DNA of 64,000 nucleotides from Candidatus Aminicenantota bacterium (GCA_017886205.1 JAFNEO010000045.1:1-64000); one strand, 5' to 3'. Counted from the stretch's first letter, positions 1 through 64,000 are shown. The notes: generated by a model from the sequence alone, not told the origin. Made by a program: numbers and translations.

Positions 1-128
1 AACATTTTTTGGCAATTATGCCCGCGATGACAGTATTGCGGTTGTGGAGTCTTTTTTACAGCGAATGCTAATCCCCCTGCCCTCTTGGGCAAGCAAGGGG
101 GAAGAAAAATGTCGGAGGCGTATATCTT

Positions 129-1286
<1,158 letters not shown>

Positions 1287-1307
1287 CGGAAGGGCAAGGA
1301 GAAGACC

Positions 1308-2177
1308 ATGAGCATCCTCATCGATAAGAAGACGCGGGTCGTCGTCCTGGGGATCACGGGCGGCGAGGGGACGTTCCACGCCCAGCGCATGATCGAGTAC
1401 GGGACCAAGGTGGTGGCCGGGATGACGCCGGGCAAGGGCGGCCAGACCCACCTCGGTGTTCCGGTTTATAACACCGTGGCCGAAGCCATGGAAAAGGAAG
1501 GCGCCAACGCGGCGGCCATCTTCGTGCCGCCGTTTGCAGCCGCCGACGCTATCATGGAATCGGCGGACGCCGGTGTCGCGGTGGTCGTCTGCATTACCGA
1601 AGGCATCCCGACCTTTGACATGATCAGGGCGAAGGCCTACCTCAAGTCCAAGCCGGTGTCGCTCATCGGCCCCAATACACCGGGGGTCATATCGCCCGGG
1701 AAGTGCAAGATCGGCATCATGCCCGGACACATCCACACGCCGGGGACGGTCGGGATCATCAGCCGCTCGGGAACGCTCACCTACGAGGCTGTACAGCAGG
1801 TCGGCAAAGCCGGGCTCGGCCAGTCCACGGCCATCGGCATCGGCGGGGACCCGATCGTCGGGATGAAGTACATCGACCTTCTGAAGCTTTTCAAGAAGGA
1901 CAAGGGGACCGAGGCCGTCATCTTGATCGGCGAGATCGGCGGAACGGCGGAGGAAGAAGCAGCTGAGTACATCAAGAAGGAATTCAACAAGCCGGTGGTG
2001 AGCTTCATCGCCGGGCAGACCGCTCCTCCCGGGCGCCGGATGGGCCACGCGGGTGCGATCATCGCCGGCGGCAAAGGGACGGCCAAGGAAAAGATGGAAG
2101 CGCTCGAGGCGGCGGGAGTCTTTGTCGCTAAAAGCCCGGCCGAGATCGGGCTCAAGGTCAAGGAAGCCCTTAAATAA
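1308..2177 (+). CDS. sucD: Succinyl-CoA synthetase alpha subunit
   Basis: This is the CoA-binding and phospho-histidine subunit that partners SucC. At 289 residues it is full length. The Rossmann-type CoA-binding domain begins with [14 protein letters not shown], close to the family GxTGxxGTFH motif. The catalytic histidine is visible in [18 protein letters not shown] near residue 246. An AAGGAGAAG ribosome site precedes the ATG. The next gene starts about 60 nt downstream, but a palindromic repeat lies between, so co-transcription past sucD is uncertain. Confidence 0.97.
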
Positions 2178-2180
2178 ATA

Positions 2181-2253
2181 GGGGTCAGGTCTCAACAATC
2201 AACAATTCAACCGATGCAATAAAGATATTTGTTAAATGTTGAGACCTGACCCC
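2181..2253. repeat. Palindromic REP-like repeat between sucD and the PHP gene
   Basis: A perfect 17-bp inverted repeat, GGGGTCAGGTCTCAACA at 2181-2197 and its complement at 2237-2253, encloses an AT-rich centre. Weaker symmetry extends each arm to about 26 bp. The GGGGTCAGGTCT core resembles interspersed REP-type repeats associated with tyrosine (Y1) transposases in other bacteria. That link is from memory of such repeats and is not shown here, since no transposase gene is nearby. The element starts 3 nt after the sucD stop. Its right arm contains the ATG that opens the next reading frame. Confidence 0.75.
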
Positions 2254-2943
2254 AGAGTCCCCAGGCTAAAGGTTGATTTCCACACTCATACGGGCGACGA
2301 CCCTAAAGACTATATCGACTTCAGCTCCGAGCAGCTCATCGACAGGGCCGCAGAGCGGGGTTTCGATGCTCTGGCCATAACTAACCACAACATTGTAACA
2401 TTCAACCGTGAGCTCGAGGAATATGCCGCGGACCGCGATATCCTGCTCATCCCCGGCGTCGAGCTGACGCTCTCCAACAAGCACGTCGTCATCGTCAACC
2501 CGGACTTCAGGGAGGCCGAGGATTTCCGGTCGCTCGATGACCTGGCGGGGATCAGAAACGACAGGAACCTCATTATTGCACCTCATCCCTTCTATCCCGG
2601 GTTCAGGTGCCTCGGGTCGGACTTGGAAACGCACATCGATTCTTTTGACGCCGTCGAGTTCTCGTTCTTCTACAACCACCTCATCAACCCGAACAAAAAG
2701 GCCGTTGCGGCCGCTGATCATCATCGCAAACCGCTGGTCGGATCTTCCGACTGTCACAACATCTGGCAGGTCGGATATACCTATTCACTCGTCGAGGCCG
2801 AGAGGACGATCCCGTCCATCATCACGGCCGTCAAAAAAGGCAGGGTCGAAGTCGCCACCACCCCCCTGTCCATGCGGGCGATGTTCAGAGTAGGAGTCAA
2901 CTGGATTCTGGGCGACAAACTGCGTGTTCATCTCCGGATATAG
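2236..2943 (+). CDS. PHP-domain metal-dependent phosphoesterase
   Basis: This is a PHP (polymerase and histidinol phosphatase) domain protein of 235 residues. Visible metal-ligand motifs are VDFHTHTGDD near the N-terminus, the AITNHN segment, PGVEL, APHPF and SSDCH. Stand-alone PHP proteins hydrolyse phosphoesters such as nucleoside 3',5'-bisphosphates or histidinol phosphate; the substrate here is unknown. The annotated ATG lies inside the right arm of the 2181-2253 repeat and has no clear ribosome site. Homologues usually begin close to the KVDFHTHT segment (about 2269), so the first 11 residues may be repeat-derived or untranslated. Confidence 0.85.
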   Translation: MLRPDPRVPRLKVDFHTHTGDDPKDYIDFSSEQLIDRAAERGFDALAITNHNIVTFNRELEEYAADRDILLIPGVELTLSNKHVVIVNPDFREAEDFRSLDDLAGIRNDRNLIIAPHPFYPGFRCLGSDLETHIDSFDAVEFSFFYNHLINPNKKAVAAADHHRKPLVGSSDCHNIWQVGYTYSLVEAERTIPSIITAVKKGRVEVATTPLSMRAMFRVGVNWILGDKLRVHLRI

Positions 2944-3042
2944 AAAACGAATCGTTCCGAACTAGAAGGAGAGGGCAGGACCGAATGCTCTGTATTCTCA
3001 CAATCACGAGATAGAGGATAGAGTCCAACAGCCGGACGGCAT

Positions 3043-3071
3043 TTGTAGAGCTGAGCCGAATTTGGTATATA
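3043..3071 (+). promoter_or_regulatory. Sigma70-type promoter for the MBL-fold hydrolase
   Basis: TTGTAG at 3043-3048 and TATATA at 3066-3071 are separated by 17 nt. Transcription would start near 3078, leaving a leader of about 25 nt that holds the strong AGGAGG ribosome site upstream of the ATG at 3103. Confidence 0.5.
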
Positions 3072-3102
3072 TTGGCCGAAAATGTCACTCTGAGGAGGTC
3101 TC

Positions 3103-4059
3103 ATGAAAAAAACCGGAAATATTGTGTATGGCTTGGCCGTATTGGGTTTGGTCTTTCTCGCCCAGGGCCAGGCGTCTCAACAAACCCAGCCGACCCAACA
3201 GGCGCAGCCGCCCCAATACCAGCAGCAGCCCTCGCCCATAACGCTCGAGAAGATCGCCGATAGTATCTACCAGGTCAAAGGCGGAAGCGGCGCCAACGGC
3301 GGTGTCATCATCGGCTCAAAGGAGATCATGGTCATCGACGCCAAGATGAGCCAAGAATCGGCCAAGCAGATGCTCGCCGAGATCAAGAAAATTTCAGCCG
3401 TGCCCATCGGAATTCTTGCCTTTACCCACAGCGACGGCGACCATGTCAACGGGATCACCGGCTTTCCGGCCGACATCAAGATCTTCGCCCAGGAGGAGAC
3501 GAAGCACTACATGGATGAGGCCTTTAAGGACGAAAAGCAGAGGGCTTATCTTCCCCTGATCAAAACCTTCGCCTCAGGGGGCCCTGAATACGACTTGGGC
3601 GGCCTGAAAGTCCAGCTCCTCTATTTTGGACCCGCCCATACGAGCGGCGATGCCGTCGTCTTCTGCCCCCAAGAGAAAGTCGCTTTTCTTGGCGACCTCT
3701 TCTTCGCCGGCCGGGACCCGCTCGTCCATCGCCATAAAAACGGGAGTTCGTTTGGACTGGTCAAGGTGCTCAACTCTGTGCTTCAACTTGATGCCGAAGT
3801 CTTTCTCAGCGGACACGCCGAAAAAGCCACCCGGTCCGACGTCGAAAACCTGATCAAGTCGATTGAGGAAAAGCAGGCCCAGATCAAGGCCATGATCGCC
3901 GAGGGCAAGCCTCTGGACGAGATCAAGAAGTTCTACAAAGTCGAAGACAGGCCGGCGGGACCGGGACGGCCCCAATTTCTGAGCCTGACCGAGGTGATCT
4001 ACCTGGAGATCATGGAAAAGCAAATAAAACTACGCCCGAAAAGCCATAATGATCACTGA
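3103..4059 (+). CDS. Secreted MBL-fold metallo-hydrolase
   Basis: This 318-residue metallo-beta-lactamase-fold hydrolase has an N-terminal signal peptide (about residues 1-23) followed by a Gln/Pro-rich linker, so it should act in the periplasm. The metal site reads THSDGDHVNG, an HxDxDH variant of HxHxDH. Later ligands appear as GPAHTSGD, FLGDLFF and FLSGHAEK. The architecture resembles subclass B1-like MBL proteins, but the His-to-Asp change makes a true beta-lactamase doubtful, and the substrate is unknown. AGGAGG lies 5-6 nt before the start. The gene overlaps the 3' end of the opposite-strand fusion gene by 7 bp. Confidence 0.85.
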   Translation: MKKTGNIVYGLAVLGLVFLAQGQASQQTQPTQQAQPPQYQQQPSPITLEKIADSIYQVKGGSGANGGVIIGSKEIMVIDAKMSQESAKQMLAEIKKISAVPIGILAFTHSDGDHVNGITGFPADIKIFAQEETKHYMDEAFKDEKQRAYLPLIKTFASGGPEYDLGGLKVQLLYFGPAHTSGDAVVFCPQEKVAFLGDLFFAGRDPLVHRHKNGSSFGLVKVLNSVLQLDAEVFLSGHAEKATRSDVENLIKSIEEKQAQIKAMIAEGKPLDEIKKFYKVEDRPAGPGRPQFLSLTEVIYLEIMEKQIKLRPKSHNDH

Positions 4060-6311
4060 GCGGTGGCCCTTGGGATCACCTCCCCAGTGAAAACAAAGTA
4101 ATCATAGACGAGACGGGCGATCTCGGCGATAATCCTCTCCACATCTTCGGCTTCATCCTCGGAGTCTTTGGTGAAGACGGTGAGAGCCACATGTCCGAGG
4201 CCGTCGGGAAGAGTGATAATCCCCGTGTCGTTAAATGTGCCCGCGATCGTCCCCGTCTTATGGGCGACGGGTGTCCCCGGCGGCAGCTCTCCCTTGATCC
4301 GCCCCTCCCCTGTCTGGCACTGGAGCATGATGGAGAGGATGAGGTCGCAGCTCTCCGGATTGAGGATCTCCTTCTTATAGATCTTATCCAGGAGCCGGTT
4401 CATGGCCGCCGGCGTGCTCTGATCCCGGGGGTCCAGGATGAACTTCCGTCTGGATTCACGCCTGGCTTCGGGGCTTCGTTCGGGCGTCTTCCGGGATTCG
4501 GCTTCGATTTGTTCGAGGGTCAATCCCCTGTATTTTTGATAATCCACGCCCATCCAGTCCATAATCAATTCCTGGCACGACCTGTCGACCGAGATGCCCT
4601 CGACCCCGTACTGCCTGAGGCGTTTGTTGACATTCTCCGCACCCACTTTGGCCAGCAGGACGTCGGTGGCCGAGTTATCGCTGATCATCATCATCAAGTT
4701 GATCAGGTTCCGGACGGTAAGCTTGATCCCCGGCGCAGTCAGGCTGGAGAGCATACCGCTTCCCAAGTGCTGGTCGGTCTTCTGGACGCTGACTTCGTCG
4801 TCGAGCGAAAACCGGCCCTCCTTGACCTGGGCCATAACCTCGACCAGGACGGGCACCTTGAAGGTGCTGGCCATGGGAAAGGGACTCCCGGCATTGAGCT
4901 CGAGACCCTGCCCGGACTCGAGATGCCTGAGCGCAACACCCACCTCGCCTCCGGCCCTCTTGATGACGCCCTCGATGCGCCTTCGCAGACGGTCGATGCG
5001 ACCGTTGGGCGGGGCTGCGGCCAGAGCCGGTTTCATTTTGTCGCCCGGCGCTTTCTTTTCGTCCCCTTTCATTTCGGCCGGCGGCTTGAACTCAAACTTG
5101 ATCGTCAGCTCTTTGGCCTCCCCGTTCCGGAGAAACCGGAACTTCGCTTCCCCATCCCAGGGTATGCCGGCCAAGTAGGTCCGCATTTCATTGATATCGG
5201 AGAAGCCGCGGCCATCGACGGACAGTATCACATCTCCCTTCTCGATGTCGGCGCCGAGCGCGACCCCGTCGATCGGCTTCCTCTCGATGACAATATTATC
5301 GAGCCCGTCCACCTTCTTGAGGGCGAGGCCGACCGCTGGATTGGCCGAACGCTCCTGTTCGGAAATCCCCCAGACGAAGTCGGCGAAGCTCCCGGAAACG
5401 GCCAGGCTGCGCTCATCGGCCGCCACCTCGACGGCCACGACGGTCCGGAAGGGCATCCGGTTCCTCTCGAATACCCGGCGATTGATACCCAGGTTGTAGA
5501 GAAGATGTCCGGACCCGGCCAGGACGATCATCTTTCTTTTCCCCTTTTCTGCGCACCTAATGGCATTGGCCGCCATGACCTCATCCCAGGCCGACTGCGC
5601 CCGGTACAGCCCCTCGAACATCTTCTCCAAGCCTTCCCCTTTCATGGCGTGGGGGATCTCGCTTGACTCGAAGATCGTCCGGATGAGCGTTCGGTGGTCC
5701 TGATCGGAGAAGTCGGGCCGGGAAACCAGAGCTTTTTCCTCGTCGGAGAGGCCTTCCCAGCCTTTCATCCTTATTTTGGTGATGACCTCGCGGGGCGCGT
5801 TGAGGCCGAAGACCGGGATCTTATTATCCCTGGCAAAATCGAGGATCTTCTCGTAGTAGCCGTAATTCATGCTCCAGTTGACATACCATCTCACTTCACG
5901 GATGAGGTCGTCCTTGGAGAGGAGTCCCTGGCTCCACTTGTCCAGGGCCGGCTGGGTCTCGGCGGGCAGCATCTCCAAGCCTATGGCGATATTCGGGTCT
6001 TGGGTGAAGAGGCCCTGGATGACTTTGAGCTGAATGTCGTGCATGGCCATGTTGTCGTGGCTTTCCCCGACGTATACGAAGCGGCTGTCGTTCATCTCCT
6101 TGATCATTTTTTCAAAGGGCACCGGTTTTCCGGTGCGGGCCGAGACAATCCCGCCGGAGGTAACTTGGATGACCTTGCTTTTAAGCTTGGCGTCACCGAT
6201 CGCCAGGCGGAGTGTCTTGTCTTCTCCTTCCGCTTTTTCCTGGCACAAGATGGCGGTTGAAACGAGTGCCAGCAATACGAAAAGAACAAAGGCGGCTCTT
6301 TTTCTGAACAT
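4053..6311 (-). CDS. ChaN-like / PDZ / class A beta-lactamase-like serine hydrolase fusion
   Basis: This 752-residue exported protein has three parts. Residues 1-23 form a signal peptide. Residues about 65-300 form a ChaN-like (haem-binding, DUF399-type) domain with VGESHDN at 81-87 and LAGSGH at 264-269. Residues about 325-408 form a PDZ domain. Residues about 440-745 form a class A beta-lactamase/transpeptidase-like domain with Ser482-xx-Lys485 (STFK), Ser544-Asp-Asn546 (SDN) and Lys685-Thr-Gly (HKTG). The omega-loop region reads VDRSCQELI. Aligned with DRxEPELN, the deacylating Glu166 position is Cys579 and the Asn170 position is Ile583, followed by an insertion of about 35 residues before DPRDQSTPAAM. 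The ATG at 6311 has GAGGAGG upstream, so the TTG one codon earlier is unlikely. Function is not known; antibiotic hydrolysis is doubtful. Confidence 0.88.
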   Translation of the reverse strand: MFRKRAAFVLFVLLALVSTAILCQEKAEGEDKTLRLAIGDAKLKSKVIQVTSGGIVSARTGKPVPFEKMIKEMNDSRFVYVGESHDNMAMHDIQLKVIQGLFTQDPNIAIGLEMLPAETQPALDKWSQGLLSKDDLIREVRWYVNWSMNYGYYEKILDFARDNKIPVFGLNAPREVITKIRMKGWEGLSDEEKALVSRPDFSDQDHRTLIRTIFESSEIPHAMKGEGLEKMFEGLYRAQSAWDEVMAANAIRCAEKGKRKMIVLAGSGHLLYNLGINRRVFERNRMPFRTVVAVEVAADERSLAVSGSFADFVWGISEQERSANPAVGLALKKVDGLDNIVIERKPIDGVALGADIEKGDVILSVDGRGFSDINEMRTYLAGIPWDGEAKFRFLRNGEAKELTIKFEFKPPAEMKGDEKKAPGDKMKPALAAAPPNGRIDRLRRRIEGVIKRAGGEVGVALRHLESGQGLELNAGSPFPMASTFKVPVLVEVMAQVKEGRFSLDDEVSVQKTDQHLGSGMLSSLTAPGIKLTVRNLINLMMMISDNSATDVLLAKVGAENVNKRLRQYGVEGISVDRSCQELIMDWMGVDYQKYRGLTLEQIEAESRKTPERSPEARRESRRKFILDPRDQSTPAAMNRLLDKIYKKEILNPESCDLILSIMLQCQTGEGRIKGELPPGTPVAHKTGTIAGTFNDTGIITLPDGLGHVALTVFTKDSEDEAEDVERIIAEIARLVYDYFVFTGEVIPRATAQ

Positions 6312-6400
6312 CAATACGTCCTCCTCTTCAGTATCGAACCCGTATCATAGCTCCCGCCTCCGCTTTCCGTCAAACGCTAAGAAGTACGCTTATTCGGCTA

Positions 6401-6650
6401 ATGAGCAAGTTGGGAATGGAGAAGCGACCTCTCAGGTTCAGCCTTCCCGGAGCGTTTTTCGAGGGGAGCCGCTCTGGCGGCCGGGAGGACTGTCTGAGCA
6501 CGTGGAGAACTCATGGAGATGGACTAGAATGGAGACAACAAGCACTTGGCGTCAGGATATATCACGCGGAGTTCCGCAGCGCCGAGAAAAGCGTTCCGGG
6601 AACGGCGTTAAGAACCTGAGCGGGAGCGAGGACATTCCCAACTTGCTCAT
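6401..6650. repeat. 250-bp element with inverted terminal arms in a gene-less gap
   Basis: The 394-bp gap 6315-6708 has no convincing gene. Within it, ATGAGCAAGTTGGGAATG at 6401-6418 is repeated perfectly inverted at 6633-6650. Further inward, CTCAGGTTC and the segment TTCCCGGA(G/A)CG(T/C)TTTT also recur in mirrored positions, giving imperfect arms of about 60 bp around a unique centre. This is the layout of a non-autonomous mobile element or a very large palindromic repeat. The left arm's plus frame contains RPLRFSLPGAFF, which recalls the start of Y1 transposases. The right arm gives only a weaker match, so a transposase relic is possible but not established. Confidence 0.7.
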
Positions 6651-6708
6651 CCAGGAATGCTCAGCATGTCTTGACAGCCCGAAGCTAAGTCCTTAGAATT
6701 CGGGGGAA

Positions 6709-7860
6709 ATGAAAGAGGGTGAGGGTCAGGCCAAGAAAACGGTCCGCGTCTTCGCCGCCGCCTCCTTCCTCAACGACCTGGGCTCGGACATCATCTATCC
6801 GGTCTGGCCCCTGTTCGTGACTGAAATCCTCAAGGCCAACATGGCCGTGCTCGGGTTCCTCGACGGCCTGGGCGAAGCCCTCGTCTCTCTCTCCCAGGCC
6901 GCTTCCGGATACGCCTCCGACCGGATCAGGCGCCGCAAAATCTTCATCTGGACAGGGTACCTGTGCGGTTCGCTCTCGCGGGTCGGGTATGCCCTCTCCA
7001 GCCTGTGGCCGCATCTCATCCCCTTCCGCGTCCTCGACCGGGTCGGAAAGATCCGGAGCGCGCCCCGTGACGCCCTGATCGCCGATGCCACGACCGAGGA
7101 GAACCGCGGCCGCACCTTCGGCCTGCTGCGCACCATGGACAACCTGGGCGCAGTCTGCGGCATCGTACTTTGCATCGCCCTCCTGCCACTCCTGGGCTAT
7201 CGGCTGCTGTTTGCCCTGGCCGCGCTCCCGTCTCTGGTCGGGGCCCTCCTCATCCTCTTAATGATTCGCGAGGACAAGGGATCAGACCGGAAGATATTCA
7301 AGGGGCTTTCGTTGCGGGACATCGGGCCAAACTTACGGCTCTACATGCTGCTGAGCGGGATCTTTGCCCTCGGGGCTTTCAGCTACTCTTTCCTCCTTAT
7401 CTACGCTAAGAGGTTCGGGTTCAAGACGGCCTTCATCCCGGTCCTCTACCTGACCTTCACGGCGACGGCCTCGCTCCTCTCACTTCCCTTCGGCCGGCTT
7501 TCCGACAGGATCGGGAGAAAGCGGGTCCTCATCCTGGCCTTTCTCTTCTGGGCGGCGGTCTGCGCCGGCCTCTTGACCGTTCACCGCCTCGTTTTCTTGC
7601 CTCTGATCTTCGTGCTCTACGGAGCCCATAAAGCCGCCCTTGACCCGGTGCAAAAAACCTTGGTCTGCGAGCTTTCGCCCCTGAGCTTCCGGGCGAGCTG
7701 CCTCGGCGGCTTCCAAATGGTCATCGGCCTGTGCGCACTTCCCGCTTCGCTCCTCGCCGGCTGGCTATGGGAACACGCCGGCCTTTTCGCACCCTTCTAT
7801 CTCAGCCTCGGGCTCACGGCCGTCGCCTCTCTCCTTTTGCTCTTCGTCAAAGAGGGCTGA
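6709..7860 (+). CDS. MFS transporter
   Basis: This is a 383-residue major facilitator superfamily permease with about 12 hydrophobic segments. The loop after helix 2 reads GYASDRIRRRK, the MFS signature (GxxxDRxxRR), and its second-half counterpart is GRLSDRIGRKR. A DRVGKIRSAPRDALIAD segment and early FLNDLGSDIIYP are typical of a bacterial MFS subgroup often annotated only as 'MFS transporter'. The substrate cannot be read from the sequence. The ATG follows GGGGGAA at a very short distance, so initiation may be weak or start elsewhere. The next gene begins 85 nt later on the same strand. Confidence 0.9.
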   Translation: MKEGEGQAKKTVRVFAAASFLNDLGSDIIYPVWPLFVTEILKANMAVLGFLDGLGEALVSLSQAASGYASDRIRRRKIFIWTGYLCGSLSRVGYALSSLWPHLIPFRVLDRVGKIRSAPRDALIADATTEENRGRTFGLLRTMDNLGAVCGIVLCIALLPLLGYRLLFALAALPSLVGALLILLMIREDKGSDRKIFKGLSLRDIGPNLRLYMLLSGIFALGAFSYSFLLIYAKRFGFKTAFIPVLYLTFTATASLLSLPFGRLSDRIGRKRVLILAFLFWAAVCAGLLTVHRLVFLPLIFVLYGAHKAALDPVQKTLVCELSPLSFRASCLGGFQMVIGLCALPASLLAGWLWEHAGLFAPFYLSLGLTAVASLLLLFVKEG

Positions 7861-7945
7861 GCGGCCGTCTTGACTTCTGTCAGGGACCTACCTAATATGG
7901 GACAAGACTGCGGCAGGGCCGCCAGAAAAGAGGAGGACTCCGTCC

Positions 7946-8530
7946 ATGGAAAAAACCGAGACCCTCAAAGACGGAAAAAAAGTCACCATCCGGCCGCTGA
8001 CCCTCAAAGACCTGGACCGGCTGATGGCCTTCTACCGCTCCCTGCCCCCCGAAGACCGGAAATACCTGCGCGTCGACGTCACCGACCGCAAGCTGGTCGC
8101 CGAGCGCATCCGGCTCATCGACCAAGGGCAGGTCTTCCGGATCATCGCCCTCTATAAAGACAAGATCGTCGCCGACGGGGCCCTGGAGCTCAGCGGCGAG
8201 GAATGGCGCCGGCACCAGGGTGAGGTCCGGCTGATCGTCGCCCGTCCCTACAGGAGAAAAGGGCTGGGCATGATCATGATCCGGGAGCTCTACTTCCTGG
8301 CCACAGCCAGAAACGTCGAGACGATCGTCGCCAAGATGATGCGTCCGCAGAAGGGAGCCCAGACCATCTTTCACCGGCTCGGTTTCCGGGAAGAGGCCCT
8401 TCTCCCGGACTACGTCAGGGACCTCACGGGCAGGACCCAGGACCTCCTCATCATGGTCTGCAACCTCGGCGACGTGTGGACCGAACTCGACCACTTCTAC
8501 AGCGATTCAGACTGGGAGCGCTGCCGCTAA
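7946..8530 (+). CDS. GNAT-family N-acetyltransferase
   Basis: This 194-residue protein has the GNAT acetyltransferase fold. The acetyl-CoA loop is seen as ARPYRRKGLGMIMIREL (R/QxxGxG/A) near residues 105-121. The N-terminal segment KKVTIRPLTLKDLDRLMAFY is a typical beta1-alpha1 start, and FHRLGFREE is the usual late motif. The acceptor substrate is unknown. AGAGGAGG precedes the ATG. The patatin gene starts 22 nt downstream, so the two may be co-transcribed. Confidence 0.88.
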   Translation: MEKTETLKDGKKVTIRPLTLKDLDRLMAFYRSLPPEDRKYLRVDVTDRKLVAERIRLIDQGQVFRIIALYKDKIVADGALELSGEEWRRHQGEVRLIVARPYRRKGLGMIMIRELYFLATARNVETIVAKMMRPQKGAQTIFHRLGFREEALLPDYVRDLTGRTQDLLIMVCNLGDVWTELDHFYSDSDWERCR

Positions 8531-8552
8531 TCCAAGTTTTTCGGGAGACAGG

Positions 8553-10754
8553 GTGGGAAAAAACAGGAGGCTTTTCTTTTTCTTTAGCATCTTCCTGCTG
8601 CTCGTCCCCCTGGCCCACCCCCAGGAGCGCCCGAAGATCGGTCTCGTCCTATCCGGAGGCGGAGCCAAGGGCGTCGCGCACATTCCCGTCCTCAGGCTTC
8701 TGGACGAGCTCGACTTCCCCATTGACTGCATCGCCGGCACCAGCGCCGGAGGGATCATGGGCGGCCTTTACGCGGCCGGATATTCCGCGGATGACATCGA
8801 ACGGACCTTCGCCGCCGTCGACTGGGAAGACCTCTTCAGCGACCGGCCGCCGCGCGGCCTCGTGCCCTATTTCGAGAAAAGGCTGGACGGCCGCTATCAG
8901 CTTGAGTTCCCCCTGCGAAAGGGAATCCCCTCCACTCCCCGGGGCCTGATCGCGGGGCAGAAATTCTACAGCCTTTTTTCTTCCCTGTTCTTTCCGCTTC
9001 CCGCGGACATCGACTTCGATGACCTCGCCATTCCCTTCCGCTGCGTGGCCGTGGATATCATCACCGGGAAGCAGGTGGTCCTGGAAAGAGGCTCTCTGGC
9101 CAGGGCCCTGCGGGCCACGATGGCCATTCCCACGATCTTCGCTCCTGTCGAATGGGATGAATACCTGCTCGTCGACGGAGGCTTGCTCAACAACCTTCCG
9201 GTCGACGTGGTCAAGGACATGGGCGCGGACATCGTCATCGCCGTCGACCTGGCCAACCCACTCAACCCCCGGGACGAGCTCGCCACCGCCGACAAGATCC
9301 TCGGCCAATCGCTCCAGGTGGTCGAGGTCGAGCAGAAAAAAAGCAAAATGGACAAGGTGGACCTCCTCATCTGGCCGGATATGAAAGGGCTGTCCAGCAC
9401 GGATTACTTCTTCCCCGACAAGATGGCCAGAATTAAAGAGCGCGGCGAGGAGGCCGCCCGGAATGCCCGGCCCGCTCTCCAAGCGCTAAAGGAAAAATAT
9501 GGCTTGACCCGCTCTCCGAGCAGGGATGGCGCAGAATCTCCGGGAGGCGGTCAGAAACGCGTCCTCGGACATGTTGTGTCTACGGGCAACAAGAATATTC
9601 CTTCCTCGTTCATCGCCAAGCTGTTCGGGCTGAAGCTCAACGACATCGTAGATGCCGCCCGGATCGCCCGGCGGGTGAACGAGCTCTATTCACTGCGCTA
9701 CTTCGAGGATATCCAGTACGAAGTCTTTCCCAGCGACGAGCGGAAAATCGACCTCCGTCTGAGCCTCCGTGAGCTTCCCCGCGGGAATCTCCGGGTCGGG
9801 CTGCGCTACGACAACTACCACAAGCTGGTCGCGGCGGCGGGACTATACGCTACTAATTTCCCGTTTCCCGGTTTGCGGCTGGAGAACGAGCTCGAGGCCG
9901 CCGGCCTGACCAGAGTCCTCATCAAGGTCTCCTACCCGAGCATGACGCTCAACTTCCCCATCTACCCGCTGATCTACGCCCGCTATAAAAACGTTCCGAC
10001 CCGGCTCTACTGGGGAGACGGCCGGATCATCACGACTTATAAGGACCGTTCCTTCTCATTCGGAGGCGGACTGGGTTTTCTTCTCAAAAAGAGCCTGAAC
10101 CTGGAGCTGACTTATGAACTGGAGAAAATGAACATCAAGTCCCAGGCGGAGTTCGCTCCGCTGGAATCTTCTTCCGCTCTGAAGCACACCCTGAGGAAGA
10201 TCGAGCTGGCGGCTACCCTCGACACCCTGGATGACCGCCGGGCCCCCAAGAACGGACTCCTGTTCCGGGGTCTCTACGAGGGCAGCTATGAATCGTTGGG
10301 GTCGGAGGCCGCCTTTGAGCGGGCAGAAGCCTCTCTGGATATCTACCGCACCCTCCGGGAAAAGAACACTGTCCGCGTGTACGGGTATTGGGGAACATCC
10401 CGAGGAGATGTGCCGTTCTACAAACAGCACAACCAAGGACGTCCAGCCACCTTTGTCGGGATGGCCTACGACCAACTGCAGGGCAACACGATGAAGATCG
10501 TAAGGGCGGATTACAGCTACAGCTTCACGAACCGGGTCCAGTTCAAGTTCATGGCCAATGTGGCGCTTGGTTTAAAGCAGCGCCGGCCCGACGTCATCTA
10601 CTCGCCGGGAACTCTCTGGGGGATGGGCACGGGAATCGTGATCAACACACCCCTCGGACTTCTGGAATTGACCTATGGACTGGGGAGCAAAGGCCTCGGC
10701 GACCCGAGCACCCTGCAAAGCGTGGCCTATCTCGAGTTGGGCGCGCGGTTCTGA
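8553..10754 (+). CDS. Patatin-like phospholipase with Omp85-type C-terminal barrel
   Basis: This 733-residue protein starts with a GTG preceded by GGGAGACAG. Residues 1-23 are a signal peptide. The patatin lipase domain (about 28-310) has the oxyanion loop SGGGAKG at 34-40, the nucleophile elbow GTSAGG (Ser64) and the catalytic Asp208 in DGG. A POTRA-like region (about 340-420) and a C-terminal beta-barrel (about 425-733, ending LELGARF with a terminal Phe) follow. This is the layout of type Vd patatin proteins such as PlpD: a lipase fused to an Omp85/BamA-type outer-membrane barrel. It is expected to be an outer-membrane-anchored phospholipase A. All catalytic residues are intact. It ends 7 bp from the convergent EF-G-like gene. 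Confidence 0.93.
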   Translation: MGKNRRLFFFFSIFLLLVPLAHPQERPKIGLVLSGGGAKGVAHIPVLRLLDELDFPIDCIAGTSAGGIMGGLYAAGYSADDIERTFAAVDWEDLFSDRPPRGLVPYFEKRLDGRYQLEFPLRKGIPSTPRGLIAGQKFYSLFSSLFFPLPADIDFDDLAIPFRCVAVDIITGKQVVLERGSLARALRATMAIPTIFAPVEWDEYLLVDGGLLNNLPVDVVKDMGADIVIAVDLANPLNPRDELATADKILGQSLQVVEVEQKKSKMDKVDLLIWPDMKGLSSTDYFFPDKMARIKERGEEAARNARPALQALKEKYGLTRSPSRDGAESPGGGQKRVLGHVVSTGNKNIPSSFIAKLFGLKLNDIVDAARIARRVNELYSLRYFEDIQYEVFPSDERKIDLRLSLRELPRGNLRVGLRYDNYHKLVAAAGLYATNFPFPGLRLENELEAAGLTRVLIKVSYPSMTLNFPIYPLIYARYKNVPTRLYWGDGRIITTYKDRSFSFGGGLGFLLKKSLNLELTYELEKMNIKSQAEFAPLESSSALKHTLRKIELAATLDTLDDRRAPKNGLLFRGLYEGSYESLGSEAAFERAEASLDIYRTLREKNTVRVYGYWGTSRGDVPFYKQHNQGRPATFVGMAYDQLQGNTMKIVRADYSYSFTNRVQFKFMANVALGLKQRRPDVIYSPGTLWGMGTGIVINTPLGLLELTYGLGSKGLGDPSTLQSVAYLELGARF

Positions 10755-10761
10755 GAAACCG

Positions 10762-12855
10762 CTATTCCTCTTCCGGCCTGACCCGGCCTTCCTTCACCGC
10801 TTCGGCGATGATCTTCTGCTGGAGATGGGAGGGGACTTCCTCGTAATGAGAGGACTCCATCAGGAAGGACCCCCGGCCGCCTGTTATCGAGGTGAGCGTC
10901 GGCTCGAAATCCAGCATCTCGGCCATCGGGACCGTCGCCTTGATGATCCGCATGTTGCCCTTTTGCTCCATCCCCTGCAGCTTGCCGCGGCGGCCGTTGA
11001 GGTTCCCCATGATATCGCCCATGTAAGCTTCGGGCGTATAGACCTCCACACTCATGACCGGCTCGAGGATAGTGGGCTTGGCCTCCCTCATGGCCAACTT
11101 GAAGGCCTTGGAGGCCGCGATCTTGAAGGCGATGTCGGAGGAATCGACTTCATGATAGGATCCATCATAGAGGATGACCTTGAAGTCGACGGCCGGATAA
11201 CCGGCCAACACACCCTTCTTCCGGGCTTCCAGGAGACCCTTTTCGACAGAGGGGATGAAGTTGCGGGGTATGGCGCCGCCGAATATTTTGTCTTCGAATA
11301 TAAAGTCTTGGCCACGCGGCAAGGGCTCCATCTTGATCCAGACGTCGCCAAACTGGCCCCGGCCGCCGGTCTGTTTCTTGTGCCGGCCCTGGACGTCCGC
11401 CTTCCCCTTGATCGTCTCCTTATAAGAGATCTTGGGCGGTTTCAGTTCGACATCGACATTGTAGCGCTTCTTCAATTTATCCGTGATGATTCGCACGTGG
11501 AGCTCGCCGCCGCCGGAGATGAGCAGCTGGCTGGTGTCCGGGTCGCGCTCGAAGCGAACCGTCGGGTCTTCCTCGACGATCCGGTGGGAGGCCTGGGAGA
11601 TGCGGTCCTCGTCGGCCCTGGACTTGGGCTCGATGGCGAAGGAGATCGATGGCTCGGGGAACTTGATGGGTGGCAGGGCGATCTCCGCTCCCTTAGCCGA
11701 AAGCGTATCGCCGGTGGACGTCACCTTGAGCTTGGCCGTGGCCACGATGTCGCCGCACTTGGCCTGGCCCGCCGGGATCTGCTCTTTGCCCTGGAGGAAA
11801 AAGAGCCCTCCCAGTTTCTCATCGGTCTCCTTGGTGACGTTGCTGACGATGCTGTCGGGGTTGAGCTTGCCCGAGTACACACGAAGAAGGGATATGCGCC
11901 CCGTGTAAGGGTCGGAGATGGTTTTAAAGACGAGCGCCGCCAGGGGTTCGTCGACGGACAGCTTGAGGCTCCCCGGCTGGCCCTTGATGGTCGCCTTGAT
12001 CGATCCCCTCTCCACGGGCGAAGGAAGAAGCTCAATCATCCCTTCGGCTAGGGGCTGGCAACCGATGTTGGCCAGGGCCGAGCAGGCGAACACGGGGTAG
12101 AGCTGGCGGTTAAAAACCGCCTTTTTAAGACCGGAATGGATTTCTTCCGGAGACAGCTCTCCCTTGTCCAGGTATTTCTCCATGAGCTTTTCGTCATTCT
12201 CGGCTATCATCTCGATAAGCTCGTCTCTTTTCTTGGCCGCCTCTGTCCGGAGCGCCGCCGGGACCTCCTCCTCCCGGAACTTCCCGCTCTCGTCCTTCTC
12301 AAAAAGGAAGGCCTTCATCCGCATGAGGTCGACTACACCAACGAAATCCTTCTCCTCCCCGACAGGGAGTTGGGCGGCCACGGCCCGGCGGCCGAAAAAC
12401 TGGCCGACCGAATCCAGCGCCCGCTTGAAATTGGCGTTCTCCCTATCGAGCTTATTGATGACGATCAGACGCGGGAGCTCATCTTCCTCGAGCATTTCCC
12501 AGACCTTTTCGGTGCCGACCTCGACTCCGGAGACCCCATCGACCAAAACAGCCGCGCCGTCGACGGCCCGCAGGGCGGCTTTGGTGTCCCAGAGGAAATT
12601 GCTGTATCCGGGGGTGTCGACGCAGTTGTTCTTGTGTTCATTGGCTTCGAAGAAGCAGACCGCGGAGTTGATCGAGATCTTGCGGTCGATCTCTTCGGGC
12701 TCATAGTCGGTGACGGTGTTCCCTTTGTCGACTTTGGTCAGCCGGCCGGTCACTCCGAAATCGAACAGAAGGGCGGCAGCTAGGGATGTCTTTCCCGAGG
12801 AACCATGGCCGACCAGGGCGACGTTTCTGATCTTGTCCGGGGGATAATCTTTCAT
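10762..12855 (-). CDS. EF-G2-like translational GTPase
   Basis: This is a 697-residue homologue of elongation factor G. It has the P-loop GHGSSGKT (16-23), a switch I region TDYEPEEIDRKISIN, DTPGYSNF (G3) and NKLDREN (G4), followed by EF-G domains II-V. The P-loop differs from the AHIDAGKTT of canonical EF-G and matches the EF-G2 paralogue group described in Thermus and other bacteria, whose role is poorly defined. No rpsL/rpsG/tuf genes lie nearby, which supports a paralogue rather than the str-operon fusA. The ATG at 12855 has GGGAGG 7 nt upstream. The upstream TTG at 12870 overlaps that ribosome site and is unlikely to be used. Confidence 0.9.
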   Translation of the reverse strand: MKDYPPDKIRNVALVGHGSSGKTSLAAALLFDFGVTGRLTKVDKGNTVTDYEPEEIDRKISINSAVCFFEANEHKNNCVDTPGYSNFLWDTKAALRAVDGAAVLVDGVSGVEVGTEKVWEMLEEDELPRLIVINKLDRENANFKRALDSVGQFFGRRAVAAQLPVGEEKDFVGVVDLMRMKAFLFEKDESGKFREEEVPAALRTEAAKKRDELIEMIAENDEKLMEKYLDKGELSPEEIHSGLKKAVFNRQLYPVFACSALANIGCQPLAEGMIELLPSPVERGSIKATIKGQPGSLKLSVDEPLAALVFKTISDPYTGRISLLRVYSGKLNPDSIVSNVTKETDEKLGGLFFLQGKEQIPAGQAKCGDIVATAKLKVTSTGDTLSAKGAEIALPPIKFPEPSISFAIEPKSRADEDRISQASHRIVEEDPTVRFERDPDTSQLLISGGGELHVRIITDKLKKRYNVDVELKPPKISYKETIKGKADVQGRHKKQTGGRGQFGDVWIKMEPLPRGQDFIFEDKIFGGAIPRNFIPSVEKGLLEARKKGVLAGYPAVDFKVILYDGSYHEVDSSDIAFKIAASKAFKLAMREAKPTILEPVMSVEVYTPEAYMGDIMGNLNGRRGKLQGMEQKGNMRIIKATVPMAEMLDFEPTLTSITGGRGSFLMESSHYEEVPSHLQQKIIAEAVKEGRVRPEEE

Positions 12856-12972
12856 CACGAAGCCTCCCAAGGGTTGGTGAAAAAGGCTCTGGCTCGCTAT
12901 TCTGAATCCACTCGGCGCGAGAATAGAGCAGAGGATATATTACACTAAGAGCTGGGGCCATCTCAAGAAGAA

Positions 12973-13881
12973 TTAGGGATGAATGATCTCTTGGAATTCC
13001 TGGGGAATAGGGGCGTAGAATTCCAGCAGGGTCTTTGAAACCGGGTGGGTGAAGACGATGTGCCAGGCGTGGAGGAAAAGCCGCTGATGCCTTATGGCTT
13101 TATCCTTTCCGCCGTAGCGGGTGTCGCCGACGATCGGGTGGCCGGCCGCGGCAAAGTGGACACGGATCTGGTGCGTCCGGCCGGTGACGGGCTTTATTTC
13201 TAGAAGCGTGAAATCCGGAAACGTCTTCTTGACGGAATAGAGGGTCAGGGCCGCTTTCGGCTTCTTGGTCCGGATGGAGATCCGCTGCCGGTGCCGGGGA
13301 TGACGGCCCAGCGCCCAATCGATCCTCCCGTCGATCGTCTGGACATGCCCCCGGACCAACCCCAGATAGACCTTCTCCACTTCGCGCGCCTTGAACTGGC
13401 GCTTCAGCTCTGAGTAGGCCTTTTCAGTCCGGGCGATGACCATGACGCCGGAGGTCTCTTTGTCCAGCCGGTGCACGATGCCCGGTCTCTCGGGGTGCCC
13501 GACCCGCTCGATGCCGGGGAAATGGTGGATGAGCGCGTTGACCAGCGTGCCGGCCTCGACACCCGCTCCGGGATGGACGACCAGCCCGGCCGGCTTGTTG
13601 ATGACGATAATCTGCTCGTCGGAATGGATGATTTCCAGGGGGATATCTTCCGGAAGAAGAGCGCTCTTCCGGCTCACCTCCCGTTCCTCCACTTCGACGA
13701 CGTCTCCATCCTTCAACTTATGGGAGGGTTTTGTCCAAGTGTTGTTCAGACGAACTTTCTGGTCGGAGATGAGCTTCTGGATCTGGGCCCGGCTCAGCTC
13801 CGAAAGGTGGGCGGAGAGAAAAACGTCCAGCCGTCGGCCATCTCCGTGGGAGAGAGTGATATGGAACGTCTTCTCAGGCAC
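12973..13881 (-). CDS. rluD: RluA-family 23S rRNA pseudouridine synthase (RluD-like)
   Basis: This 302-residue enzyme has an N-terminal S4 RNA-binding domain (RRLDVFLSAHLSELSRAQIQKLI) and an RluA-type catalytic domain. The catalytic aspartate is in HRLDKETSGVMV. VNKPAGLVVHPG and GRTHQIRVHF are standard family motifs. RluD modifies helix 69 of 23S rRNA; assignment to RluD rather than RluC is by domain content and length. It is the last gene of ileS-lspA-lgt-rluD and overlaps the lgt 3' end by 8 bp, an order seen in other bacteria. Confidence 0.92.
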   Translation of the reverse strand: MPEKTFHITLSHGDGRRLDVFLSAHLSELSRAQIQKLISDQKVRLNNTWTKPSHKLKDGDVVEVEEREVSRKSALLPEDIPLEIIHSDEQIIVINKPAGLVVHPGAGVEAGTLVNALIHHFPGIERVGHPERPGIVHRLDKETSGVMVIARTEKAYSELKRQFKAREVEKVYLGLVRGHVQTIDGRIDWALGRHPRHRQRISIRTKKPKAALTLYSVKKTFPDFTLLEIKPVTGRTHQIRVHFAAAGHPIVGDTRYGGKDKAIRHQRLFLHAWHIVFTHPVSKTLLEFYAPIPQEFQEIIHP

Positions 13882-14671
13882 TCTTTTTTCTCTTCAACCA
13901 GAAATGGAGAAAAAAACCGGCGCCGACACCGAGGATACAGAAGAGCTGCGGAATGGTCAGGCTGAGAAAGGGCGATCCACCGCGGATGAGGAAAGTGCGC
14001 TCCGGATGGTCTCCCCGGAAGTACTCGGTGAAGAAGCGGATGAGGGAGTAGTTCATAATATAAAAAGAGAAGACCTGGCCGTCGAAGGTCCGGCGACGCA
14101 GGATGATGAAGAGGATCAGGAAATTGAGAAAGTTGAGTCCGGACTCAAAGAGCTGGACTGGGTAAAGCGCTTTTCCGAGCGGGAGACCGGTGAGGTCATG
14201 GGCGTACTGGCTCTCGAAGACGACACCGAGCGGCGCTCCGCACTCCCGCCCGTAGCAGCAGCCGGCCATAAAGCAGCCGATGCGGCCAAACCCGTGTCCC
14301 AGGGCTAGGGCCGGTCCGGCCAGATCAGCCACCTTCCAGGTCGGGATGCGGCGGCGGCGGAAATACCATATGGCGAAGACGACACCGAAGGCAAGTCCGC
14401 CCTGGAAAACACCTCCGGAGCGGGCCAGGCTCAACAACTCGCCGGGATACTCCATATAGTAGGAGAAATTGCCGATGAGCAGGATGAGCTTGGCGCCGAG
14501 GAGCGAGATGAGGATGATGTAGAAGCCGGCATCGACGATCCGCGGCGCCTCGAGCCCCTGTTTCTTGGCTTGGACATAGAGGAACCAGAGGCCGAGGCCC
14601 ACTCCCAGGGCTACCAGGAAGCCGTAGGTATGGATGGTCAGCGGGCCGATTCGGACGAGGATGGGGAACAT
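13874..14671 (-). CDS. lgt: Prolipoprotein diacylglyceryl transferase
   Basis: Lgt transfers diacylglyceryl from phosphatidylglycerol to the lipobox cysteine of prolipoproteins in the inner membrane. The 265-residue form starting MFPILVRIGPLTIHTYG is preferred because AAGGA lies 8 nt upstream. The longer frame to 14728 adds a non-homologous stretch. Several membrane segments are present. The Lgt signature is seen as GHGFGRIGCFMAGCCYGRECG-type residues around 138-158. The 5' end overlaps lspA by 34 bp and the 3' end overlaps rluD by 8 bp, indicating translational coupling. Together with lspA it supplies two of the three lipoprotein-maturation steps. Confidence 0.95.
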   Translation of the reverse strand: MFPILVRIGPLTIHTYGFLVALGVGLGLWFLYVQAKKQGLEAPRIVDAGFYIILISLLGAKLILLIGNFSYYMEYPGELLSLARSGGVFQGGLAFGVVFAIWYFRRRRIPTWKVADLAGPALALGHGFGRIGCFMAGCCYGRECGAPLGVVFESQYAHDLTGLPLGKALYPVQLFESGLNFLNFLILFIILRRRTFDGQVFSFYIMNYSLIRFFTEYFRGDHPERTFLIRGGSPFLSLTIPQLFCILGVGAGFFLHFWLKRKKSA

Positions 14672-15144
14672 GCGGGTTTCCTTACCAGGAATATGATTAA
14701 AAGGAGGATGGCGCCGATCGTGATGCACGAATCGGCGACGTTAAAGAAAGGCCAATGCCTGTTCCGGACATAGAGGTCGAGAAAATCGATCACGTAGCCG
14801 CGGCCCACCCGGTCGATCTGGTTGCCCAACGCTCCGGCCAGGATCAGCGAGAGGGCCAGCTTCATGCTCCGCTCGGCGGCGGGCGTCTTAAGGAAATAGT
14901 AGATGACGAGCGCCAGGGCGACGAGCGAAGCCGCAATCAGGGCCGGGAAGATGAACTGGCTGCCGGAATGCGAGAAGAAGCCGAAAATGGCTCCTTTGTT
15001 GCGGATATGAGTAAGGCTGAAAAAGCCCGGGATGACCTTCCGGCTGCCGAAGAGCGGGATCTGCTGGGCGATGAGCCACTTGGTCGCCTGGTCGAAGCAG
15101 AGGAGGAAGACGATAAAGGCCCAATAGGGAAGGTTTCTCCTCAT
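14638..15144 (-). CDS. lspA: Lipoprotein signal peptidase (signal peptidase II)
   Basis: LspA is the inner-membrane aspartic protease that cleaves the signal peptide of diacylated prolipoproteins. The 168-residue reading starting MRRNLPYWAFIVF has four hydrophobic helices. Its conserved boxes are NKGAIFG, GALGNQIDR and FNVADSCI, with the two catalytic aspartates in the last two. The start overlaps the ileS stop by 4 bp (ATGA). The frame is open for a further 120 codons upstream, but that part lies over ileS and is not homologous. The protein ends with a short polar tail encoded within the lgt overlap. Confidence 0.94.
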   Translation of the reverse strand: MRRNLPYWAFIVFLLCFDQATKWLIAQQIPLFGSRKVIPGFFSLTHIRNKGAIFGFFSHSGSQFIFPALIAASLVALALVIYYFLKTPAAERSMKLALSLILAGALGNQIDRVGRGYVIDFLDLYVRNRHWPFFNVADSCITIGAILLLIIFLVRKPACSPSSSESAR

Positions 15145-17909
15145 GACAGTTCCCGGACCACGTCCTCGCAGCGCCGGCAGAGCTCGGGATAGTCCGGACT
15201 TTGGCCGACCTGGAGAGAATAGTTCCAGCATCTCTGGCACTTGGCGCCGGGCGCCCGGGAGATGCGGACGGCGAACTCCTCGCCGGACTCGATGATGACG
15301 GAAGAGACAATGAACAGGGCGCACAGGTCGCCCTCGTATTTGCGGACAAGAGCCTGTTCCGGTGGCGGGATGAAGAGGTGGACCTGAGCTTCTAGCGAAT
15401 TGCCGATGAGCTTCTCCTCCCGCGCTTTCTCGAGCTCCTTGAGGACGGCTTCGCGCAGGACGATCAGCCGGTCCATCTCCCGTCCAGCCTCCCCCTCCAG
15501 CCACTTTCCCTCGAGGGAGGGGAAGGTCTCGAGGTGGATGGAATCTTCTTTCCCGTCAAAAAGAGGCAGGCTCTCCCAGGCCTCTTCGGCCGTAAAGGGA
15601 AGGATGGGCGCCATCAATGCCAGGGTCGTCCTGAGGATCTCGAACAGGGCAGTCTGGGCCGACTTGCGGAGCAGGGAGCCCTTGGCCGAGCAGTAGAGCC
15701 TGTCCTTGAGGACATCCAGGTAAAAGGCGCTGAGCTCCACCGTGAAGAAGCTGTAGATGGAATGAAAAACAGTGTGGTATTCGTACTCCTCGTAGGCTTT
15801 GAGGATGCGCCGCCCGACCTCGGCCATCTTTTCCAAGGCCCAGCGGTCGAGAAGGAGCAAGTCTTCTGTTTTCAACAGTCCCCGATCGGGAGAGAAGTCG
15901 GAGATGTTTCCGAGGATAAACCGCCAGGTGTTCCTAATCTTGCGATAGGCGTCCTCGAGCCGCTCGAGGATCTCGGGCCCGAACCTGGCGTCCTCCCTGT
16001 AGTTGAGCATAGCCACCCAGAGCCGTAGGACCTCGGCCCCATCCTTGGAGATGATCTCCTCGGGTTCGATGAAGTTGCCGAGCGATTTCGACATCGCCCT
16101 CCCCTGCTCGTCCAAGATGAAACCGTGCGTGATGCAGGTTTTGTACGGTGAGGCGCCCTTGGCGCCGACCCCGACGATCAGGGAGCTGTTGAACCAGCCG
16201 CGGTACTGGTCGTGGCCCTCGATGTAGACATCCGAGGGCCAGGGAAGGTCTTTCCTCCGGCCGAGCACGGAATGGCTCGCCCCGGACTCGAACCAGACAT
16301 CGAGGATGTTGTTTTCCTTGTCGAACCTGGCGGAGCCGCACTGGGGACATTGAGTTCCGGCCGGGAGGAGCTCATCGACGCTCTTGGTGAACCAGGAATT
16401 GGAACCCTCCCTGGAAAATATGTCCGCCACCCGCATCGCGATCTCGGCCGAGGCCAGGATGGCACCGCAAGAGTGGCACTCGAAGGCCGGGATGGGAACT
16501 CCCCATTTGCGCTGGCGGGAGATGCACCAGTCGGGCCGCGCGCTCATCATGTTGGCGATCCGCTCTTCTCCCCACGGCGGGATCCAATTCACTTTCTTGA
16601 TCGCATCCAGAGCTCTTTGCCGGAGGTTGCTCTGGTCCATCGAGATGAACCACTGGGATGTGGCCCGGAAGATGACGGGGTTCTTGCAGCGCCAGCAATG
16701 GGGATAGGAGTGGGTGATCATTCCTTCCTTGAGCAGACTCCCCTCCTTCGCCATATCGGCGGTGATCAAGGGGTTGGCGGCAAAGACGTTCTGGCCCCCA
16801 TAGCGCTCGACCTGGGGAACAAATTTTCCCTCGCTGTCGACCGGCGTATAGATCTCTAGGCCGTAGGCGATCCCGGTAAGGTAGTCTTCATGCCCGTGTC
16901 CGGGTGCGGTGTGAACGCACCCCGTACCGTCTTCAAGGGTCACATAGTTGGCCAGGACGAGCAGCGAATCGCGGTCGATCCAGGGATGCCGTGCCTTTAG
17001 GCGGTCCATTTCTTTGCCCGAGAAAGTGGCCAGAACCCGGGCCGCCTTGAACCCGAGCTCTTCCGAGACGACGGGGAGCAGCCTCTTGGCCAGGATATAA
17101 ACCTCAGCCCCGACCTCGACGGCGACGTAGTCATATTCGGGATGAAAGGCGATGGCCAGGTTCGCGGGCAGGGTCCACGGTGTGGTCGTCCAGATGAGGA
17201 TGAACACGCGCTTTCCGGCGAGAGCCGGGAACTTGGCCGAAAGGTCGGAAACGAGCGGGAACTTCACGTAGATCGAGGGCGAGCGGCGGTCCTTGTATTC
17301 GATCTCCGCCTCAGCCAAGGCCGTCTGGCAGTGGGGGCACCAATGGACGGGCCTCAGCCCCTTGTAGACGTTACCCGAGGCGAGAAAGGCGGCCAGCAGC
17401 CGCAGGACGGCGGCCTCGTATTCAGGGTTCATGGTCAAGTAGGGCGCCGACCATTCGCCGAAGACCCCCAGGCGGACGAATTCCTCCCGCTGGATATCGA
17501 TGAATTTCAGGGCGTATCTCTTGCACTCCTCCCGAAACTCTATGATCGACATGTCCTTCTTTTTTGCCCCCAGCAGCTTGTCGACATGGATCTCGATGGG
17601 CAGGCCGTGGCAGTCCCAGCCCGGCAAGTAGGGCGCCAGGTAGCCCCGCATGGACATCGACTTGACGATGAAATCCTTCAGGATTTTGTTGAGGGCGGTT
17701 CCGAGGTGGATCCGGCCATTGGCGTAGGGCGGACCGTCATGGAGGACGAAGGTCGGAGCCTTCTCCCGTTTCTTGAGGATGCGGCCATAGAGGTCCATGG
17801 CTGCCCATCTCTTGAGCATCTCGGGCTCTTTTTGGGCGAGCTTCGCCTTCATCGAGAAGGACGTCTGGGGGAGGTTGAGGGTGCTCTTGAAGTCCAGCTT
17901 GTCCGCCAT
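15141..17909 (-). CDS. ileS: Isoleucyl-tRNA synthetase
   Basis: This class I synthetase charges tRNA-Ile. The 922-residue product beginning MADKLDFKSTLNLPQ has the HIGH-type motif GRIHLGTALNKI near residue 60 and the KMSKS-type motif AMSKSLGN. An editing domain lies between (TTPWTLPANLAI and GTGCVHTAPGHGHEDY). The C-terminal zinc-finger cysteines CQRCWNY and CRRCEDV are present. The start at 17909 was chosen over a frame open to 18062 because a good promoter (-10 at 17937-17942) lies only 28 nt upstream, which would cut off any longer reading. It heads the ileS-lspA-lgt-rluD operon. Confidence 0.96.
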   Translation of the reverse strand: MADKLDFKSTLNLPQTSFSMKAKLAQKEPEMLKRWAAMDLYGRILKKREKAPTFVLHDGPPYANGRIHLGTALNKILKDFIVKSMSMRGYLAPYLPGWDCHGLPIEIHVDKLLGAKKKDMSIIEFREECKRYALKFIDIQREEFVRLGVFGEWSAPYLTMNPEYEAAVLRLLAAFLASGNVYKGLRPVHWCPHCQTALAEAEIEYKDRRSPSIYVKFPLVSDLSAKFPALAGKRVFILIWTTTPWTLPANLAIAFHPEYDYVAVEVGAEVYILAKRLLPVVSEELGFKAARVLATFSGKEMDRLKARHPWIDRDSLLVLANYVTLEDGTGCVHTAPGHGHEDYLTGIAYGLEIYTPVDSEGKFVPQVERYGGQNVFAANPLITADMAKEGSLLKEGMITHSYPHCWRCKNPVIFRATSQWFISMDQSNLRQRALDAIKKVNWIPPWGEERIANMMSARPDWCISRQRKWGVPIPAFECHSCGAILASAEIAMRVADIFSREGSNSWFTKSVDELLPAGTQCPQCGSARFDKENNILDVWFESGASHSVLGRRKDLPWPSDVYIEGHDQYRGWFNSSLIVGVGAKGASPYKTCITHGFILDEQGRAMSKSLGNFIEPEEIISKDGAEVLRLWVAMLNYREDARFGPEILERLEDAYRKIRNTWRFILGNISDFSPDRGLLKTEDLLLLDRWALEKMAEVGRRILKAYEEYEYHTVFHSIYSFFTVELSAFYLDVLKDRLYCSAKGSLLRKSAQTALFEILRTTLALMAPILPFTAEEAWESLPLFDGKEDSIHLETFPSLEGKWLEGEAGREMDRLIVLREAVLKELEKAREEKLIGNSLEAQVHLFIPPPEQALVRKYEGDLCALFIVSSVIIESGEEFAVRISRAPGAKCQRCWNYSLQVGQSPDYPELCRRCEDVVRELS

Positions 17910-17936
17910 CTTCGTCTCCGCTTCGGGTATTCGGTG

Positions 17937-17965
17937 ATTATAGACCATCTCACCCGGGCACACAA
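17937..17965 (-). promoter_or_regulatory. Promoter of the ileS-lspA-lgt-rluD operon
   Basis: Read on the minus strand, TTGTGT (17960-17965) and a perfect TATAAT (17937-17942) are 17 nt apart. The predicted start near 17930 gives a leader of about 20 nt. That is too short for a T-box riboswitch, which often precedes ileS in Gram-positive bacteria. Confidence 0.65.
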
Positions 17966-18133
17966 TACCTGTTGAAGCATGAGCGCGTTCGTCTTTCAGC
18001 CGGCGCGGCTGGGGGCCTGTTTTTTCTTCTGGAACAGGACGCGGACTCGGTTTCGGACGCAACTTTTTCCAGACTTGAGCCGTTTACAGAGATAGAAGAA
18101 GCGGCGCGGCTTTAGCCACCGCCAAAGAGGCCG

Positions 18134-18162
18134 TTTTCAAGGCCGGGCGAAAGTTGTATAAT
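18134..18162 (+). promoter_or_regulatory. Promoter of the GWxTD operon, giving a leaderless transcript
   Basis: TTTTCA (18134-18139), 17 nt and a perfect TATAAT (18157-18162). The expected start, 7 nt further on, is the G at 18169, which is the first base of an in-frame GTG codon. No Shine-Dalgarno sequence lies upstream. Confidence 0.6.
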
Positions 18163-18168
18163 ATGACG

Positions 18169-20238
18169 GTGAAGAGAAAAGCTTCTCTCTGCCTTCTCGT
18201 TGTCCTCTTTGTCCTTGGCGTCTTCTCTTTCGCCTTCCCACAGAAAAAGAAATCCTCCAAGGACCTCCCCGTAACTTATCGGAAGTGGCTTGAAGAAGAG
18301 GTCGTCTATATCATAACCCCCAAGGAAAAGGAGGTTATTCTGCAGCTGGAGACCGACCGCGAGCGGGAGATCTTCATCAACGCCTTCTGGCAGCAGCGCG
18401 ACCCCGATCACCTCACTCCGGAAAACGAGTTCAAGGTAGAACACTATAAGCGGCTCGCCTACGCCAACCAGTTTCTGGGGAAAGAAGGCCCCGGCGCCGG
18501 CTGGCGGTCGGACATGGGCCGGCTCTACATCATCCTGGGAGCGCCCCAGCAGATCGAGCGCTACGAGAACCTGACCGAGATCTACCCGGTGGTTATCTGG
18601 TTCTATGACGGGATGGCCAAGTACAACATTCCCAATTCGTTCTATATCATGTTCTTCAAGCCATCGGGGACCGGGGAATACGAAATCTACTCTCCGGTCC
18701 AGGACGGGCCGGCCAGCCTGTTGATCCATTATAAGGGCGACTCGGCCGACTACACCACGGCCTATAACCAACTCCTGAACGTGGATCCCACCATCGCCGA
18801 CGCCTCGCTCTCCTTCCTGCCCGAAGAGTCCGGACGGATTCTCTCTCCCTCCATAGCTTCAGAAATCCTGGTCAGCAACAAGATCCCGAGCATCCCTCGA
18901 GAGTCGGTCAAAGATACGTACGCTGAGAAGCTGCTGGCCTACAAGGATGTCGTCGAGGTCGATTACACGGCCAACTACATTGACAACGAATACTTCGCCG
19001 CGGTCATCCATGAAAAGAGCGGCATCGCCTTCGTCCATTACCTCATCGAGCCGGCCAAGCTCACCTTCATCCAGTTCGGCGATCGCTTCCGGGCCAACCT
19101 CGAGGTCAACGGCAAGGCGACGGACCTGGCGGGAAACACAATCTACCAGTTCGACCGGACTATCCCGATCGACTTCAGCCAGGAGCAAGTGGAGAGCGTC
19201 CGGCCCAAGCTTTTCAGCTTCCAGGACCTCTTCCCGCTCATCGAAGGACGCTACAAGCTCAATATCCTCCTCAAGAACACCATGTCCAAGGAGTTCACTT
19301 CCGTGGAGCGGGACATTACCATCCCCCACCTATCCGCTCCCAGCCTCAGCCGGATGGTCCTGGCCAACAAGATCATCCCGAATTCGGCCTACCGGGGGCA
19401 GAACAAGCCTTTCTTGATCGGGGACACCCAGCTCGTGCCCTCGCCGAGGAACGACTTCACCCCCCAAGACAAGCTCTATGTATACTTCCAGCTGCTTGGC
19501 CTTGACCAGGACCTCAGGGACGGCGGGGTCCTCGAGTTCACAATGTCCAAAGAGGAGCAGAAGATCTCCTCGACCACCAAGCCCCTGGCTGACTACCCCG
19601 ACAAAGCCAATATCCTGGAAGAATTATCCCTGGCCGGCCTGACCTCGGCCTATTACCGGATCAAGGTCTCACTCCTGGGCCGGGACCAGAAGGAAGTCCT
19701 GTCCGAGCTGGCCGACTTCTTCATCTCTCAACGGCCTGTCTTGCCCAGACCCTGGGTTCTCTCCCTTCCTCTCCCCCCGACCTCAGATCCGCTCTTCGCC
19801 AATATCCTAGGGAATCAATTACTGAACAACAAGGACAGCGGCCGGGCCAAGACCCTGCTCGCCGAAGCCTATCAACGGAATCCTACAACGAGCCAATATG
19901 CCTTGGATTACTGCCGCATCCTCATGGAGGACAAGGAATATCAAAAGATCAAGGAAGTGGCCGGTCCGTTCCTCCAGACCGAAAAGCAATTCGATTTTCT
20001 TCTCTACCTCGGCCAGGCCTCCCAAGCGCTGGGTGAGCTGGCCGAGGCCATCGCCCGCTACAAAGAGTATCTGGCCCATTTCGGGGCGAACATCAGCGTG
20101 CTCAACGCCGTCGGCGACTGCTACTATCAACTCGGCAACTGGGAAGAGGCCCGGATCGCCTGGCAGAGGTCCCTGGAGATAAGCCCCAAGCAGGAAGAGG
20201 TCAAGAAAAAACTGGACTCTCTCAAGGAGAAAAAATGA
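18169..20238 (+). CDS. GWxTD domain protein with C-terminal TPR repeats
   Basis: This exported protein of about 689 residues starts with a signal peptide (MKRKASLCLLVVLF when GTG at 18169 is read as Met). The N-terminal third contains the GWxTD-type signature, here GWRSDMGRLYIILGAP, with the preceding FWQQRDPDHLTPENE that is typical of the family. A middle beta-rich region follows, then about three TPR-like repeats at the C-terminus. GWxTD proteins are known mostly from Acidobacteria and related phyla and have no established function. ATG 18163 or TTG 18154 are other possible starts but overlap or abut the -10 box. The stop overlaps the next gene by 4 bp. Confidence 0.88.
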   Translation: MKRKASLCLLVVLFVLGVFSFAFPQKKKSSKDLPVTYRKWLEEEVVYIITPKEKEVILQLETDREREIFINAFWQQRDPDHLTPENEFKVEHYKRLAYANQFLGKEGPGAGWRSDMGRLYIILGAPQQIERYENLTEIYPVVIWFYDGMAKYNIPNSFYIMFFKPSGTGEYEIYSPVQDGPASLLIHYKGDSADYTTAYNQLLNVDPTIADASLSFLPEESGRILSPSIASEILVSNKIPSIPRESVKDTYAEKLLAYKDVVEVDYTANYIDNEYFAAVIHEKSGIAFVHYLIEPAKLTFIQFGDRFRANLEVNGKATDLAGNTIYQFDRTIPIDFSQEQVESVRPKLFSFQDLFPLIEGRYKLNILLKNTMSKEFTSVERDITIPHLSAPSLSRMVLANKIIPNSAYRGQNKPFLIGDTQLVPSPRNDFTPQDKLYVYFQLLGLDQDLRDGGVLEFTMSKEEQKISSTTKPLADYPDKANILEELSLAGLTSAYYRIKVSLLGRDQKEVLSELADFFISQRPVLPRPWVLSLPLPPTSDPLFANILGNQLLNNKDSGRAKTLLAEAYQRNPTTSQYALDYCRILMEDKEYQKIKEVAGPFLQTEKQFDFLLYLGQASQALGELAEAIARYKEYLAHFGANISVLNAVGDCYYQLGNWEEARIAWQRSLEISPKQEEVKKKLDSLKEKK

Positions 20239-21137
20239 GAATACGGTGGGCCATCCTCGGGGTCGGCTTGATCTTCCTTTTCTCATGTGCCATGGGGCGA
20301 ATGCCGAAGAACCTCGCTCCTGAAGAACAGGAATTTTTCTCCAACGTCCGCTACATCATCAGCGGCCAGGAGAAGAAGGCCTTCCTCGGCCTCCCTCCCT
20401 CCGAGCGGTCCCGGTTCATCGAAGAGTTCTGGAAGAAGCGGGACCTCGACCCCAGCACCGAAATCAACGAGTACAAGACCGAGTACTTGAAGCGTATCAC
20501 TGAGGCGAAACATCTCTTCACTGAAGGGGGGACGTCCGGCTGGCTCACCGACCGCGGACGGATCTACATCTTGCTCGGGCGGCCCGAGGAGAGGGAGACC
20601 TACCCGCGGGGATACGGTTTCTACGACAAACCGAGCGAGGTCTGGCACTATGGCTTTTACCTGATTTACTTCGTCGACTCCCGCTGGAACGGGAACTTCG
20701 AGCTCGTCCCGGAGAGCGCCCGCATGATGGCCGAGATCAACAGCGCCCAGATGCAGCTCCGCTCCCAGGAGACGGTCGGCCAGGGGAAAGCCCTGGCCGA
20801 TTTTGAGGTCGATGTCCGGAAGACATCCGACCGGGAAAGGCTCGTCGTTGTTTCGATTCCGTACAAGGACATCTGGTTCTCGGCCGAAGGAAAGGAGTTC
20901 AAGACGAGTCTTGAGCTCACTTGGGAGGTCTACGACGCCGCCGATAAGAAGATTCAAGAAGGCTCGAAGACACACCCTCTATCGCTGACGCAGGAGCAAC
21001 TCAAAGAACTCCGCGGCAAGGAATTGCTCATCGAGATTCCCCTCGATCTAGAGCCGGGGGATTATCAGGTGGCCCTGACGCTCAAGAATCTAACTGACCA
21101 GAACCAGGTCAGAAAACGCATAAAATTGACAGTATAA
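20235..21137 (+). CDS. GWxTD domain lipoprotein
   Basis: This 300-residue protein begins with a lipoprotein signal peptide whose lipobox is LFSC (Cys18), so it should be membrane-anchored through the LspA/Lgt pathway. The GWxTD motif is GWLTDRGRIYILLGRPEERE. It is preceded by FIEEFWKKRDLDPSTEINEYK, matching the equivalent segment in the upstream protein. It therefore looks like a short paralogue without TPRs. Its ATG overlaps the stop of the upstream gene (ATGA), showing translational coupling. The pair may form a heteromeric envelope complex; that is inference from operon structure only. Confidence 0.88.
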   Translation: MRIRWAILGVGLIFLFSCAMGRMPKNLAPEEQEFFSNVRYIISGQEKKAFLGLPPSERSRFIEEFWKKRDLDPSTEINEYKTEYLKRITEAKHLFTEGGTSGWLTDRGRIYILLGRPEERETYPRGYGFYDKPSEVWHYGFYLIYFVDSRWNGNFELVPESARMMAEINSAQMQLRSQETVGQGKALADFEVDVRKTSDRERLVVVSIPYKDIWFSAEGKEFKTSLELTWEVYDAADKKIQEGSKTHPLSLTQEQLKELRGKELLIEIPLDLEPGDYQVALTLKNLTDQNQVRKRIKLTV

Positions 21138-21154
21138 AGAGAACGGAGGCATTC

Positions 21155-22132
21155 ATGAGGACATCCCGATGGCTTTTCTCTGTTGCACTCGTCCTATCAT
21201 TCTTCATCGGCGTTCAGCCGGCGGCCGCCCAAGGGGGGCGGGGAAAGGGCCGGGTTCAAGGACTGGTCCTGGATGAAGCCGGAACCCCGATCGCTGGGGC
21301 CAAGGTGCTTATGGAGTTACTGTCTAAGGAGACGGCGGAGCGCGTAGAGACCACAGACAAGGACGGTGAATGGGCGATGATCGACCTGGGCTCGGGCAAC
21401 TGGCGGCTGACCGTAAGCTTCGAGGGATACATCCCCACGACCACGACGGTTTTCATCAGCCAGCTCCAGAAGAATCCCAAGGTCATCCTCAAGTTGAAGA
21501 AGCCGGAGATCGACAAGGATGCCGTCATCACGGATGAGGCCTCACTGGCCTACATCGAACAGGCCACCAAGCTCTTCAACGAGAAGCAGTACGACCAGGC
21601 CCTGGTCATTCTCGAGCAGTTCCTGGCCCAGAATCCCAAGGCCTACCAGGTCCAGCTCCTCATCGGAGACTGCTACCGCGAAAAAGGGGAGGTCGATAAA
21701 GCCATCGAGATATACAACAAGGCCGTCGAGGAAGCCAAAGCGGACGAAAAGATGGGACGGCAGGTAACGGCCAAGGGGCTGGCCGCGATCGGTGACTGCT
21801 ACGTGAGGAAGAACGATATCGCCAATGCCCAAGTCTTTTTCAAGCAATCGATCGACACCAACCCGGACAACGAGACCCTCGCCTATACCGTCGGAGAGGT
21901 CTTCTTCTCCAACCAGAAGCTGGACGAGGCCATCCAGTATTTCACCAAGGCGACTGAGATCAAGCCGGACTGGGCCCCTCCGTACCACAAGCTCGGCCTG
22001 GTCTACTTGAACAAGACGGACTACGATAAGGCCAAAGAGAATTTCGCCAAATTTCTAACCCTCGAGCCGGAGGGTGAACTGGCCGCCCAGGTGAAGAGCA
22101 TCCTCGAGTACCTGGATAAGATCAAGAAGTGA
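21155..22132 (+). CDS. Exported TPR protein with carboxypeptidase-regulatory-like N-domain
   Basis: The 325-residue product has a signal peptide (residues 1-26, ending QPAAAQ). A beta-sandwich of the carboxypeptidase-regulatory type (about 32-110, GRVQGLVLDEAGTPIAGAKV) follows. The C-terminal half (about 130-325) carries five or more TPR repeats with typical A-x-x-Y and P-x-W/P-x-A spacing, such as AIEIYNKAVEEAKAD and AIQYFTKATEIKPDWA. GGAGG precedes the ATG 17 nt after the GWxTD lipoprotein stop, so it is the third gene of that operon. A scaffold role with the two GWxTD proteins is plausible but unproved. Confidence 0.85.
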   Translation: MRTSRWLFSVALVLSFFIGVQPAAAQGGRGKGRVQGLVLDEAGTPIAGAKVLMELLSKETAERVETTDKDGEWAMIDLGSGNWRLTVSFEGYIPTTTTVFISQLQKNPKVILKLKKPEIDKDAVITDEASLAYIEQATKLFNEKQYDQALVILEQFLAQNPKAYQVQLLIGDCYREKGEVDKAIEIYNKAVEEAKADEKMGRQVTAKGLAAIGDCYVRKNDIANAQVFFKQSIDTNPDNETLAYTVGEVFFSNQKLDEAIQYFTKATEIKPDWAPPYHKLGLVYLNKTDYDKAKENFAKFLTLEPEGELAAQVKSILEYLDKIKK

Positions 22133-22147
22133 GCCCGGACCGGGCCA

Positions 22148-24421
22148 TCACTGGAGGAGCTTCTCCAGGGCGAGCAGCTCCTGTTGCGCGCCGCGGATTT
22201 TGGCTTCGTCTTCGCCCTCCGGATTTCCAAGGTATAGCTTCAGGTAATAAACCGCATCCTTGATATTGCCCACCTTCTTCAGAGCCACTGTCAGATTGTA
22301 GTAAGCGACTGGAGTGGGATGGATCTCTACGGCCGCCTTTAGGACGTCGATGGCGCTGTTTATGTCGCCGGCATAGCCGTAGGCGATTCCCAGGTCCTGC
22401 AAGACCTCATAGTCCGCGGGATTCTCCTGTTTGAGACGCTCGTAGACGGCGATCGCCTCTTTCAAGTTCCCGGACGTGGCCAGGTTCATGGCATAGGTCT
22501 TGCGGAGGAAGGTGTTTTCCGGCTCGCCCGCCAAGGCCTTCTCGAGAAAACCGCGGGCCTCCTCCTTCTTTCCCATGATATCGAGGATCCAGCCCGAGGC
22601 GAGCAGCCCGTCGAAGTACTCCGGGTCGATGACGAGCACGGCCTGCCAGGCGTCCAGCGATTTCTGCAGCCGACCCATGACCATATAGGTGTGCGCCAGA
22701 CGGGAGAGGAGAGTCACCGAGCCGGGGAGGGCGGCGAGCCCGCGTTCGAGGATGCCGACGGCCTCGTCGAACCGGTTCATCTTGGCCTGGATGAGGGCAA
22801 GGTTGATGTAGTTGACCGGGGATTTGGGGTTGAGTTCAAGGATTTGCCCGTAGACCTTGGCGGACTCGGCGAAGTTCCCTTCCCTCTCCAGGATCTCGGC
22901 CTTCTGGCTCATCCGGAGCTCCTCCACCATGTCCTTCGGGTCCGGAAGGGGCCCCGAGGGAACGCCCGCCGTCTGGTCGACATATCCCAGGGACCGCAGT
23001 TTCTCCCGCTCTTCTGAGGTCAGTTCCCGCTTGGCGGAGGCGAGCCCGGATGAGGAGTTGGCGATCGTCTCCTCCAGCCGGCTGCGCATCTCCCGGGCCT
23101 GCTTGCTCTCCTGGACGATGGCGTTAACGGTCTCTTCCGGGTCGGTCCTTAGGTTGTAGAGCTCCGGCCTCGGTGCTTTGATGTATTTCCAGTCACCGTC
23201 CACGAATCCGATGAGCTCCGACCAGCCGTAGTTTTCACGGGGAAAGTAGGTTTCCAGGTAAGTGCTCAGGTCTTTTTTCTCGCGGCCGGCAAGGTAAGGC
23301 AGGAGGCTCGTTCCCTGGATTTCGCTCGGCACAGGCAGGCCGAGCATATCGAGGATCGAGGGAGCGATGTCGATGAGTCGAACCCGGGACTTGATGACGC
23401 CGCCTTTGGGCAGGTGACCCTCGGCCGAAAAGATCATCGGCACCCTGAGCGTCCCGTCATAGAGGAAAATCCCGTGGCCGGACTCGACCTTCTCGCCGAA
23501 AGCCTCGCCATGGTCTCCGGCCAGGACGAGGAGCGTCTTTTGCAGGAGGCTTTTCTCGCGCAGAGCGGCCATGACCTGGCCGACATAATGGTCCATGTAG
23601 GCAATCTCGCCGTCGTAGGGGCTGTCGGCAAAATCCACGTTGTAGGGCGCGGGCGGCTCATAGGGAAGATGGGGGTCGAAAAAATGGACCCAGCAAAAGA
23701 AGGGCTGTTTCTCAACGCTATCGAACCAGCTGCGGAAAGCCGTGTAGACCTTCTCCGCTTTCCTCTCGGCGTTCAACGGCTTGAAAGCCTCGCCTTCGGT
23801 GAGCCGGTCGTCGTAGACGTCGAATCCCTGGTCGATCCCGAGCCGGGAATCGACCGTGAACGAACCGACAAAGGCCGCCGTCTGGAAACCCCGGCCCTTG
23901 AGGACTTCGGCCAGCGTAGTCACTTCGGCGGGAAGAACGTAGGACCCATTGTTATGGACCTGATGATAGAGAGGATACGTCCCGGTCATGATCGAACAGT
24001 GGGAGGGGGTAGTCAGGGGAACCTGGCAATAGACATTCTCAAACCGGACCCCGGCGGCAGCCAGGCCGTCCAGGTTAGGAGTCCTGGCCCGGGTAGAACC
24101 GTAGCAGCCGAGCCGGTCGGCCCGGGTGGTGTCGAGGGTCACGAGGAGGACATTCAAGTTGCTGTCCTGTTTGATTTTAGCTCCAGGTGCGAGAAAACGA
24201 AAAACGACAAAAGCCGAGAGTACGATGAACAATATGGCGACAAAAAGAAGGACAGGCTTCAGCCGGCGCCGGGCCTTTTCTTTCTCCGGCGCGGCCTTAT
24301 CGGCGGATTTTTGAGGCAACCGTTTCTTGACATCGTCCTGGAATCCGGATTTCCTTTGGAGTGCTTCCTCAGCGCGTCTCTTCGATTGCTGTTTTTTCTT
24401 ATTCCGTCTTTTCTTGCTCAT
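22148..24421 (-). CDS. Membrane sulfatase-fold (alkaline phosphatase superfamily) protein with TPR domain
   Basis: This 757-residue protein has a highly basic cytoplasmic N-terminus, one membrane segment (about 56-77), a sulfatase-like domain (about 88-500) and a C-terminal TPR array. Metal-site motifs include LLVTLDTTRADRLGCYG and LAGDHGEAFGE. The position of the CxPSR nucleophile reads T137-T-P-S-H141. It therefore has threonine rather than Cys/Ser and cannot form formylglycine. Thr nucleophiles are used by phosphoglycerol and phosphoethanolamine transferases of this superfamily, so a transferase or phosphodiesterase is more likely than a sulfatase. The start at 24421 has AAGG upstream. It converges on the TPR gene of the GWxTD operon. 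Confidence 0.87.
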   Translation of the reverse strand: MSKKRRNKKKQQSKRRAEEALQRKSGFQDDVKKRLPQKSADKAAPEKEKARRRLKPVLLFVAILFIVLSAFVVFRFLAPGAKIKQDSNLNVLLVTLDTTRADRLGCYGSTRARTPNLDGLAAAGVRFENVYCQVPLTTPSHCSIMTGTYPLYHQVHNNGSYVLPAEVTTLAEVLKGRGFQTAAFVGSFTVDSRLGIDQGFDVYDDRLTEGEAFKPLNAERKAEKVYTAFRSWFDSVEKQPFFCWVHFFDPHLPYEPPAPYNVDFADSPYDGEIAYMDHYVGQVMAALREKSLLQKTLLVLAGDHGEAFGEKVESGHGIFLYDGTLRVPMIFSAEGHLPKGGVIKSRVRLIDIAPSILDMLGLPVPSEIQGTSLLPYLAGREKKDLSTYLETYFPRENYGWSELIGFVDGDWKYIKAPRPELYNLRTDPEETVNAIVQESKQAREMRSRLEETIANSSSGLASAKRELTSEEREKLRSLGYVDQTAGVPSGPLPDPKDMVEELRMSQKAEILEREGNFAESAKVYGQILELNPKSPVNYINLALIQAKMNRFDEAVGILERGLAALPGSVTLLSRLAHTYMVMGRLQKSLDAWQAVLVIDPEYFDGLLASGWILDIMGKKEEARGFLEKALAGEPENTFLRKTYAMNLATSGNLKEAIAVYERLKQENPADYEVLQDLGIAYGYAGDINSAIDVLKAAVEIHPTPVAYYNLTVALKKVGNIKDAVYYLKLYLGNPEGEDEAKIRGAQQELLALEKLLQ

Positions 24422-24503
24422 TGTATGCCTTCTTATTGACACTCTTGGGATTGATCGTTATTCCTTCCCTCACTTTATACGAACTGGCGCAGGGCCCGGA
24501 CAT

Positions 24504-24896
24504 TCAGCTTTTTTCTTGAATATCCCCTCCCTTGATGGGAGGGGATAAAGGGGAGGGTGATTCCAGGCACCTTTTCATTATTATTTCAAGGATCTCTTCA
24601 GTTTTTTTAAGAACATCGTTATTCCAAAATCTCAGCACTTCGAAACCTTTGGTCTTGAACCAATGGTCTCTCTCCTGGTCTTTCTCTTTATCAACGGAAT
24701 GCTGTCCTCCGTCGATCTCTATGATAATCTTTTTCTCATAACAAACAAAGTCCACTATATATTTGCCTATCGGCTCTTGCCTTCGGAATTTTAGCCCCTG
24801 CAGTCGCTTAGCCCTCAGAGACTTCCATAGTGTGTTTTCTGCATCAGTCGACCTCTTTCTCAATGTCCTCGCGAAATCACCTTTGTCGGGACACAT
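24504..24896 (-). CDS. DUF559 endonuclease-domain protein
   Basis: This 130-residue protein matches the DUF559 family, a Vsr/restriction-endonuclease-like fold. It has LRKRSTDAENTLWKSLRAKRL, GLKFRRQEPIGKYIVDFVCY, and the nuclease core IIIEIDGGQH followed by RDHWFKTKGFEVLRFWN. Predicted active-site residues (Asp in VDF, Glu-Ile-Asp-Gly-Gly-Gln) are intact. The role of these proteins is unknown. The gene is framed by inverted copies of a CCCTCCC(C)TTGATGGG repeat. The right copy supplies its ribosome-binding region (GAGAGGGTGAG) and the left copy encodes its last residues (PSPLSPPIKGG). Confidence 0.86.
   Translation of the reverse strand: MCPDKGDFARTLRKRSTDAENTLWKSLRAKRLQGLKFRRQEPIGKYIVDFVCYEKKIIIEIDGGQHSVDKEKDQERDHWFKTKGFEVLRFWNNDVLKKTEEILEIIMKRCLESPSPLSPPIKGGDIQEKS
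24520..24560. repeat. Left DUF559-associated repeat copy
   Basis: A CTCCCTTGATGGGAGGG hairpin is followed by GATAAAGGGGAGGGTGA. It matches, in inverted orientation, the copy at 24902-24942 on the other side of the DUF559 gene. The coding sequence runs into it at its 3' end. Confidence 0.8.
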
Positions 24897-24901
24897 TTAT
24901 T

Positions 24902-24942
24902 CTCACCCTCTCCCTAACCCTCCCCCATCAAGGGGGAGGGAT
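24902..24942. repeat. Right DUF559-associated repeat copy
   Basis: This is the inverted partner of 24520-24560. The minus strand reads CCTCCCCCTTGATGGGGGAGG followed by a GGGAGAGGGTGAG tail, ending 6 nt before the DUF559 start codon. It abuts the T-run of the TonB-receptor terminator. Confidence 0.8.
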
Positions 24943-24979
24943 AAAAAAAAACCCGCCTCCCCCGAAGGGGAGGCGGGTT
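24941..24979 (-). terminator. Rho-independent terminator of the TonB-dependent receptor gene
   Basis: A perfect 13-bp stem, AACCCGCCTCCCC at 24950-24962 pairing with 24967-24979, closes a CGAA tetraloop. On the minus strand it is followed by a run of about nine T residues. It begins 25 nt after the stop codon of the receptor gene. Confidence 0.92.
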
Positions 24980-25003
24980 GGAGCGTCTGCTTGTGCTTGT
25001 GAA

Positions 25004-28000
25004 CTAGAAGATGAACTTGACGCCGAGCCGGACGGCGATCGGGCTTTGGAAATCCATTTTCATCTTGTACTGAGGGTGCTGCACGAAGTTCCAATCGTCG
25101 CTCGTCAAATCCCAGTTTTTGCCGAGAACGGTGTCCTCGTCGACTGTGATATTCTCGTACATCCGGTACGCATACAGCCGCCGGGCGATCTTGAGGTCGA
25201 GGATGTTGTCCACGTTGACGTTGAAGTTGAGCGTGTACTTACCGAGCCTCAGGTTGTACTCGGCATAGACGTTGGCGAACCAGAACAAGGGCGTCCTCTC
25301 TTGTACCAGATCGTTGCCGGTTATCCCTTCTCTCGAATAGCCGCGGCCGTAAGGATACCAGTAGACGTCCAGGATGGACCAGGTCTCGGTGAACGGCACG
25401 CCACTCATGGCGTTGAGGACCGCGCCGAGGGTCAGACGGAAGGGGAAGGTGTAGGCGCCGTAGAACTTGAAGAAGTGGGTGCGGTCGGTGGGGAGCGGGC
25501 CGTCGATGTAGGACAGGTCCTTGGTGACGGCCATGACCCAGTTGTCGAACATTCTCTCGATGTAGGGTGCGACGCGTCCGAACTCATCGGCGGCCGCCAG
25601 GCCCGAGCAATTGCCCTGCAGCCGGCTCCAGGTGTAGGAGAACCCGCCCAGCCAGTTATTGGACAGTCTCTTGTCGATGCTCAAGTTGAGGCCGTAGTAA
25701 TCGCGCTTGGCCTTGGGCGTTTCCGGATACTTGACGTCGAACTTGCCGGTTCCGTTGCCCACGTGGAGGGTGTAGCCATAGCCGGGGTTGGATTCGAAGT
25801 ATTCCTCTCCCGCGGCGGTGATGACGCCCACGTCCTCGATCATGTAGCGGAGGTGCTTGTAGACGAGCCGGGCCGTGAAGGAAACATTCTCCATCAGCAG
25901 CTTCTCGACGCCTCCGGAGAATTCGTCCTGGCTGACGGGCTTAAGGGATGGGTCGGTGCTCTCGAAGGAAGGAATGCGCCAGTCGAGTACGCCCATGAGC
26001 TCAGCACTAGCGGGGGGCATAGCGCCCCATTGATTCCAATTGTAGTCGTTGAGCTTGTAATAGGCGCTCTTCCACTTGAACCCGCCGTAGGAATCGGCCG
26101 CCATGTAGGTCTTGATGTTGTCGTAGTAACGGCCGAAAGTACCGAAAACCTTCAGGCTGGCATCGCCGAAGATATCGTAGACGAACCCGACCCGGGGAGA
26201 CAGCTTGTCTCCGAACTTGAACTCCATCGGTCTCCAGTTCTCGAAGCCGGCGGGAAGGCTGGCCGTGTAGGGAGGCACGTACTCTGACTCGGCCCGTAAG
26301 CCGAGGTTCAGAGTGAAGCGGTCGGCGATCGTCCAGCTGTCCTGGAGGTAGAGGGCCCAGCGCTCGTTGTAGACGTTATAGAAGCCGCCCAAAACCCCGG
26401 TAGTCTCGTTACCTCGGACTTCAACGTAGCCGTATGTTCCAGTTCCGAAGTTGCGGCCCTGTCGGATGCAGTTCTGGCCCCAATAGAAGTAGGTATCGGG
26501 ATACTGCATGTTGACCGTGCTGTCCTCGTCCTGACCCTGGCGGACATAGCCGACGCCGGCTTTCCAGGCGTGCTCGCCGGCGAGGTTGAGGTAGAAGGTG
26601 AAATCGGCCTCGGCGTGGTTCTTGTAGGCGATGTTCTTCTTAATCTCGTAGATCCGGCCGTGGGTCTGCCAACCTAAGGGTCTCTGCAAATCGGACGGGA
26701 TCTCGGGGAAACGTGCTGTCCCATAACCCGTCAGTAATAGGCGGGCGGAACTGGAATTGACCAGTTGATTGGTGGTGTTGTAGAAGAAACGACCACCGCG
26801 CAGGTTGATCATGAAGTTGTTGCCGAAGGTCAGGTCGGCAAACCCGGCGGCCGAGTAGTTGGGATAGCTATAACCGTATTCGCCATAAACATCGGTCAGG
26901 CTGCCCGTGCCGTCACGCGCCGGGAGATTGCCCTTGTACTTGGTGAAGTTATTGACGAACGAGGCTCCGAGGCGCATGAAGCTGATCGGCTGGGCCGTGA
27001 CCTTGACCTGGAAGTTGTACTGGTAATTTTTCTGGGTGAACTCGTCGCTTTCTTTCACATCGGCAGTGGTCAGCCAGTCGATCGTCCGGGTGATCGGATT
27101 ACTGACCGGAAGGACCGAGCCGAAGAACCAGAGCCTGTCCTTGAGGATGTAGCCGCCCAAGCTGAAGCCGCCTTCATACCTGTGGTTAAGCTCCTTCCCG
27201 TAGAGGTCCTGGTAGTTGACGTATTCGGCCGTAGGTGTTGCGATTAAGGGGTTGATGCGGAGAGTATCTCTCTCTTTTCCTGTCAGTTTCGACCCTTCAT
27301 AGAAGCCGATGAGCTCACCGTGGAACTCGTTGCCGCCCTGCCGGGTGACAACGCTGATGACACCGCCCAGGGCTCCGCCATACTCGGCCTGGTAGCCGCT
27401 GGCTTTTATCTGGACTTCATCGACGAACTCGAAGGCCGCCGACTGCTTGCGCTGTCCGGTCCTGGTCTCGGTGATGTCCGTGCCGTCCATGTAGAACATG
27501 TTCTCGGCACCGGAAGCGCCGTCGACCGAAAGGCCGCCCAGCCAGGGCTCAACGTTGACGCCCGGAACGGCCGTGGCCAGGGTGTCAAAGTTTCTTCCGC
27601 GGGGAAGGATTTCGAACATCTCTTTGGTCAGAGTCATGCCCTTGACCGTGCTCTTGACATCGATCAGGGGCGACTGTCCGATGACCGTCACTTCCTCTTC
27701 CAGGGTGCCCATCTCCAGGATGACATCCAGCTTGACCGTCATTTCCAGCTGGACGACGATCCCTTCTCTGGTCAGGGGTTTGAATCCCTGCAGATTGTAA
27801 GTGATCTTGTACGTCCCGGGCTGGAGGGCGAACAGACGGTAGATGCCCTCGGCATCCGTCACGGTCGTGGCCTTACCGATAAATTTCGGGCTGGTCGCTT
27901 CGACGGTGACGCCGGGAAGGGCATTCCCGTCTGAATCGCTGACCGTGCCGTAAACTCTACCGGCAGGAGCCTGGGCGGAAAGCATTCCGCTGACAGCGAG

Positions 28001-28042
28001 GATGCCAACTAGAGCGAGTAAACAATTGCGCCATTTACTCAC
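25004..28042 (-). CDS. TonB-dependent receptor, Oar-like, with carboxypeptidase-regulatory domain
   Basis: This outer-membrane protein of 1012 residues has a signal peptide (SKWRNCLLALVGILAVSGML then AQA), a carboxypeptidase-regulatory-like domain (about 28-105, GRVYGTVSDSDGNALPGVTV), a plug domain (about 115-230) and a large beta-barrel ending LGVKFIF with the usual C-terminal Phe. It lacks a distinct TonB box at the very N-terminus, as is common for Oar-type receptors. The start is a GTG at 28042 with a perfect AGGAGG 7 nt upstream. The frame stays open to 28123, but that part has no homology or better ribosome site. The ligand is unknown; oligosaccharides and peptides are usual for the group. 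It is followed by a strong terminator, so it is monocistronic. Confidence 0.93.
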   Translation of the reverse strand: MSKWRNCLLALVGILAVSGMLSAQAPAGRVYGTVSDSDGNALPGVTVEATSPKFIGKATTVTDAEGIYRLFALQPGTYKITYNLQGFKPLTREGIVVQLEMTVKLDVILEMGTLEEEVTVIGQSPLIDVKSTVKGMTLTKEMFEILPRGRNFDTLATAVPGVNVEPWLGGLSVDGASGAENMFYMDGTDITETRTGQRKQSAAFEFVDEVQIKASGYQAEYGGALGGVISVVTRQGGNEFHGELIGFYEGSKLTGKERDTLRINPLIATPTAEYVNYQDLYGKELNHRYEGGFSLGGYILKDRLWFFGSVLPVSNPITRTIDWLTTADVKESDEFTQKNYQYNFQVKVTAQPISFMRLGASFVNNFTKYKGNLPARDGTGSLTDVYGEYGYSYPNYSAAGFADLTFGNNFMINLRGGRFFYNTTNQLVNSSSARLLLTGYGTARFPEIPSDLQRPLGWQTHGRIYEIKKNIAYKNHAEADFTFYLNLAGEHAWKAGVGYVRQGQDEDSTVNMQYPDTYFYWGQNCIRQGRNFGTGTYGYVEVRGNETTGVLGGFYNVYNERWALYLQDSWTIADRFTLNLGLRAESEYVPPYTASLPAGFENWRPMEFKFGDKLSPRVGFVYDIFGDASLKVFGTFGRYYDNIKTYMAADSYGGFKWKSAYYKLNDYNWNQWGAMPPASAELMGVLDWRIPSFESTDPSLKPVSQDEFSGGVEKLLMENVSFTARLVYKHLRYMIEDVGVITAAGEEYFESNPGYGYTLHVGNGTGKFDVKYPETPKAKRDYYGLNLSIDKRLSNNWLGGFSYTWSRLQGNCSGLAAADEFGRVAPYIERMFDNWVMAVTKDLSYIDGPLPTDRTHFFKFYGAYTFPFRLTLGAVLNAMSGVPFTETWSILDVYWYPYGRGYSREGITGNDLVQERTPLFWFANVYAEYNLRLGKYTLNFNVNVDNILDLKIARRLYAYRMYENITVDEDTVLGKNWDLTSDDWNFVQHPQYKMKMDFQSPIAVRLGVKFIF

Positions 28043-28376
28043 TATTTTTCCTCCTTTTTCTCCTAATTCAAAAGAACTTTTCCTCGAGCGGATAATCGTA
28101 ATCCGCTCCGAACTCCATCCCAAACGCAGTTCGATACCTGCTGATTCTCACCTCCTTTTTCCTGTAGCTAAATTTTTTCATATGCATACACAACAATTTT
28201 GCTTAAATATTTGCAAGATATATGCCAGATTTTAAAAACTCTATCTCATTTAAAATGAATAACTTAAATATCAAGCGCCGAGACCATTATTCAATTTTTT
28301 GAATTTTCTCCAAATTATTGGATTTTTCAATATAATCAACTCTGGATTGACGTTGCTTCTCCTTCTATAATTATGA
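28043..28376. promoter_or_regulatory. AT-rich intergenic region between divergent genes
   Basis: This 334-bp gap, markedly richer in A+T than its surroundings from about 28160 on, separates the TonB receptor (minus) from the secreted hypothetical gene (plus). It must hold promoters for both. TATAAT-like hexamers occur near 28330 and 28365 on the plus strand, but none has a well-spaced -35 box. A second AGGAGG on the minus strand near 28150 has no clear ORF. No riboswitch consensus was recognised. Confidence 0.5.
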
Positions 28377-28916
28377 ATGAACATCCCCATGGAACCCGGA
28401 AAAATCCGGCTGCAAAGAAGCCGTCGTCTCGTCTATCGCCGGGCGGCCGGCGCGGTCCTACTTTCATTCGGGTTTACGGCCGCCCTGGCCGCGCCCTGCG
28501 GACCCGAGCCGGTAAAGAAATATCTCGCCATCCTTAAACAGATCCACGCCGAGGTCAAGGAGATCGGGCCCTACCCCGACGAGGATTTCATCCGCCGGGA
28601 ATTCTTCGTGGGCGAAGACGATGATGACACGAACAAAGACGTCCATGTCTCCGTCCTTATCCAGCCCTTGGAATCGAAAGAGACGATGACGATCCGGGTG
28701 ACCGAGATGGCCAAGGACCCAGGGAATCCCCGGGCCAGGCTGGCCAAGACCTCAAGAATGCTGACTTGCCTTGTCGCCGAGGACCGGTTGGAAGTCCAGA
28801 GCTCCGACTACGAAGAGAAAGACCTAGCCGAGCTTGTGCCTGAGATCCTCACAGCCATCCAGAATAAAAAAAGACTCCTCAAACTTAATCTTTGCGAAAG
28901 TGGGCGCCCAGGCTGA
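28377..28916 (+). CDS. Secreted hypothetical protein
   Basis: I do not recognise the family of this 179-residue protein. Basic residues are followed by a hydrophobic stretch (AAGAVLLSFGFTAALAAP, about residues 22-39), a probable signal peptide or N-terminal anchor. The mature part is charged, with an acidic EDDDDTNKD cluster near 75-84 and a Glu-rich C-terminal helix. Only two cysteines (Cys41 and one near residue 130) precede the C-terminal Cys. The stop lies 32 bp inside the 3' end of nadB on the other strand, so the last residues may be dispensable. Codon use looks like that of its neighbours. Confidence 0.6.
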   Translation: MNIPMEPGKIRLQRSRRLVYRRAAGAVLLSFGFTAALAAPCGPEPVKKYLAILKQIHAEVKEIGPYPDEDFIRREFFVGEDDDDTNKDVHVSVLIQPLESKETMTIRVTEMAKDPGNPRARLAKTSRMLTCLVAEDRLEVQSSDYEEKDLAELVPEILTAIQNKKRLLKLNLCESGRPG

Positions 28917-30459
28917 CCGTGTTGGCCAGGGCCGCATGGGTGATCATCAGGGCCACCTGGATCCCGTGCTTCAGCCCGACTACTTTGGGGTCCATCTTCG
29001 CTTCCTTGTAGAACTTTTCGATCCGGTGCCGCAGATACTCCAGGTCCGCCTTGGCCCTTTCCAGCCTCTTCCTGGTGCGGATGATTCCGGCATAGTTCCA
29101 CATCGTCGAGCGGATGCTCAGCCAATCCTGGTTGACAAGAGCCGGGTCGATCTCTTCTTCCCTGTCCGGATAATACCAGGGATGAATTTCCTCGGGCTCG
29201 TAGGGCAGCGCCGGGTCGAAATGGGAGGCGATATCCTGGGCGGCCCGCGTTCCCCAGACCAATCCCTCCAGCAGTGATGTCGAGGCCAGGCGGTTCGCCC
29301 CGTGGACTCCGGTGCAGGACACCTCTCCCACGGCGTAGAGATTGCGGAGAGAACTCCTCCCCCAGCTGTCGACCAGGACGCCGCCGCAACAGTAATGGGC
29401 GGCCGGCACTACGGGGATCGGCTCCTTGGTGATATCGATGCCATATTCGAGGCAGGTCCGGTGGATGTAGGGAAACCTCTTCTTGATGTCCACCTTGGCA
29501 TAGGAGGCGAGGTCGAGCAGGACATAGTTCGAGTCGCTGTTGGTCATCTCTTCGTATATGGCCCGCGACACTTCATCGCGCGGGGCCAGGTCGCGCCGGT
29601 CGCTGTACTTCTCCATGAAGGTCTGGCCTTCTTTCGTTTTCAGGCGGGCGCCCTCTCCCCTCACCGTTTCCGAGATCAGGAAGCCGTCGGCGTCGCGGTG
29701 AAAAAGCGAGGTCGGATGGAACTGGATGTACTCCATGTTGACGATGCGCGCCCCCCCCCGGTGGGCCATGGCATAGCCCGCGCCGATGGCCTCGCGGGGG
29801 TTCGAGGTGTAGAGGTAGACAGCGCCGCAGCCTCCGGTCGCCAGGATGGTGTAAGGAGCGAAAAAGATGTTGACCGCGCTGGCGGTGTTGTCTAGAACAT
29901 AGGCCCCGATGCACTGCGGTTCGCGGTAGTAGGCCATCAGGTTCTTGGAATGGTGGGGGACGGTCAGTAGGTCGACGGCCGTGCGTTCCGTGAGCAACGT
30001 GACATTGCCGTAGCTCTTCAGTGCCTCAACGAATTTCTCTTCGATCGTCCGGCCCGTCGTATCCTTGACATGGAGGATACGGCGGCGGGAATGCCCGGCC
30101 TCTTGGGCATAGTCCAGGTCGTCTTCGCTGCTCCGGGTGAAGGGGATGCGCAGCTCTTCGATCAGAATCCTCTCGACGAGCTCCCTGCCCAGGCCGGCCA
30201 GCACCTCAACGGATTCGGGGTTGTTGATGCCGTCGCCCGTCTTGATGATGTCCTCCTTCAGGAGCTGGGGGTTGTCGTTTTTCCCCAGCGAGACAATCCC
30301 GCCCTGAGCATAGAGAGTGTTGGATTCCTGGGGCTCTGATGCTTTGGTGATGATGTTCACGCGGAGGCCGCGCTTGGCCGCCTCCAGGGCCGCGCTGGCC
30401 CCGGCAATCCCGCAGCCGATGACCAGGATGTCCGACCGGAAAACACGGTTTTTAGGCAT
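28885..30459 (-). CDS. nadB: L-aspartate oxidase
   Basis: NadB oxidises L-aspartate to iminoaspartate, the first step of de novo NAD synthesis. The 524-residue length is normal. It has the FAD-binding VIGCGIAGASAALEAAKRG at the N-terminus, the MEYIQFHPTS substrate segment, and the GGVLVDSWGRSSLRNLYAVGEVS FAD-site region characteristic of the succinate dehydrogenase/NadB flavoprotein family. HGANRLASTSLLEGLVWG is a NadB hallmark. It overlaps nadC by 8 bp. nadA is not in this window, so the pathway must be completed elsewhere. Confidence 0.95.
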   Translation of the reverse strand: MPKNRVFRSDILVIGCGIAGASAALEAAKRGLRVNIITKASEPQESNTLYAQGGIVSLGKNDNPQLLKEDIIKTGDGINNPESVEVLAGLGRELVERILIEELRIPFTRSSEDDLDYAQEAGHSRRRILHVKDTTGRTIEEKFVEALKSYGNVTLLTERTAVDLLTVPHHSKNLMAYYREPQCIGAYVLDNTASAVNIFFAPYTILATGGCGAVYLYTSNPREAIGAGYAMAHRGGARIVNMEYIQFHPTSLFHRDADGFLISETVRGEGARLKTKEGQTFMEKYSDRRDLAPRDEVSRAIYEEMTNSDSNYVLLDLASYAKVDIKKRFPYIHRTCLEYGIDITKEPIPVVPAAHYCCGGVLVDSWGRSSLRNLYAVGEVSCTGVHGANRLASTSLLEGLVWGTRAAQDIASHFDPALPYEPEEIHPWYYPDREEEIDPALVNQDWLSIRSTMWNYAGIIRTRKRLERAKADLEYLRHRIEKFYKEAKMDPKVVGLKHGIQVALMITHAALANTVSLGAHFRKD

Positions 30460-31306
30460 TGTGCCTTCCCCTTTTGAATTCGAGGCTGATATCGACCGAG
30501 CTGAAGGAATGGGTCAGGCCGCCCACGGAAATGTATTCGACGCCCAGCTCGGCGATCCGCCGCGCCCGCCTCAGGGTGACTTTGCCCGAGACTTCGACCG
30601 GGACCCGGCCCTTGAGCCGGCGGACGATAGTCCGCATCCCCCCCAATGACATGTTGTCGAGCATGATCCTATTCGCCCCGGCGGCCACGGCTTCTTTGGC
30701 TGCTGCAAAGTCGGCGACCTCAACCTCGATAACTGTCCCTCGCTCGACCTTCTCTCTGACCCTCCGAACGGCTTCCGAGATACTGCCCACGAGGGCCAGG
30801 TGGTTGTCCTTGATCAGCACCATATCGGAGAGGCTCGAACGATGGTTCTCACCGCCTCCCATCCTGACCGCGTATTTCTCGAGGCAACGGAGGGTGGGCG
30901 TCGTCTTGCGCGTGTCCATGATTTTGGCGTCCGTCCCGGCCACGGCCTCGACAAACCGGCGGGTCTTGGTCGCGATGCCCGACATCCGCTGCAGAAAATT
31001 CAGGGCCGTGCGCTCGCCTTTGAGGAGAGAGATCGAGCGGCCCCAAACTTCGGCCAAAATATCTCCCGCCTTGAAAGCCCGGCCGTCGCGGGACAGACGG
31101 CGGAACCGCACCTCGGGGTCGATCCGCTCGAACACCCGGCGGGCCACACCGAGTCCGGCCAGGACACCAGCTTCTTTGGCCAGGAAAATAGCCCGGGACC
31201 TGGACGCGGCAGAGAGCAGGCTCTCCGAGGTAATGTCGCCCTCAGGAATATCTTCTTTCAGGGCGGCGTCGATGAGCGGATCCAAATCGGTATAGCGAAG
31301 TCTCAT
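30452..31306 (-). CDS. nadC: Nicotinate-nucleotide pyrophosphorylase (quinolinate phosphoribosyltransferase)
   Basis: NadC converts quinolinate and PRPP to nicotinate mononucleotide. The product of about 284 residues contains KGERTALNFLQRMSGIAT, the DTRKTTPTLR motif and GGGENHR, all diagnostic of NadC, plus the late EVSGKVTL and SVGGLTHS segments. The ATG at 31306 is preferred over the ATG at 31312. The -10 box ends at 31315, so transcription should begin at about 31308 to 31306 and the upstream ATG would not be transcribed. nadB follows with an 8-bp overlap. Confidence 0.95.
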   Translation of the reverse strand: MRLRYTDLDPLIDAALKEDIPEGDITSESLLSAASRSRAIFLAKEAGVLAGLGVARRVFERIDPEVRFRRLSRDGRAFKAGDILAEVWGRSISLLKGERTALNFLQRMSGIATKTRRFVEAVAGTDAKIMDTRKTTPTLRCLEKYAVRMGGGENHRSSLSDMVLIKDNHLALVGSISEAVRRVREKVERGTVIEVEVADFAAAKEAVAAGANRIMLDNMSLGGMRTIVRRLKGRVPVEVSGKVTLRRARRIAELGVEYISVGGLTHSFSSVDISLEFKRGRHNA

Positions 31307-31314
31307 TGCCATTG

Positions 31315-31343
31315 ATTATAGAGGGCCTTCCCGGTCCAGTCAA
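31315..31343 (-). promoter_or_regulatory. Promoter of nadC-nadB
   Basis: On the minus strand, TTGACT (31338-31343), 17 nt and a perfect TATAAT (31315-31320). The predicted transcription start falls at or within 2 nt of the nadC ATG at 31306, so the mRNA would be leaderless. Confidence 0.75.
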
Positions 31344-31508
31344 ACAGGCTCGGATATGGGGTTCGTCAGCCCGCTCAGTCGTCCACGGACTTCCTCACCC
31401 ATACCCTTCGCCTCAACCAGCGAAGAAAAAATGGCTGCCCAGCGGAAGGCAATCAACCACGTCAATCTAGTGAGATTGCATCTCTTTCCCAGATTCTAAT
31501 TATTCGGA

Positions 31509-31536
31509 TTGACTGGAACTCCCAGTGAGTTAAAAT
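31509..31536 (+). promoter_or_regulatory. Promoter of the corrinoid adenosyltransferase gene
   Basis: TTGACT (31509-31514), 16 nt and TAAAAT (31531-31536). The start site is expected near 31543, about 3 nt before the ATG at 31546. There is no Shine-Dalgarno sequence and no room for a cobalamin riboswitch. Confidence 0.65.
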
Positions 31537-31545
31537 AGAGTCGCG

Positions 31546-32079
31546 ATGGCGGATAAGTTCAAAGGGTACGTCCAGGTTTATACCGGCAACGGCAAAGGCA
31601 AGACGACCGCCGCCCTTGGCCTGGCGCTCCGGGCGGCGGGGCACGGCCTGCGCTCTTACATTGGACAGTTCCTTAAGGGACAGGTCTACGGTGAGCTCGC
31701 CGCCGCCCGCAAGCTCAAGCCTTTGATCACTATCGAGCAGTTCGGCCGGAAAGGCTTTGTCCATGTCACCGAGAATCCCGATGAAGAGGACATCCGCAGG
31801 GCCAGGGCGGGACTAGAGAAATGCCGCCGGGCCATGCTTTCGGGACGGTTCGCCATCGTCGTCCTGGACGAGATCAATGTGGCCCTGCACTTCCGCCTGC
31901 TCGGAGAAAAGGACGTCCACGGCCTTCTCGACCAGAAGCCGGCCGAGGTCGAAGTCGTGCTGACCGGCCGCTACGCTCCGCCCTCTCTCCTCAAGCGTGC
32001 CGACCTGGTCACGGAGATGAAGGATAAGAAACACTATTATGCCCGGGGAGTGAGGGCCCGGGCAGGCATCGAGAAGTGA
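31546..32079 (+). CDS. cobO: Cob(I)yrinic acid a,c-diamide adenosyltransferase (CobA/CobO type)
   Basis: This enzyme attaches the 5'-deoxyadenosyl group of ATP to cobalt(I) corrinoids to make adenosylcobalamin. The 177-residue product has the P-loop-like GNGKGKTTAALGLALRA (14-30) and the ERAR-family segments YIGQFLKG and VLDEINVALHFRLL. Its length is typical for CobO. Other B12 genes are absent from the window, so it may serve corrinoid salvage. Its near-leaderless promoter is noted separately. The zincin gene starts 24 nt downstream. Confidence 0.92.
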   Translation: MADKFKGYVQVYTGNGKGKTTAALGLALRAAGHGLRSYIGQFLKGQVYGELAAARKLKPLITIEQFGRKGFVHVTENPDEEDIRRARAGLEKCRRAMLSGRFAIVVLDEINVALHFRLLGEKDVHGLLDQKPAEVEVVLTGRYAPPSLLKRADLVTEMKDKKHYYARGVRARAGIEK

Positions 32080-32103
32080 CGGAAGTGGAGACGCCGGCGC
32101 CCG

Positions 32104-32460
32104 ATGGACAGAGCGAAATTCGAGAGCCTGGTCGCTGAAGCGCTCGCTTCCCTCCCCCTGAAATTCCGGGAGCGTATCGAGAACCTGGCTGTCATAGTCG
32201 AGGAGAGGCCGCCCCGCCGCCGCTCTTCGCGAGCCCCGGGCAGCATGCTGCTCGGACTTTACCACGGCGTTCCTCTCAAGGACCGCGGTTCCTACTACGG
32301 CAACATCCCGCCCGACGTCATCGTCATCTACCAGGAGCCGATCGAGCGGATCTCCGCCTCGGAGGATGAGATCAAGGAGCGAGTCAGGGAGGTCGTGTTT
32401 CACGAAGTCGGCCATTACTTCGGGCTGAGCGAGAAAGACCTGCGGGACATCGAGGATTGA
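32104..32460 (+). CDS. Metallopeptidase-family (zincin) protein
   Basis: This 118-residue protein matches the small zincin-like family (PF06262). The C-terminal HEVGHYFGLSEKD gives His100-Glu101-xx-His104 plus a downstream Asp, the metzincin-like HExxHxxGxxxxD arrangement. The central segment (GLYHGVPLKDR, PPDVIVIYQEPI) is typical of the family. Members are soluble and cytoplasmic, with no known substrate. It lies in a run of plus-strand genes with short gaps (24 nt before, 25 nt after). Confidence 0.88.
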   Translation: MDRAKFESLVAEALASLPLKFRERIENLAVIVEERPPRRRSSRAPGSMLLGLYHGVPLKDRGSYYGNIPPDVIVIYQEPIERISASEDEIKERVREVVFHEVGHYFGLSEKDLRDIED

Positions 32461-32485
32461 GAGGGAACCCGGAAAGGAGGCCGTC

Positions 32486-33388
32486 ATGGCCAAGAGCTTC
32501 GAAGGCGTCTTTGCCGCTTTGACGACGCCCTTTGCCGGCGACGAGATCGCCGTCGAAGGGTTCAGGAAAAACATCCTCCGCTGCAACACGACAGGCCTCG
32601 CGGGCTACGTGGTCCTGGGGTCGACAGGTGAAGCGGTCCTGCTCGGTGATGCCGAATCGGAGAAGCTCGTCGCCGCCGCCCGGGCGACGAGCGCGCCCGA
32701 GATGAAGGTCATCGCCGGAGCCTCCCGGGAATCGACCCGCCTGACCATCGAATTCGCCAACCGTCTGGCCGAGCTGGGGGCGGACGCCGTCCTGGTCAAG
32801 CCCCCTCACTACTATAAATCACTGATGAGCCCGGATGTGATCAAGCGCTACTATTTCGAAGTCGCCGACAAGTCCTCGGTCCCCATGCTCATATATAACA
32901 TTCCCCAGAACACGGGAATCTCGGTGGAGCCGTCCACCATCATCGAGCTCTCTCGCCATCCGAACATCGCGGGTGTTAAGGACAGCTCGGGAGTGTTGTC
33001 CAACCTCACCGACGTGGTCCCCGAAGCCCGGCCCGATTTCCGTTTCTTCCTGGGAGCGGGAAGTCTTTTCCTGGTCGGACTCCTGCTCGGCGCGAGCGGC
33101 GGCATCCTGGCCATGGCCGCGGCCGTCCCCGAGCTCTGTGTCGAGGTCCAAACCCTGTTCCGCCGCGGGAAACTGGCCGAGGCCCGCAAGCTGCAGCTCG
33201 ACCTCGCGCCGCTCAACAAGGCCCTGACCCAGACCCTGGGCATCCCCGCGATCAAATATGCCCTCGACCTCCTGGGGTATGCCGGCGGCGCCCCCCGTCC
33301 TCCCCTGCTGCCTCTGGATGAGACCGGAAAAGCGCAGGTCCGGCGTCTACTGGCGAAGCTCGGCCTCCTGGAAAGCCAGGCGGAATAG
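32486..33388 (+). CDS. Dihydrodipicolinate synthase-family aldolase
   Basis: This class I Schiff-base aldolase of 300 residues belongs to the DapA/NAL superfamily. The Schiff-base lysine is in GVKDSSG (near 168), the catalytic tyrosine in IYNIPQNTG, and the substrate loop is VLGSTGEAVLL. The KPPHYYKSLMSPDVIKRYY stretch is closer to 4-hydroxy-2-oxoglutarate aldolase-like (HOGA) enzymes than to lysine-pathway DapA, and no lysine genes are nearby. The exact substrate is therefore open. GGAAAGGAGG precedes the ATG. Confidence 0.87.
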   Translation: MAKSFEGVFAALTTPFAGDEIAVEGFRKNILRCNTTGLAGYVVLGSTGEAVLLGDAESEKLVAAARATSAPEMKVIAGASRESTRLTIEFANRLAELGADAVLVKPPHYYKSLMSPDVIKRYYFEVADKSSVPMLIYNIPQNTGISVEPSTIIELSRHPNIAGVKDSSGVLSNLTDVVPEARPDFRFFLGAGSLFLVGLLLGASGGILAMAAAVPELCVEVQTLFRRGKLAEARKLQLDLAPLNKALTQTLGIPAIKYALDLLGYAGGAPRPPLLPLDETGKAQVRRLLAKLGLLESQAE

Positions 33389-33422
33389 AGATGGCGGCCG
33401 GTAGGTAAAAGCGAGGAAAAGG

Positions 33423-34640
33423 GTGTCGAATTCAAGACGGAAGTTCATGAAAAACGTGGCCCTCGGAGGCCTAGCCTCCCTGTCGGGCTTCCTCGGTACT
33501 TCGAAGGCCGCCCGGGCCCAAGAGTGGAGACAAAAGCGGGGCGAGATGTGGTACCGACGGCTGGGCCGGACCGGCCTGTTCATCTCGGAGATCAGCCTCG
33601 GGGGGAGCCCCCTGCCCGATTGGTCACTCTTTCGCGAGATCATCGAGCGCGGCGTGAACTATATCGACACCTCCACTTCCTACAGCAACGGCAACAGCGA
33701 GCGCCAGATCGGCCGTCTCATCAAGGAAACCGGCCGGGACAAGGTGTTTGTCTGCACCAAGTTCCATCTCCGCGGCAACTGGGACGAGAATTCCATCCTC
33801 CGGTCGGTCAGAGGCAGCCTGGAGCGTCTGCAGACGGACTACCTGGACGTGCTCTCCGTCCACGGCGCCGAGCGACCGGAGGACCTGGTGGATGAGAGAG
33901 TGGCCGGCGCCTTCGAGCGGTTGAAGAAGGAGGGGAAGTGCCGGTTCTGCGGGCTGTCCTGCCACTCCAACCATGAGCGCGTGGTCCGGACGGCCGTGGA
34001 CTGCGGCCGCTACGACATGGTCCAGGTCGGCTACAACGTCTTCGACATCGAGGAGCCTTCCCAAGACGTCGAGACCTATGATGACTACCTCGGGGTCAGC
34101 CGGATGAGAGATCTGATCCGGTATGCGGCTTCGCGCGAGGTCGGCGTTATCGCCATGAAAACGCTCAAAGTCGGGGGCCGGCGGCAGAACCTGGACCGAT
34201 ACCGCGCGGGGACGTCCTCTCTCTTTCAGGCCATGCTCAAATGGGTGTTGGAGGACCGCGATGTCTCCAGCGCCGTTACCGAGATGCTGAACCGGCAGCA
34301 AATGGAGGAGGACCTGGCCGTGGCCGGGACGGCCCTGACTTCAGAAGAGAGGTCCGCCCTTTGGCTTCATGTGGCCGAGAACGGCCGCGATTACTGCCGC
34401 CTCTGCGGCCGCTGCCGCGAACAGTGTCCCTCCGGTATCGCCACTTCAGATATCCTCCGCTTCCTGGCTTATCACGATAGTTATGGAAAGGCGACCGCCG
34501 CCAGGACGGGCTACTCAGGATTCTCGCCAGCGGAGACGGCTCTCGCCTGCCGGGACTGCGGCTCGTGCGAAAAGGCCTGCCCGTATGGTGTACGAATCAG
34601 GGCAAACATCAAAAAGGCGCACGCCACCCTCATCTCTTGA
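33423..34640 (+). CDS. Tat-exported aldo/keto reductase with two [4Fe-4S] clusters
   Basis: The 405-residue protein starts with GTG preceded by AGGAAAAGG. SRRKFMKNVALGG is a good twin-arginine signal, so the folded cofactor-loaded enzyme should be exported. The central part (about 40-310) is an aldo/keto reductase TIM barrel with the catalytic Tyr region NYIDTSTSYSNGNSER and a Lys in FVCTKFHLRG. The C-terminus has two ferredoxin-like clusters, CRLCGRCREQCPSG and CRDCGSCEKACPYG. This fusion type is widespread in anaerobes. It is thought to be an electron-transfer oxidoreductase, with physiological substrate unknown. Confidence 0.9.
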   Translation: MSNSRRKFMKNVALGGLASLSGFLGTSKAARAQEWRQKRGEMWYRRLGRTGLFISEISLGGSPLPDWSLFREIIERGVNYIDTSTSYSNGNSERQIGRLIKETGRDKVFVCTKFHLRGNWDENSILRSVRGSLERLQTDYLDVLSVHGAERPEDLVDERVAGAFERLKKEGKCRFCGLSCHSNHERVVRTAVDCGRYDMVQVGYNVFDIEEPSQDVETYDDYLGVSRMRDLIRYAASREVGVIAMKTLKVGGRRQNLDRYRAGTSSLFQAMLKWVLEDRDVSSAVTEMLNRQQMEEDLAVAGTALTSEERSALWLHVAENGRDYCRLCGRCREQCPSGIATSDILRFLAYHDSYGKATAARTGYSGFSPAETALACRDCGSCEKACPYGVRIRANIKKAHATLIS

Positions 34641-34682
34641 TACCGGTTTGAATGAGTCAGCCGGTTCCCAGGATTGAAAGGA

Positions 34683-34955
<273 letters not shown>

Positions 34956-34961
34956 GAGTCT

Positions 34962-34967
34962 ATTATA
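34962..34967 (-). promoter_or_regulatory. -10 box of the SRP RNA promoter
   Basis: A perfect TATAAT on the minus strand lies 7 nt before the inferred RNA 5' end. The -35 region is poor in consensus. Confidence 0.6.
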
Positions 34968-35003
34968 CCCCGGCGGGAAAGGAATGGAAAGATCCCAGCG
35001 CGA

Positions 35004-36212
35004 TCAGAACCGGTAGGCCAGGCCGCAGCGCAGCAGCAGGCCGTCCCAGAAACCGACTTCGGCCTTCAGCATGAGTCCCTTGTATACGTTGCCCTTGACG
35101 CCGAGGGCGGTGTGGAGAAGGATAAAGCGGTCGAGCTCGATCTCCCCCTCTTCCCGCAAATCGTCGAATGTCTTGGTCTCGTCACCCGAGATACTGCTCT
35201 GGGCGCTGCCGCTGCGGTAGGTTCCCGTGTAGACATAAGCGGCCGTGCCCTCGAGCGGGCCGATCCCCAGGCCGAGAACGAAATAAGGCGTAACGCGCCA
35301 GGAAGGGACGAAATCCCAACGGAAGCTCAGGTTGGTCGTCAATGGATTCGTCTCCACATAAGCGTCTCCCTCGACGGTGGCCGCTGACCCGTCGGTGTAC
35401 CTCTGGGTCACAGGCCCCTTCATCATCACCTTGATCCTCGTCTTTTCGAGGGAGAAGCCGATGCTCATCGAGCCGCGTCTGCCCAGAGGATAGTAACGGA
35501 CCTCGAAGCCGTAGTTGGAGCCTTGGGAATCAAGAGACAAGCTGTGCTCATAAGAAGAGGGGGCCAGCCCATTTCCGTAGATGGCCCTGAGTTGGTCGGT
35601 CACTTGGTCGCGGATTTCGTTGGCGGCTTTCTTGGTCAGCGTGCCCTCAAAGGCCCCCTTGGCCGGGTCGATGCTCCAGGCTGAAAAATGGACGTCGATT
35701 TCGAAGTGGCCCCCCTTCTTTTCCATGATCCCTTCCGGGATGACCTGCTGCTCTTGTTCGGCCCCGAGCTTTTCCTGCGCCTCCGCGGCGGCCTCGGCTG
35801 GAGCGGACACGATTCCCTGTCCGAGTCTTCCCTCGTTCTCCTTTTTTATCTGATTGAAGAGGTCCACATAGGTCTGGGGATGGAAAAGAGACGAAACCTC
35901 TTTTTGCGGGTCGTTCTCCAAGAGTCTGAGAATATATTTCTTGGCATTAGCGGTGTCGTTGAGGTAGAAATAGCAGAGCGAAAGGCCCATGTGCGCCCGG
36001 GAGAGGTTCATCTTACTTACGGAGGTCTGGACGACGCGGAGATAGTCCTCGACGGCCTTCTGATAATCGTCTTTGGCGTAGGCGTCATCGGCTTGGACAA
36101 GGAAGGACGCGGCTTGAGCCTCCCTTTCCCGGGCGGTCTGGGCGGCTAGGATGAGGGGCGCGGAAAGCATCGCGATCAGGATGATCCATCGGGGCAATCT
36201 CTTCGGCATCAT
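35004..36212 (-). CDS. Outer-membrane beta-barrel protein with N-terminal TPR-like region
   Basis: The 402-residue protein has a signal peptide (about 1-24, ending ILAAQ), a helical TPR-like segment (about 30-120), a Glu/Ala-rich linker, and a C-terminal beta-barrel from about residue 170 with alternating aromatic strands ending GLAYRF with terminal Phe. I do not recognise a named family. It probably sits in the outer membrane. GGAGG lies just before tandem ATG codons at 36212 and 36209; the second has better spacing. A strong promoter lies upstream at 36253-36281. Confidence 0.78.
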   Translation of the reverse strand: MMPKRLPRWIILIAMLSAPLILAAQTAREREAQAASFLVQADDAYAKDDYQKAVEDYLRVVQTSVSKMNLSRAHMGLSLCYFYLNDTANAKKYILRLLENDPQKEVSSLFHPQTYVDLFNQIKKENEGRLGQGIVSAPAEAAAEAQEKLGAEQEQQVIPEGIMEKKGGHFEIDVHFSAWSIDPAKGAFEGTLTKKAANEIRDQVTDQLRAIYGNGLAPSSYEHSLSLDSQGSNYGFEVRYYPLGRRGSMSIGFSLEKTRIKVMMKGPVTQRYTDGSAATVEGDAYVETNPLTTNLSFRWDFVPSWRVTPYFVLGLGIGPLEGTAAYVYTGTYRSGSAQSSISGDETKTFDDLREEGEIELDRFILLHTALGVKGNVYKGLMLKAEVGFWDGLLLRCGLAYRF

Positions 36213-36252
36213 TCGTCCTCCAAAATCAGGTTCGCGTCAAAAAATCACCGCC

Positions 36253-36281
36253 ATATTACAAATTGCTTCTCCTTTTGTCAA
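36253..36281 (-). promoter_or_regulatory. Promoter of the outer-membrane protein gene
   Basis: On the minus strand, a perfect TTGACA (36276-36281), 17 nt and TAATAT (36253-36258). The leader would be about 34 nt and includes GGAGG. Confidence 0.75.
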
Positions 36282-36335
36282 AGAAACCGTCCGCCTTCAT
36301 CAAGTCGTGGGACCCCCCTGGAGCGGCCGGTTTCA

Positions 36336-36365
36336 TTGACAGGGAGGGGAGGGAGCGGGTATTAT
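36336..36365 (+). promoter_or_regulatory. Promoter of the YugP-like protease gene
   Basis: A perfect TTGACA (36336-36341), an 18-nt G-rich spacer and TATTAT (36360-36365). The start near 36372 leaves a short leader with AAGGAGAG before the ATG at 36387. Confidence 0.72.
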
Positions 36366-36386
36366 GGATGAAGAAGGAGAGAGACG

Positions 36387-37076
36387 ATGTTCTTCTGGGA
36401 TTACACATATTTTCTTATTATCCCGCCTCTTCTTCTGGCCTTTTATGCGCAGGCCAGAGTGCGCAGGACCTACGCCAAATACAGCAAGCTCGCCGCCTCC
36501 TCGGGCATCTCAGGAGCTCAGATGGCCAAGGAGATCCTCAACCTGGGCGGCGCCGGACAGGTGCCCGTTGAAGAGACGTCCGGACAGCTCAGCGACCACT
36601 ACGACCCGCGGAAAAGAGTCCTCCGTCTGTCGGCCGGCGTCTATGAAAGCAAGTCCATCGCCGCCCTCGGCATCGCCGCCCATGAGGCCGGACATGCCCT
36701 CCAGCACCACACGGGGTATGCCCCCCTCAACCTCCGCAACGGCATTTATCCCGTCGCCAACTTGGGCTCGACTCTGGCCTTCCCCCTCTTCCTCATCGGC
36801 TTCTTCATGAGCCAGAAGGGACCGAGCATCCTGATGGACATCGGCATCCTTCTGTTTGCCGGGGCCGTTCTGTTCAGCGTGCTCACCCTGCCGGTGGAGT
36901 TCAACGCCTCCAAGCGGGCGATGGCCCTGCTGGGAGAGCGTGGCTACCTGAAAGGCCAGGAGCTCGACGGCGCCCGCCGAGTCCTCTCGGCCGCCGCGCT
37001 GACCTATGTCGCCTCCACGGCCATGGCGGCCATACAGCTCCTCCGTATGTTCCTGCTCCGCCAATCACGGGACTAG
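36387..37076 (+). CDS. YugP-like membrane zinc metallopeptidase
   Basis: This 229-residue integral membrane protein matches the Zn_peptidase_2 (YugP) family. It has an N-terminal helix, then AAHEAGHALQHHTGY with His99-Glu100-xx-His103. Two to three membrane segments follow (about 118-165 and near 200). The PVEFNASKRAMALL segment is a family hallmark. These proteins resemble HtpX-type inner-membrane proteases, but their substrates are unknown. It has its own promoter. Confidence 0.9.
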   Translation: MFFWDYTYFLIIPPLLLAFYAQARVRRTYAKYSKLAASSGISGAQMAKEILNLGGAGQVPVEETSGQLSDHYDPRKRVLRLSAGVYESKSIAALGIAAHEAGHALQHHTGYAPLNLRNGIYPVANLGSTLAFPLFLIGFFMSQKGPSILMDIGILLFAGAVLFSVLTLPVEFNASKRAMALLGERGYLKGQELDGARRVLSAAALTYVASTAMAAIQLLRMFLLRQSRD

Positions 37077-37143
37077 ACGCTCCCGGGATCTATGGACTGA
37101 TAATCGGCGCCCCTTCGGCGTCCTTCCTGAGCCGCTGCAATTC

Positions 37144-37172
37144 TTGACAGCCTGGAGAGCAAGTGATAGATA
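37144..37172 (+). promoter_or_regulatory. Promoter of the M14 peptidase gene
   Basis: A perfect TTGACA (37144-37149), 17 nt and TAGATA (37167-37172). The leader of about 25 nt carries AAGGAGG before the ATG at 37204. Confidence 0.7.
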
Positions 37173-37203
37173 GAGGTCTATCTTTTTTTCCAAGGAGGCT
37201 TCC

Positions 37204-39822
37204 ATGAGGAGAGGAACCGGCAGCCGAGAGATCTCTGTCGCCACACTCTTTATCGCGTTGTTTCCCCTGATCAGTGCGGCCCAAACTTCCCCTGAGCAAT
37301 TCCTGGGGCACAAGGTCGGGGCCGACCGAAAGCTCGCCGACTATGGTCAGATCAAGGCCTATTTCGAAAAGCTGGACCAGGAATCGCCGAAACTCCAACT
37401 CTTCACCATCGGCGAATCGACGTTCAAGAGGCCGATGATCATGGCCGTGATCACCGCGGAAGAGAACATGGCCAAGCTCGACCGCTACCGGGAGATCGTC
37501 AAGAAGCTCCGCGACCCGAGAACGCTGGCGGCCGAGGAGGCGAAGAAACTGGCGGCCGAGGGCAAGGCCATCCTTCTCATCACCTGCAGCATCCACGCCT
37601 CGGAAATCGCCGCTACCCAAATGGCAATGGAATTCGCCTATAAGCTGGTTACCGGAGATACACCCTTTGACGCCGACCGCGTCCTCCGCGATGTCATCGT
37701 CCTCCTCGTGCCCTCGCACAACCCCGACGGCAACCAGATGGTTGTCGACTGGTACAGGAAGAATCTCGGCACAAAATACGAGGGCGGCCCCATGCCCTGG
37801 ATCTACCATCACTACGCCGGCCACGATAACAACCGTGACTGGTTCATGTTCAACCTGCCCGAAACAAGGGCCGTAACTAAGGTCCTCTACCACGACTGGC
37901 TCCCCCAGATCCACATCGACGAGCACCAGATGGGCTCGACGGCGGCGCGCCTCTTCATCCCGCCGTTCATGGACCCGCCCGTTCCTAACGTCCAGCCTCT
38001 TCTCTGGCGGGGCGTCAACCTCTGCGGCGCGAGCATGGCCTATGACCTCCAGAAGAACGGATACAGAGGAGTTAATCATGGCCGCAGCTTCACCGGCTGG
38101 TGGATCGGCGCCTGCGACGACACCTCCTGGCTCCACAATGTTATCGGACTTCTCAGCGAGATGGCCTCGGTGAAGGTCGCCACGCCCATCTATGTCGAGC
38201 CCAACGAGATCCCGCAATCCTACTACGAGAAGAGGATGGAATTCCCGGACCCCTGGCCGGGTGGCTGGTGGCGGCTGCGTGATCTCGTCGACTACGAGCT
38301 GACCCTGTCGCTGAGCCTGGTCAAGACCGCGGCCATGCATAAGGAAGATCTCCTGTTCAACTTCTACCAGATGTACAAGAACTCCATCGAACAGGTCGAC
38401 AAAAACCAACCCTACGCCTTCGTCGTCCCGGCCTCCCAGCACGACTACCCCACGGCCCTCCGGATGATCGATATCCTGATGACCGGAGGTGTCGAGGTCG
38501 ATCAGGCCAAGGCGGATTTCGTGGCCGGAGGAAAGGTCTACCCGGCCGGTTCGTTCGTCATCAAAATGGCCCAGCCCTACAAGCCCTATGCCTGGGCACT
38601 CCTCGAGCGCCAGAAATACCCCGACCTGCGGCAGTATGCGGGTGGCCCGCCGGTCCCCCCCTATGACAATGCCGGGTGGACGCTTCCGCTCCAGATGGGA
38701 GTGGCCTGCGACCAGGTGGATGATCCCTTCGAAGCCCCGCTTATAAAGATAGAGAAAGTATCGGCACCGGCGGCCATCCTCCCTAACAGTAGCGCCTCAT
38801 ACTCCGTCCTCGACTCCCGGGTCAACGCCTCCTACAGCGCCGTTTTCACGCTGCTCAAGGAGAAGGCCGAGGTCTATCGATCTACAGAGGCCGTCAAGGG
38901 ACCTGGTTTCGAGGTGCCTCCCGGGAGCTTCCTGGTGAAGAACGGCCCGGCCGTTCAGAAGACTCTGGCGGCATATGCGGACAAACAGGGTCTCCGCATC
39001 TACGGTTTGACCGACATCGCGGCCGTTCCCAAGGCGTCCCTTAAGAACCCGCGCGTGGGGCTCTATCAGTCCTGGCGGAGCAATATGGACGAGGGTTGGA
39101 CGCGCTACGTCTTCGACGACGTGGGGATCCCCTATACGACCATGCACAATGACGCATTCAAGGGACCGAAGGACAAGAAGGTCGACCTGAGGGCCGGCTA
39201 TGATGTGATCGTTTTCCCGGACGAGGACGCCGAGATCATCAAGACGGGGAAGATCGACCCCACCTCCGAGTATGCCCGGTATTTTATGGGCAACTGGCCT
39301 CCGGAATACGAGGGCGGCATCGAGAAGGAGGGGGTGGAGGCGCTCAAGGCCTTCGTCGAGGCCGGCGGCATCCTGGTCACCTTGAACAACGCTTGCGGGC
39401 TGGCCTTCAAAGAATTCCAGCCTCCCGCCCGCAACGCTCTGGAGAAGGTGGAGCGTTCCAAGTTTTTCTGCCCGACTTCGCTCCTCCAGATCATCGTCGA
39501 CAACACGAGCCCCCTCGGCTACGGCATGCCGCCGAAAGCGGCGGCCATGTTTTCGGACGGTCTGGCCCTGAGCACCTGGGTTCCTCCTTCAGCGGATTGG
39601 GACCGCAAGGTAGTGGCCACTTACTCCGAGAGCGACGTCCTCCTCAGCGGCTGGCTACTGGGAGAGGACATGATCGCCCGGAAAGCGGCGGTCGTCGACA
39701 CACAGTACAAGAAAGGCCGGATCGTCCTCATCGGCTTCCCCTGCCAGAACCGGGCGCAGACCCACGGCACGTACAAGTTCCTGCTCAACGCCCTGCTCTA
39801 TCCGCAGCCCGAGGGCAACTAG
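37204..39822 (+). CDS. Secreted M14-family zinc carboxypeptidase-like protein
   Basis: The 872-residue protein has a signal peptide (about 1-26) and a peptidase M14 domain (about 45-400). The zinc motif is SIHASEIAATQMA with His131 and Glu134, and VPSHNPDGNQMVVDWYRKN follows, as in the large M14 proteins common in Acidobacteria and Bacteroidetes. The remaining 450 residues are a glutamine-amidotransferase-like beta/alpha region seen in these homologues (for example GYDVIVFPDEDAE and GGILVTLNNACG). It likely trims peptides in the periplasm. It is probably monocistronic. Confidence 0.9.
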   Translation: MRRGTGSREISVATLFIALFPLISAAQTSPEQFLGHKVGADRKLADYGQIKAYFEKLDQESPKLQLFTIGESTFKRPMIMAVITAEENMAKLDRYREIVKKLRDPRTLAAEEAKKLAAEGKAILLITCSIHASEIAATQMAMEFAYKLVTGDTPFDADRVLRDVIVLLVPSHNPDGNQMVVDWYRKNLGTKYEGGPMPWIYHHYAGHDNNRDWFMFNLPETRAVTKVLYHDWLPQIHIDEHQMGSTAARLFIPPFMDPPVPNVQPLLWRGVNLCGASMAYDLQKNGYRGVNHGRSFTGWWIGACDDTSWLHNVIGLLSEMASVKVATPIYVEPNEIPQSYYEKRMEFPDPWPGGWWRLRDLVDYELTLSLSLVKTAAMHKEDLLFNFYQMYKNSIEQVDKNQPYAFVVPASQHDYPTALRMIDILMTGGVEVDQAKADFVAGGKVYPAGSFVIKMAQPYKPYAWALLERQKYPDLRQYAGGPPVPPYDNAGWTLPLQMGVACDQVDDPFEAPLIKIEKVSAPAAILPNSSASYSVLDSRVNASYSAVFTLLKEKAEVYRSTEAVKGPGFEVPPGSFLVKNGPAVQKTLAAYADKQGLRIYGLTDIAAVPKASLKNPRVGLYQSWRSNMDEGWTRYVFDDVGIPYTTMHNDAFKGPKDKKVDLRAGYDVIVFPDEDAEIIKTGKIDPTSEYARYFMGNWPPEYEGGIEKEGVEALKAFVEAGGILVTLNNACGLAFKEFQPPARNALEKVERSKFFCPTSLLQIIVDNTSPLGYGMPPKAAAMFSDGLALSTWVPPSADWDRKVVATYSESDVLLSGWLLGEDMIARKAAVVDTQYKKGRIVLIGFPCQNRAQTHGTYKFLLNALLYPQPEGN

Positions 39823-39888
39823 GGCCGCCGTCAGATTTGGTAAAATAGAAATTGTCGATCTTTCATTCTGAGGACGGAGGTCGAAGAG

Positions 39889-40371
39889 ATGGCGGAAGGA
39901 AATCGAAAGAAGCTCTCCCTGATCGTCTTCAGCGGCGACCTGGACAAGCTCTTCGCCGCCTTCAGCATCGCCACCGGCGCGGCCGCCTCGGGCATGGACG
40001 TGGTCATGTTCTTCACTTTCTGGGGCCTTCGAGCCCTCAAGAAAAAAAAGGCCACTGGCCGGAGTCTGTTCGGGCGGATGCTCGGCCGGATGTACGGAGG
40101 TGACATCGAGCGGGCGATGCCGAGCCGGATGAGCTTCGGTGGGATCGGGCGCTGGATGTTCAAGAAGATGATGAAGGCTAAGCGCGTCCCCTCCCTGACC
40201 GAGCTCCGGCAGACGGCCATCGACCTCGGGGTGAAAATGTACGGCTGCCAGACAAGCATGAGCATCATGGAGATCCCTAAGGAAGCCTTGATCGACGAGG
40301 TCAACGCCTGCGTGGGCGTCACCCATTTCCTCGAACAGGCCCAGCAGTCCGACATCAACCTGTTCATCTGA
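39889..40371 (+). CDS. DsrE/DsrF-like protein
   Basis: This 160-residue cytoplasmic protein is of the DsrE/DsrF/DrsH-like superfamily (DrsE_2 group). It has the N-terminal KLSLIVFSGDLDKLFAAF strand-helix, GMDVVMFFTFWGL, and the candidate sulfur-carrying cysteine in MYGCQTSMSIM near residue 124, plus a second Cys in EVNACVGV. Proteins of this type move sulfane sulfur or act in peroxide and thiol metabolism. No rhodanese or TusA gene is adjacent. The two-component operon begins 75 nt downstream from its own promoter. Confidence 0.85.
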   Translation: MAEGNRKKLSLIVFSGDLDKLFAAFSIATGAAASGMDVVMFFTFWGLRALKKKKATGRSLFGRMLGRMYGGDIERAMPSRMSFGGIGRWMFKKMMKAKRVPSLTELRQTAIDLGVKMYGCQTSMSIMEIPKEALIDEVNACVGVTHFLEQAQQSDINLFI

Positions 40372-40385
40372 GGTCTCGTTTTTTC

Positions 40386-40414
40386 TTGCTTGGAAAGACA
40401 TTCTCCTATACAAT
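40386..40414 (+). promoter_or_regulatory. Promoter of the histidine kinase operon
   Basis: TTGCTT (40386-40391), 17 nt and TACAAT (40409-40414). The start would be near 40421, 26 nt before the GTG at 40447. Confidence 0.6.
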
Positions 40415-40446
40415 GAGCCCAGGAGCTGCGACTAATACTATAGGCG

Positions 40447-41982
40447 GTGCATCCTACCTTGGGGATCAGAGAAATTATCCGGGCTAAGAAGCGGGCGGAT
40501 TCAAAAACGCCTCTCCGGCCCGATCCCGAACATCTGGGCAAGCTCCTGGCTGCCGCCGAAGCCCGATTTTTCAACATCATCGGCCGGAACGCCGATTCCA
40601 TCCTGATCGTGGACCCAACCGGAACGGTCATGTTCGCCAACCCAGCCGCCGTCGAGCTCTTCGGACGAAATGACCGGCCGATCCGCGGCCGGCCGTTCGG
40701 TTTTCCGCTGGCCGGCGGAAAAACAACCGAGATTGAGATCCCCTCGCCGGGAGGGCCGGGGCGGACCGGCGAGATGCAGGTGGTGGACATCGAATGGCAG
40801 GAACAGCCGGCCCATCTCGTCACGGTCCGGGACATCACCGAACGCAAGCAGGCCGACGAGCTCCGGCACGAGATTGAAAAGCACATCCGACTGGACAAGC
40901 TCAAGGACGATTTCATCAACACGGTCTCCCACGAGCTCCGCACTCCCCTCTCCATCACCAAGGAAGCGATCAGCCTCATCCTGGAGAAGGCAACGGGAGA
41001 GATCAACGTCCAGCAGAACGAGATCCTGGGCATCGCCAAGAACAACATCGAACGACTCGCCCGGATCATCAACGGCCTGCTCGACGTTTCCAAGATCGAG
41101 GCCGGAAAGGTGGAGCTCCACAAACAAGAGGTCGACCTCCAGGTTCTGATCCGCGAAGTCGCCCAGGGCTTCGTGGGGAAGGCCTGGGAGAAAGGCCTCG
41201 AACTTCGGCTGGTCCTCCCGGAAAAGACCATCCTGATCTACGCCGATGAGGACAAGTTGAACCAAATCTTCACCAACCTCCTCGACAACGCCGTCAAGTT
41301 TACCGCAGAGGGGTCGATCGAGGTCTCTGCAGCCGAAGGCTTCAAGGAGATCGAGTGCCGGGTCCAGGACACGGGGATCGGCATCACTCCGGAGGGCCTT
41401 CCCAAGATCTTCGACAAGTTCACTCAATTCGGCCGGAAAGACGGTCCGGGGGAAAAAGGAACGGGCCTTGGGCTTTCGATCGTCAAAGGGCTGGTGGAGG
41501 TCCACGGCGGGGAGATCCGGGTCGAGAGCGAGCTCGGCCGGGGCACGGCGCTGACCTTTACCCTGCCCAAACTGAGCTTCGAGGAGAAGCTCGAGGAATA
41601 CATCTCCGGTATGATCCAGGAAGCGGCCGACCGGAAGGGCGTCTTCTCCCTCCTTGTCTTCACCGTCCGGGAGCTGGACGATCTCCTGCGGCGGTCGCCG
41701 GAGAAAACCGAGTCGGCGATGAAAGAGCTGGACCAGGCGCTCAAGAAGTCCCTCCGCCGCCGGGCGGATACGGTCATGTACAACCAAGGCCGCTTCTACC
41801 TCATCCTCCCCGAGACCAAGCAGAAGGACGCACCTTTCGTCCTGGAGCGGATGAAGGAGAATCTGAAACAGGCGATCGCCGCTAACGATTTTATCAAGGA
41901 CATCATGATACCGGAGACGGAGATTCTCTCCTACCCCGAGGACGCGGTCGAGCTCGGAAAGCGGCTGACCGCCGTGAGGTAA
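40447..41982 (+). CDS. PAS-domain sensor histidine kinase with degenerate GGDEF tail
   Basis: This soluble 511-residue histidine kinase has no membrane segment. A PAS domain (about 38-132) is followed by a HisKA domain with the phospho-acceptor His162 in [11 protein letters not shown] HATPase_c domain (about 275-380) has N-box [10 protein letters not shown]1 [10 protein letters not shown] and G2 [11 protein letters not shown]. The last 120 residues resemble a GGDEF domain, but the GGDEF signature position reads NQGRF ahead of YLILPET, so cyclase activity is not expected. The start is a GTG with weak ribosome-site support. The stop overlaps the next ATG (TAATG). Confidence 0.88.
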
Positions 41983-42983
41983 TGCCGATGGCCTGGATCC
42001 TTGTCATCGAGGATGAGCCCGACCAGGTCAAGCTCATCAGGCTCCGCCTGGAGGCTCGCGGCCATCGAGTCCTTATCTCGGGCAAGGCCAAGGAAGGGAT
42101 CGAGCTGGCCGCCCGGGAAAAGCCGGACCTCATCCTGCTGGACATGATCCTGCCGGATATGCACGGACTCGACGCCGCGATCAAACTCAAACAGAATCCC
42201 AAGACGCGGCCCATCCCGGTCATCGCCATCTCGGCCGTCGGCTCGCCCGATTTCACCAAGGCTTGCCTTCAGGAGGGCATCGTCGCCTATATCCGCAAGC
42301 CCTATAACCCGCGGGAGCTCTTCAAGACTATCGAAAAATACGTCCGACCCGGGGAGGCACCCAAAGTGGATAAGCCCAAGCGGGCCGCGGCCGCCGAGAA
42401 GAGCTATCGGGATAAGCTCTCCGAGATCGAGAAGCAGTTCAAGCAAAAGCCTCCCGCCGTTCATCCCCCGGCCCGCCCGAAAAGCGAAGCTCAACACGAA
42501 TCAAATATCGACAAGATGCTCAAGGGTGCCCTGGCGGATTTCCGGATCCCCGCCGAAAAGAAACTCTCTGCCCGAGCATCCACTCCGGTGCCGGCCGCCG
42601 AGCCCGGGCCGCGGCCCAAGCGTATCCTGATCATCGACGACGATACGTCGTTCGGCCGGGTCGTCTCGGCACGCCTAGCTGGCCACGGATACGAAGTGAG
42701 CCACGCTCTCGATGGGATCAGCGGTCTGAAGCAGGCGTTCCAGAGAAGGCCCGATTTAGTCCTCCTCAACCTGATCCTTCCGGCGGGGGGCGGAGAGACC
42801 GTGCTGGCCAACCTCCGCAAGTATCCGGAATCGGGCCACATCCCCGTCTTCGTCATGTCAAGCCTCCTGTCATCGAAGAAGCTCGAGGAGAAGACCCGCG
42901 AGCTCGGCGCCCAAGGCTTCATCTCCAAGCCCATCGACCCCGAGGACCTACTCTACATCATCGAGTCCGTGATTGGAGGGTGA
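41982..42983 (+). CDS. Tandem-receiver response regulator, second receiver lacking the phospho-Asp
   Basis: The 333-residue protein contains two CheY-like receivers joined by a linker of about 90 residues rich in Lys, Pro and Ala. Receiver 1 (about 4-118) has the acidic pair in VIEDEPD, the acceptor Asp in LLDMILP and the Lys in RKPY, so it looks active. Receiver 2 (about 208-330) has IIDDDTS and SKPID, but its acceptor position is Asn (LLNLILP), so it should not be phosphorylated normally. There is no DNA-binding or enzymatic output domain. It is translationally coupled to the kinase upstream and overlaps the next gene by 4 bp. Confidence 0.88.
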   Translation: MPMAWILVIEDEPDQVKLIRLRLEARGHRVLISGKAKEGIELAAREKPDLILLDMILPDMHGLDAAIKLKQNPKTRPIPVIAISAVGSPDFTKACLQEGIVAYIRKPYNPRELFKTIEKYVRPGEAPKVDKPKRAAAAEKSYRDKLSEIEKQFKQKPPAVHPPARPKSEAQHESNIDKMLKGALADFRIPAEKKLSARASTPVPAAEPGPRPKRILIIDDDTSFGRVVSARLAGHGYEVSHALDGISGLKQAFQRRPDLVLLNLILPAGGGETVLANLRKYPESGHIPVFVMSSLLSSKKLEEKTRELGAQGFISKPIDPEDLLYIIESVIGG

Positions 42984-42985
42984 TT

Positions 42986-43780
42986 ATGATAGCCAAGAAA
43001 CGGATCTTGGTCGTCGATGACGAGATGGATTTCGTCAAGATGCTCCAGGCCAGGCTCCGGATCGAGGGCTACGAGGTCCTGGTCGCCGAGGATGGGATTA
43101 AGGGGGTCCAGATCGCTCGCAAAGAAAAGCCCGACCTGATCATCCTCGATATCATGATGCCGGGCATGGACGGACACTCGGTCTTTGACACGCTCAAGAA
43201 ATCGATCCTCACCTGGTCCATCCCGGTGATCTATCTCACCGCCAAAACGAGCCAGGCCGACGAGCTCCTGGCTATGGAGAAGGGGGCCAGGTATTACCTC
43301 ACCAAGCCGTACAACCCGGCCATGCTGCTGGAGATGGTCAAGAGCGCCCTCGCCTCCGACGACCAGGCCGAGAAGAAAGAGGGCCGGGTCTTGGTCATCG
43401 ACAAAGACTTAACCTTTGCCGGCGACTGCGAGGCCAAGCTCAAGCAGGCCGGCTACGAGGTGGTCCTGGCGCCCACGGCGGAAGAGGGGCTCCGGTCCGC
43501 CCGTGGGTGGAGCCCCGATATCATCCTCCTTGATTTCCAAACTTCGCACGATGATACCCACGCCAGCATCAAGGTCATCAGCCACGATGATACGCTGAAA
43601 GACATCCCCCTCTTTATTCTCGCTCCGCAAACGATCATGGAAAAGACAGACCCCCAGACCGCCCACCTGGAGAAGTTCATCGCCAAGCCGGTCAGCTACG
43701 GCCAGCTGCTGGAAACCCTCCAGGGCACGCTGCGGATGAAGCGGTCCCGGGACAGGACCCGCCCGCCGGAAGGCCGTTGA
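42986..43780 (+). CDS. Tandem-receiver response regulator
   Basis: This protein of about 264 residues has two receivers and no output domain. Receiver 1 has VVDDEMD, acceptor Asp in ILDIMMPGMDG and Lys in TKPYNP. Receiver 2 has VIDKDLT (a Lys in place of the second acidic residue), acceptor Asp in LLDFQTSHDD and AKPVS. The ATG at 42986 has GGAGGG 5 nt upstream and is preferred to the GTG at 42980. It is the last gene of the kinase operon. Its TGA abuts the stop of the convergent ACT-domain gene with no intervening base. Confidence 0.88.
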   Translation: MIAKKRILVVDDEMDFVKMLQARLRIEGYEVLVAEDGIKGVQIARKEKPDLIILDIMMPGMDGHSVFDTLKKSILTWSIPVIYLTAKTSQADELLAMEKGARYYLTKPYNPAMLLEMVKSALASDDQAEKKEGRVLVIDKDLTFAGDCEAKLKQAGYEVVLAPTAEEGLRSARGWSPDIILLDFQTSHDDTHASIKVISHDDTLKDIPLFILAPQTIMEKTDPQTAHLEKFIAKPVSYGQLLETLQGTLRMKRSRDRTRPPEGR

Positions 43781-44164
43781 TCAGTCCCCGCTCAGGATCG
43801 CGGTGGCCTTCTCGACATCCGAGACATCCAGGATGATCGAGGTGATATTCCCTTTCCGGCTGAGCGTCCCGTAGCAGTACTCGATATTAACCCCCCGGTT
43901 GCCCAGCCGGGTCGTCAATTCGGCCAGGGCGCCGGGACGGTTCTCCAGGTCGACCTTCAGGACGTCCCGGAGTTCCGTCATGTAGTTCAGCTTATTGAGC
44001 AGCTTGACAGCCTTGCTGACATTCTTGATGTAAAGCTTTGCGGTATCGTGGAAGACGCCGATGGCTTCGATGTTGATCTCGTTCTCGGCCAAGTGGCTGC
44101 ACAGCTCGCCCAGGGTGGACGGCCTGTTCTCCAGGATGACAAAGATTTCGGTTATCCTTTCCAT
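43781..44164 (-). CDS. Tandem ACT-domain protein
   Basis: This 127-residue protein is made of two ACT domains (about 1-66 and 68-127). NRPSTLGELCSHLAENEINIEAI and NRPGALAELTTRLGNRGVNIEYCYG are the two ligand-binding strand-helix signatures. ACT domains usually bind amino acids, and stand-alone tandem-ACT proteins are regulatory proteins with ligands mostly unknown. GGGGGAA lies before the ATG. It lies 60 nt downstream of the FAD oxidase gene on the same strand and may be co-transcribed with it. Confidence 0.88.
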   Translation of the reverse strand: MERITEIFVILENRPSTLGELCSHLAENEINIEAIGVFHDTAKLYIKNVSKAVKLLNKLNYMTELRDVLKVDLENRPGALAELTTRLGNRGVNIEYCYGTLSRKGNITSIILDVSDVEKATAILSGD

Positions 44165-44224
44165 GTTTCCCCCATATCGAGGAACATTCTCCTCTCTTTA
44201 AATGCCATAAGACGGGTGCTCAGG

Positions 44225-45649
44225 TCAACTCTCGTCGAATATTTTTCCTGGGTTGAGGATGCCATGGGGATCGAAGAGCCGCTTGATCCCCCTCATCAGT
44301 TCGATCTGCTCATTGTCCAGGACCAGGGATAGGAACGGCTTCTTAACCAGCCCGATGCCGTGCTCTCCGGAGAGGACTCCTCCCCTCGCCTTGGCGTCGA
44401 CATACAATTCCCCACGGATTTTCTCCACTTTGTCCCTCCATTCCTCCTCGGGGACCGGGATCATTTTCCCTTCCACGTACCTGGCCTTCATGATGTGGGT
44501 GTGGACGTTTCCGTCCGCGGCATGGCCGAAGGTGGGCAGCCAGATGCCGTATTTCCGGGAGACCTCGCGGATGCGCCGGACATGCCCGGGAATCTCGGCC
44601 CGGGGGACGCAGATATCCAGGATCTCGATCGTCAGGGACTTGATGGCCTCATAGATCTTGCTCCGGATTTCGAGGACGAGACCCTGTTTGGTCGGCGTGT
44701 CGGCGATGAAGACGTCCAGCGCGCCTTTCTCGAGGCAGACCTCGGCCACCACCTGGCTGAGCCGGTCCATCTCTACTTCGCTCGGCGCATCGAGGATGAC
44801 GAGGAGGCATGTCCGGCCAGCCGAGGTCGGCCAGCGCTTGTCGAGGTATTCCTCGGTAATGCGGATGACCTCCTGCTCGATGAACTCCACCGCCATGGGC
44901 AGGATCTTCCGGCCCATCAGGAGCGGCACGGTCTCGATGGCGCCGTCCACGTCGTCAAACGGGATCACCAATGACCGGCATAGGGGGGCGGCGGGCAGGA
45001 GCTGGATGACGGCCCGGGTGATAATCCCCAGAGTCCCTTCCGACCCGACCAGGAGGTGGAGCAGGCTGTACCCAGTGCTGCTCTTGACCAGCTTCCCGCC
45101 CAGGCGGATGACATTCCCTGTGGGAAGGACGACTTCCAGCCCGCGGACATAGTTGCGGACGACGCCGTACTTGACCGCCCGGCTCCCTCCGGCATTGGTG
45201 GCGATGAGGCCGCCGATCATGGCGCTCTCGTCCCCGGGATGCGGCGGGAACGAAAGACCGGCTTCCTCGACCGCCCGGTAAAAATCCCCCAGCGTGACAC
45301 CCGGCTCGACCACGGCCATCTGGTTGTCAAGGTCGATCTCAATGATGCGGTTCATCTTTTCAAGTGCGAGCACGATCCCGCCGTGGAGCGGGACGCAGCC
45401 GCCGCACAGCCCGGTGGCGCCTCCCCGCGGAGTCACCGGGATGTGCGCCCCGGCGGCCAGCCGCATGACGGCAGCCACTTCCTCTGTCCGTTCGGTCCGG
45501 ACGACGACCTCGGGATACCGCCGGATCTCGGGGAGCGAGAACTCGTCGTGGCTGTAGTCTTCCATCTTCTCTCGGTCGGAGATGACATCCTCCGGGCCGA
45601 CGATGGCGACTAGGCGCTGGAGGATTTCCTGGCTCAGCTTGTTGTACAT
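44225..45649 (-). CDS. FAD-linked oxidase, glycolate oxidase GlcD / D-lactate dehydrogenase-like
   Basis: This is a 474-residue flavoprotein of the vanillyl-alcohol-oxidase family. The FAD-binding PCMH domain has PVTPRGGATGLCGGCVP and GGLIATNAGGSRAVKYG. The C-terminal FAD-oxidase domain ends with GEHGIGLVKKPFL and LFDPHGILNPGKIF, a GlcD signature. It oxidises a 2-hydroxy acid such as glycolate or D-lactate. GlcE/GlcF partners are not adjacent, so a single-subunit D-lactate dehydrogenase role is possible. The start at 45649 is the first Met in frame. Confidence 0.92.
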   Translation of the reverse strand: MYNKLSQEILQRLVAIVGPEDVISDREKMEDYSHDEFSLPEIRRYPEVVVRTERTEEVAAVMRLAAGAHIPVTPRGGATGLCGGCVPLHGGIVLALEKMNRIIEIDLDNQMAVVEPGVTLGDFYRAVEEAGLSFPPHPGDESAMIGGLIATNAGGSRAVKYGVVRNYVRGLEVVLPTGNVIRLGGKLVKSSTGYSLLHLLVGSEGTLGIITRAVIQLLPAAPLCRSLVIPFDDVDGAIETVPLLMGRKILPMAVEFIEQEVIRITEEYLDKRWPTSAGRTCLLVILDAPSEVEMDRLSQVVAEVCLEKGALDVFIADTPTKQGLVLEIRSKIYEAIKSLTIEILDICVPRAEIPGHVRRIREVSRKYGIWLPTFGHAADGNVHTHIMKARYVEGKMIPVPEEEWRDKVEKIRGELYVDAKARGGVLSGEHGIGLVKKPFLSLVLDNEQIELMRGIKRLFDPHGILNPGKIFDES

Positions 45650-45658
45650 GTTCCTTAC

Positions 45659-46198
45659 CTAACTCTCTCTATGAAAAATGGGTGGCACGGCGCCCGGGAC
45701 TCGCTCCGCTTCGGGATAGCGCATGTTCCAGCTAAACCGGTTCATCCCCGCTTCCGCCGGCAGGCTCCGGCCATCCTCTCCACCGAACATCCGGCTGAAT
45801 TCATCCTCGGATTCCGCTTCCGGCTTGGCCTGACTGGAAAAAGTCTTGATCCGGTGTAGCTCCCGGCATAGACGATGTCGGAGTTGTCCGGCCGAGGCAC
45901 CACAAACCCGCTCTCACCGCCTCCCACCTCGTGCCAGTCGGGAGCGCCGATTCCATAGCTGTCCGCGCGGCTGGCGATGCGCACCGTGGAATTGTCCTGC
46001 TGGGCCCCATAAATCCAATGCGGAAAACGATGGTCCACGGCCACATGATAGAACTGGGCGGTCGGCTGGCTGTCCTGAGCCGTCCAGGAGAGGCCGCCGT
46101 TCGCGCTGGGCCGCGGCGCCCCAACCGGAGAGGGAGAAAACTATCCCCGCGGCGGTCAGGCTGGACAGAATCTTGAACGTGGCCTTGGATGATCTCAT
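45659..46198 (-). pseudogene. Remnant of a large VPS10/sortilin-like BNR 'glycosyl hydrolase' gene
   Basis: Three homologous fragments in different frames lie in the order of the intact protein. First is a signal peptide, MRSSKATFKILSSLTAAG and on, ending GAAAQ near 46108. Next, from about 46114 to 45850 in another frame, comes GGLSWTAQD, YHVAVDHRFPHWIYGAQQD and NSDIVYAGSYTG, the hallmark of VPS10/sortilin-like beta-propeller proteins. Last, from about 45845 to 45680 in a shifted frame, comes EAGMNRFSWNMRYPEAERVP, which matches their C-terminal part. The full-length family exceeds 900 residues, so two large internal deletions have collapsed the gene. Family identity is recalled from homologues; the frame breaks are read directly. 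Confidence 0.82.
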
Positions 46199-46243
46199 GG
46201 GAAGGACTCCTTGTTTCCCAGGTTTTATAAAACAACCCCGATT

Positions 46244-47038
46244 TCATGTCAACCGGAGTTGACGGGGGAAGGACAGCATGATCTGGGGACGGCCTCTGAA
46301 CTCTTCCAGAAAACCGGTGACGATAAGTTCTTTCCCTCCACAACTCTCGATCTCGGGGAAAAACAGGAGGCGTTCGCGTGGGACCAGAACTTCGAAGGCG
46401 TCGTCTTCCGAACGCAAATAAAGAAACGACCTTTCCCTGGAAACCCCCGCGCACCGGAACCGGACCGAGATGACCTCTCCGAGACGGCTCCGGACTTCGG
46501 AGACGGAAATGACCGCCGGTGCTTCTCGGCGCCAGAAGCCGCGGTTTTCCTTCCTGGCCTCGGCTTCGGCGGCCCGGAAACGTTTTTGATAGTCCTTCCT
46601 GTAGGGATATTTCAAAAAGGCGGCGGCAAAGCCCTGCCGGATGATGAAGTCGTTGAAAAGCTTCCCTTCTTCCGGCCAGATATAAGCGAGGACCCGGCCA
46701 TGTTCGTCGAGCTGAGAAAAGTCATAGGTCAGGCGAACATCCCGGCGGTAGAGATGATGGAAGGCGAACCTTTTGGATAGGAAAGCGCGGAAGGCCACGT
46801 CCTCTCTTGGATCGCCCATTTCCGGGGCGTCCACACCGATGAACCTGACCCTTCGCTCAACGCCGTCGGCGAACCTGATAGTGACTGTATCGCCATCGGT
46901 AACGCGGACTATCGCGCCCGATTCGGGAAACGCCTCCTCGGTGGCTGCGGGGAATCTTAGAGCTGGACTTGGCAGAATCCATAAAAAATAGGACAGAATA
47001 CTCCAGGCTAGCAGCCGGCGTTTTTTCGATGCTTTCAA
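46244..47038 (-). CDS. Thermonuclease (SNase)-like protein with C-terminal extension
   Basis: This exported protein of about 264 residues has a hydrophobic N-terminus (RRLLAWSILSYFLWILP) as signal or anchor. The staphylococcal-nuclease OB-fold follows with VRVTDGDTVTIRF, RVRFIGVDAPEMGD and DEHGRVLAYIW, so the catalytic Asp and Arg positions appear present. After RGFWRREAP a further 90 residues form a second beta-rich domain. The TTG at 47038 gives a compact signal peptide (MKASKKRR). The frame is open to a GTG at 47110, whose extra 24 residues are low-complexity. Neither start has a strong ribosome site. Confidence 0.82.
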   Translation of the reverse strand: MKASKKRRLLAWSILSYFLWILPSPALRFPAATEEAFPESGAIVRVTDGDTVTIRFADGVERRVRFIGVDAPEMGDPREDVAFRAFLSKRFAFHHLYRRDVRLTYDFSQLDEHGRVLAYIWPEEGKLFNDFIIRQGFAAAFLKYPYRKDYQKRFRAAEAEARKENRGFWRREAPAVISVSEVRSRLGEVISVRFRCAGVSRERSFLYLRSEDDAFEVLVPRERLLFFPEIESCGGKELIVTGFLEEFRGRPQIMLSFPRQLRLT

Positions 47039-47145
47039 TGGCCTCGTCCGTCCGCTGCTTTCCGGGCCTGATAGAGCCTCTTCGCCCCTGCCAGCCAAGA
47101 CCTCGGCCACCGGTTTCCTGAAGCCCCAGGCCTCGTTTTTTTAAG

Positions 47146-47163
47146 CGCGGGCTAAAGCCCGCG
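47146..47163. repeat. Short perfect palindrome CGCGGGCTAAAGCCCGCG
   Basis: An 8-bp stem with a two-base AA spacer lies between the transketolase and thermonuclease genes. It is followed by looser GCCCGCGAT and CCGCGATTG copies. It lacks a T-run on the strand being transcribed, so it is listed as a palindromic repeat rather than a terminator. Confidence 0.55.
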
Positions 47164-47203
47164 AATACAATCCGCGATTGCAGCCCGCGATAATAGTCCG
47201 CAA

Positions 47204-49033
47204 TCACCGCCGGATCAGGTCTTTGACCGCGCGAGCGATGTGGGAGGCACTGATTCCGTAGGCCGCCAGGAGCTCGTCGGGTTTTCCCGAACGGGGCAGC
47301 TCCCGGACGCAGAGGTGGATGATCCTGGCCCCCCCGGCCAGGACGGCAGCGACCGCCTCGCCCAAACCCCCTGCGGGGAAATGGTCTTCGGCGACGACCA
47401 CCCGCCCGCCCGTCTGAGCCGCCTCGTGGACGATCGTCTCTCTGTCCAACGGCTGGACGGAATAGGCATCGATGACCCGCAGGCCGATGTTCTCTCTTTT
47501 GAGCTCATCATAGGCCTTAAGAGCTTCGAACACGGTGATGCCGGCGGCGATGACGGTGGCCGCGTCCCCGTCCCCCCGACGCAGGACCTTGGAGCCTCCG
47601 ATGGGGAAATTCTCCTCCCTCGAATAGAGCAACGGCGTCGCCGGCCGCGTGGTCCGGATATAGGAAAGCCCTTGATAGCGAGCGGCGGCCTCGACACAGG
47701 CCTCGGCCGAAAACGCATCGCTCGGATAGAGGACGATACACCCCGGGATCGGCCGGAAGATGGCCAGGTCTTCGAGACCCATCTGGGACGGCCCGTCCTC
47801 GCCGATGCTCACACCCACGTGAGAGCCGCAGAGTTTGAGGTTGGCGAAAGAGTAGGCGGCCATGCGGATCTGGTCGTGGGCCCGGGTGAGGAAAGCGGCG
47901 AAGGTGGCGATGAAGGGGATGAACCCCTTGGCGGCCATCCCCAGGCCCATCCCGACCATGTTCTGCTCGGCGATGTACGACTGGAACGATCTCCCCGGAA
48001 AAGAGGCGAAGAACTTCTCGGCATAGGTGGAGTTCTTGACATCGCCGTCGAGCGCGACCACCCGGTCGTTCGCCCGTCCGAGCTTCTCCAGAGCGATCCC
48101 GTAAGCCAATCGGGTGGCCGTTTTATCCGCGTAAGCCGTCCGCTCGAAAGCGAACGTCTTCTTCCAGTCCGGCCGGAGCGCTTTTTTCGGCGAGTGGACG
48201 AGTTTCTTGGAATCGACGGCCGGCATCGGGCCGACTTCCTGGAGAGCCCGTTGTAGCTCTTCTTCCTTGAGCGGCTTGCCGTGCCATCCGTTTTTGTCCT
48301 CGATAAAAGAGACGCCCTTGCCCTTCACGGTCTTGGCCAGCACGACCGCCGGGCCGTCCGACACACGGACTTTTTTAAACACCTCCAGGATGGCCGGGAT
48401 ATCATGCCCGTTCACCCTGTGGACCGTCCAGCCGAAAGCCCTGAACTTGCGCGCATAGGCGCCGAGGTCGTGGCCGTGCATGGTGGCTTCGGACTGGCCG
48501 AGCCGATTGATATCGACGACGGCCACCAAGTTCTTGAGGCCGAAGTGGGCTGCGGCGCCGGCCGCTTCCCAAACCGCTCCCTCGGCGCATTCTCCGTCCC
48601 CCATCAAGACAAAGGTCCGGCCCGGAGAATGGCCCAACTTTTGAGCGAGGGCGATGCCGACGCCGACCGAGAGGCCCTGACCCAGGGAACCCGTAGCCGC
48701 CTTCACCCAGTTCATCCGCGGCGTGGGATGGCCTTCGAGGCGGGAGCTGATCTTGCGCAGGTCCATGAGCTCCTCTTCCGGGATGATGCCCGCTTCGGCA
48801 TAGGCCGCCCAGAGAATGGGCGCGGCGTGCCCCTTGGACAGGACGAACTCGTCGTTGCCCCAGTCTTCGGGGTCGCTGACGTTGTACCTCATTTCACTGA
48901 AAAAGAGACAGGCCATGAGGTCGGCCATGGACAGGCAGGTCGTGGGATGGCCGGAGCCGGCCCGGGTGGTCATGCGCAGAGAATGGATGCGCAGCCGCGC
49001 GGCGATCTTTTGGAGGACGTCGGCTTTCGTCAT
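47204..49033 (-). CDS. tkt: Transketolase
   Basis: This thiamine-diphosphate enzyme of the non-oxidative pentose phosphate pathway is encoded as one 609-residue chain. The N-terminal TPP domain has RAGSGHPTTCLSMADLMA, GDGECAEGAVWEAAG and VVDINRLGQS. The pyrimidine-binding domain has ALDGDVKNSTYAEKF and the catalytic Glu in SYIAEQNMVGMGLGMA. The C-terminal domain begins near FPIGGSKVLR. The chain is about 50 residues shorter than E. coli TktA, as in the compact transketolase group. It is read from an ATG at 49033. Confidence 0.94.
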   Translation of the reverse strand: MTKADVLQKIAARLRIHSLRMTTRAGSGHPTTCLSMADLMACLFFSEMRYNVSDPEDWGNDEFVLSKGHAAPILWAAYAEAGIIPEEELMDLRKISSRLEGHPTPRMNWVKAATGSLGQGLSVGVGIALAQKLGHSPGRTFVLMGDGECAEGAVWEAAGAAAHFGLKNLVAVVDINRLGQSEATMHGHDLGAYARKFRAFGWTVHRVNGHDIPAILEVFKKVRVSDGPAVVLAKTVKGKGVSFIEDKNGWHGKPLKEEELQRALQEVGPMPAVDSKKLVHSPKKALRPDWKKTFAFERTAYADKTATRLAYGIALEKLGRANDRVVALDGDVKNSTYAEKFFASFPGRSFQSYIAEQNMVGMGLGMAAKGFIPFIATFAAFLTRAHDQIRMAAYSFANLKLCGSHVGVSIGEDGPSQMGLEDLAIFRPIPGCIVLYPSDAFSAEACVEAAARYQGLSYIRTTRPATPLLYSREENFPIGGSKVLRRGDGDAATVIAAGITVFEALKAYDELKRENIGLRVIDAYSVQPLDRETIVHEAAQTGGRVVVAEDHFPAGGLGEAVAAVLAGGARIIHLCVRELPRSGKPDELLAAYGISASHIARAVKDLIRR

Positions 49034-49144
49034 CGGGCTAATCCTTTCTTATGAAAAGACCGAAAAGAGACTCATTATAATATCAATTAAAAAAGGGAAA
49101 CAACTCCTAAATTTTGGATTCCCCTATCCCTCCTCAAATTCAAT

Positions 49145-49188
49145 ATTGAAAGAAGGGGTGGCGCGGTGCCAGTCCCCCTTCTTTCAAT
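49145..49188. repeat. Hairpin in the divergent region between transketolase and ferritin-like genes
   Basis: A perfect 14-bp inverted repeat, ATTGAAAGAAGGGG (49145-49158) and CCCCTTCTTTCAAT (49175-49188), encloses a second small stem TGGC-GCGGT-GCCA. No T-run follows. It lies 5' to both flanking genes, so it could be an mRNA leader structure, an operator or a REP-type palindrome. Confidence 0.65.
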
Positions 49189-49255
49189 TCCGCTCTCACC
49201 GTTCTGGGTGAGGGCCTGCCCTAAAAATCACCTCGGGAATCCTCTCCGGCGGTTA

Positions 49256-49284
49256 TTGACCCTCTTAAGCACCCGCTCGACAAT
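49256..49284 (+). promoter_or_regulatory. Promoter of the ferritin-like gene pair
   Basis: TTGACC (49256-49261), 17 nt and GACAAT (49279-49284). The start is expected near 49291, with AAGGA in the leader 8 nt before the ATG at 49330. Confidence 0.5.
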
Positions 49285-49329
49285 AGAGCGCGAGGACGGA
49301 GCACTGCGCGGAAGAGAAGGACCCGTTAG

Positions 49330-49812
49330 ATGGAAGACATGTATTTAAAGGCCGGACAGATCCTGGATATGCTGCGCGAGATCGAGCTCATCATGGCGGA
49401 ACTTTACAGACGCTTCTCTCACATTTTCGTCCAGGACAGAGTCTTCTGGGAAAACCTGAGCCAAGACGAGGAACGCCATGCCGTCATGGTGACGGAACTC
49501 AAGAACACGCTCCTCAGGAACGGGTCGCCGTTCGAGGTCGGGAAGATCAACCTCCTCGCCCTCAGCACCTACCGTCAGGGCATAAAAAGCCAGTTGAGCC
49601 GCCTTCAAAGAGGCGAGCTCGAACGTCAGAACGCCCTCTTTATCGCTCGGGACTTCGAGAAGACTTTGATCGAGCACAGCTTCTACGAATCGATCCGGAG
49701 CAAGAACCCGGAATACCGGGCGATCTTGGACAAGATACTGAAAGAGAACGAGTTCCACCTGCAAAAACTGGAGAACTACATCAAGACTCTCTTTCCATTC
49801 ACTTCGAAATGA
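49330..49812 (+). CDS. Ferritin-like (rubrerythrin-type) diiron protein
   Basis: This all-helical 160-residue protein has the pattern of the ferritin-like superfamily. An early Glu lies in EIELIMAELYRRF (near residue 18) and SQDEERHAVM gives an ExxH pair. A later Glu lies in EKTLIEHSFYE and another carboxylate-His pair in KENEFHLQKL. It has no rubredoxin-like zinc ribbon. A diiron-site role in peroxide or iron handling is the usual guess. The second ferritin-like gene follows after 18 nt, so they form an operon. Confidence 0.78.
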   Translation: MEDMYLKAGQILDMLREIELIMAELYRRFSHIFVQDRVFWENLSQDEERHAVMVTELKNTLLRNGSPFEVGKINLLALSTYRQGIKSQLSRLQRGELERQNALFIARDFEKTLIEHSFYESIRSKNPEYRAILDKILKENEFHLQKLENYIKTLFPFTSK

Positions 49813-49830
49813 GGGAAAAAGGAGGCAACA

Positions 49831-50283
49831 ATGACCCTGACCGACACGTTCGATGAGGCGATTTTGCTTGAGGAGGAGATTTCTTCCTGTTATGACTTCC
49901 TGAGCAAGATCACCCAGGACGGAGCAGCGGCAAACTTAAAAAAGCTGGCCCGAGAAGAAAAGAGCCACGTTAACGTGCTGGCGACCGGGAAAAATTTCGT
50001 CCTCCGGATGCCGGATCTGTTTGGCAAAGAGACGGTGTCCGGCGCCGAGATCCGCGAGGGAATCAAGAGCACGTCCCGCATTCGAAAAAACCTGGAAAAC
50101 AAGAAGCTCAGTGCTCAGCAGGCACTGCAGAAACTCTCTGAGCTGGAGCGAAAATTCGAACAGGTCCACATGAACACGGCCGTGGAGTTTAAAGACTATT
50201 CCTTGAAGAAGCTCTTCGAAGCCCTCGCCCGGGCCGACGCCGAACACCGCCAGCGGCTGGAGCGGCTGATCGCCCAACTTTGA
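49831..50283 (+). CDS. Ferritin-like protein, second of a pair
   Basis: This 150-residue helical protein has AILLEEEISSCYDFLSKI (Glu in helix 1), AREEKSHVNVL (EExxH, helix 2), and helix 3-4 residues in VHMNTAVEFKDYSLKK and ADAEHRQRLE. It resembles the upstream protein in layout but only weakly in sequence, suggesting an old duplication or a hetero-complex. AAAGGAGG precedes the ATG. It converges on the DUF5107 gene with a 6-bp gap and no obvious terminator. Confidence 0.76.
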   Translation: MTLTDTFDEAILLEEEISSCYDFLSKITQDGAAANLKKLAREEKSHVNVLATGKNFVLRMPDLFGKETVSGAEIREGIKSTSRIRKNLENKKLSAQQALQKLSELERKFEQVHMNTAVEFKDYSLKKLFEALARADAEHRQRLERLIAQL

Positions 50284-50289
50284 GCTTGG

Positions 50290-53200
50290 CTATCGAAGCT
50301 GTCTCGCAGCCCGGGAAAAATGGGGATAGAGATTCAAGGCGTGTTGGAATTCGGCCCTGGCCTCAGCCTCTCGTCCCAGGCCGCGCAGTCCCAAGGCTAA
50401 AAGATAGTGGAGATGGGCTTCCCGCCTTTTAGCCGACTCCTTCTCCCCGAACTTGGCGAAGTAATCCCCGGCCGGGGCCGACTCCAGGCCGGCGCGGGCA
50501 AACCGGACCAGACCATCAAAAGAGTTCCGGGCGCGCGACTCCTCGCCCAGCATTCTCCAGGACAAGCCTTGGTAGTACGTCAACTCGGACGGGCCGGCAG
50601 CCTGTGCCACCGAACGCTCGAACGCTTTTCTTGATTCCCCCTGTTTGCCCGTGGCTTCAAAGGCCGTTCCGATGAAATAATGGATCTCCGGGTCTCTCCC
50701 ACCGCCGGCCGGCTTCCCGACCTCGAGGTTATCAGGGTACTCGAGGGCGGCCTGGAAGTCCTGGAGCGCTTGAGCCGCGTTGCCTTCGGCCAGCCGGCGC
50801 TGCCCTCGGCCGAGGTGGGCATCCACATAGACACTGTGGATCTCCCCTCCGCCCTCCCAGACATGGAAGTGATGACTTCCCAGAAGCTCGATCGCCCGGT
50901 CATACCGGCCAAGCTCGACGAGCAGGACGACCTCACGAGACAGCGAGTCGTCCCGTCCCGCCACAACCCTTTGATTCTTGGTTAGGACGTCCAGCCGTTT
51001 CTGCGGCGAGACATCGGAGAGGTCATAGAGCTCATCGAGTTCAGAAAAAAGCCGGGGATCGGCGGGATCGCTGGCGACGGCCTTTTCCAGGCACGCCACG
51101 GCTCGCGGCAGGTCGTTTTTCATCCGAGAATAGGCGAGGCCGAGGTTGCGATGGGCAGTGGCGTATGTCCGGTCCAGCCCGATGGCTTTCTCCCATTCGG
51201 CTATCGCCGCTTCGGGCTGCCGGTCAAAAAGAAGGTTCCCGAGATAATAAGGAGCACGAGCATCCTGGGAATTTTTTCTCTCCGCCCATTGCAGGACGGC
51301 TATATCCTCGAGGCGGAAAGGGAAGCCATAATCGGGAGGCATAGCCATCGCCTCTTGAAGATGCCGCTGGGCCCCGGACACATCCCCCGATTCGTGATAG
51401 TAATAGGCGAGGTCATAATGAAGCATCGGGCAGGAAGTCCCCGCGGCCGTCCCGTTCGCCAGCCGGGAAAGGACAGTGACGGCTTCGGCATAAAGGCCGC
51501 AGGCCGCGTAGTCCGAAGCCAACTCCAGGTAGTTTTCCACAGCATCCCGCATCTTAAGCTTCAGATCGGCGGCCAGCTCGTCAGAGTCCATTTCTAGTCC
51601 GCGGGCGTCGTTGATTATGAGAAGCTCGTTGGCCGCCCAAAAATCAAGGGGGTCGGCGGCCAGGCTCCGCCGGGCTGTCTCCTCCGCTTCCTCGAGCCTG
51701 CCGAGCTTCCGCAGCAAAGTGGTTTTGATATCCCCGGCCCGGCTGTCCGACACGTTTGTCGCCACTAAGCGCTCGGCCTGCTCGAGGGCTTCAAGATATC
51801 GTCCCCGGCCTGCGGCGAGCTCGGCCATCTGAACCGCGGCCGCTGCCGTCCAGCCGGCGTCCCAGGAAGCACGGCCGAAGGCCTCCTCGGCCTCCGCTGT
51901 TTTTTCCAGGAACCTGAGCGCAACCCCCAAATAATAAAGCGCTTCCCCATCCTTCGGCCGGGTGTAATCCTTGCCCGCCCGGGCGACCGCCCGGAGGAGA
52001 TGCGCCTCGGCCTCTCCAAACATCCCCCGCATCAGATAGAGGCGACCAAGAGCCGCATTGACGCGAGAATCGTCAGGGTCCCTTTTGAGCGCTTCCTCAT
52101 AATAGAGGTAAGGCTCGTAGGCGGGATTGTGGAACTGCTCGAGGCGAAGGCCGGTGAGATACAGCTCTTCGCTCGTCTTGATCTCCGGCGGCGCCGGAGG
52201 CGGAGTCACAGGATCGGGTAGAGAGGGCGCTTCTTTCTTTTTCGGTTGGTAGCCGACGAGTTCCCGGCCATCCTCAGCGGCCAGGGAAAGGTGCAAGGAT
52301 TCCGGCTCTGTTCCCGGCGGCAGCTGCACTTCGGCCGTGAACGGCTCGCCGGGGCCAAGGTCGGTCGTCTTCTCGAAGACCGTTTTCCTTCCTGCCTCCA
52401 GGACGATCCTCGCATTTTTCCGGACAGCTGTCGTGATGAAACCCAGAAAGGCATTGCCGTCTTCCCTCACCTCCAGGTTGCAGGCGGCGGCGGTATTGGC
52501 GTTCTTGACCCCTTCGATACCGCGGATGGGATACCAATATTGGGTGACGGTCTTGACCTCGCCCGGCATGATCCAGCTGTAGTCGGGCTGGTTGTCCGAG
52601 AACGACCCGAACATCAGTTCGAGGTAGGGGCCGTCGCTATCGGTCAGGATCTTCTCCCAGCGCGTCCCCTCGCTCGCCGTGCCCCAAGTCCAGAACTTTT
52701 TTCCCGGGACGAGCTTATGGTCACCCACAAAGACAACGCCGGCTTTTTTGCCGTGGTCGTACCCCACGAAGAAATCCTCTTCGGACCCGAAGGCAAAAAA
52801 GGAGGTCGGCGAAGGATGATTTTTCCACCAGGAGACATCCACCCCTTTGCTATAATCGACGCCGTTATAGATCTCACGGGAGATGGGCCAATGGGAAAAT
52901 TGGTTCTTCCCGTGAAACGTGGCTAACCCTGTGCTCGGCGGGAAGATGATCTGGTAGGTTTCGTTAGCATGGACGGCGGCGTTGGCCCAGCAAAGGACCG
53001 AATGAGCGAAAGGCGTGCGGTTGATGATCTTGTAAGCGACTTCGAGGACGGAACTTCCCGGGCGGAGGGTCAGCCCGACCAGCCAGCGCATCCGGTGGCG
53101 GAGCTCCAGCTCCCCAACCCAGACGGTCCTGCTCCCGTCGTCCGCTTCACTGATCGTCCAGTCCACCGGCATGAAGGTCGTAGCCCGGTGATGATGGGGA

Positions 53201-53646
53201 ATATTCCACTCCACTCCCCCCGAGATCCAGGCGCCGAGCATTCCTATGAGGGCGGGCTTGATGACGTGCTGGCGATAAAAGAAATCGGTGCCGTTCGTCT
53301 TGTCCACCGCCTCGAAGATCCGGCCCCCGACCTCGGGCAGGATGCAGTACCGGATGTATTCGTTTTCCAGGATGAGGGCAGCGTATGGCTTGTCCACTCG
53401 CTCGTCGGTCAGCACATCGAGGAAGGGATAGGGATAGACCGGACCCTTGGCGCCCTGATAGGCTCTTCCAAAGTAAAACATCGGGTTGCGCTCGGGCGCG
53501 CCGGGCAGGTAGGTCGGGATGACAATCGTCTCCTGCCGGACGGAAACAGCCGAGTCGCCCGGCCAAGAGTGCGCCGGGCAGGAAATGATGATGATAACGA
53601 TGCCGACTAGGAGAATGCAAAGCTGGGCGGATGCTCTTTCTCTCAT
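50290..53646 (-). CDS. DUF5107 domain protein with C-terminal TPR array
   Basis: The exported protein of about 1118 residues has a signal peptide (LCILLVGIVIIIISCPAHS) and a DUF5107 domain (about 45-420). The latter shows ENEYIRYCILPEVGGRIFEAVDK, GGVEWNIPHHH and KNHPSPTSFFAF, the aldose-epimerase/glycoside-like beta-sandwich signature of the family. The C-terminal 600 residues hold more than ten TPR repeats. DUF5107 proteins occur in saccharolytic bacteria and are suspected to act on carbohydrates; no activity is established. The ATG at 53646 is used; a GTG lies one codon earlier. It follows the dGTPase-like gene within about 5 nt, so they are one transcript. Confidence 0.87.
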   Translation of the reverse strand: MRERASAQLCILLVGIVIIIISCPAHSWPGDSAVSVRQETIVIPTYLPGAPERNPMFYFGRAYQGAKGPVYPYPFLDVLTDERVDKPYAALILENEYIRYCILPEVGGRIFEAVDKTNGTDFFYRQHVIKPALIGMLGAWISGGVEWNIPHHHRATTFMPVDWTISEADDGSRTVWVGELELRHRMRWLVGLTLRPGSSVLEVAYKIINRTPFAHSVLCWANAAVHANETYQIIFPPSTGLATFHGKNQFSHWPISREIYNGVDYSKGVDVSWWKNHPSPTSFFAFGSEEDFFVGYDHGKKAGVVFVGDHKLVPGKKFWTWGTASEGTRWEKILTDSDGPYLELMFGSFSDNQPDYSWIMPGEVKTVTQYWYPIRGIEGVKNANTAAACNLEVREDGNAFLGFITTAVRKNARIVLEAGRKTVFEKTTDLGPGEPFTAEVQLPPGTEPESLHLSLAAEDGRELVGYQPKKKEAPSLPDPVTPPPAPPEIKTSEELYLTGLRLEQFHNPAYEPYLYYEEALKRDPDDSRVNAALGRLYLMRGMFGEAEAHLLRAVARAGKDYTRPKDGEALYYLGVALRFLEKTAEAEEAFGRASWDAGWTAAAAVQMAELAAGRGRYLEALEQAERLVATNVSDSRAGDIKTTLLRKLGRLEEAEETARRSLAADPLDFWAANELLIINDARGLEMDSDELAADLKLKMRDAVENYLELASDYAACGLYAEAVTVLSRLANGTAAGTSCPMLHYDLAYYYHESGDVSGAQRHLQEAMAMPPDYGFPFRLEDIAVLQWAERKNSQDARAPYYLGNLLFDRQPEAAIAEWEKAIGLDRTYATAHRNLGLAYSRMKNDLPRAVACLEKAVASDPADPRLFSELDELYDLSDVSPQKRLDVLTKNQRVVAGRDDSLSREVVLLVELGRYDRAIELLGSHHFHVWEGGGEIHSVYVDAHLGRGQRRLAEGNAAQALQDFQAALEYPDNLEVGKPAGGGRDPEIHYFIGTAFEATGKQGESRKAFERSVAQAAGPSELTYYQGLSWRMLGEESRARNSFDGLVRFARAGLESAPAGDYFAKFGEKESAKRREAHLHYLLALGLRGLGREAEARAEFQHALNLYPHFSRAARQLR

Positions 53647-53651
53647 CACGA

Positions 53652-54680
53652 TTAGGAGTGCCAGGAGCGCGGGAAAAAGAGCTTCTCGAAAAGGGCGAGG
53701 GCGTAGAGGTCGGTCATGCCCGAGATAAAGTCGGCCGCCCTCCTCTCCGCTGAATCTCCCTTGGGGAAAGGCTTGATGTAGTCGTCGGGGCGGGCCAGCA
53801 CATAACGGTAAAGGTCGGTCAGTATCTTTTTGGCCTTCTCCACCTCTTCTCTGGCAAACGAACTGTTATAGACCTTCTGGTACAGGAATTCTCTGAGGTC
53901 GACGAGAGCCGTCAGGATCTCCTCGCTCATGACGATCGTCTCCAGGTCGGCCTTCAGACTGGACTTGATCACGTCCTCGACCAGACGGTCGATGCGGGAA
54001 GCATGCCATTTCCCCAGGCTCTTGACGACGGCAGAAGGGATGTCCTCGTCCTTCATGATCCCGGCGCGGATAGCGTCATCGATGTCGTGGTTGACATAGG
54101 CGATGACGTCGGAGACCCGGACGATCTGTCCCTCCAGGGTCTTGGCCATTTGGCTGGGTTCAGACTCAAGGATCTCTCCCCGGCCCTTGGAGTGCCTGGC
54201 GATGCCGTCCCGGACCTCGGCCGTAAGGTTCAACCCTTTGCCCTCGTACTCCAGCTTCTCGACGACGCGCAGACTCTGCTCATAATGGCTGAAGCCTTCT
54301 GGGAGGAGCGCGTCCAGCGTGTCTTCACCGGCGTGGCCGAACGGAGTATGGCCGAGGTCGTGCCCGAGGGCGATGGCCTCGGTCAGGTCCTCGTTGAGCC
54401 GCAGGGCCTTGGCTATGGTTCGGGCGATCTGGGAGACCTCCAGGGTGTGGGTGAGTCGGGTCCGGTAGTGGTCCCCAAACGGAGCCAGGAAAACCTGGGT
54501 CTTGTGCTTGAGCCTGCGAAATGACTTGGAATGGATGATTCTGTCCCGGTCGCGTTGGAAGGCCGTCCGGAAGGGGTGCGGGCTTTCAGCCCGGACTCTC
54601 CCCTTGGAATCGGCGCTCAGCGTGGCCTTCGGGGAAAACGTCGCCCGCTCGATCTCTTCCAGTTTCTCTCGGATGGTCAT
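53652..54680 (-). CDS. dgt: Deoxyguanosinetriphosphate triphosphohydrolase-like HD protein
   Basis: This 342-residue HD-domain phosphohydrolase hydrolyses dNTPs to deoxynucleoside and triphosphate. Metal ligands are visible as [15 protein letters not shown] (His), [16 protein letters not shown] (His-Asp) and a later Asp in [14 protein letters not shown]. The N-terminal [32 protein letters not shown] region is the classic Dgt start. The length matches the short bacterial group rather than the 505-residue E. coli Dgt. The ATG at 54680 begins 2 nt after the stop of a 43-codon ORF. TTG 54686 is an alternative. Confidence 0.92.
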
Positions 54681-54682
54681 GG

Positions 54683-54814
54683 TCAAAGCGGCCAGGGCTC
54701 GTTCATCTGGGCCTGTTGAATGAGGATGCGGGGGACGGGGAAGCTGATCTCCTGGGGGCGGCCGATGTGACCGACTCCGATGACGAGAACTTCGACCTCA
54801 TCCGGTCCGATCAT
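54683..54814 (-). CDS. Small 43-codon ORF upstream of dgt
   Basis: This short frame starts with an ATG that has a good GGAAGGA 5 nt upstream, and ends 2 nt before the dgt ATG. The predicted peptide is [18 protein letters not shown] and on, ending NEPWPL. The start resembles the core strand of Mth938/DUF498-like proteins (VEVLVIGxG), so it could be a remnant of such a gene. It could equally be a leader peptide that couples translation to dgt. A TATAAT lies upstream on the same strand near 54850. Its expression is unproved. Confidence 0.45.
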
Positions 54815-54918
54815 TTTATCCTTCCATCCCTTCGAGATCGCTAGTACGATTATATCACATGTTCATCCTCACCTAAACTTCCTTGAATTGCTTCTCGGTT
54901 TAGAGTAATCATTACCTC

Positions 54919-55611
54919 GTGATCCGGGAGAACGTCAGAAATATCCTTCAAGGACTCCCCCCGCACGTCCAGCTCGTGGCCGCTGCCAAGTCGAGGACCC
55001 CGGAAGAGGTCCGTGAAGCCGTCGAAGCGGGGGTGAAGCTCATCGGCGAGAACTACGTCCAGGAGGCGGCCGCGGCCCAGGCCGTGGTCGGGCGCGGAGT
55101 GAAGTGGCATTTCATCGGCCACCTCCAGACGAACAAGGTTCGCCGGGCGGTCGAGATCTTTGACTTGATCGAGACGGTCGACTCCCTGAAGCTCGGACTG
55201 GAGATCGATAAGCGCAGCCGCGAGCAGGGCAAAGTGATGCCGGTCCTGATCGAGATCAACAGCGGCCGCGAGCCCCAGAAATCCGGGGTTATGCCCGAAG
55301 ATACTGAGGTCTTGATCCGGGAGCTCGTCCGCCTTTCCAACCTCAAGGTCGATGGTTTGATGACCATGGGGCCGGAGTCTGGGAACCCGGAGGACTCCCG
55401 TCCCTACTTCCGGCTCACCAAAGACATTTTCGATCGCCTCCGGAGCCTCTCCCTCCCGGGTGCAGCGATGAGCTCGCTATCCATGGGGATGTCCCATTCC
55501 TACCGCGTGGCCGTCGAGGAGGGGGCGAACATGGTGCGACTGGGAACGATCATCTTCGGGCCGCGGCCGGGCTGGGCCGCTCCCCCCAAGAAAACAGAAC
55601 CAGAAAAATAA
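54919..55611 (+). CDS. yggS: YggS-family pyridoxal phosphate homeostasis protein
   Basis: This 230-residue single-domain PLP-binding protein of the alanine-racemase-like fold (YggS/PROSC) keeps PLP and amino-acid pools balanced. The PLP lysine is Lys24 in LVAAAKSRTPEEV. HFIGHLQTNKVRRAV and LSMGMSHSYRVAVEEGANMVRLGTIIFG are family signatures. The start is a GTG without a clear ribosome site. A weak TTGAAT-N17-TAATCA element ends 7 nt before it, which would again give a leaderless mRNA. The next gene begins 8 nt after the stop. Confidence 0.93.
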   Translation: MIRENVRNILQGLPPHVQLVAAAKSRTPEEVREAVEAGVKLIGENYVQEAAAAQAVVGRGVKWHFIGHLQTNKVRRAVEIFDLIETVDSLKLGLEIDKRSREQGKVMPVLIEINSGREPQKSGVMPEDTEVLIRELVRLSNLKVDGLMTMGPESGNPEDSRPYFRLTKDIFDRLRSLSLPGAAMSSLSMGMSHSYRVAVEEGANMVRLGTIIFGPRPGWAAPPKKTEPEK

Positions 55612-55619
55612 GGAGATCG

Positions 55620-56720
55620 GTGGAAGCCAGGCGCGGAATGGAAAGCCCTCCAGGAGCCGAAACTGTCCTCGACGGCCGCCGCTACCTCTACTTCGGCGGG
55701 ACTGGATATTTCGGACTGCACGGCCATCCCGCCGTCGTCCGGGCCGGGGTCCGGGCATTCCTTAAGTACGGGACACACAGCGCCACCTCCCGCGCCGGTT
55801 TCGGGACCAACCCGGCTCTGCTCGAAGTGGAGGCCCGTCTCCGGGAATTCTTCCGGGAAGACGAGGCCGCGTACTTCGGCTCCGGGTATCTCGGGAGCCT
55901 TGTGCTGGCGCAGGCGCTGGCCGACCGGTACGACGCTGTCTTCATGGACGAGCAAGCCCACTTCTGCATCAGGGACACCGCCGCATCTCCCGGAAAACCC
56001 GTCTTCCGGTTTCGCCACAGAGACCCGGAGGACTTGGCCATCAAGCTGAGAAGGCGACTGACCGCCGGCCAGAGACCTTTTCTTCTGACCGACGGCGTTT
56101 TTCCCGTCTTCGGCCGGATCGCCCCGGTCCCGGAATATGCAGAGGTCATGGCGGCCTACGACGGCCTCATCGGCCTCGACGACGCCCATGGAGTGGGTGT
56201 GCTGGGAGCCAATGGCCGCGGGACCCTCGAACATTTTGGGATGAAATCCCCGGACCTCTATTTCAGCGGAACGCTCAGCAAGGCGTTCGGCGGGCACGGC
56301 GGTTTTATCGTCGGAAAACGGCGGCTCATCGGCCGCATCCGGACCGCTGTCGGCGCCTACATCGGTTCGACCCCGACGCCCACTCCGATCGCCGCCGCTA
56401 CGGCCAAGGGCATCGAGATCCTGCTCCGTCATCCCGAGATGAGAAACCGGCTGAGGCGGAACACGGCCGGCCTAAAAAAGGGCCTAAGAAGCCTCGGGAT
56501 CGAGGCCGACGACACTCCGGTCCCGATCGTCGCCTGGTCCATGCGCACAGAGAAAGAGATGCGCGGGATCCAAAAAGACCTGATGCGGCGCGGGATCGCG
56601 GTCGCCTATCTCAAGTACGTCGGCGCCCCGGCGGCCGGCGTCCTTCGCCTCACCGTGTTTTCCACCCACACCGCCGGCCAGATCCGAAGGCTTCTGGAAG
56701 AGCTGGCGAAAATACTCTAG
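55620..56720 (+). CDS. AONS/KBL-type PLP-dependent acyltransferase (alpha-oxoamine synthase family)
   Basis: This 366-residue fold-type I PLP enzyme has the Schiff-base Lys221 in SGTLSKAFGGHGGFI, the PLP-Asp region LIGLDDAHGVGVLG, and RYLYFGGTGYFGLHGHP at the N-terminus. This places it with 8-amino-7-oxononanoate synthase and 2-amino-3-ketobutyrate CoA ligase. No biotin or threonine-degradation genes are adjacent, so the acyl-CoA and amino-acid partners are uncertain. The start is a GTG at 55620, 8 nt after yggS, and AAGGAGATCGG overlaps the yggS stop, so the genes are co-transcribed. Confidence 0.87.
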   Translation: MEARRGMESPPGAETVLDGRRYLYFGGTGYFGLHGHPAVVRAGVRAFLKYGTHSATSRAGFGTNPALLEVEARLREFFREDEAAYFGSGYLGSLVLAQALADRYDAVFMDEQAHFCIRDTAASPGKPVFRFRHRDPEDLAIKLRRRLTAGQRPFLLTDGVFPVFGRIAPVPEYAEVMAAYDGLIGLDDAHGVGVLGANGRGTLEHFGMKSPDLYFSGTLSKAFGGHGGFIVGKRRLIGRIRTAVGAYIGSTPTPTPIAAATAKGIEILLRHPEMRNRLRRNTAGLKKGLRSLGIEADDTPVPIVAWSMRTEKEMRGIQKDLMRRGIAVAYLKYVGAPAAGVLRLTVFSTHTAGQIRRLLEELAKIL

Positions 56721-56736
56721 AACTTGGGCGCACCAC

Positions 56737-57105
56737 TCAGAGGTCCTCGCCTCCGCCCGATGATCCTTCTCCGCCGTGTTCTCCCGACTCCGCTTCCTCC
56801 ATCGCCTCGTCGATCGACTGGTCGAAGTCCTCGCCCGCGTCTTCCCCGATTTCCTTTCCCATCTTCTTCATCCAGCGGGCGACGCTCTGGGGGTCGTTCT
56901 CGTCGAGACCCGAAAGCTTCGAAGGGTCGGCCAGGCTCTCTATCCGGCTCTCCTCGGAGCGAGAGACAGCCACCCGGCTGACCAGCTTCTCCAGGTTCAG
57001 GCTCCCGCACTTCTTGCACTTTGGCTCCAGCGCCGACTTGACCGAAAGGGTGACAAACACGGACTTGCGGCCGCAGTCCCGGCAGCGATACTCATAAATC
57101 GGCAA
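56737..57105 (-). CDS. FmdB-family zinc-ribbon regulatory protein
   Basis: This 122-residue protein begins MPIYEYRCRDCG, the FmdB-type zinc ribbon with Cys8-xx-Cys11 and Cys30-xx-Cys33 (EPKCKKCGS). The C-terminal half is acidic and Gly/Ser-rich, ending in EHGGEGSSGGGEDL, and is probably disordered. FmdB was named for putative regulation of formamidase, but most members have no known role. The ribosome site AGGAGG overlaps the end of the upstream glycosidase gene, 10 nt away, so the two are co-transcribed. Confidence 0.88.
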   Translation of the reverse strand: MPIYEYRCRDCGRKSVFVTLSVKSALEPKCKKCGSLNLEKLVSRVAVSRSEESRIESLADPSKLSGLDENDPQSVARWMKKMGKEIGEDAGEDFDQSIDEAMEEAESGEHGGEGSSGGGEDL

Positions 57106-57115
57106 ATCGCGCCTC

Positions 57116-58933
57116 CTATTCTTCCAGAACGGCTTTTTGCTGGTTGACGCGGTTGAAGAAATCGGGATCGAATTTTGGCTTGCGGTCGAACGTATTCAAT
57201 CCGTTCACTTCCTGCTCGATATCGTAGAGCTGGGTGTAGCAGAACCCGGCCACCTTCGGGTTGAAGAGGAGGGCTTCGGTCAATTTCTTATAGCGGTCGA
57301 GAAACTCCTCTCCGCTGCGCGGCCGGGCTCCATACCCCCAGGCCTTTTCGTCTTTCTGGCCGGGATTCCACCAGATGCCGCCGTACTCGCTGACAAAATA
57401 AGGCTGGCCCAGATAGGACGTGTGTTTTTCTCTTTCGCCGTTCACGAAAACATCCGGCGGCGAGAGGGACAGGCCGTCGAAGGCCGCCTTGAACTTGGGG
57501 ACATCCTGATCGTAGTTGTGGGAATCATAGACATCGGGCGAGGCCGAGTGATAGCCTCCCGAGCTGTCGATGACCAGCCGGGCCGGGTCGAGTCTCTTGG
57601 TCAGGTCGAAAATCCCCTCGATGATTCCGGGATAGTTCTCCCCCCACCGCTCGTTGAGCGGGCACCAGCCGATGAGGGCCGGATGCACCAGGTCCCGCTC
57701 CATCGCCTCACTCCATTCCCGGCTGAAGATCAGGAAGGCTTCCGGACGGGAGAGGTCGAGGCCCCAGTCGGCGAACTCGCCCCAGACGATGTATCCCAGC
57801 TTGTCGGCCCAGTAAAGGAAGCGGCGCTCGAAGACACGCTGATGGAGACGCGCGCCGTCAAACCCTAGGCCCAGGGAAATTTCGATGTCTTTTTTTAGGG
57901 CCTCATCCGACGGCGCCGTGTAGATGCCGTCCGGATAGAAGCCCTGGTCGAGGACGGTGCGCAGGAAGAGAGGCCTGTTGTTGAAGTAGATCCTGTGGCC
58001 GCGGACTTCGACCTTGCGCAGACCGAAGTAGCCGCCGATTTTGTCCTCTACGCGGCCTTGGCGGGAGTAGGCGATCTCGAGGTCGTAGAGATAGGGTGCC
58101 CGCACGCCCCAGGCCTTTGGGTTCTTCAGTTTGACTGTGAAAGTGATCAGCTTTTCCGCTGGTTTGGCCGCCTTGAACTCCAGCTTGCCCTGATCGTCGG
58201 TAGCCTGGAGGATGATCTCTCCGCCCTCTGGCGCCTGGTTGAGATAGACGCATATCAAAGCCTCACCGCTGTCCAGGTTGGGCAGGACCGTGTATTTTTC
58301 GATGTGGTCGCGAGCGACGGGCTCGAGCCAGGCCGTCTGCCAGAGGCCGGTCGTCCTGCGGTAGACGCAGCTGTAGGAGTTCAGCCGCTGCGATTGTTTT
58401 CCGACCGGTTGGAGGCCGCTCCGCGTATCATCTCGGGCTCTCACGACCAGGAGGTTCTCCCCGGGCGCCAAGTGCGCGGTCAGGTCAAAGCTGAACGGAG
58501 TATAACCGCCGACGTGTTCGCCGACTTTGCGGCCGTTGAGCCAGACCGTCGTCTTGTAGTCGCAGGCCTCGAAGTGGATGAGAACGTGCCGGTCCTTCCA
58601 GTTCTCGGGAAGCGTGAAGGTCCGCTTGTACCAGACCGCGGCCATGAAGTCCAGGTTGGCGATCCCGGAGAGCGGGCTCTCCGGAGCGAAAGGCACGAGT
58701 ATCTTTTTGTCGAACCCCTTCCCCTGGACGAACCCCCTTTCCTCTCCGGTGTCCGTGAGGTCGAGGGCAAAATCCCACCAGCCGTTGAGGTTCATCCAGT
58801 CCGCCCGCACCATCTCCGGCCGCGGGTATTCGGGGCGCGGGATATCGGCGGCATGGGATATGCCGTGACTCGCCAGGAGTAAGCAGGCCGCGATAATGAA
58901 CATACAGAGGGTTTTGATCGTCGAGTCTTTCAT
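57116..58933 (-). CDS. Glycoside hydrolase family 2 protein
   Basis: This secreted enzyme of about 605 residues has a signal peptide (TLCMFIIAACLLLASHG), a GH2 sugar-binding domain (RADWMNLNGWWDFAL, LVPF-type segment), an immunoglobulin-like domain and a TIM barrel. The acid/base Glu is in GWCPLNERWG and the nucleophile Glu in YFVSEYGGIWW, so it should be catalytically competent. GH2 members include beta-galactosidase, beta-mannosidase and beta-glucuronidase; specificity is not evident. The ATG at 58933 has GGAGGGG upstream and yields a clean signal peptide, unlike the frame open to 59014. Confidence 0.92.
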   Translation of the reverse strand: MKDSTIKTLCMFIIAACLLLASHGISHAADIPRPEYPRPEMVRADWMNLNGWWDFALDLTDTGEERGFVQGKGFDKKILVPFAPESPLSGIANLDFMAAVWYKRTFTLPENWKDRHVLIHFEACDYKTTVWLNGRKVGEHVGGYTPFSFDLTAHLAPGENLLVVRARDDTRSGLQPVGKQSQRLNSYSCVYRRTTGLWQTAWLEPVARDHIEKYTVLPNLDSGEALICVYLNQAPEGGEIILQATDDQGKLEFKAAKPAEKLITFTVKLKNPKAWGVRAPYLYDLEIAYSRQGRVEDKIGGYFGLRKVEVRGHRIYFNNRPLFLRTVLDQGFYPDGIYTAPSDEALKKDIEISLGLGFDGARLHQRVFERRFLYWADKLGYIVWGEFADWGLDLSRPEAFLIFSREWSEAMERDLVHPALIGWCPLNERWGENYPGIIEGIFDLTKRLDPARLVIDSSGGYHSASPDVYDSHNYDQDVPKFKAAFDGLSLSPPDVFVNGEREKHTSYLGQPYFVSEYGGIWWNPGQKDEKAWGYGARPRSGEEFLDRYKKLTEALLFNPKVAGFCYTQLYDIEQEVNGLNTFDRKPKFDPDFFNRVNQQKAVLEE

Positions 58934-59044
58934 TCTGGCCCCTCCTTCCAATTCGGTGCCAGGCATATAATTACCCAAATCTTGATTAGGGGATCGAGTT
59001 GGCCAGCACCGCATAAAACTCCGTTTTCGCTACCGCCCTGGGGG

Positions 59045-61360
59045 TCATCGACTCGCCCGGAGGCCGCCGTGGATATATTTCCCCAGGAAGCGGAGCGCCT
59101 CGTCAGCGCGCCGAAAGACAGGGACGCCCTCACCCCCCATCATCTTGGCCAGCGGGTCATAAAGGGCCCCGGCATCGAGGTTGACGACCACCGGTTTGGC
59201 CGTCCGGCGGATGATCTCGACCAAGCGGGGTCCGATGCTCTGCGGGCTGTAAAGGTTTTCTGCATGCATCTCCGCGGGCGGCAGCGTCTGCATCGCCGCG
59301 GTCATGGGGATGGGAGAAACGACCGCGCCATCGACGTTCGGATCCGATAACAGAGCCTCGACGCAGCCGGCGAACGCAGCATCGTCCGCCACCGGAGTCA
59401 GGTCGAGCGGGTTGCGGATGTCCTGGAGCCGGTCGATCCCGAGCGGCTTGAGGATTTGAGCGATCCGCGCTTTGGTCGGCTCCGCGATCGCCGCGAGCTC
59501 CAGCTCAAATCCGTTCTTCAGGCTGTCGGCCAGGATGACGCACTCAAACCCGGCGTTGCTGATTAGGCCCATGCGTCTCCCGCGGACGGTTTTTCCGGCA
59601 AGCGCCGGGAGCGCCCCGATGGCGTTTTCGAACTCGGCCAGGGTCTCGGCGACGAACGCACCGGCGCTTTCCATGATGGCCCGGCAGACCGCATAGTCCC
59701 CGGCCACCGAAGCCGTATGGCTCGAGGTCGCCTTCCGTCCCTCGGGCGACCGCCCGCTCTTGTAGACGAGGACACTCTTGCCCTTGCGGACAATCTCCGC
59801 GGCCGCCTTGGCCAGGGCCAGTCCGTCCCCGGGCTGGAAGCCTTCAATGTAGAGCGAGTAAAGGGGGGCAGAAGCGTGGGCTCCAATATAGTCCAGGTAG
59901 TCGGAGGCCGTAAGGTCGATCTGGTTGCCGAGGGAGACGGCATAAAGCGACTCAGCCTCCGGAATCTTGCTGAACCGAGAGGCCATGAAGGCCCCGCTCT
60001 GGCAGATGTAGACGAGCTGCGTGTTCCTCTTCACCGGGCTCGGCAGCTTATACGCGGGGACAAAGGTGGTATCGTAATGCCCCGGCCTGGAATAGACGCC
60101 CATGCAGTTCCCGCCGTTGACGACCGGAGTGAGTTTTTTCTCGCGCCGGCTCTTCTTCAACAGTCTCTTGATTTCTTCTTCGATGCCTTCGGTTCCCTTC
60201 TTTTCGCCCAGGCCGCCCGCGATCATGATAACCGAACGGGCCTTCTGCGCCGCCACGAGCTCGGTCATGACGCCGACGTTCTGGTCGGCGGCCAGAGTCA
60301 GGACAAAAAGGTCAACGGTCTCCGGAAGGTCCGCGACCGCCGGGACGCAGCGGCAGCCGTCGATCTCCGCGAGCCCGGGTTTGACCACCAAGATTCTCTT
60401 TTTGGGGAATCCCTCCCTGAGGATGTTGTTAAGGATAAGATGCCCCAGGTTCATCCGCTCGGAGACACCGATGATGCCGATCGAGTGCGGGTGGAGGAGG
60501 AAGGCCAGGCTCTCGGAGAGGCGCGGCCGGGCTGTCTCGTGCTGCCGTGAGAACCGGCACATCCCGTCGAGGGGGATAAGAGCGCCATCCCGGATTACAA
60601 ACGGATTGACTTCGGCCTCCTCGATGACGAAGGCCGATTTCCGAGAATAGGGTGAAAAATGGGCGGCCAGCCGCCTGAAGCGGTCAAAGGCCTCGATGAG
60701 AATGTCTCGAGAGAGAGACGCCGGATTCCCCCGAAAGCCCTTGACGAGCTTGTCGAAAAAGGCCAAAGGCTCGAGCAGCCCTTCAATCTGGTCCCGGCGC
60801 AAGAGATGGGCCGAGCCAATGGCCATCGCCTTTCTCTCCTTCAGCCTCTCGTTCACGTATTCGACATCGAGCCCGCCCAGGCCCATGGTCACCACCGGTC
60901 CGAATTCCCGCGAATTCCGGATCCCAAGAAGGAGCTCGGACCCGAACCCGAGATCGGCGAAGGCGACTTTTTCAATGACTAGGACGCCTCGGATATCCGG
61001 CCCGGCCGCTTCTGTCCCGACGAACTTCGCCGGCACCTCGGCGAGCATCCGGGTGATCGCCCGGTTGACCGCCGAGGCGGAGTTCTCTACAAAGGCCACT
61101 CCGCCGACATCGCTCTTGTGGACGATCTGGGGCGATACGATCTTGAGGACGATAGAATCGGTCCCCAAGGCAGAGAGCTTCTCCCGCGTCGCCCGCTCCC
61201 CTTTCTTGACGAAGAAAAAACGGGGCGCGGCGATACCCAGGGCTCGGAGCAAGGCATAGACCTCGTGCTCAAGAAGAAAGTTTCTGGAGTCTTTTTCTGC
61301 CCGCTGAAAGATTTTTTCGATCTGTCCAGTTCCCGCTATGGGTTTCTCTCTTTGCTTCAT
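59045..61360 (-). CDS. ADP-forming acyl-CoA synthetase, fused beta-alpha order
   Basis: This 771-residue NDP-forming acyl-CoA synthetase makes ATP from acyl-CoA, ADP and Pi. The N-terminal ATP-grasp (beta) domain (about 20-250) has SPQIVHKSDVGGVAF with the beta phospho-His. The CoA-binding domain starts at LLHPHSIGIIGVSER (about 275). The succinyl-CoA-ligase-like alpha part has TSSHTASVAGDYAV with the catalytic His. The usual fused order is alpha then beta; here beta comes first. ATG 61360 is preferred to the start at 61375. It lies 45 nt after iorB on the same strand, so it likely handles the aryl-acyl-CoA products of IorAB. Confidence 0.9.
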   Translation of the reverse strand: MKQREKPIAGTGQIEKIFQRAEKDSRNFLLEHEVYALLRALGIAAPRFFFVKKGERATREKLSALGTDSIVLKIVSPQIVHKSDVGGVAFVENSASAVNRAITRMLAEVPAKFVGTEAAGPDIRGVLVIEKVAFADLGFGSELLLGIRNSREFGPVVTMGLGGLDVEYVNERLKERKAMAIGSAHLLRRDQIEGLLEPLAFFDKLVKGFRGNPASLSRDILIEAFDRFRRLAAHFSPYSRKSAFVIEEAEVNPFVIRDGALIPLDGMCRFSRQHETARPRLSESLAFLLHPHSIGIIGVSERMNLGHLILNNILREGFPKKRILVVKPGLAEIDGCRCVPAVADLPETVDLFVLTLAADQNVGVMTELVAAQKARSVIMIAGGLGEKKGTEGIEEEIKRLLKKSRREKKLTPVVNGGNCMGVYSRPGHYDTTFVPAYKLPSPVKRNTQLVYICQSGAFMASRFSKIPEAESLYAVSLGNQIDLTASDYLDYIGAHASAPLYSLYIEGFQPGDGLALAKAAAEIVRKGKSVLVYKSGRSPEGRKATSSHTASVAGDYAVCRAIMESAGAFVAETLAEFENAIGALPALAGKTVRGRRMGLISNAGFECVILADSLKNGFELELAAIAEPTKARIAQILKPLGIDRLQDIRNPLDLTPVADDAAFAGCVEALLSDPNVDGAVVSPIPMTAAMQTLPPAEMHAENLYSPQSIGPRLVEIIRRTAKPVVVNLDAGALYDPLAKMMGGEGVPVFRRADEALRFLGKYIHGGLRASR

Positions 61361-61404
61361 GCTGAACACTTCCAAATATTAGGAGCAGGATCGCGGGGAA
61401 AAAA

Positions 61405-62028
61405 TCATCCCCCTCCCCTTCCTGTTCTCCCGCCGGATGCGGGGACAAAGTCGGCCGCGGCTGCGACGGCCTGGCCCAGCGCGAACGCCTTGAGGTTGGA
61501 GGCGACGATCGTCTCTCCGTGCCGTTCGAACAGGACCTTGATGTACCTGGGAAGGCCCTCTTCCTTGACCATGAGGCGTCCCGCCGCCGCTCCCAACAAA
61601 ACCATGTTCTGGGTCCGGGAAGACCCCGCTTCCTTGGCCAACTTCTCCGAGTCGATGATGAGATGGCGAGGGATCTCCCGGATCTTGCTCAGGAGCGTTT
61701 CGAGATCCGGGTAATCCCGGATATTGATAAAAGGCACCCGGCTGGAGATGATCATCCCGTCGGGGCGCAGGTAATCTATATAGCGCAGGGCTTCCAGCGG
61801 CTCAACGCTCAGGACGAGGTCCGCCTCGCCCCGCGGGATGAGGTCGCTCCAGATGCGTTCTCGCGATATCCGGAGATGGGACTGGACGGCCCCTCCGCGT
61901 TGCGACATGCCGTGGACTTCGGCCTGCTTGAGTTCGAGTCCTTCCTCCAAAGCCGCGCTGGCGATGACATAGGCGATGGAGATGATCCCCTGCCCGCCGA
62001 CTCCCGCCAAGATGATGTCCTGCTTCAT
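61405..62028 (-). CDS. iorB: Indolepyruvate:ferredoxin oxidoreductase, beta subunit
   Basis: IorB is the gamma-type subunit of the 2-oxoacid:ferredoxin oxidoreductase family. The 207-residue product starts DIILAGVGGQGIISIAYVIA, followed by AEVHGMSQRGGAVQSHLR, both diagnostic. It partners IorA to oxidise indolepyruvate and other aryl-pyruvates with CoA, reducing ferredoxin. Its ATG begins directly after the iorA TAA with no gap. The last 12 residues (SGGRTGRGGG) are low-complexity. Confidence 0.94.
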   Translation of the reverse strand: MKQDIILAGVGGQGIISIAYVIASAALEEGLELKQAEVHGMSQRGGAVQSHLRISRERIWSDLIPRGEADLVLSVEPLEALRYIDYLRPDGMIISSRVPFINIRDYPDLETLLSKIREIPRHLIIDSEKLAKEAGSSRTQNMVLLGAAAGRLMVKEEGLPRYIKVLFERHGETIVASNLKAFALGQAVAAAADFVPASGGRTGRGGG

Positions 62029-63627
62029 TTACCCGCTCCTTCGCTTCTTCTTGGCTTCTTCAAGGCACTCGCGGACGGCGACGATCACCGAGAGACCGTG
62101 GTGATCGATTTCTTCCTTGATAACCAGGGCATTCTTGTCCAGGTTCTTGGGGAGCGGCTCGATGACCCGGATGTGCTCTTTGGCCACTCCGACCCCCTCG
62201 ATCATCCGCAGGAGGCGCTCTCCCGTGGCATAGCTCGGCTGGCCGCCCGTCATGGCCACCGTGCTGTTGTCGAGGATGAACACCGTCATGTTGGTGTCGG
62301 CCGCCGCCGCCTCGAGGAGCGGCGTCAGGCCCGAATGGCCGAAAGTTGAATCGCCGATCACGGCGATGGAAGGATGGATCCCGACCTCTGCTCCGCCCTT
62401 GGCCATGCTGACCGAGGCGCCCATGCAGACGCACGTCTGAACGACCTGGTAAGGGGGATAGTAGCCCAGCGTGTAGCAGCCGATGTCGCTGAAAACATTG
62501 GCTTTATCATATTCTCTCAACGCCTTGTTGAGGGCGTGAAAGGTATCCGCGTGAGGGCATCCGGCGCAGAGTTGGGGCGGACGGGCGGCGAGCTTGAACC
62601 CGCCGAGGTCGAGCCTCTCCAGAGGCTTAAGCCCCAGGGCCAGCCGGACCGTTTCCGGCGACAGCTCACCCGTCTGCGGGAGGTCGCCGCTCAGCTTTCC
62701 CTTGATCGTCTTGCCGGCGACTCCGAAAAATCCCCGCAGGGACCTCTCGATCAAGGGATATCCCTCTTCGACAACCAGCACGGTCTCGACGTGCTCGACA
62801 AGGCCTCTGATGAGCTTTTCAGGGATTGGATAGGTGCAGACCTTGAGGAGCGATGGAGGGATCTCCAGGTCCGGCAAATTCTCTTGGACATAGTTGAAGG
62901 CAATGCCCGAGGCGATGACTCCCAACGATCGATCCTTGTCGGTGAGGCGAAGCGAATTGAACTCAGACTCCTCCGAGAGCCGGACCATGGCCGCCTGACC
63001 GTCGAGAATGCCCTTGAAACGCCGGCGGGCGTTAACCGGCAGGAGAGTCCAGTCTTGGCTGGCGCCGTACTTGAGCTCGTTCTGCCCGCGCGGCTCCCGC
63101 GGCCGGACACTCGAGCGGCTGTGGGATAGGCGAGTCACCAAGCGGATCATAACCGGCAGGCCGAGCTTCTCGGAAACATCAAAGGCCTGCCGCGTCATCT
63201 CATAGGCTTCCTGATGGTTCGAAGGTTCGAAGCAGACGATCTTGGCGAAGTCGGCGTAAAAACGGCTGTCCTGCTCGTTCTGCGAGCTGTGCATGCCGGG
63301 GTCATCGGCCGGGACGACGACCAGGCCGCCATTGGCGCCGGTCAGGGCCGAGCTCATAAAAGGGTCGGCGGCGACGTTGAGGCCAACGTGCTTCATCGAG
63401 ACCAGAGCGCGTTTCCCGGCAAAAGAGACGCCCAAGGCTTCTTCAAAAGCGACCTTCTCGTTGACCGACCAGGAGGCGACGAAAGCCTTGGTTTTGGCCG
63501 CGGCCTTGATCAGGTATTCCATGATCTCGGAGGCGGGAGTCCCGGGATAGGAGTAGCCGGCGCTCAGACCGGCATGGATGGCGCCCAAGGCGACGGCTTC
63601 ATCGCCGAGTAGGATCTCAGGTTTCAT
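62029..63627 (-). CDS. iorA: Indolepyruvate:ferredoxin oxidoreductase, alpha subunit, lacking the C-terminal ferredoxin domain
   Basis: IorA carries the thiamine-diphosphate site. The 532-residue reading starts MKPEILLGDEAVALGAIHAG with GAGGA upstream. It has the PYR domain (SAGYSYPGTPASEI), the middle domain, and the TPP domain with PQLCAGCPH, FSDIGCYTLGY and GDSTFGHSGLTP. It stops soon after LSVIVAVRECLEEAKK. Well-studied IorA proteins (about 600-650 residues) continue with two [4Fe-4S] ferredoxin motifs; none is found here, and iorB follows at once. A separate ferredoxin must take the electrons. The frame is open upstream to 63879, but the promoter at 63659-63687 excludes that. Confidence 0.93.
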   Translation of the reverse strand: MKPEILLGDEAVALGAIHAGLSAGYSYPGTPASEIMEYLIKAAAKTKAFVASWSVNEKVAFEEALGVSFAGKRALVSMKHVGLNVAADPFMSSALTGANGGLVVVPADDPGMHSSQNEQDSRFYADFAKIVCFEPSNHQEAYEMTRQAFDVSEKLGLPVMIRLVTRLSHSRSSVRPREPRGQNELKYGASQDWTLLPVNARRRFKGILDGQAAMVRLSEESEFNSLRLTDKDRSLGVIASGIAFNYVQENLPDLEIPPSLLKVCTYPIPEKLIRGLVEHVETVLVVEEGYPLIERSLRGFFGVAGKTIKGKLSGDLPQTGELSPETVRLALGLKPLERLDLGGFKLAARPPQLCAGCPHADTFHALNKALREYDKANVFSDIGCYTLGYYPPYQVVQTCVCMGASVSMAKGGAEVGIHPSIAVIGDSTFGHSGLTPLLEAAAADTNMTVFILDNSTVAMTGGQPSYATGERLLRMIEGVGVAKEHIRVIEPLPKNLDKNALVIKEEIDHHGLSVIVAVRECLEEAKKKRRSG

Positions 63628-63658
63628 GGCAGTTCCTCGTAATGGGAGAAGAGAGATG

Positions 63659-63687
63659 AGGATACAATCCCGGTGGGAGAGTGTCAA
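63659..63687 (-). promoter_or_regulatory. Promoter of iorA-iorB-acd
   Basis: On the minus strand, a perfect TTGACA (63682-63687), 17 nt and TATCCT (63659-63664). The start near 63652 leaves a leader of about 25 nt with GAGGA before the iorA ATG. Confidence 0.75.
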
Positions 63688-63756
63688 GCCGACCCGGGGG
63701 CTGGCCAGGCTAAAACACACAAACCCTATAATTCTTATCATTCCTATAAAAATATG

Positions 63757-63785
63757 TTGATTTCCGGCCGGTTCTTGCCTACAAT
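63757..63785 (+). promoter_or_regulatory. Promoter of the Rrf2 regulator gene
   Basis: TTGATT (63757-63762), 17 nt and TACAAT (63780-63785). The start would be near 63792, inside a partial palindrome at 63784-63797. Confidence 0.65.
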
Positions 63786-63797
63786 TCCGTATGGAGT
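63784..63797. promoter_or_regulatory. Candidate Rrf2 operator
   Basis: ATTCCGTATGGAGT is a near-palindrome (ATTCC-N4-GGAGT, one mismatch between half-sites). It straddles the predicted -10 edge and start site of the Rrf2-family gene, where an autoregulatory operator would be expected. No known consensus is claimed. Confidence 0.35.
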
Positions 63798-63829
63798 CAT
63801 GAACGTCTGGCCTACATAAGGAGGCTGCA

Positions 63830-64000
63830 ATGATCAGAGTTTCTACCAAGGGGCGATACGGGACCCGCCTCATGCTCAACCTGGCCCGGCATTATAACAG
63901 CGGCAACAAGGCCGTCATCCTCAGGAACGTGGCCGAAGACGAGCAGATCTCCATCCGCTACCTCGAACAGATCATCATCTCTTTGAAGATCTACAAGCTG
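63830..64000 (+). CDS. Rrf2-family transcriptional regulator (5' part only)
   Basis: The 57 codons in the window read MIRVSTKGRYGTRLMLNLAR and continue through ISIRYLEQIIISLKIYKL. These are the winged-helix start of Rrf2 proteins (IscR, NsrR, CymR), including the STKGRYGxR signature and the recognition-helix segment. Rrf2 regulators often sense Fe-S status, nitric oxide or cysteine; the cluster-binding cysteines would lie beyond the window. AAGGAGG precedes the ATG at ideal spacing. It is divergent from iorA-iorB-acd and could control it, which is inference from position. Confidence 0.9.
   Translation, partial: MIRVSTKGRYGTRLMLNLARHYNSGNKAVILRNVAEDEQISIRYLEQIIISLKIYKL

Follow-up and report, generated by a model that had tools for sequence, protein, structure and literature searches.

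Organization of the locus

The window analysed here, meaning the whole stretch of 64,000 nucleotides, belongs to a draft genome of 3.5 Mb (G000) that is close to Candidatus Aminicenantes UBA8522. A gene on its minus strand encodes, as a sequence-only reading had recognised, a ChaN-like domain, a PDZ domain and a penicillin-recognising serine hydrolase in one apparently exported protein of 752 residues, and this organization is borne out by the open reading frame, the leader and three Pfam matches above their cut-offs. The gene and its parts are as follows:

4053..6311, minus strand: whole fused gene, 752 amino acids plus stop (orthologous fusions in G002 and G003)
6240..6311, minus strand: signal-peptide-like N-terminal hydrophobic helix, residues 1-24 (sequence; helix 2-24 in the model)
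5472..6107, minus strand: ChaN/TIKI domain, residues 69-280 (PF04187 over the same residues, 190 bits, Pfam cut-off 27.7; closest solved structure 2g5g, E 1.3e-8)
5088..5324, minus strand: PDZ domain, about residues 330-408 (PDZ_2 at 351-405, 28.9 bits, Pfam cut-off 27; HtrA/Deg-like PDZ matches; strands and helix in the model)
5004..5075, minus strand: linker forming the fusion joint, residues 413-436, predicted to be disordered and weakly constrained (pLDDT; identity to G003)
4086..5003, minus strand: class A-like penicillin-recognising serine hydrolase, residues 437-742 (PF13354 at 458-714, 195 bits, Pfam cut-off 22; model pLDDT 93.6)

The PF04187 match places the N-terminal domain within the ChaN/TIKI superfamily profile. 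In the full-length model the domains are predicted confidently and their overall arrangement is uncertain (pTM 0.61), with pLDDT below 50 at residues 416-435 of the linker, where identity to the G003 fusion is 12% as against 65% in the hydrolase; the two halves look in the model like separate modules on a string. Reading the leader as that of a lipoprotein was rejected, because in the G002 and G003 fusions it neither ends in Cys nor contains a lipobox.

The hydrolase-fusion protein is present at one copy per genome here. The same genome encodes a second PF13354 protein of a different type (L003, G000:C57:46-864), with R-G-V-E-D at the omega loop and SSN replacing SDN. Within the window, the fused gene converges with a plus-strand metallo-beta-lactamase-fold gene (3103-4059), the 3' ends overlapping by 7 bases (4053-4059). 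Literature on Aminicenantes and peptidoglycan, and on ChaN-PDZ with a serine hydrolase, yielded no account of the fused protein.

Origin of the fusion

The join of ChaN-PDZ to the hydrolase is found in three related species, G000, G002 (the UBA8522 record) and G003, the latter two proteins being 86% and about 60% identical to that of G000, respectively, and dN/dS against G002 is about 0.16 over the whole gene. We therefore reject an assembly artefact and regard the fusion as genuine. Considered by part, dN/dS against G002 is 0.10 for ChaN, 0.19 for PDZ, 0.12 for the hydrolase and 0.33 for the linker, such that every domain of the fusion is under purifying selection.

The three domains had been described as normally separate. 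This holds for the hydrolase, the joining of which is unusual, and fails for ChaN and PDZ, which are combined in a single protein both in the Aminicenantia examined besides G000 and in the EreA-ChaN-like PDZ proteins, where ChaN (Haem-binding uptake, Tiki superfamily) and an HtrA-like PDZ occur together with no serine hydrolase attached (PMC6411480). PDZ-ChaN proteins have already been described as an uncharacterised family with no assigned function (PMC6411480), and the novel part is thus the join to the hydrolase only. Two further candidates for ChaN-PDZ fused to other sequences, both long open reading frames of high-GC genomes, were discarded: the extension in G319 is low-complexity sequence that looks out of frame, and the matching frame in G364 is shorter than it first seemed.

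The link between ChaN and the hydrolase, which had been left unexplained, has a ready context in related genomes, where the two genes adjoin and are followed by an M14 zinc carboxypeptidase gene. In G039 and G009, ChaN-PDZ, hydrolase and M14 are separate neighbouring genes in that order; G015 and G001 have the hydrolase and then M14 at contig ends, and G003 has the fusion and then M14. ChaN-PDZ is followed by a same-strand M14 gene in 18 of the 37 loci with enough sequence. This gene pair is conserved in Aminicenantia (L012, L013, L015, L019, L020, L022, L036-L039 and others). Two observations count against reading these genes as a set: M14 does not adjoin the fusion in G000, where the rest of the genome holds a weak homologue only, and many Aminicenantia have a hydrolase gene that is not linked to ChaN-PDZ. 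G039 has its M14 gene between the hydrolase and the metallo-beta-lactamase-fold neighbour, so that the gene was probably lost from that position, between the fused gene and its neighbour, in G000. The simplest history is a merger of adjacent genes from one operon. In the hydrolase tree G003 does not lie beside G000 and G002, at a weak node, which makes two mergers, or one merger with later splits, possible.

The hydrolase lacks the class A general base

We gathered relatives of the hydrolase domain across Acidobacteriota and aligned 40 orthologues. The positions that bear on its chemistry are:

4857..4868, minus strand: STFK, residues 482-485 (S70, K73), with nucleophile Ser482 and Lys485 (S and K in 39 of the 39 orthologues covering the site)
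4674..4682, minus strand: SDN (S130-D131-N132), residues 544-546 (sequence, orthologue alignment)
4575..4577, minus strand: Cys579 at Ambler 166, the general base Glu in class A (Cys 20 and Thr 20 of 40; TLA-3 and LRA-5 alignments)
4563..4565, minus strand: Ile583 at Ambler 170, Asn in class A (Ile in 40 of 40)
4557..4559, minus strand: Asp585, candidate alternative base (Asp 32, Glu 2, Asn 6 of 40)
4425..4562, minus strand: extended omega loop, residues 584-629, predicted to be helical (46 residues against 8 in TEM-1; model helices)
4251..4259, minus strand: KTG (K234-T235-G236), residues 685-687 (sequence, orthologue alignment)

SxxK, SDN and KTG, the Ambler class A motifs, are present as first claimed and kept across the orthologues. 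The omega loop reads R577-S578-C579-Q580 with I583 and D630, and R577 and D630, equivalent to the R164-D179 pair, occur in all 40; Glu166 and Asn170 of class A are replaced by Cys579 and Ile583. Glu is found in none of the 40 sequences at position 579. As 166 is Cys or Thr and 170 is Ile throughout, the missing Glu is, to judge from these columns, a fixed trait of the family and not a change in one protein. An omega-loop insertion had also been noted; the insertion stands and its size of about 35 residues does not, the 46 residues between Ambler 170 and 179, against 8 in TEM-1, giving about 38. Its length differs among orthologues and none of its columns is invariantly acidic. The 40 orthologues show no alternative conserved Glu in the omega region (position 581 is Glu in 11 of them), in keeping with the view that the general base is missing. 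Asp585 is the sole well-conserved acid of this region besides D630.

The assignment of Cys579 to residue 166 depends on the alignment register. Ungapped phmmer alignments set it opposite Glu166 of TLA-3 (ISIKATEEEM) and opposite Val166 of LRA-5 (IVSTVRE), residue 166 of LRA-5 being Val in the published account (PMC12777564), and MAFFT with TEM-1 also puts it at 166. Profile alignment by hhalign with TLA-3 or TEM-1 instead opens a gap directly after R577. We adopted the first register, with the insertion after 170, because a long-loop homologue in G476 has R-Y-E-G-D-I-N directly at the C579 site; neither register places a conserved Glu on 166. An AlphaFold2 model of the hydrolase domain built with 43 homologues (mean pLDDT 93.6) has Cys579 at the start of a helix and the insertion forming further helices. 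Foldseek with this model ranked LRA-5 first (2.4e-25), followed by class A enzymes of the A2 type, and PBP-A too was among the matches.

The ChaN-PDZ half

Thirty-nine ChaN-PDZ homologues were aligned, and the 2His/2Glu set of the ChaN/TIKI superfamily (E83, H85, E113 and H269) is conserved across them:

6057..6068, minus strand: GESH motif, residues 82-85 (E83, H85), first half of the 2His/2Glu set (GE and H at least 95% among the 39 homologues)
5973..5975, minus strand: E113 of GLEM, third member of the set (homologue alignment)
5505..5507, minus strand: H269 of GSGH, fourth member of the set (homologue alignment)

The same set is common to TIKI/erythromycin-esterase hydrolases (PMC6254334). 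Because the domain keeps these residues, the view that it must be a haem module is unsupported, and a hydrolase would be at least as good a reading. The residues would also be compatible with haem binding, since Campylobacter ChaN (PDB 2g5g), which has the same domain (E 1.3e-8) and, unlike the present protein, is a single-domain lipoprotein, one that binds haem, also carries GExH, LEM and GSxH.

Relatives joined to D-aminoacylase homologues

In three other Acidobacteriota of the Thr branch, G418 (L088:3169-5991), G459 (L100) and G461 (L101), the Glu166-less hydrolase is itself fused to a D-aminoacylase-like amidohydrolase. In G411, G302, G297 and G099, also of the Thr branch, it adjoins a D-aminoacylase-like gene, that of G411 matching solved D-aminoacylases at 5e-62. 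Class C-type serine hydrolases (PF00144) lie close by in several other loci. Going by what is known of their families, the substrates of these partners are D-amino-acid compounds or peptides. The linkage to D-aminoacylase homologues lies in the Thr branch, outside the class of the G000 protein, which counts against extending it to that protein.

The presence of the hydrolase is patchy, PF13354 being absent from the complete relatives G010 and G024. When plasmids were searched for near relatives, nothing came up but serine hydrolases and ordinary class A enzymes, about 30-33% identical. The serine hydrolase encoded by one plasmid gene, L124 (NZ_CP107961.1, Streptomyces sp. NBC_00376), carries a Cys-Cys pair close to 166 along with a long loop; immediately upstream of L124 is a gene for a further serine hydrolase domain.

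A predicted D-peptidase rather than a beta-lactamase

Glu166-less relatives of class A enzymes are already known in PBP-A and LRA-5, to which the present family adds a variant. LRA-5 (PDB 8eo5; PMC12777564), a class A-like protein from a soil metagenome, is the best match by sequence (E 1.5e-40) as well as by fold and has SxxK, SDN and KTG with Val in place of Glu166. It differs in its 31% identity, in having neither the long loop nor ChaN-PDZ, and in grouping with the Glu166 clade (98-100 support) and not with the Cys/Thr family. Its turnover of beta-lactams is below 0.05 per second for most substrates (PMC12777564). PBP-A of Thermosynechococcus elongatus (Tll2115, PDB 2j7v; PMC11189452) likewise combines the class A fold with a residue other than Glu at the 166 site (Leu158; sequence match E 6.7e-24); it is a single domain, 23-24% identical over the aligned structures, and has been described from cyanobacteria only, whereas the hosts of the present family are Acidobacteriota. 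It is a DD-carboxypeptidase and endopeptidase, not a beta-lactamase (PMC11189452, PMC3394801). Both proteins are acylated by beta-lactams and turn them over very slowly (PMC11189452, PMC12777564), which favours, by analogy, the earlier suggestions of an acyl-enzyme that deacylates slowly and of a peptidoglycan-directed enzyme rather than one of resistance.

On balance, we favour a reading in which the hydrolase is a PBP-A-like acyl-serine D-peptidase, fused to a probable TIKI-type hydrolase/PDZ module and belonging with M14 to a peptide- or peptidoglycan-degrading set. It is based on the acylation motifs kept in all orthologues together with Cys or Thr at 166 and Ile at 170, on LRA-5 as best solved match with PBP-A also among the matches, on the linkage of ChaN-PDZ, hydrolase and M14 and the D-aminoacylase fusions and neighbours, and on dN/dS of 0.10-0.19 in each domain against G002. 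The C-terminal domain would be secreted and act on D-amino-acid substrates in the manner of a DD-carboxypeptidase/endopeptidase: a D-Ala-D-X type bond would acylate Ser482, aided by Lys485, Ser544, Asn546 and the KTG strand, and water or an amine acceptor would then free the acyl-enzyme, either slowly or by a route independent of Glu166, as in PBP-A. A natural peptide would be turned over whereas a beta-lactam would remain on the enzyme for a long time, and negligible beta-lactam turnover is expected by analogy with LRA-5. ChaN-PDZ would be a probable second hydrolase of TIKI/erythromycin-esterase fold, its PDZ domain holding a peptide end. In Aminicenantia, ChaN-PDZ, hydrolase and M14 zinc carboxypeptidase would then form a set degrading peptides or peptidoglycan fragments, two genes of which would have merged into one exported protein in the fusion-bearing family. 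The substrate, the activity of either domain and their sharing of one substrate are what we infer; peptidoglycan as a common substrate for M14, ChaN-PDZ and hydrolase is a guess.

Among other explanations, the one we would give most weight, unlikely as we judge it, is a low-molecular-weight PBP that remodels the cell's own peptidoglycan, with ChaN-PDZ as a targeting or regulatory module and no role in peptide salvage. PBP-A, which acts on muropeptides, is named a PBP (PMC11189452), and the predicted export and single copy per genome would suit such a role; the absence of PF13354 from complete relatives and the linkage to D-aminoacylase homologues, which points to catabolism, speak against it without being decisive. 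Distinctly improbable, in our estimate, is a genuine if unusual beta-lactamase that relies on a different general base, for which Asp585 in the omega helix would be the most plausible candidate. That position is acidic in 34 of 40 orthologues, and the fused protein passes the NCBIfam class A beta-lactamase model NF033103 (211 bits, curated cut-off 200), as does the G418 fusion (219). However, the remaining six orthologues have Asn at 585 with all else kept, the solved Glu166-less relatives have no useful beta-lactamase activity (PMC12777564, PMC11189452), and the neighbours are peptidase or D-amino-acid genes, not resistance genes. We think it very unlikely that the missing base marks a binding protein or dead enzyme, given that every orthologue retains Ser, Lys, SDN and KTG and that selection is strongly purifying. 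Least probable of all is the beta-lactam sensor or trap suggested earlier: a long-lived acyl-enzyme would be expected without Glu166, but the leader is the only transmembrane-type segment, the protein has no signalling domain, no recognisable regulator or resistance gene adjoins it and the family's neighbours are hydrolases.

Relationship to class A beta-lactamases

We computed two maximum-likelihood trees that included LRA-5 and were rooted on distant PF13354 paralogues. Glu166 sequences and LRA-5 form one clade in both (100/99 support in the second), and with this rooting the clade lies among Thr-type sequences; the AU test weakly rejects a topology in which the Cys and Thr types stay together (p 0.034). 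The base of the tree is weakly supported, the outgroup branches are long and the root is not fixed, so that the nesting of the Glu166 clade among Thr types is a hint only. The G476 homologue (L115, G476:C235:23808-24716), which combines the long omega loop with Glu166 and Asn170 and groups with LRA-5 (98-99 bootstrap), may represent an intermediate linking the Cys/Thr family to true class A enzymes. The family's position around the Glu166 clade and this intermediate form raise the speculative and rather doubtful idea that the Glu166 class A beta-lactamases branched from D-peptidases of which the Cys/Thr166 family of Acidobacteriota is a surviving group.

Implications

A large uncharacterised family thus passes the NCBI class A model without the residue required for beta-lactamase activity. 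As judged from the sequences, annotation pipelines can label what is probably a peptidoglycan or D-peptide hydrolase as antibiotic resistance, and resistance surveys of soil and subsurface genomes would miscount the family. The gene fusions and neighbours give a lead to the substrate, D-amino-acid peptides, and the uncharacterised ChaN-PDZ family is now tied to a peptidase gene set. Natural variation among Cys, Thr and Glu at a single catalytic position offers material on the rise of beta-lactamases from peptidoglycan enzymes, and if the Glu166 enzymes did branch from this family, its members would be living relatives in which that origin could be studied.
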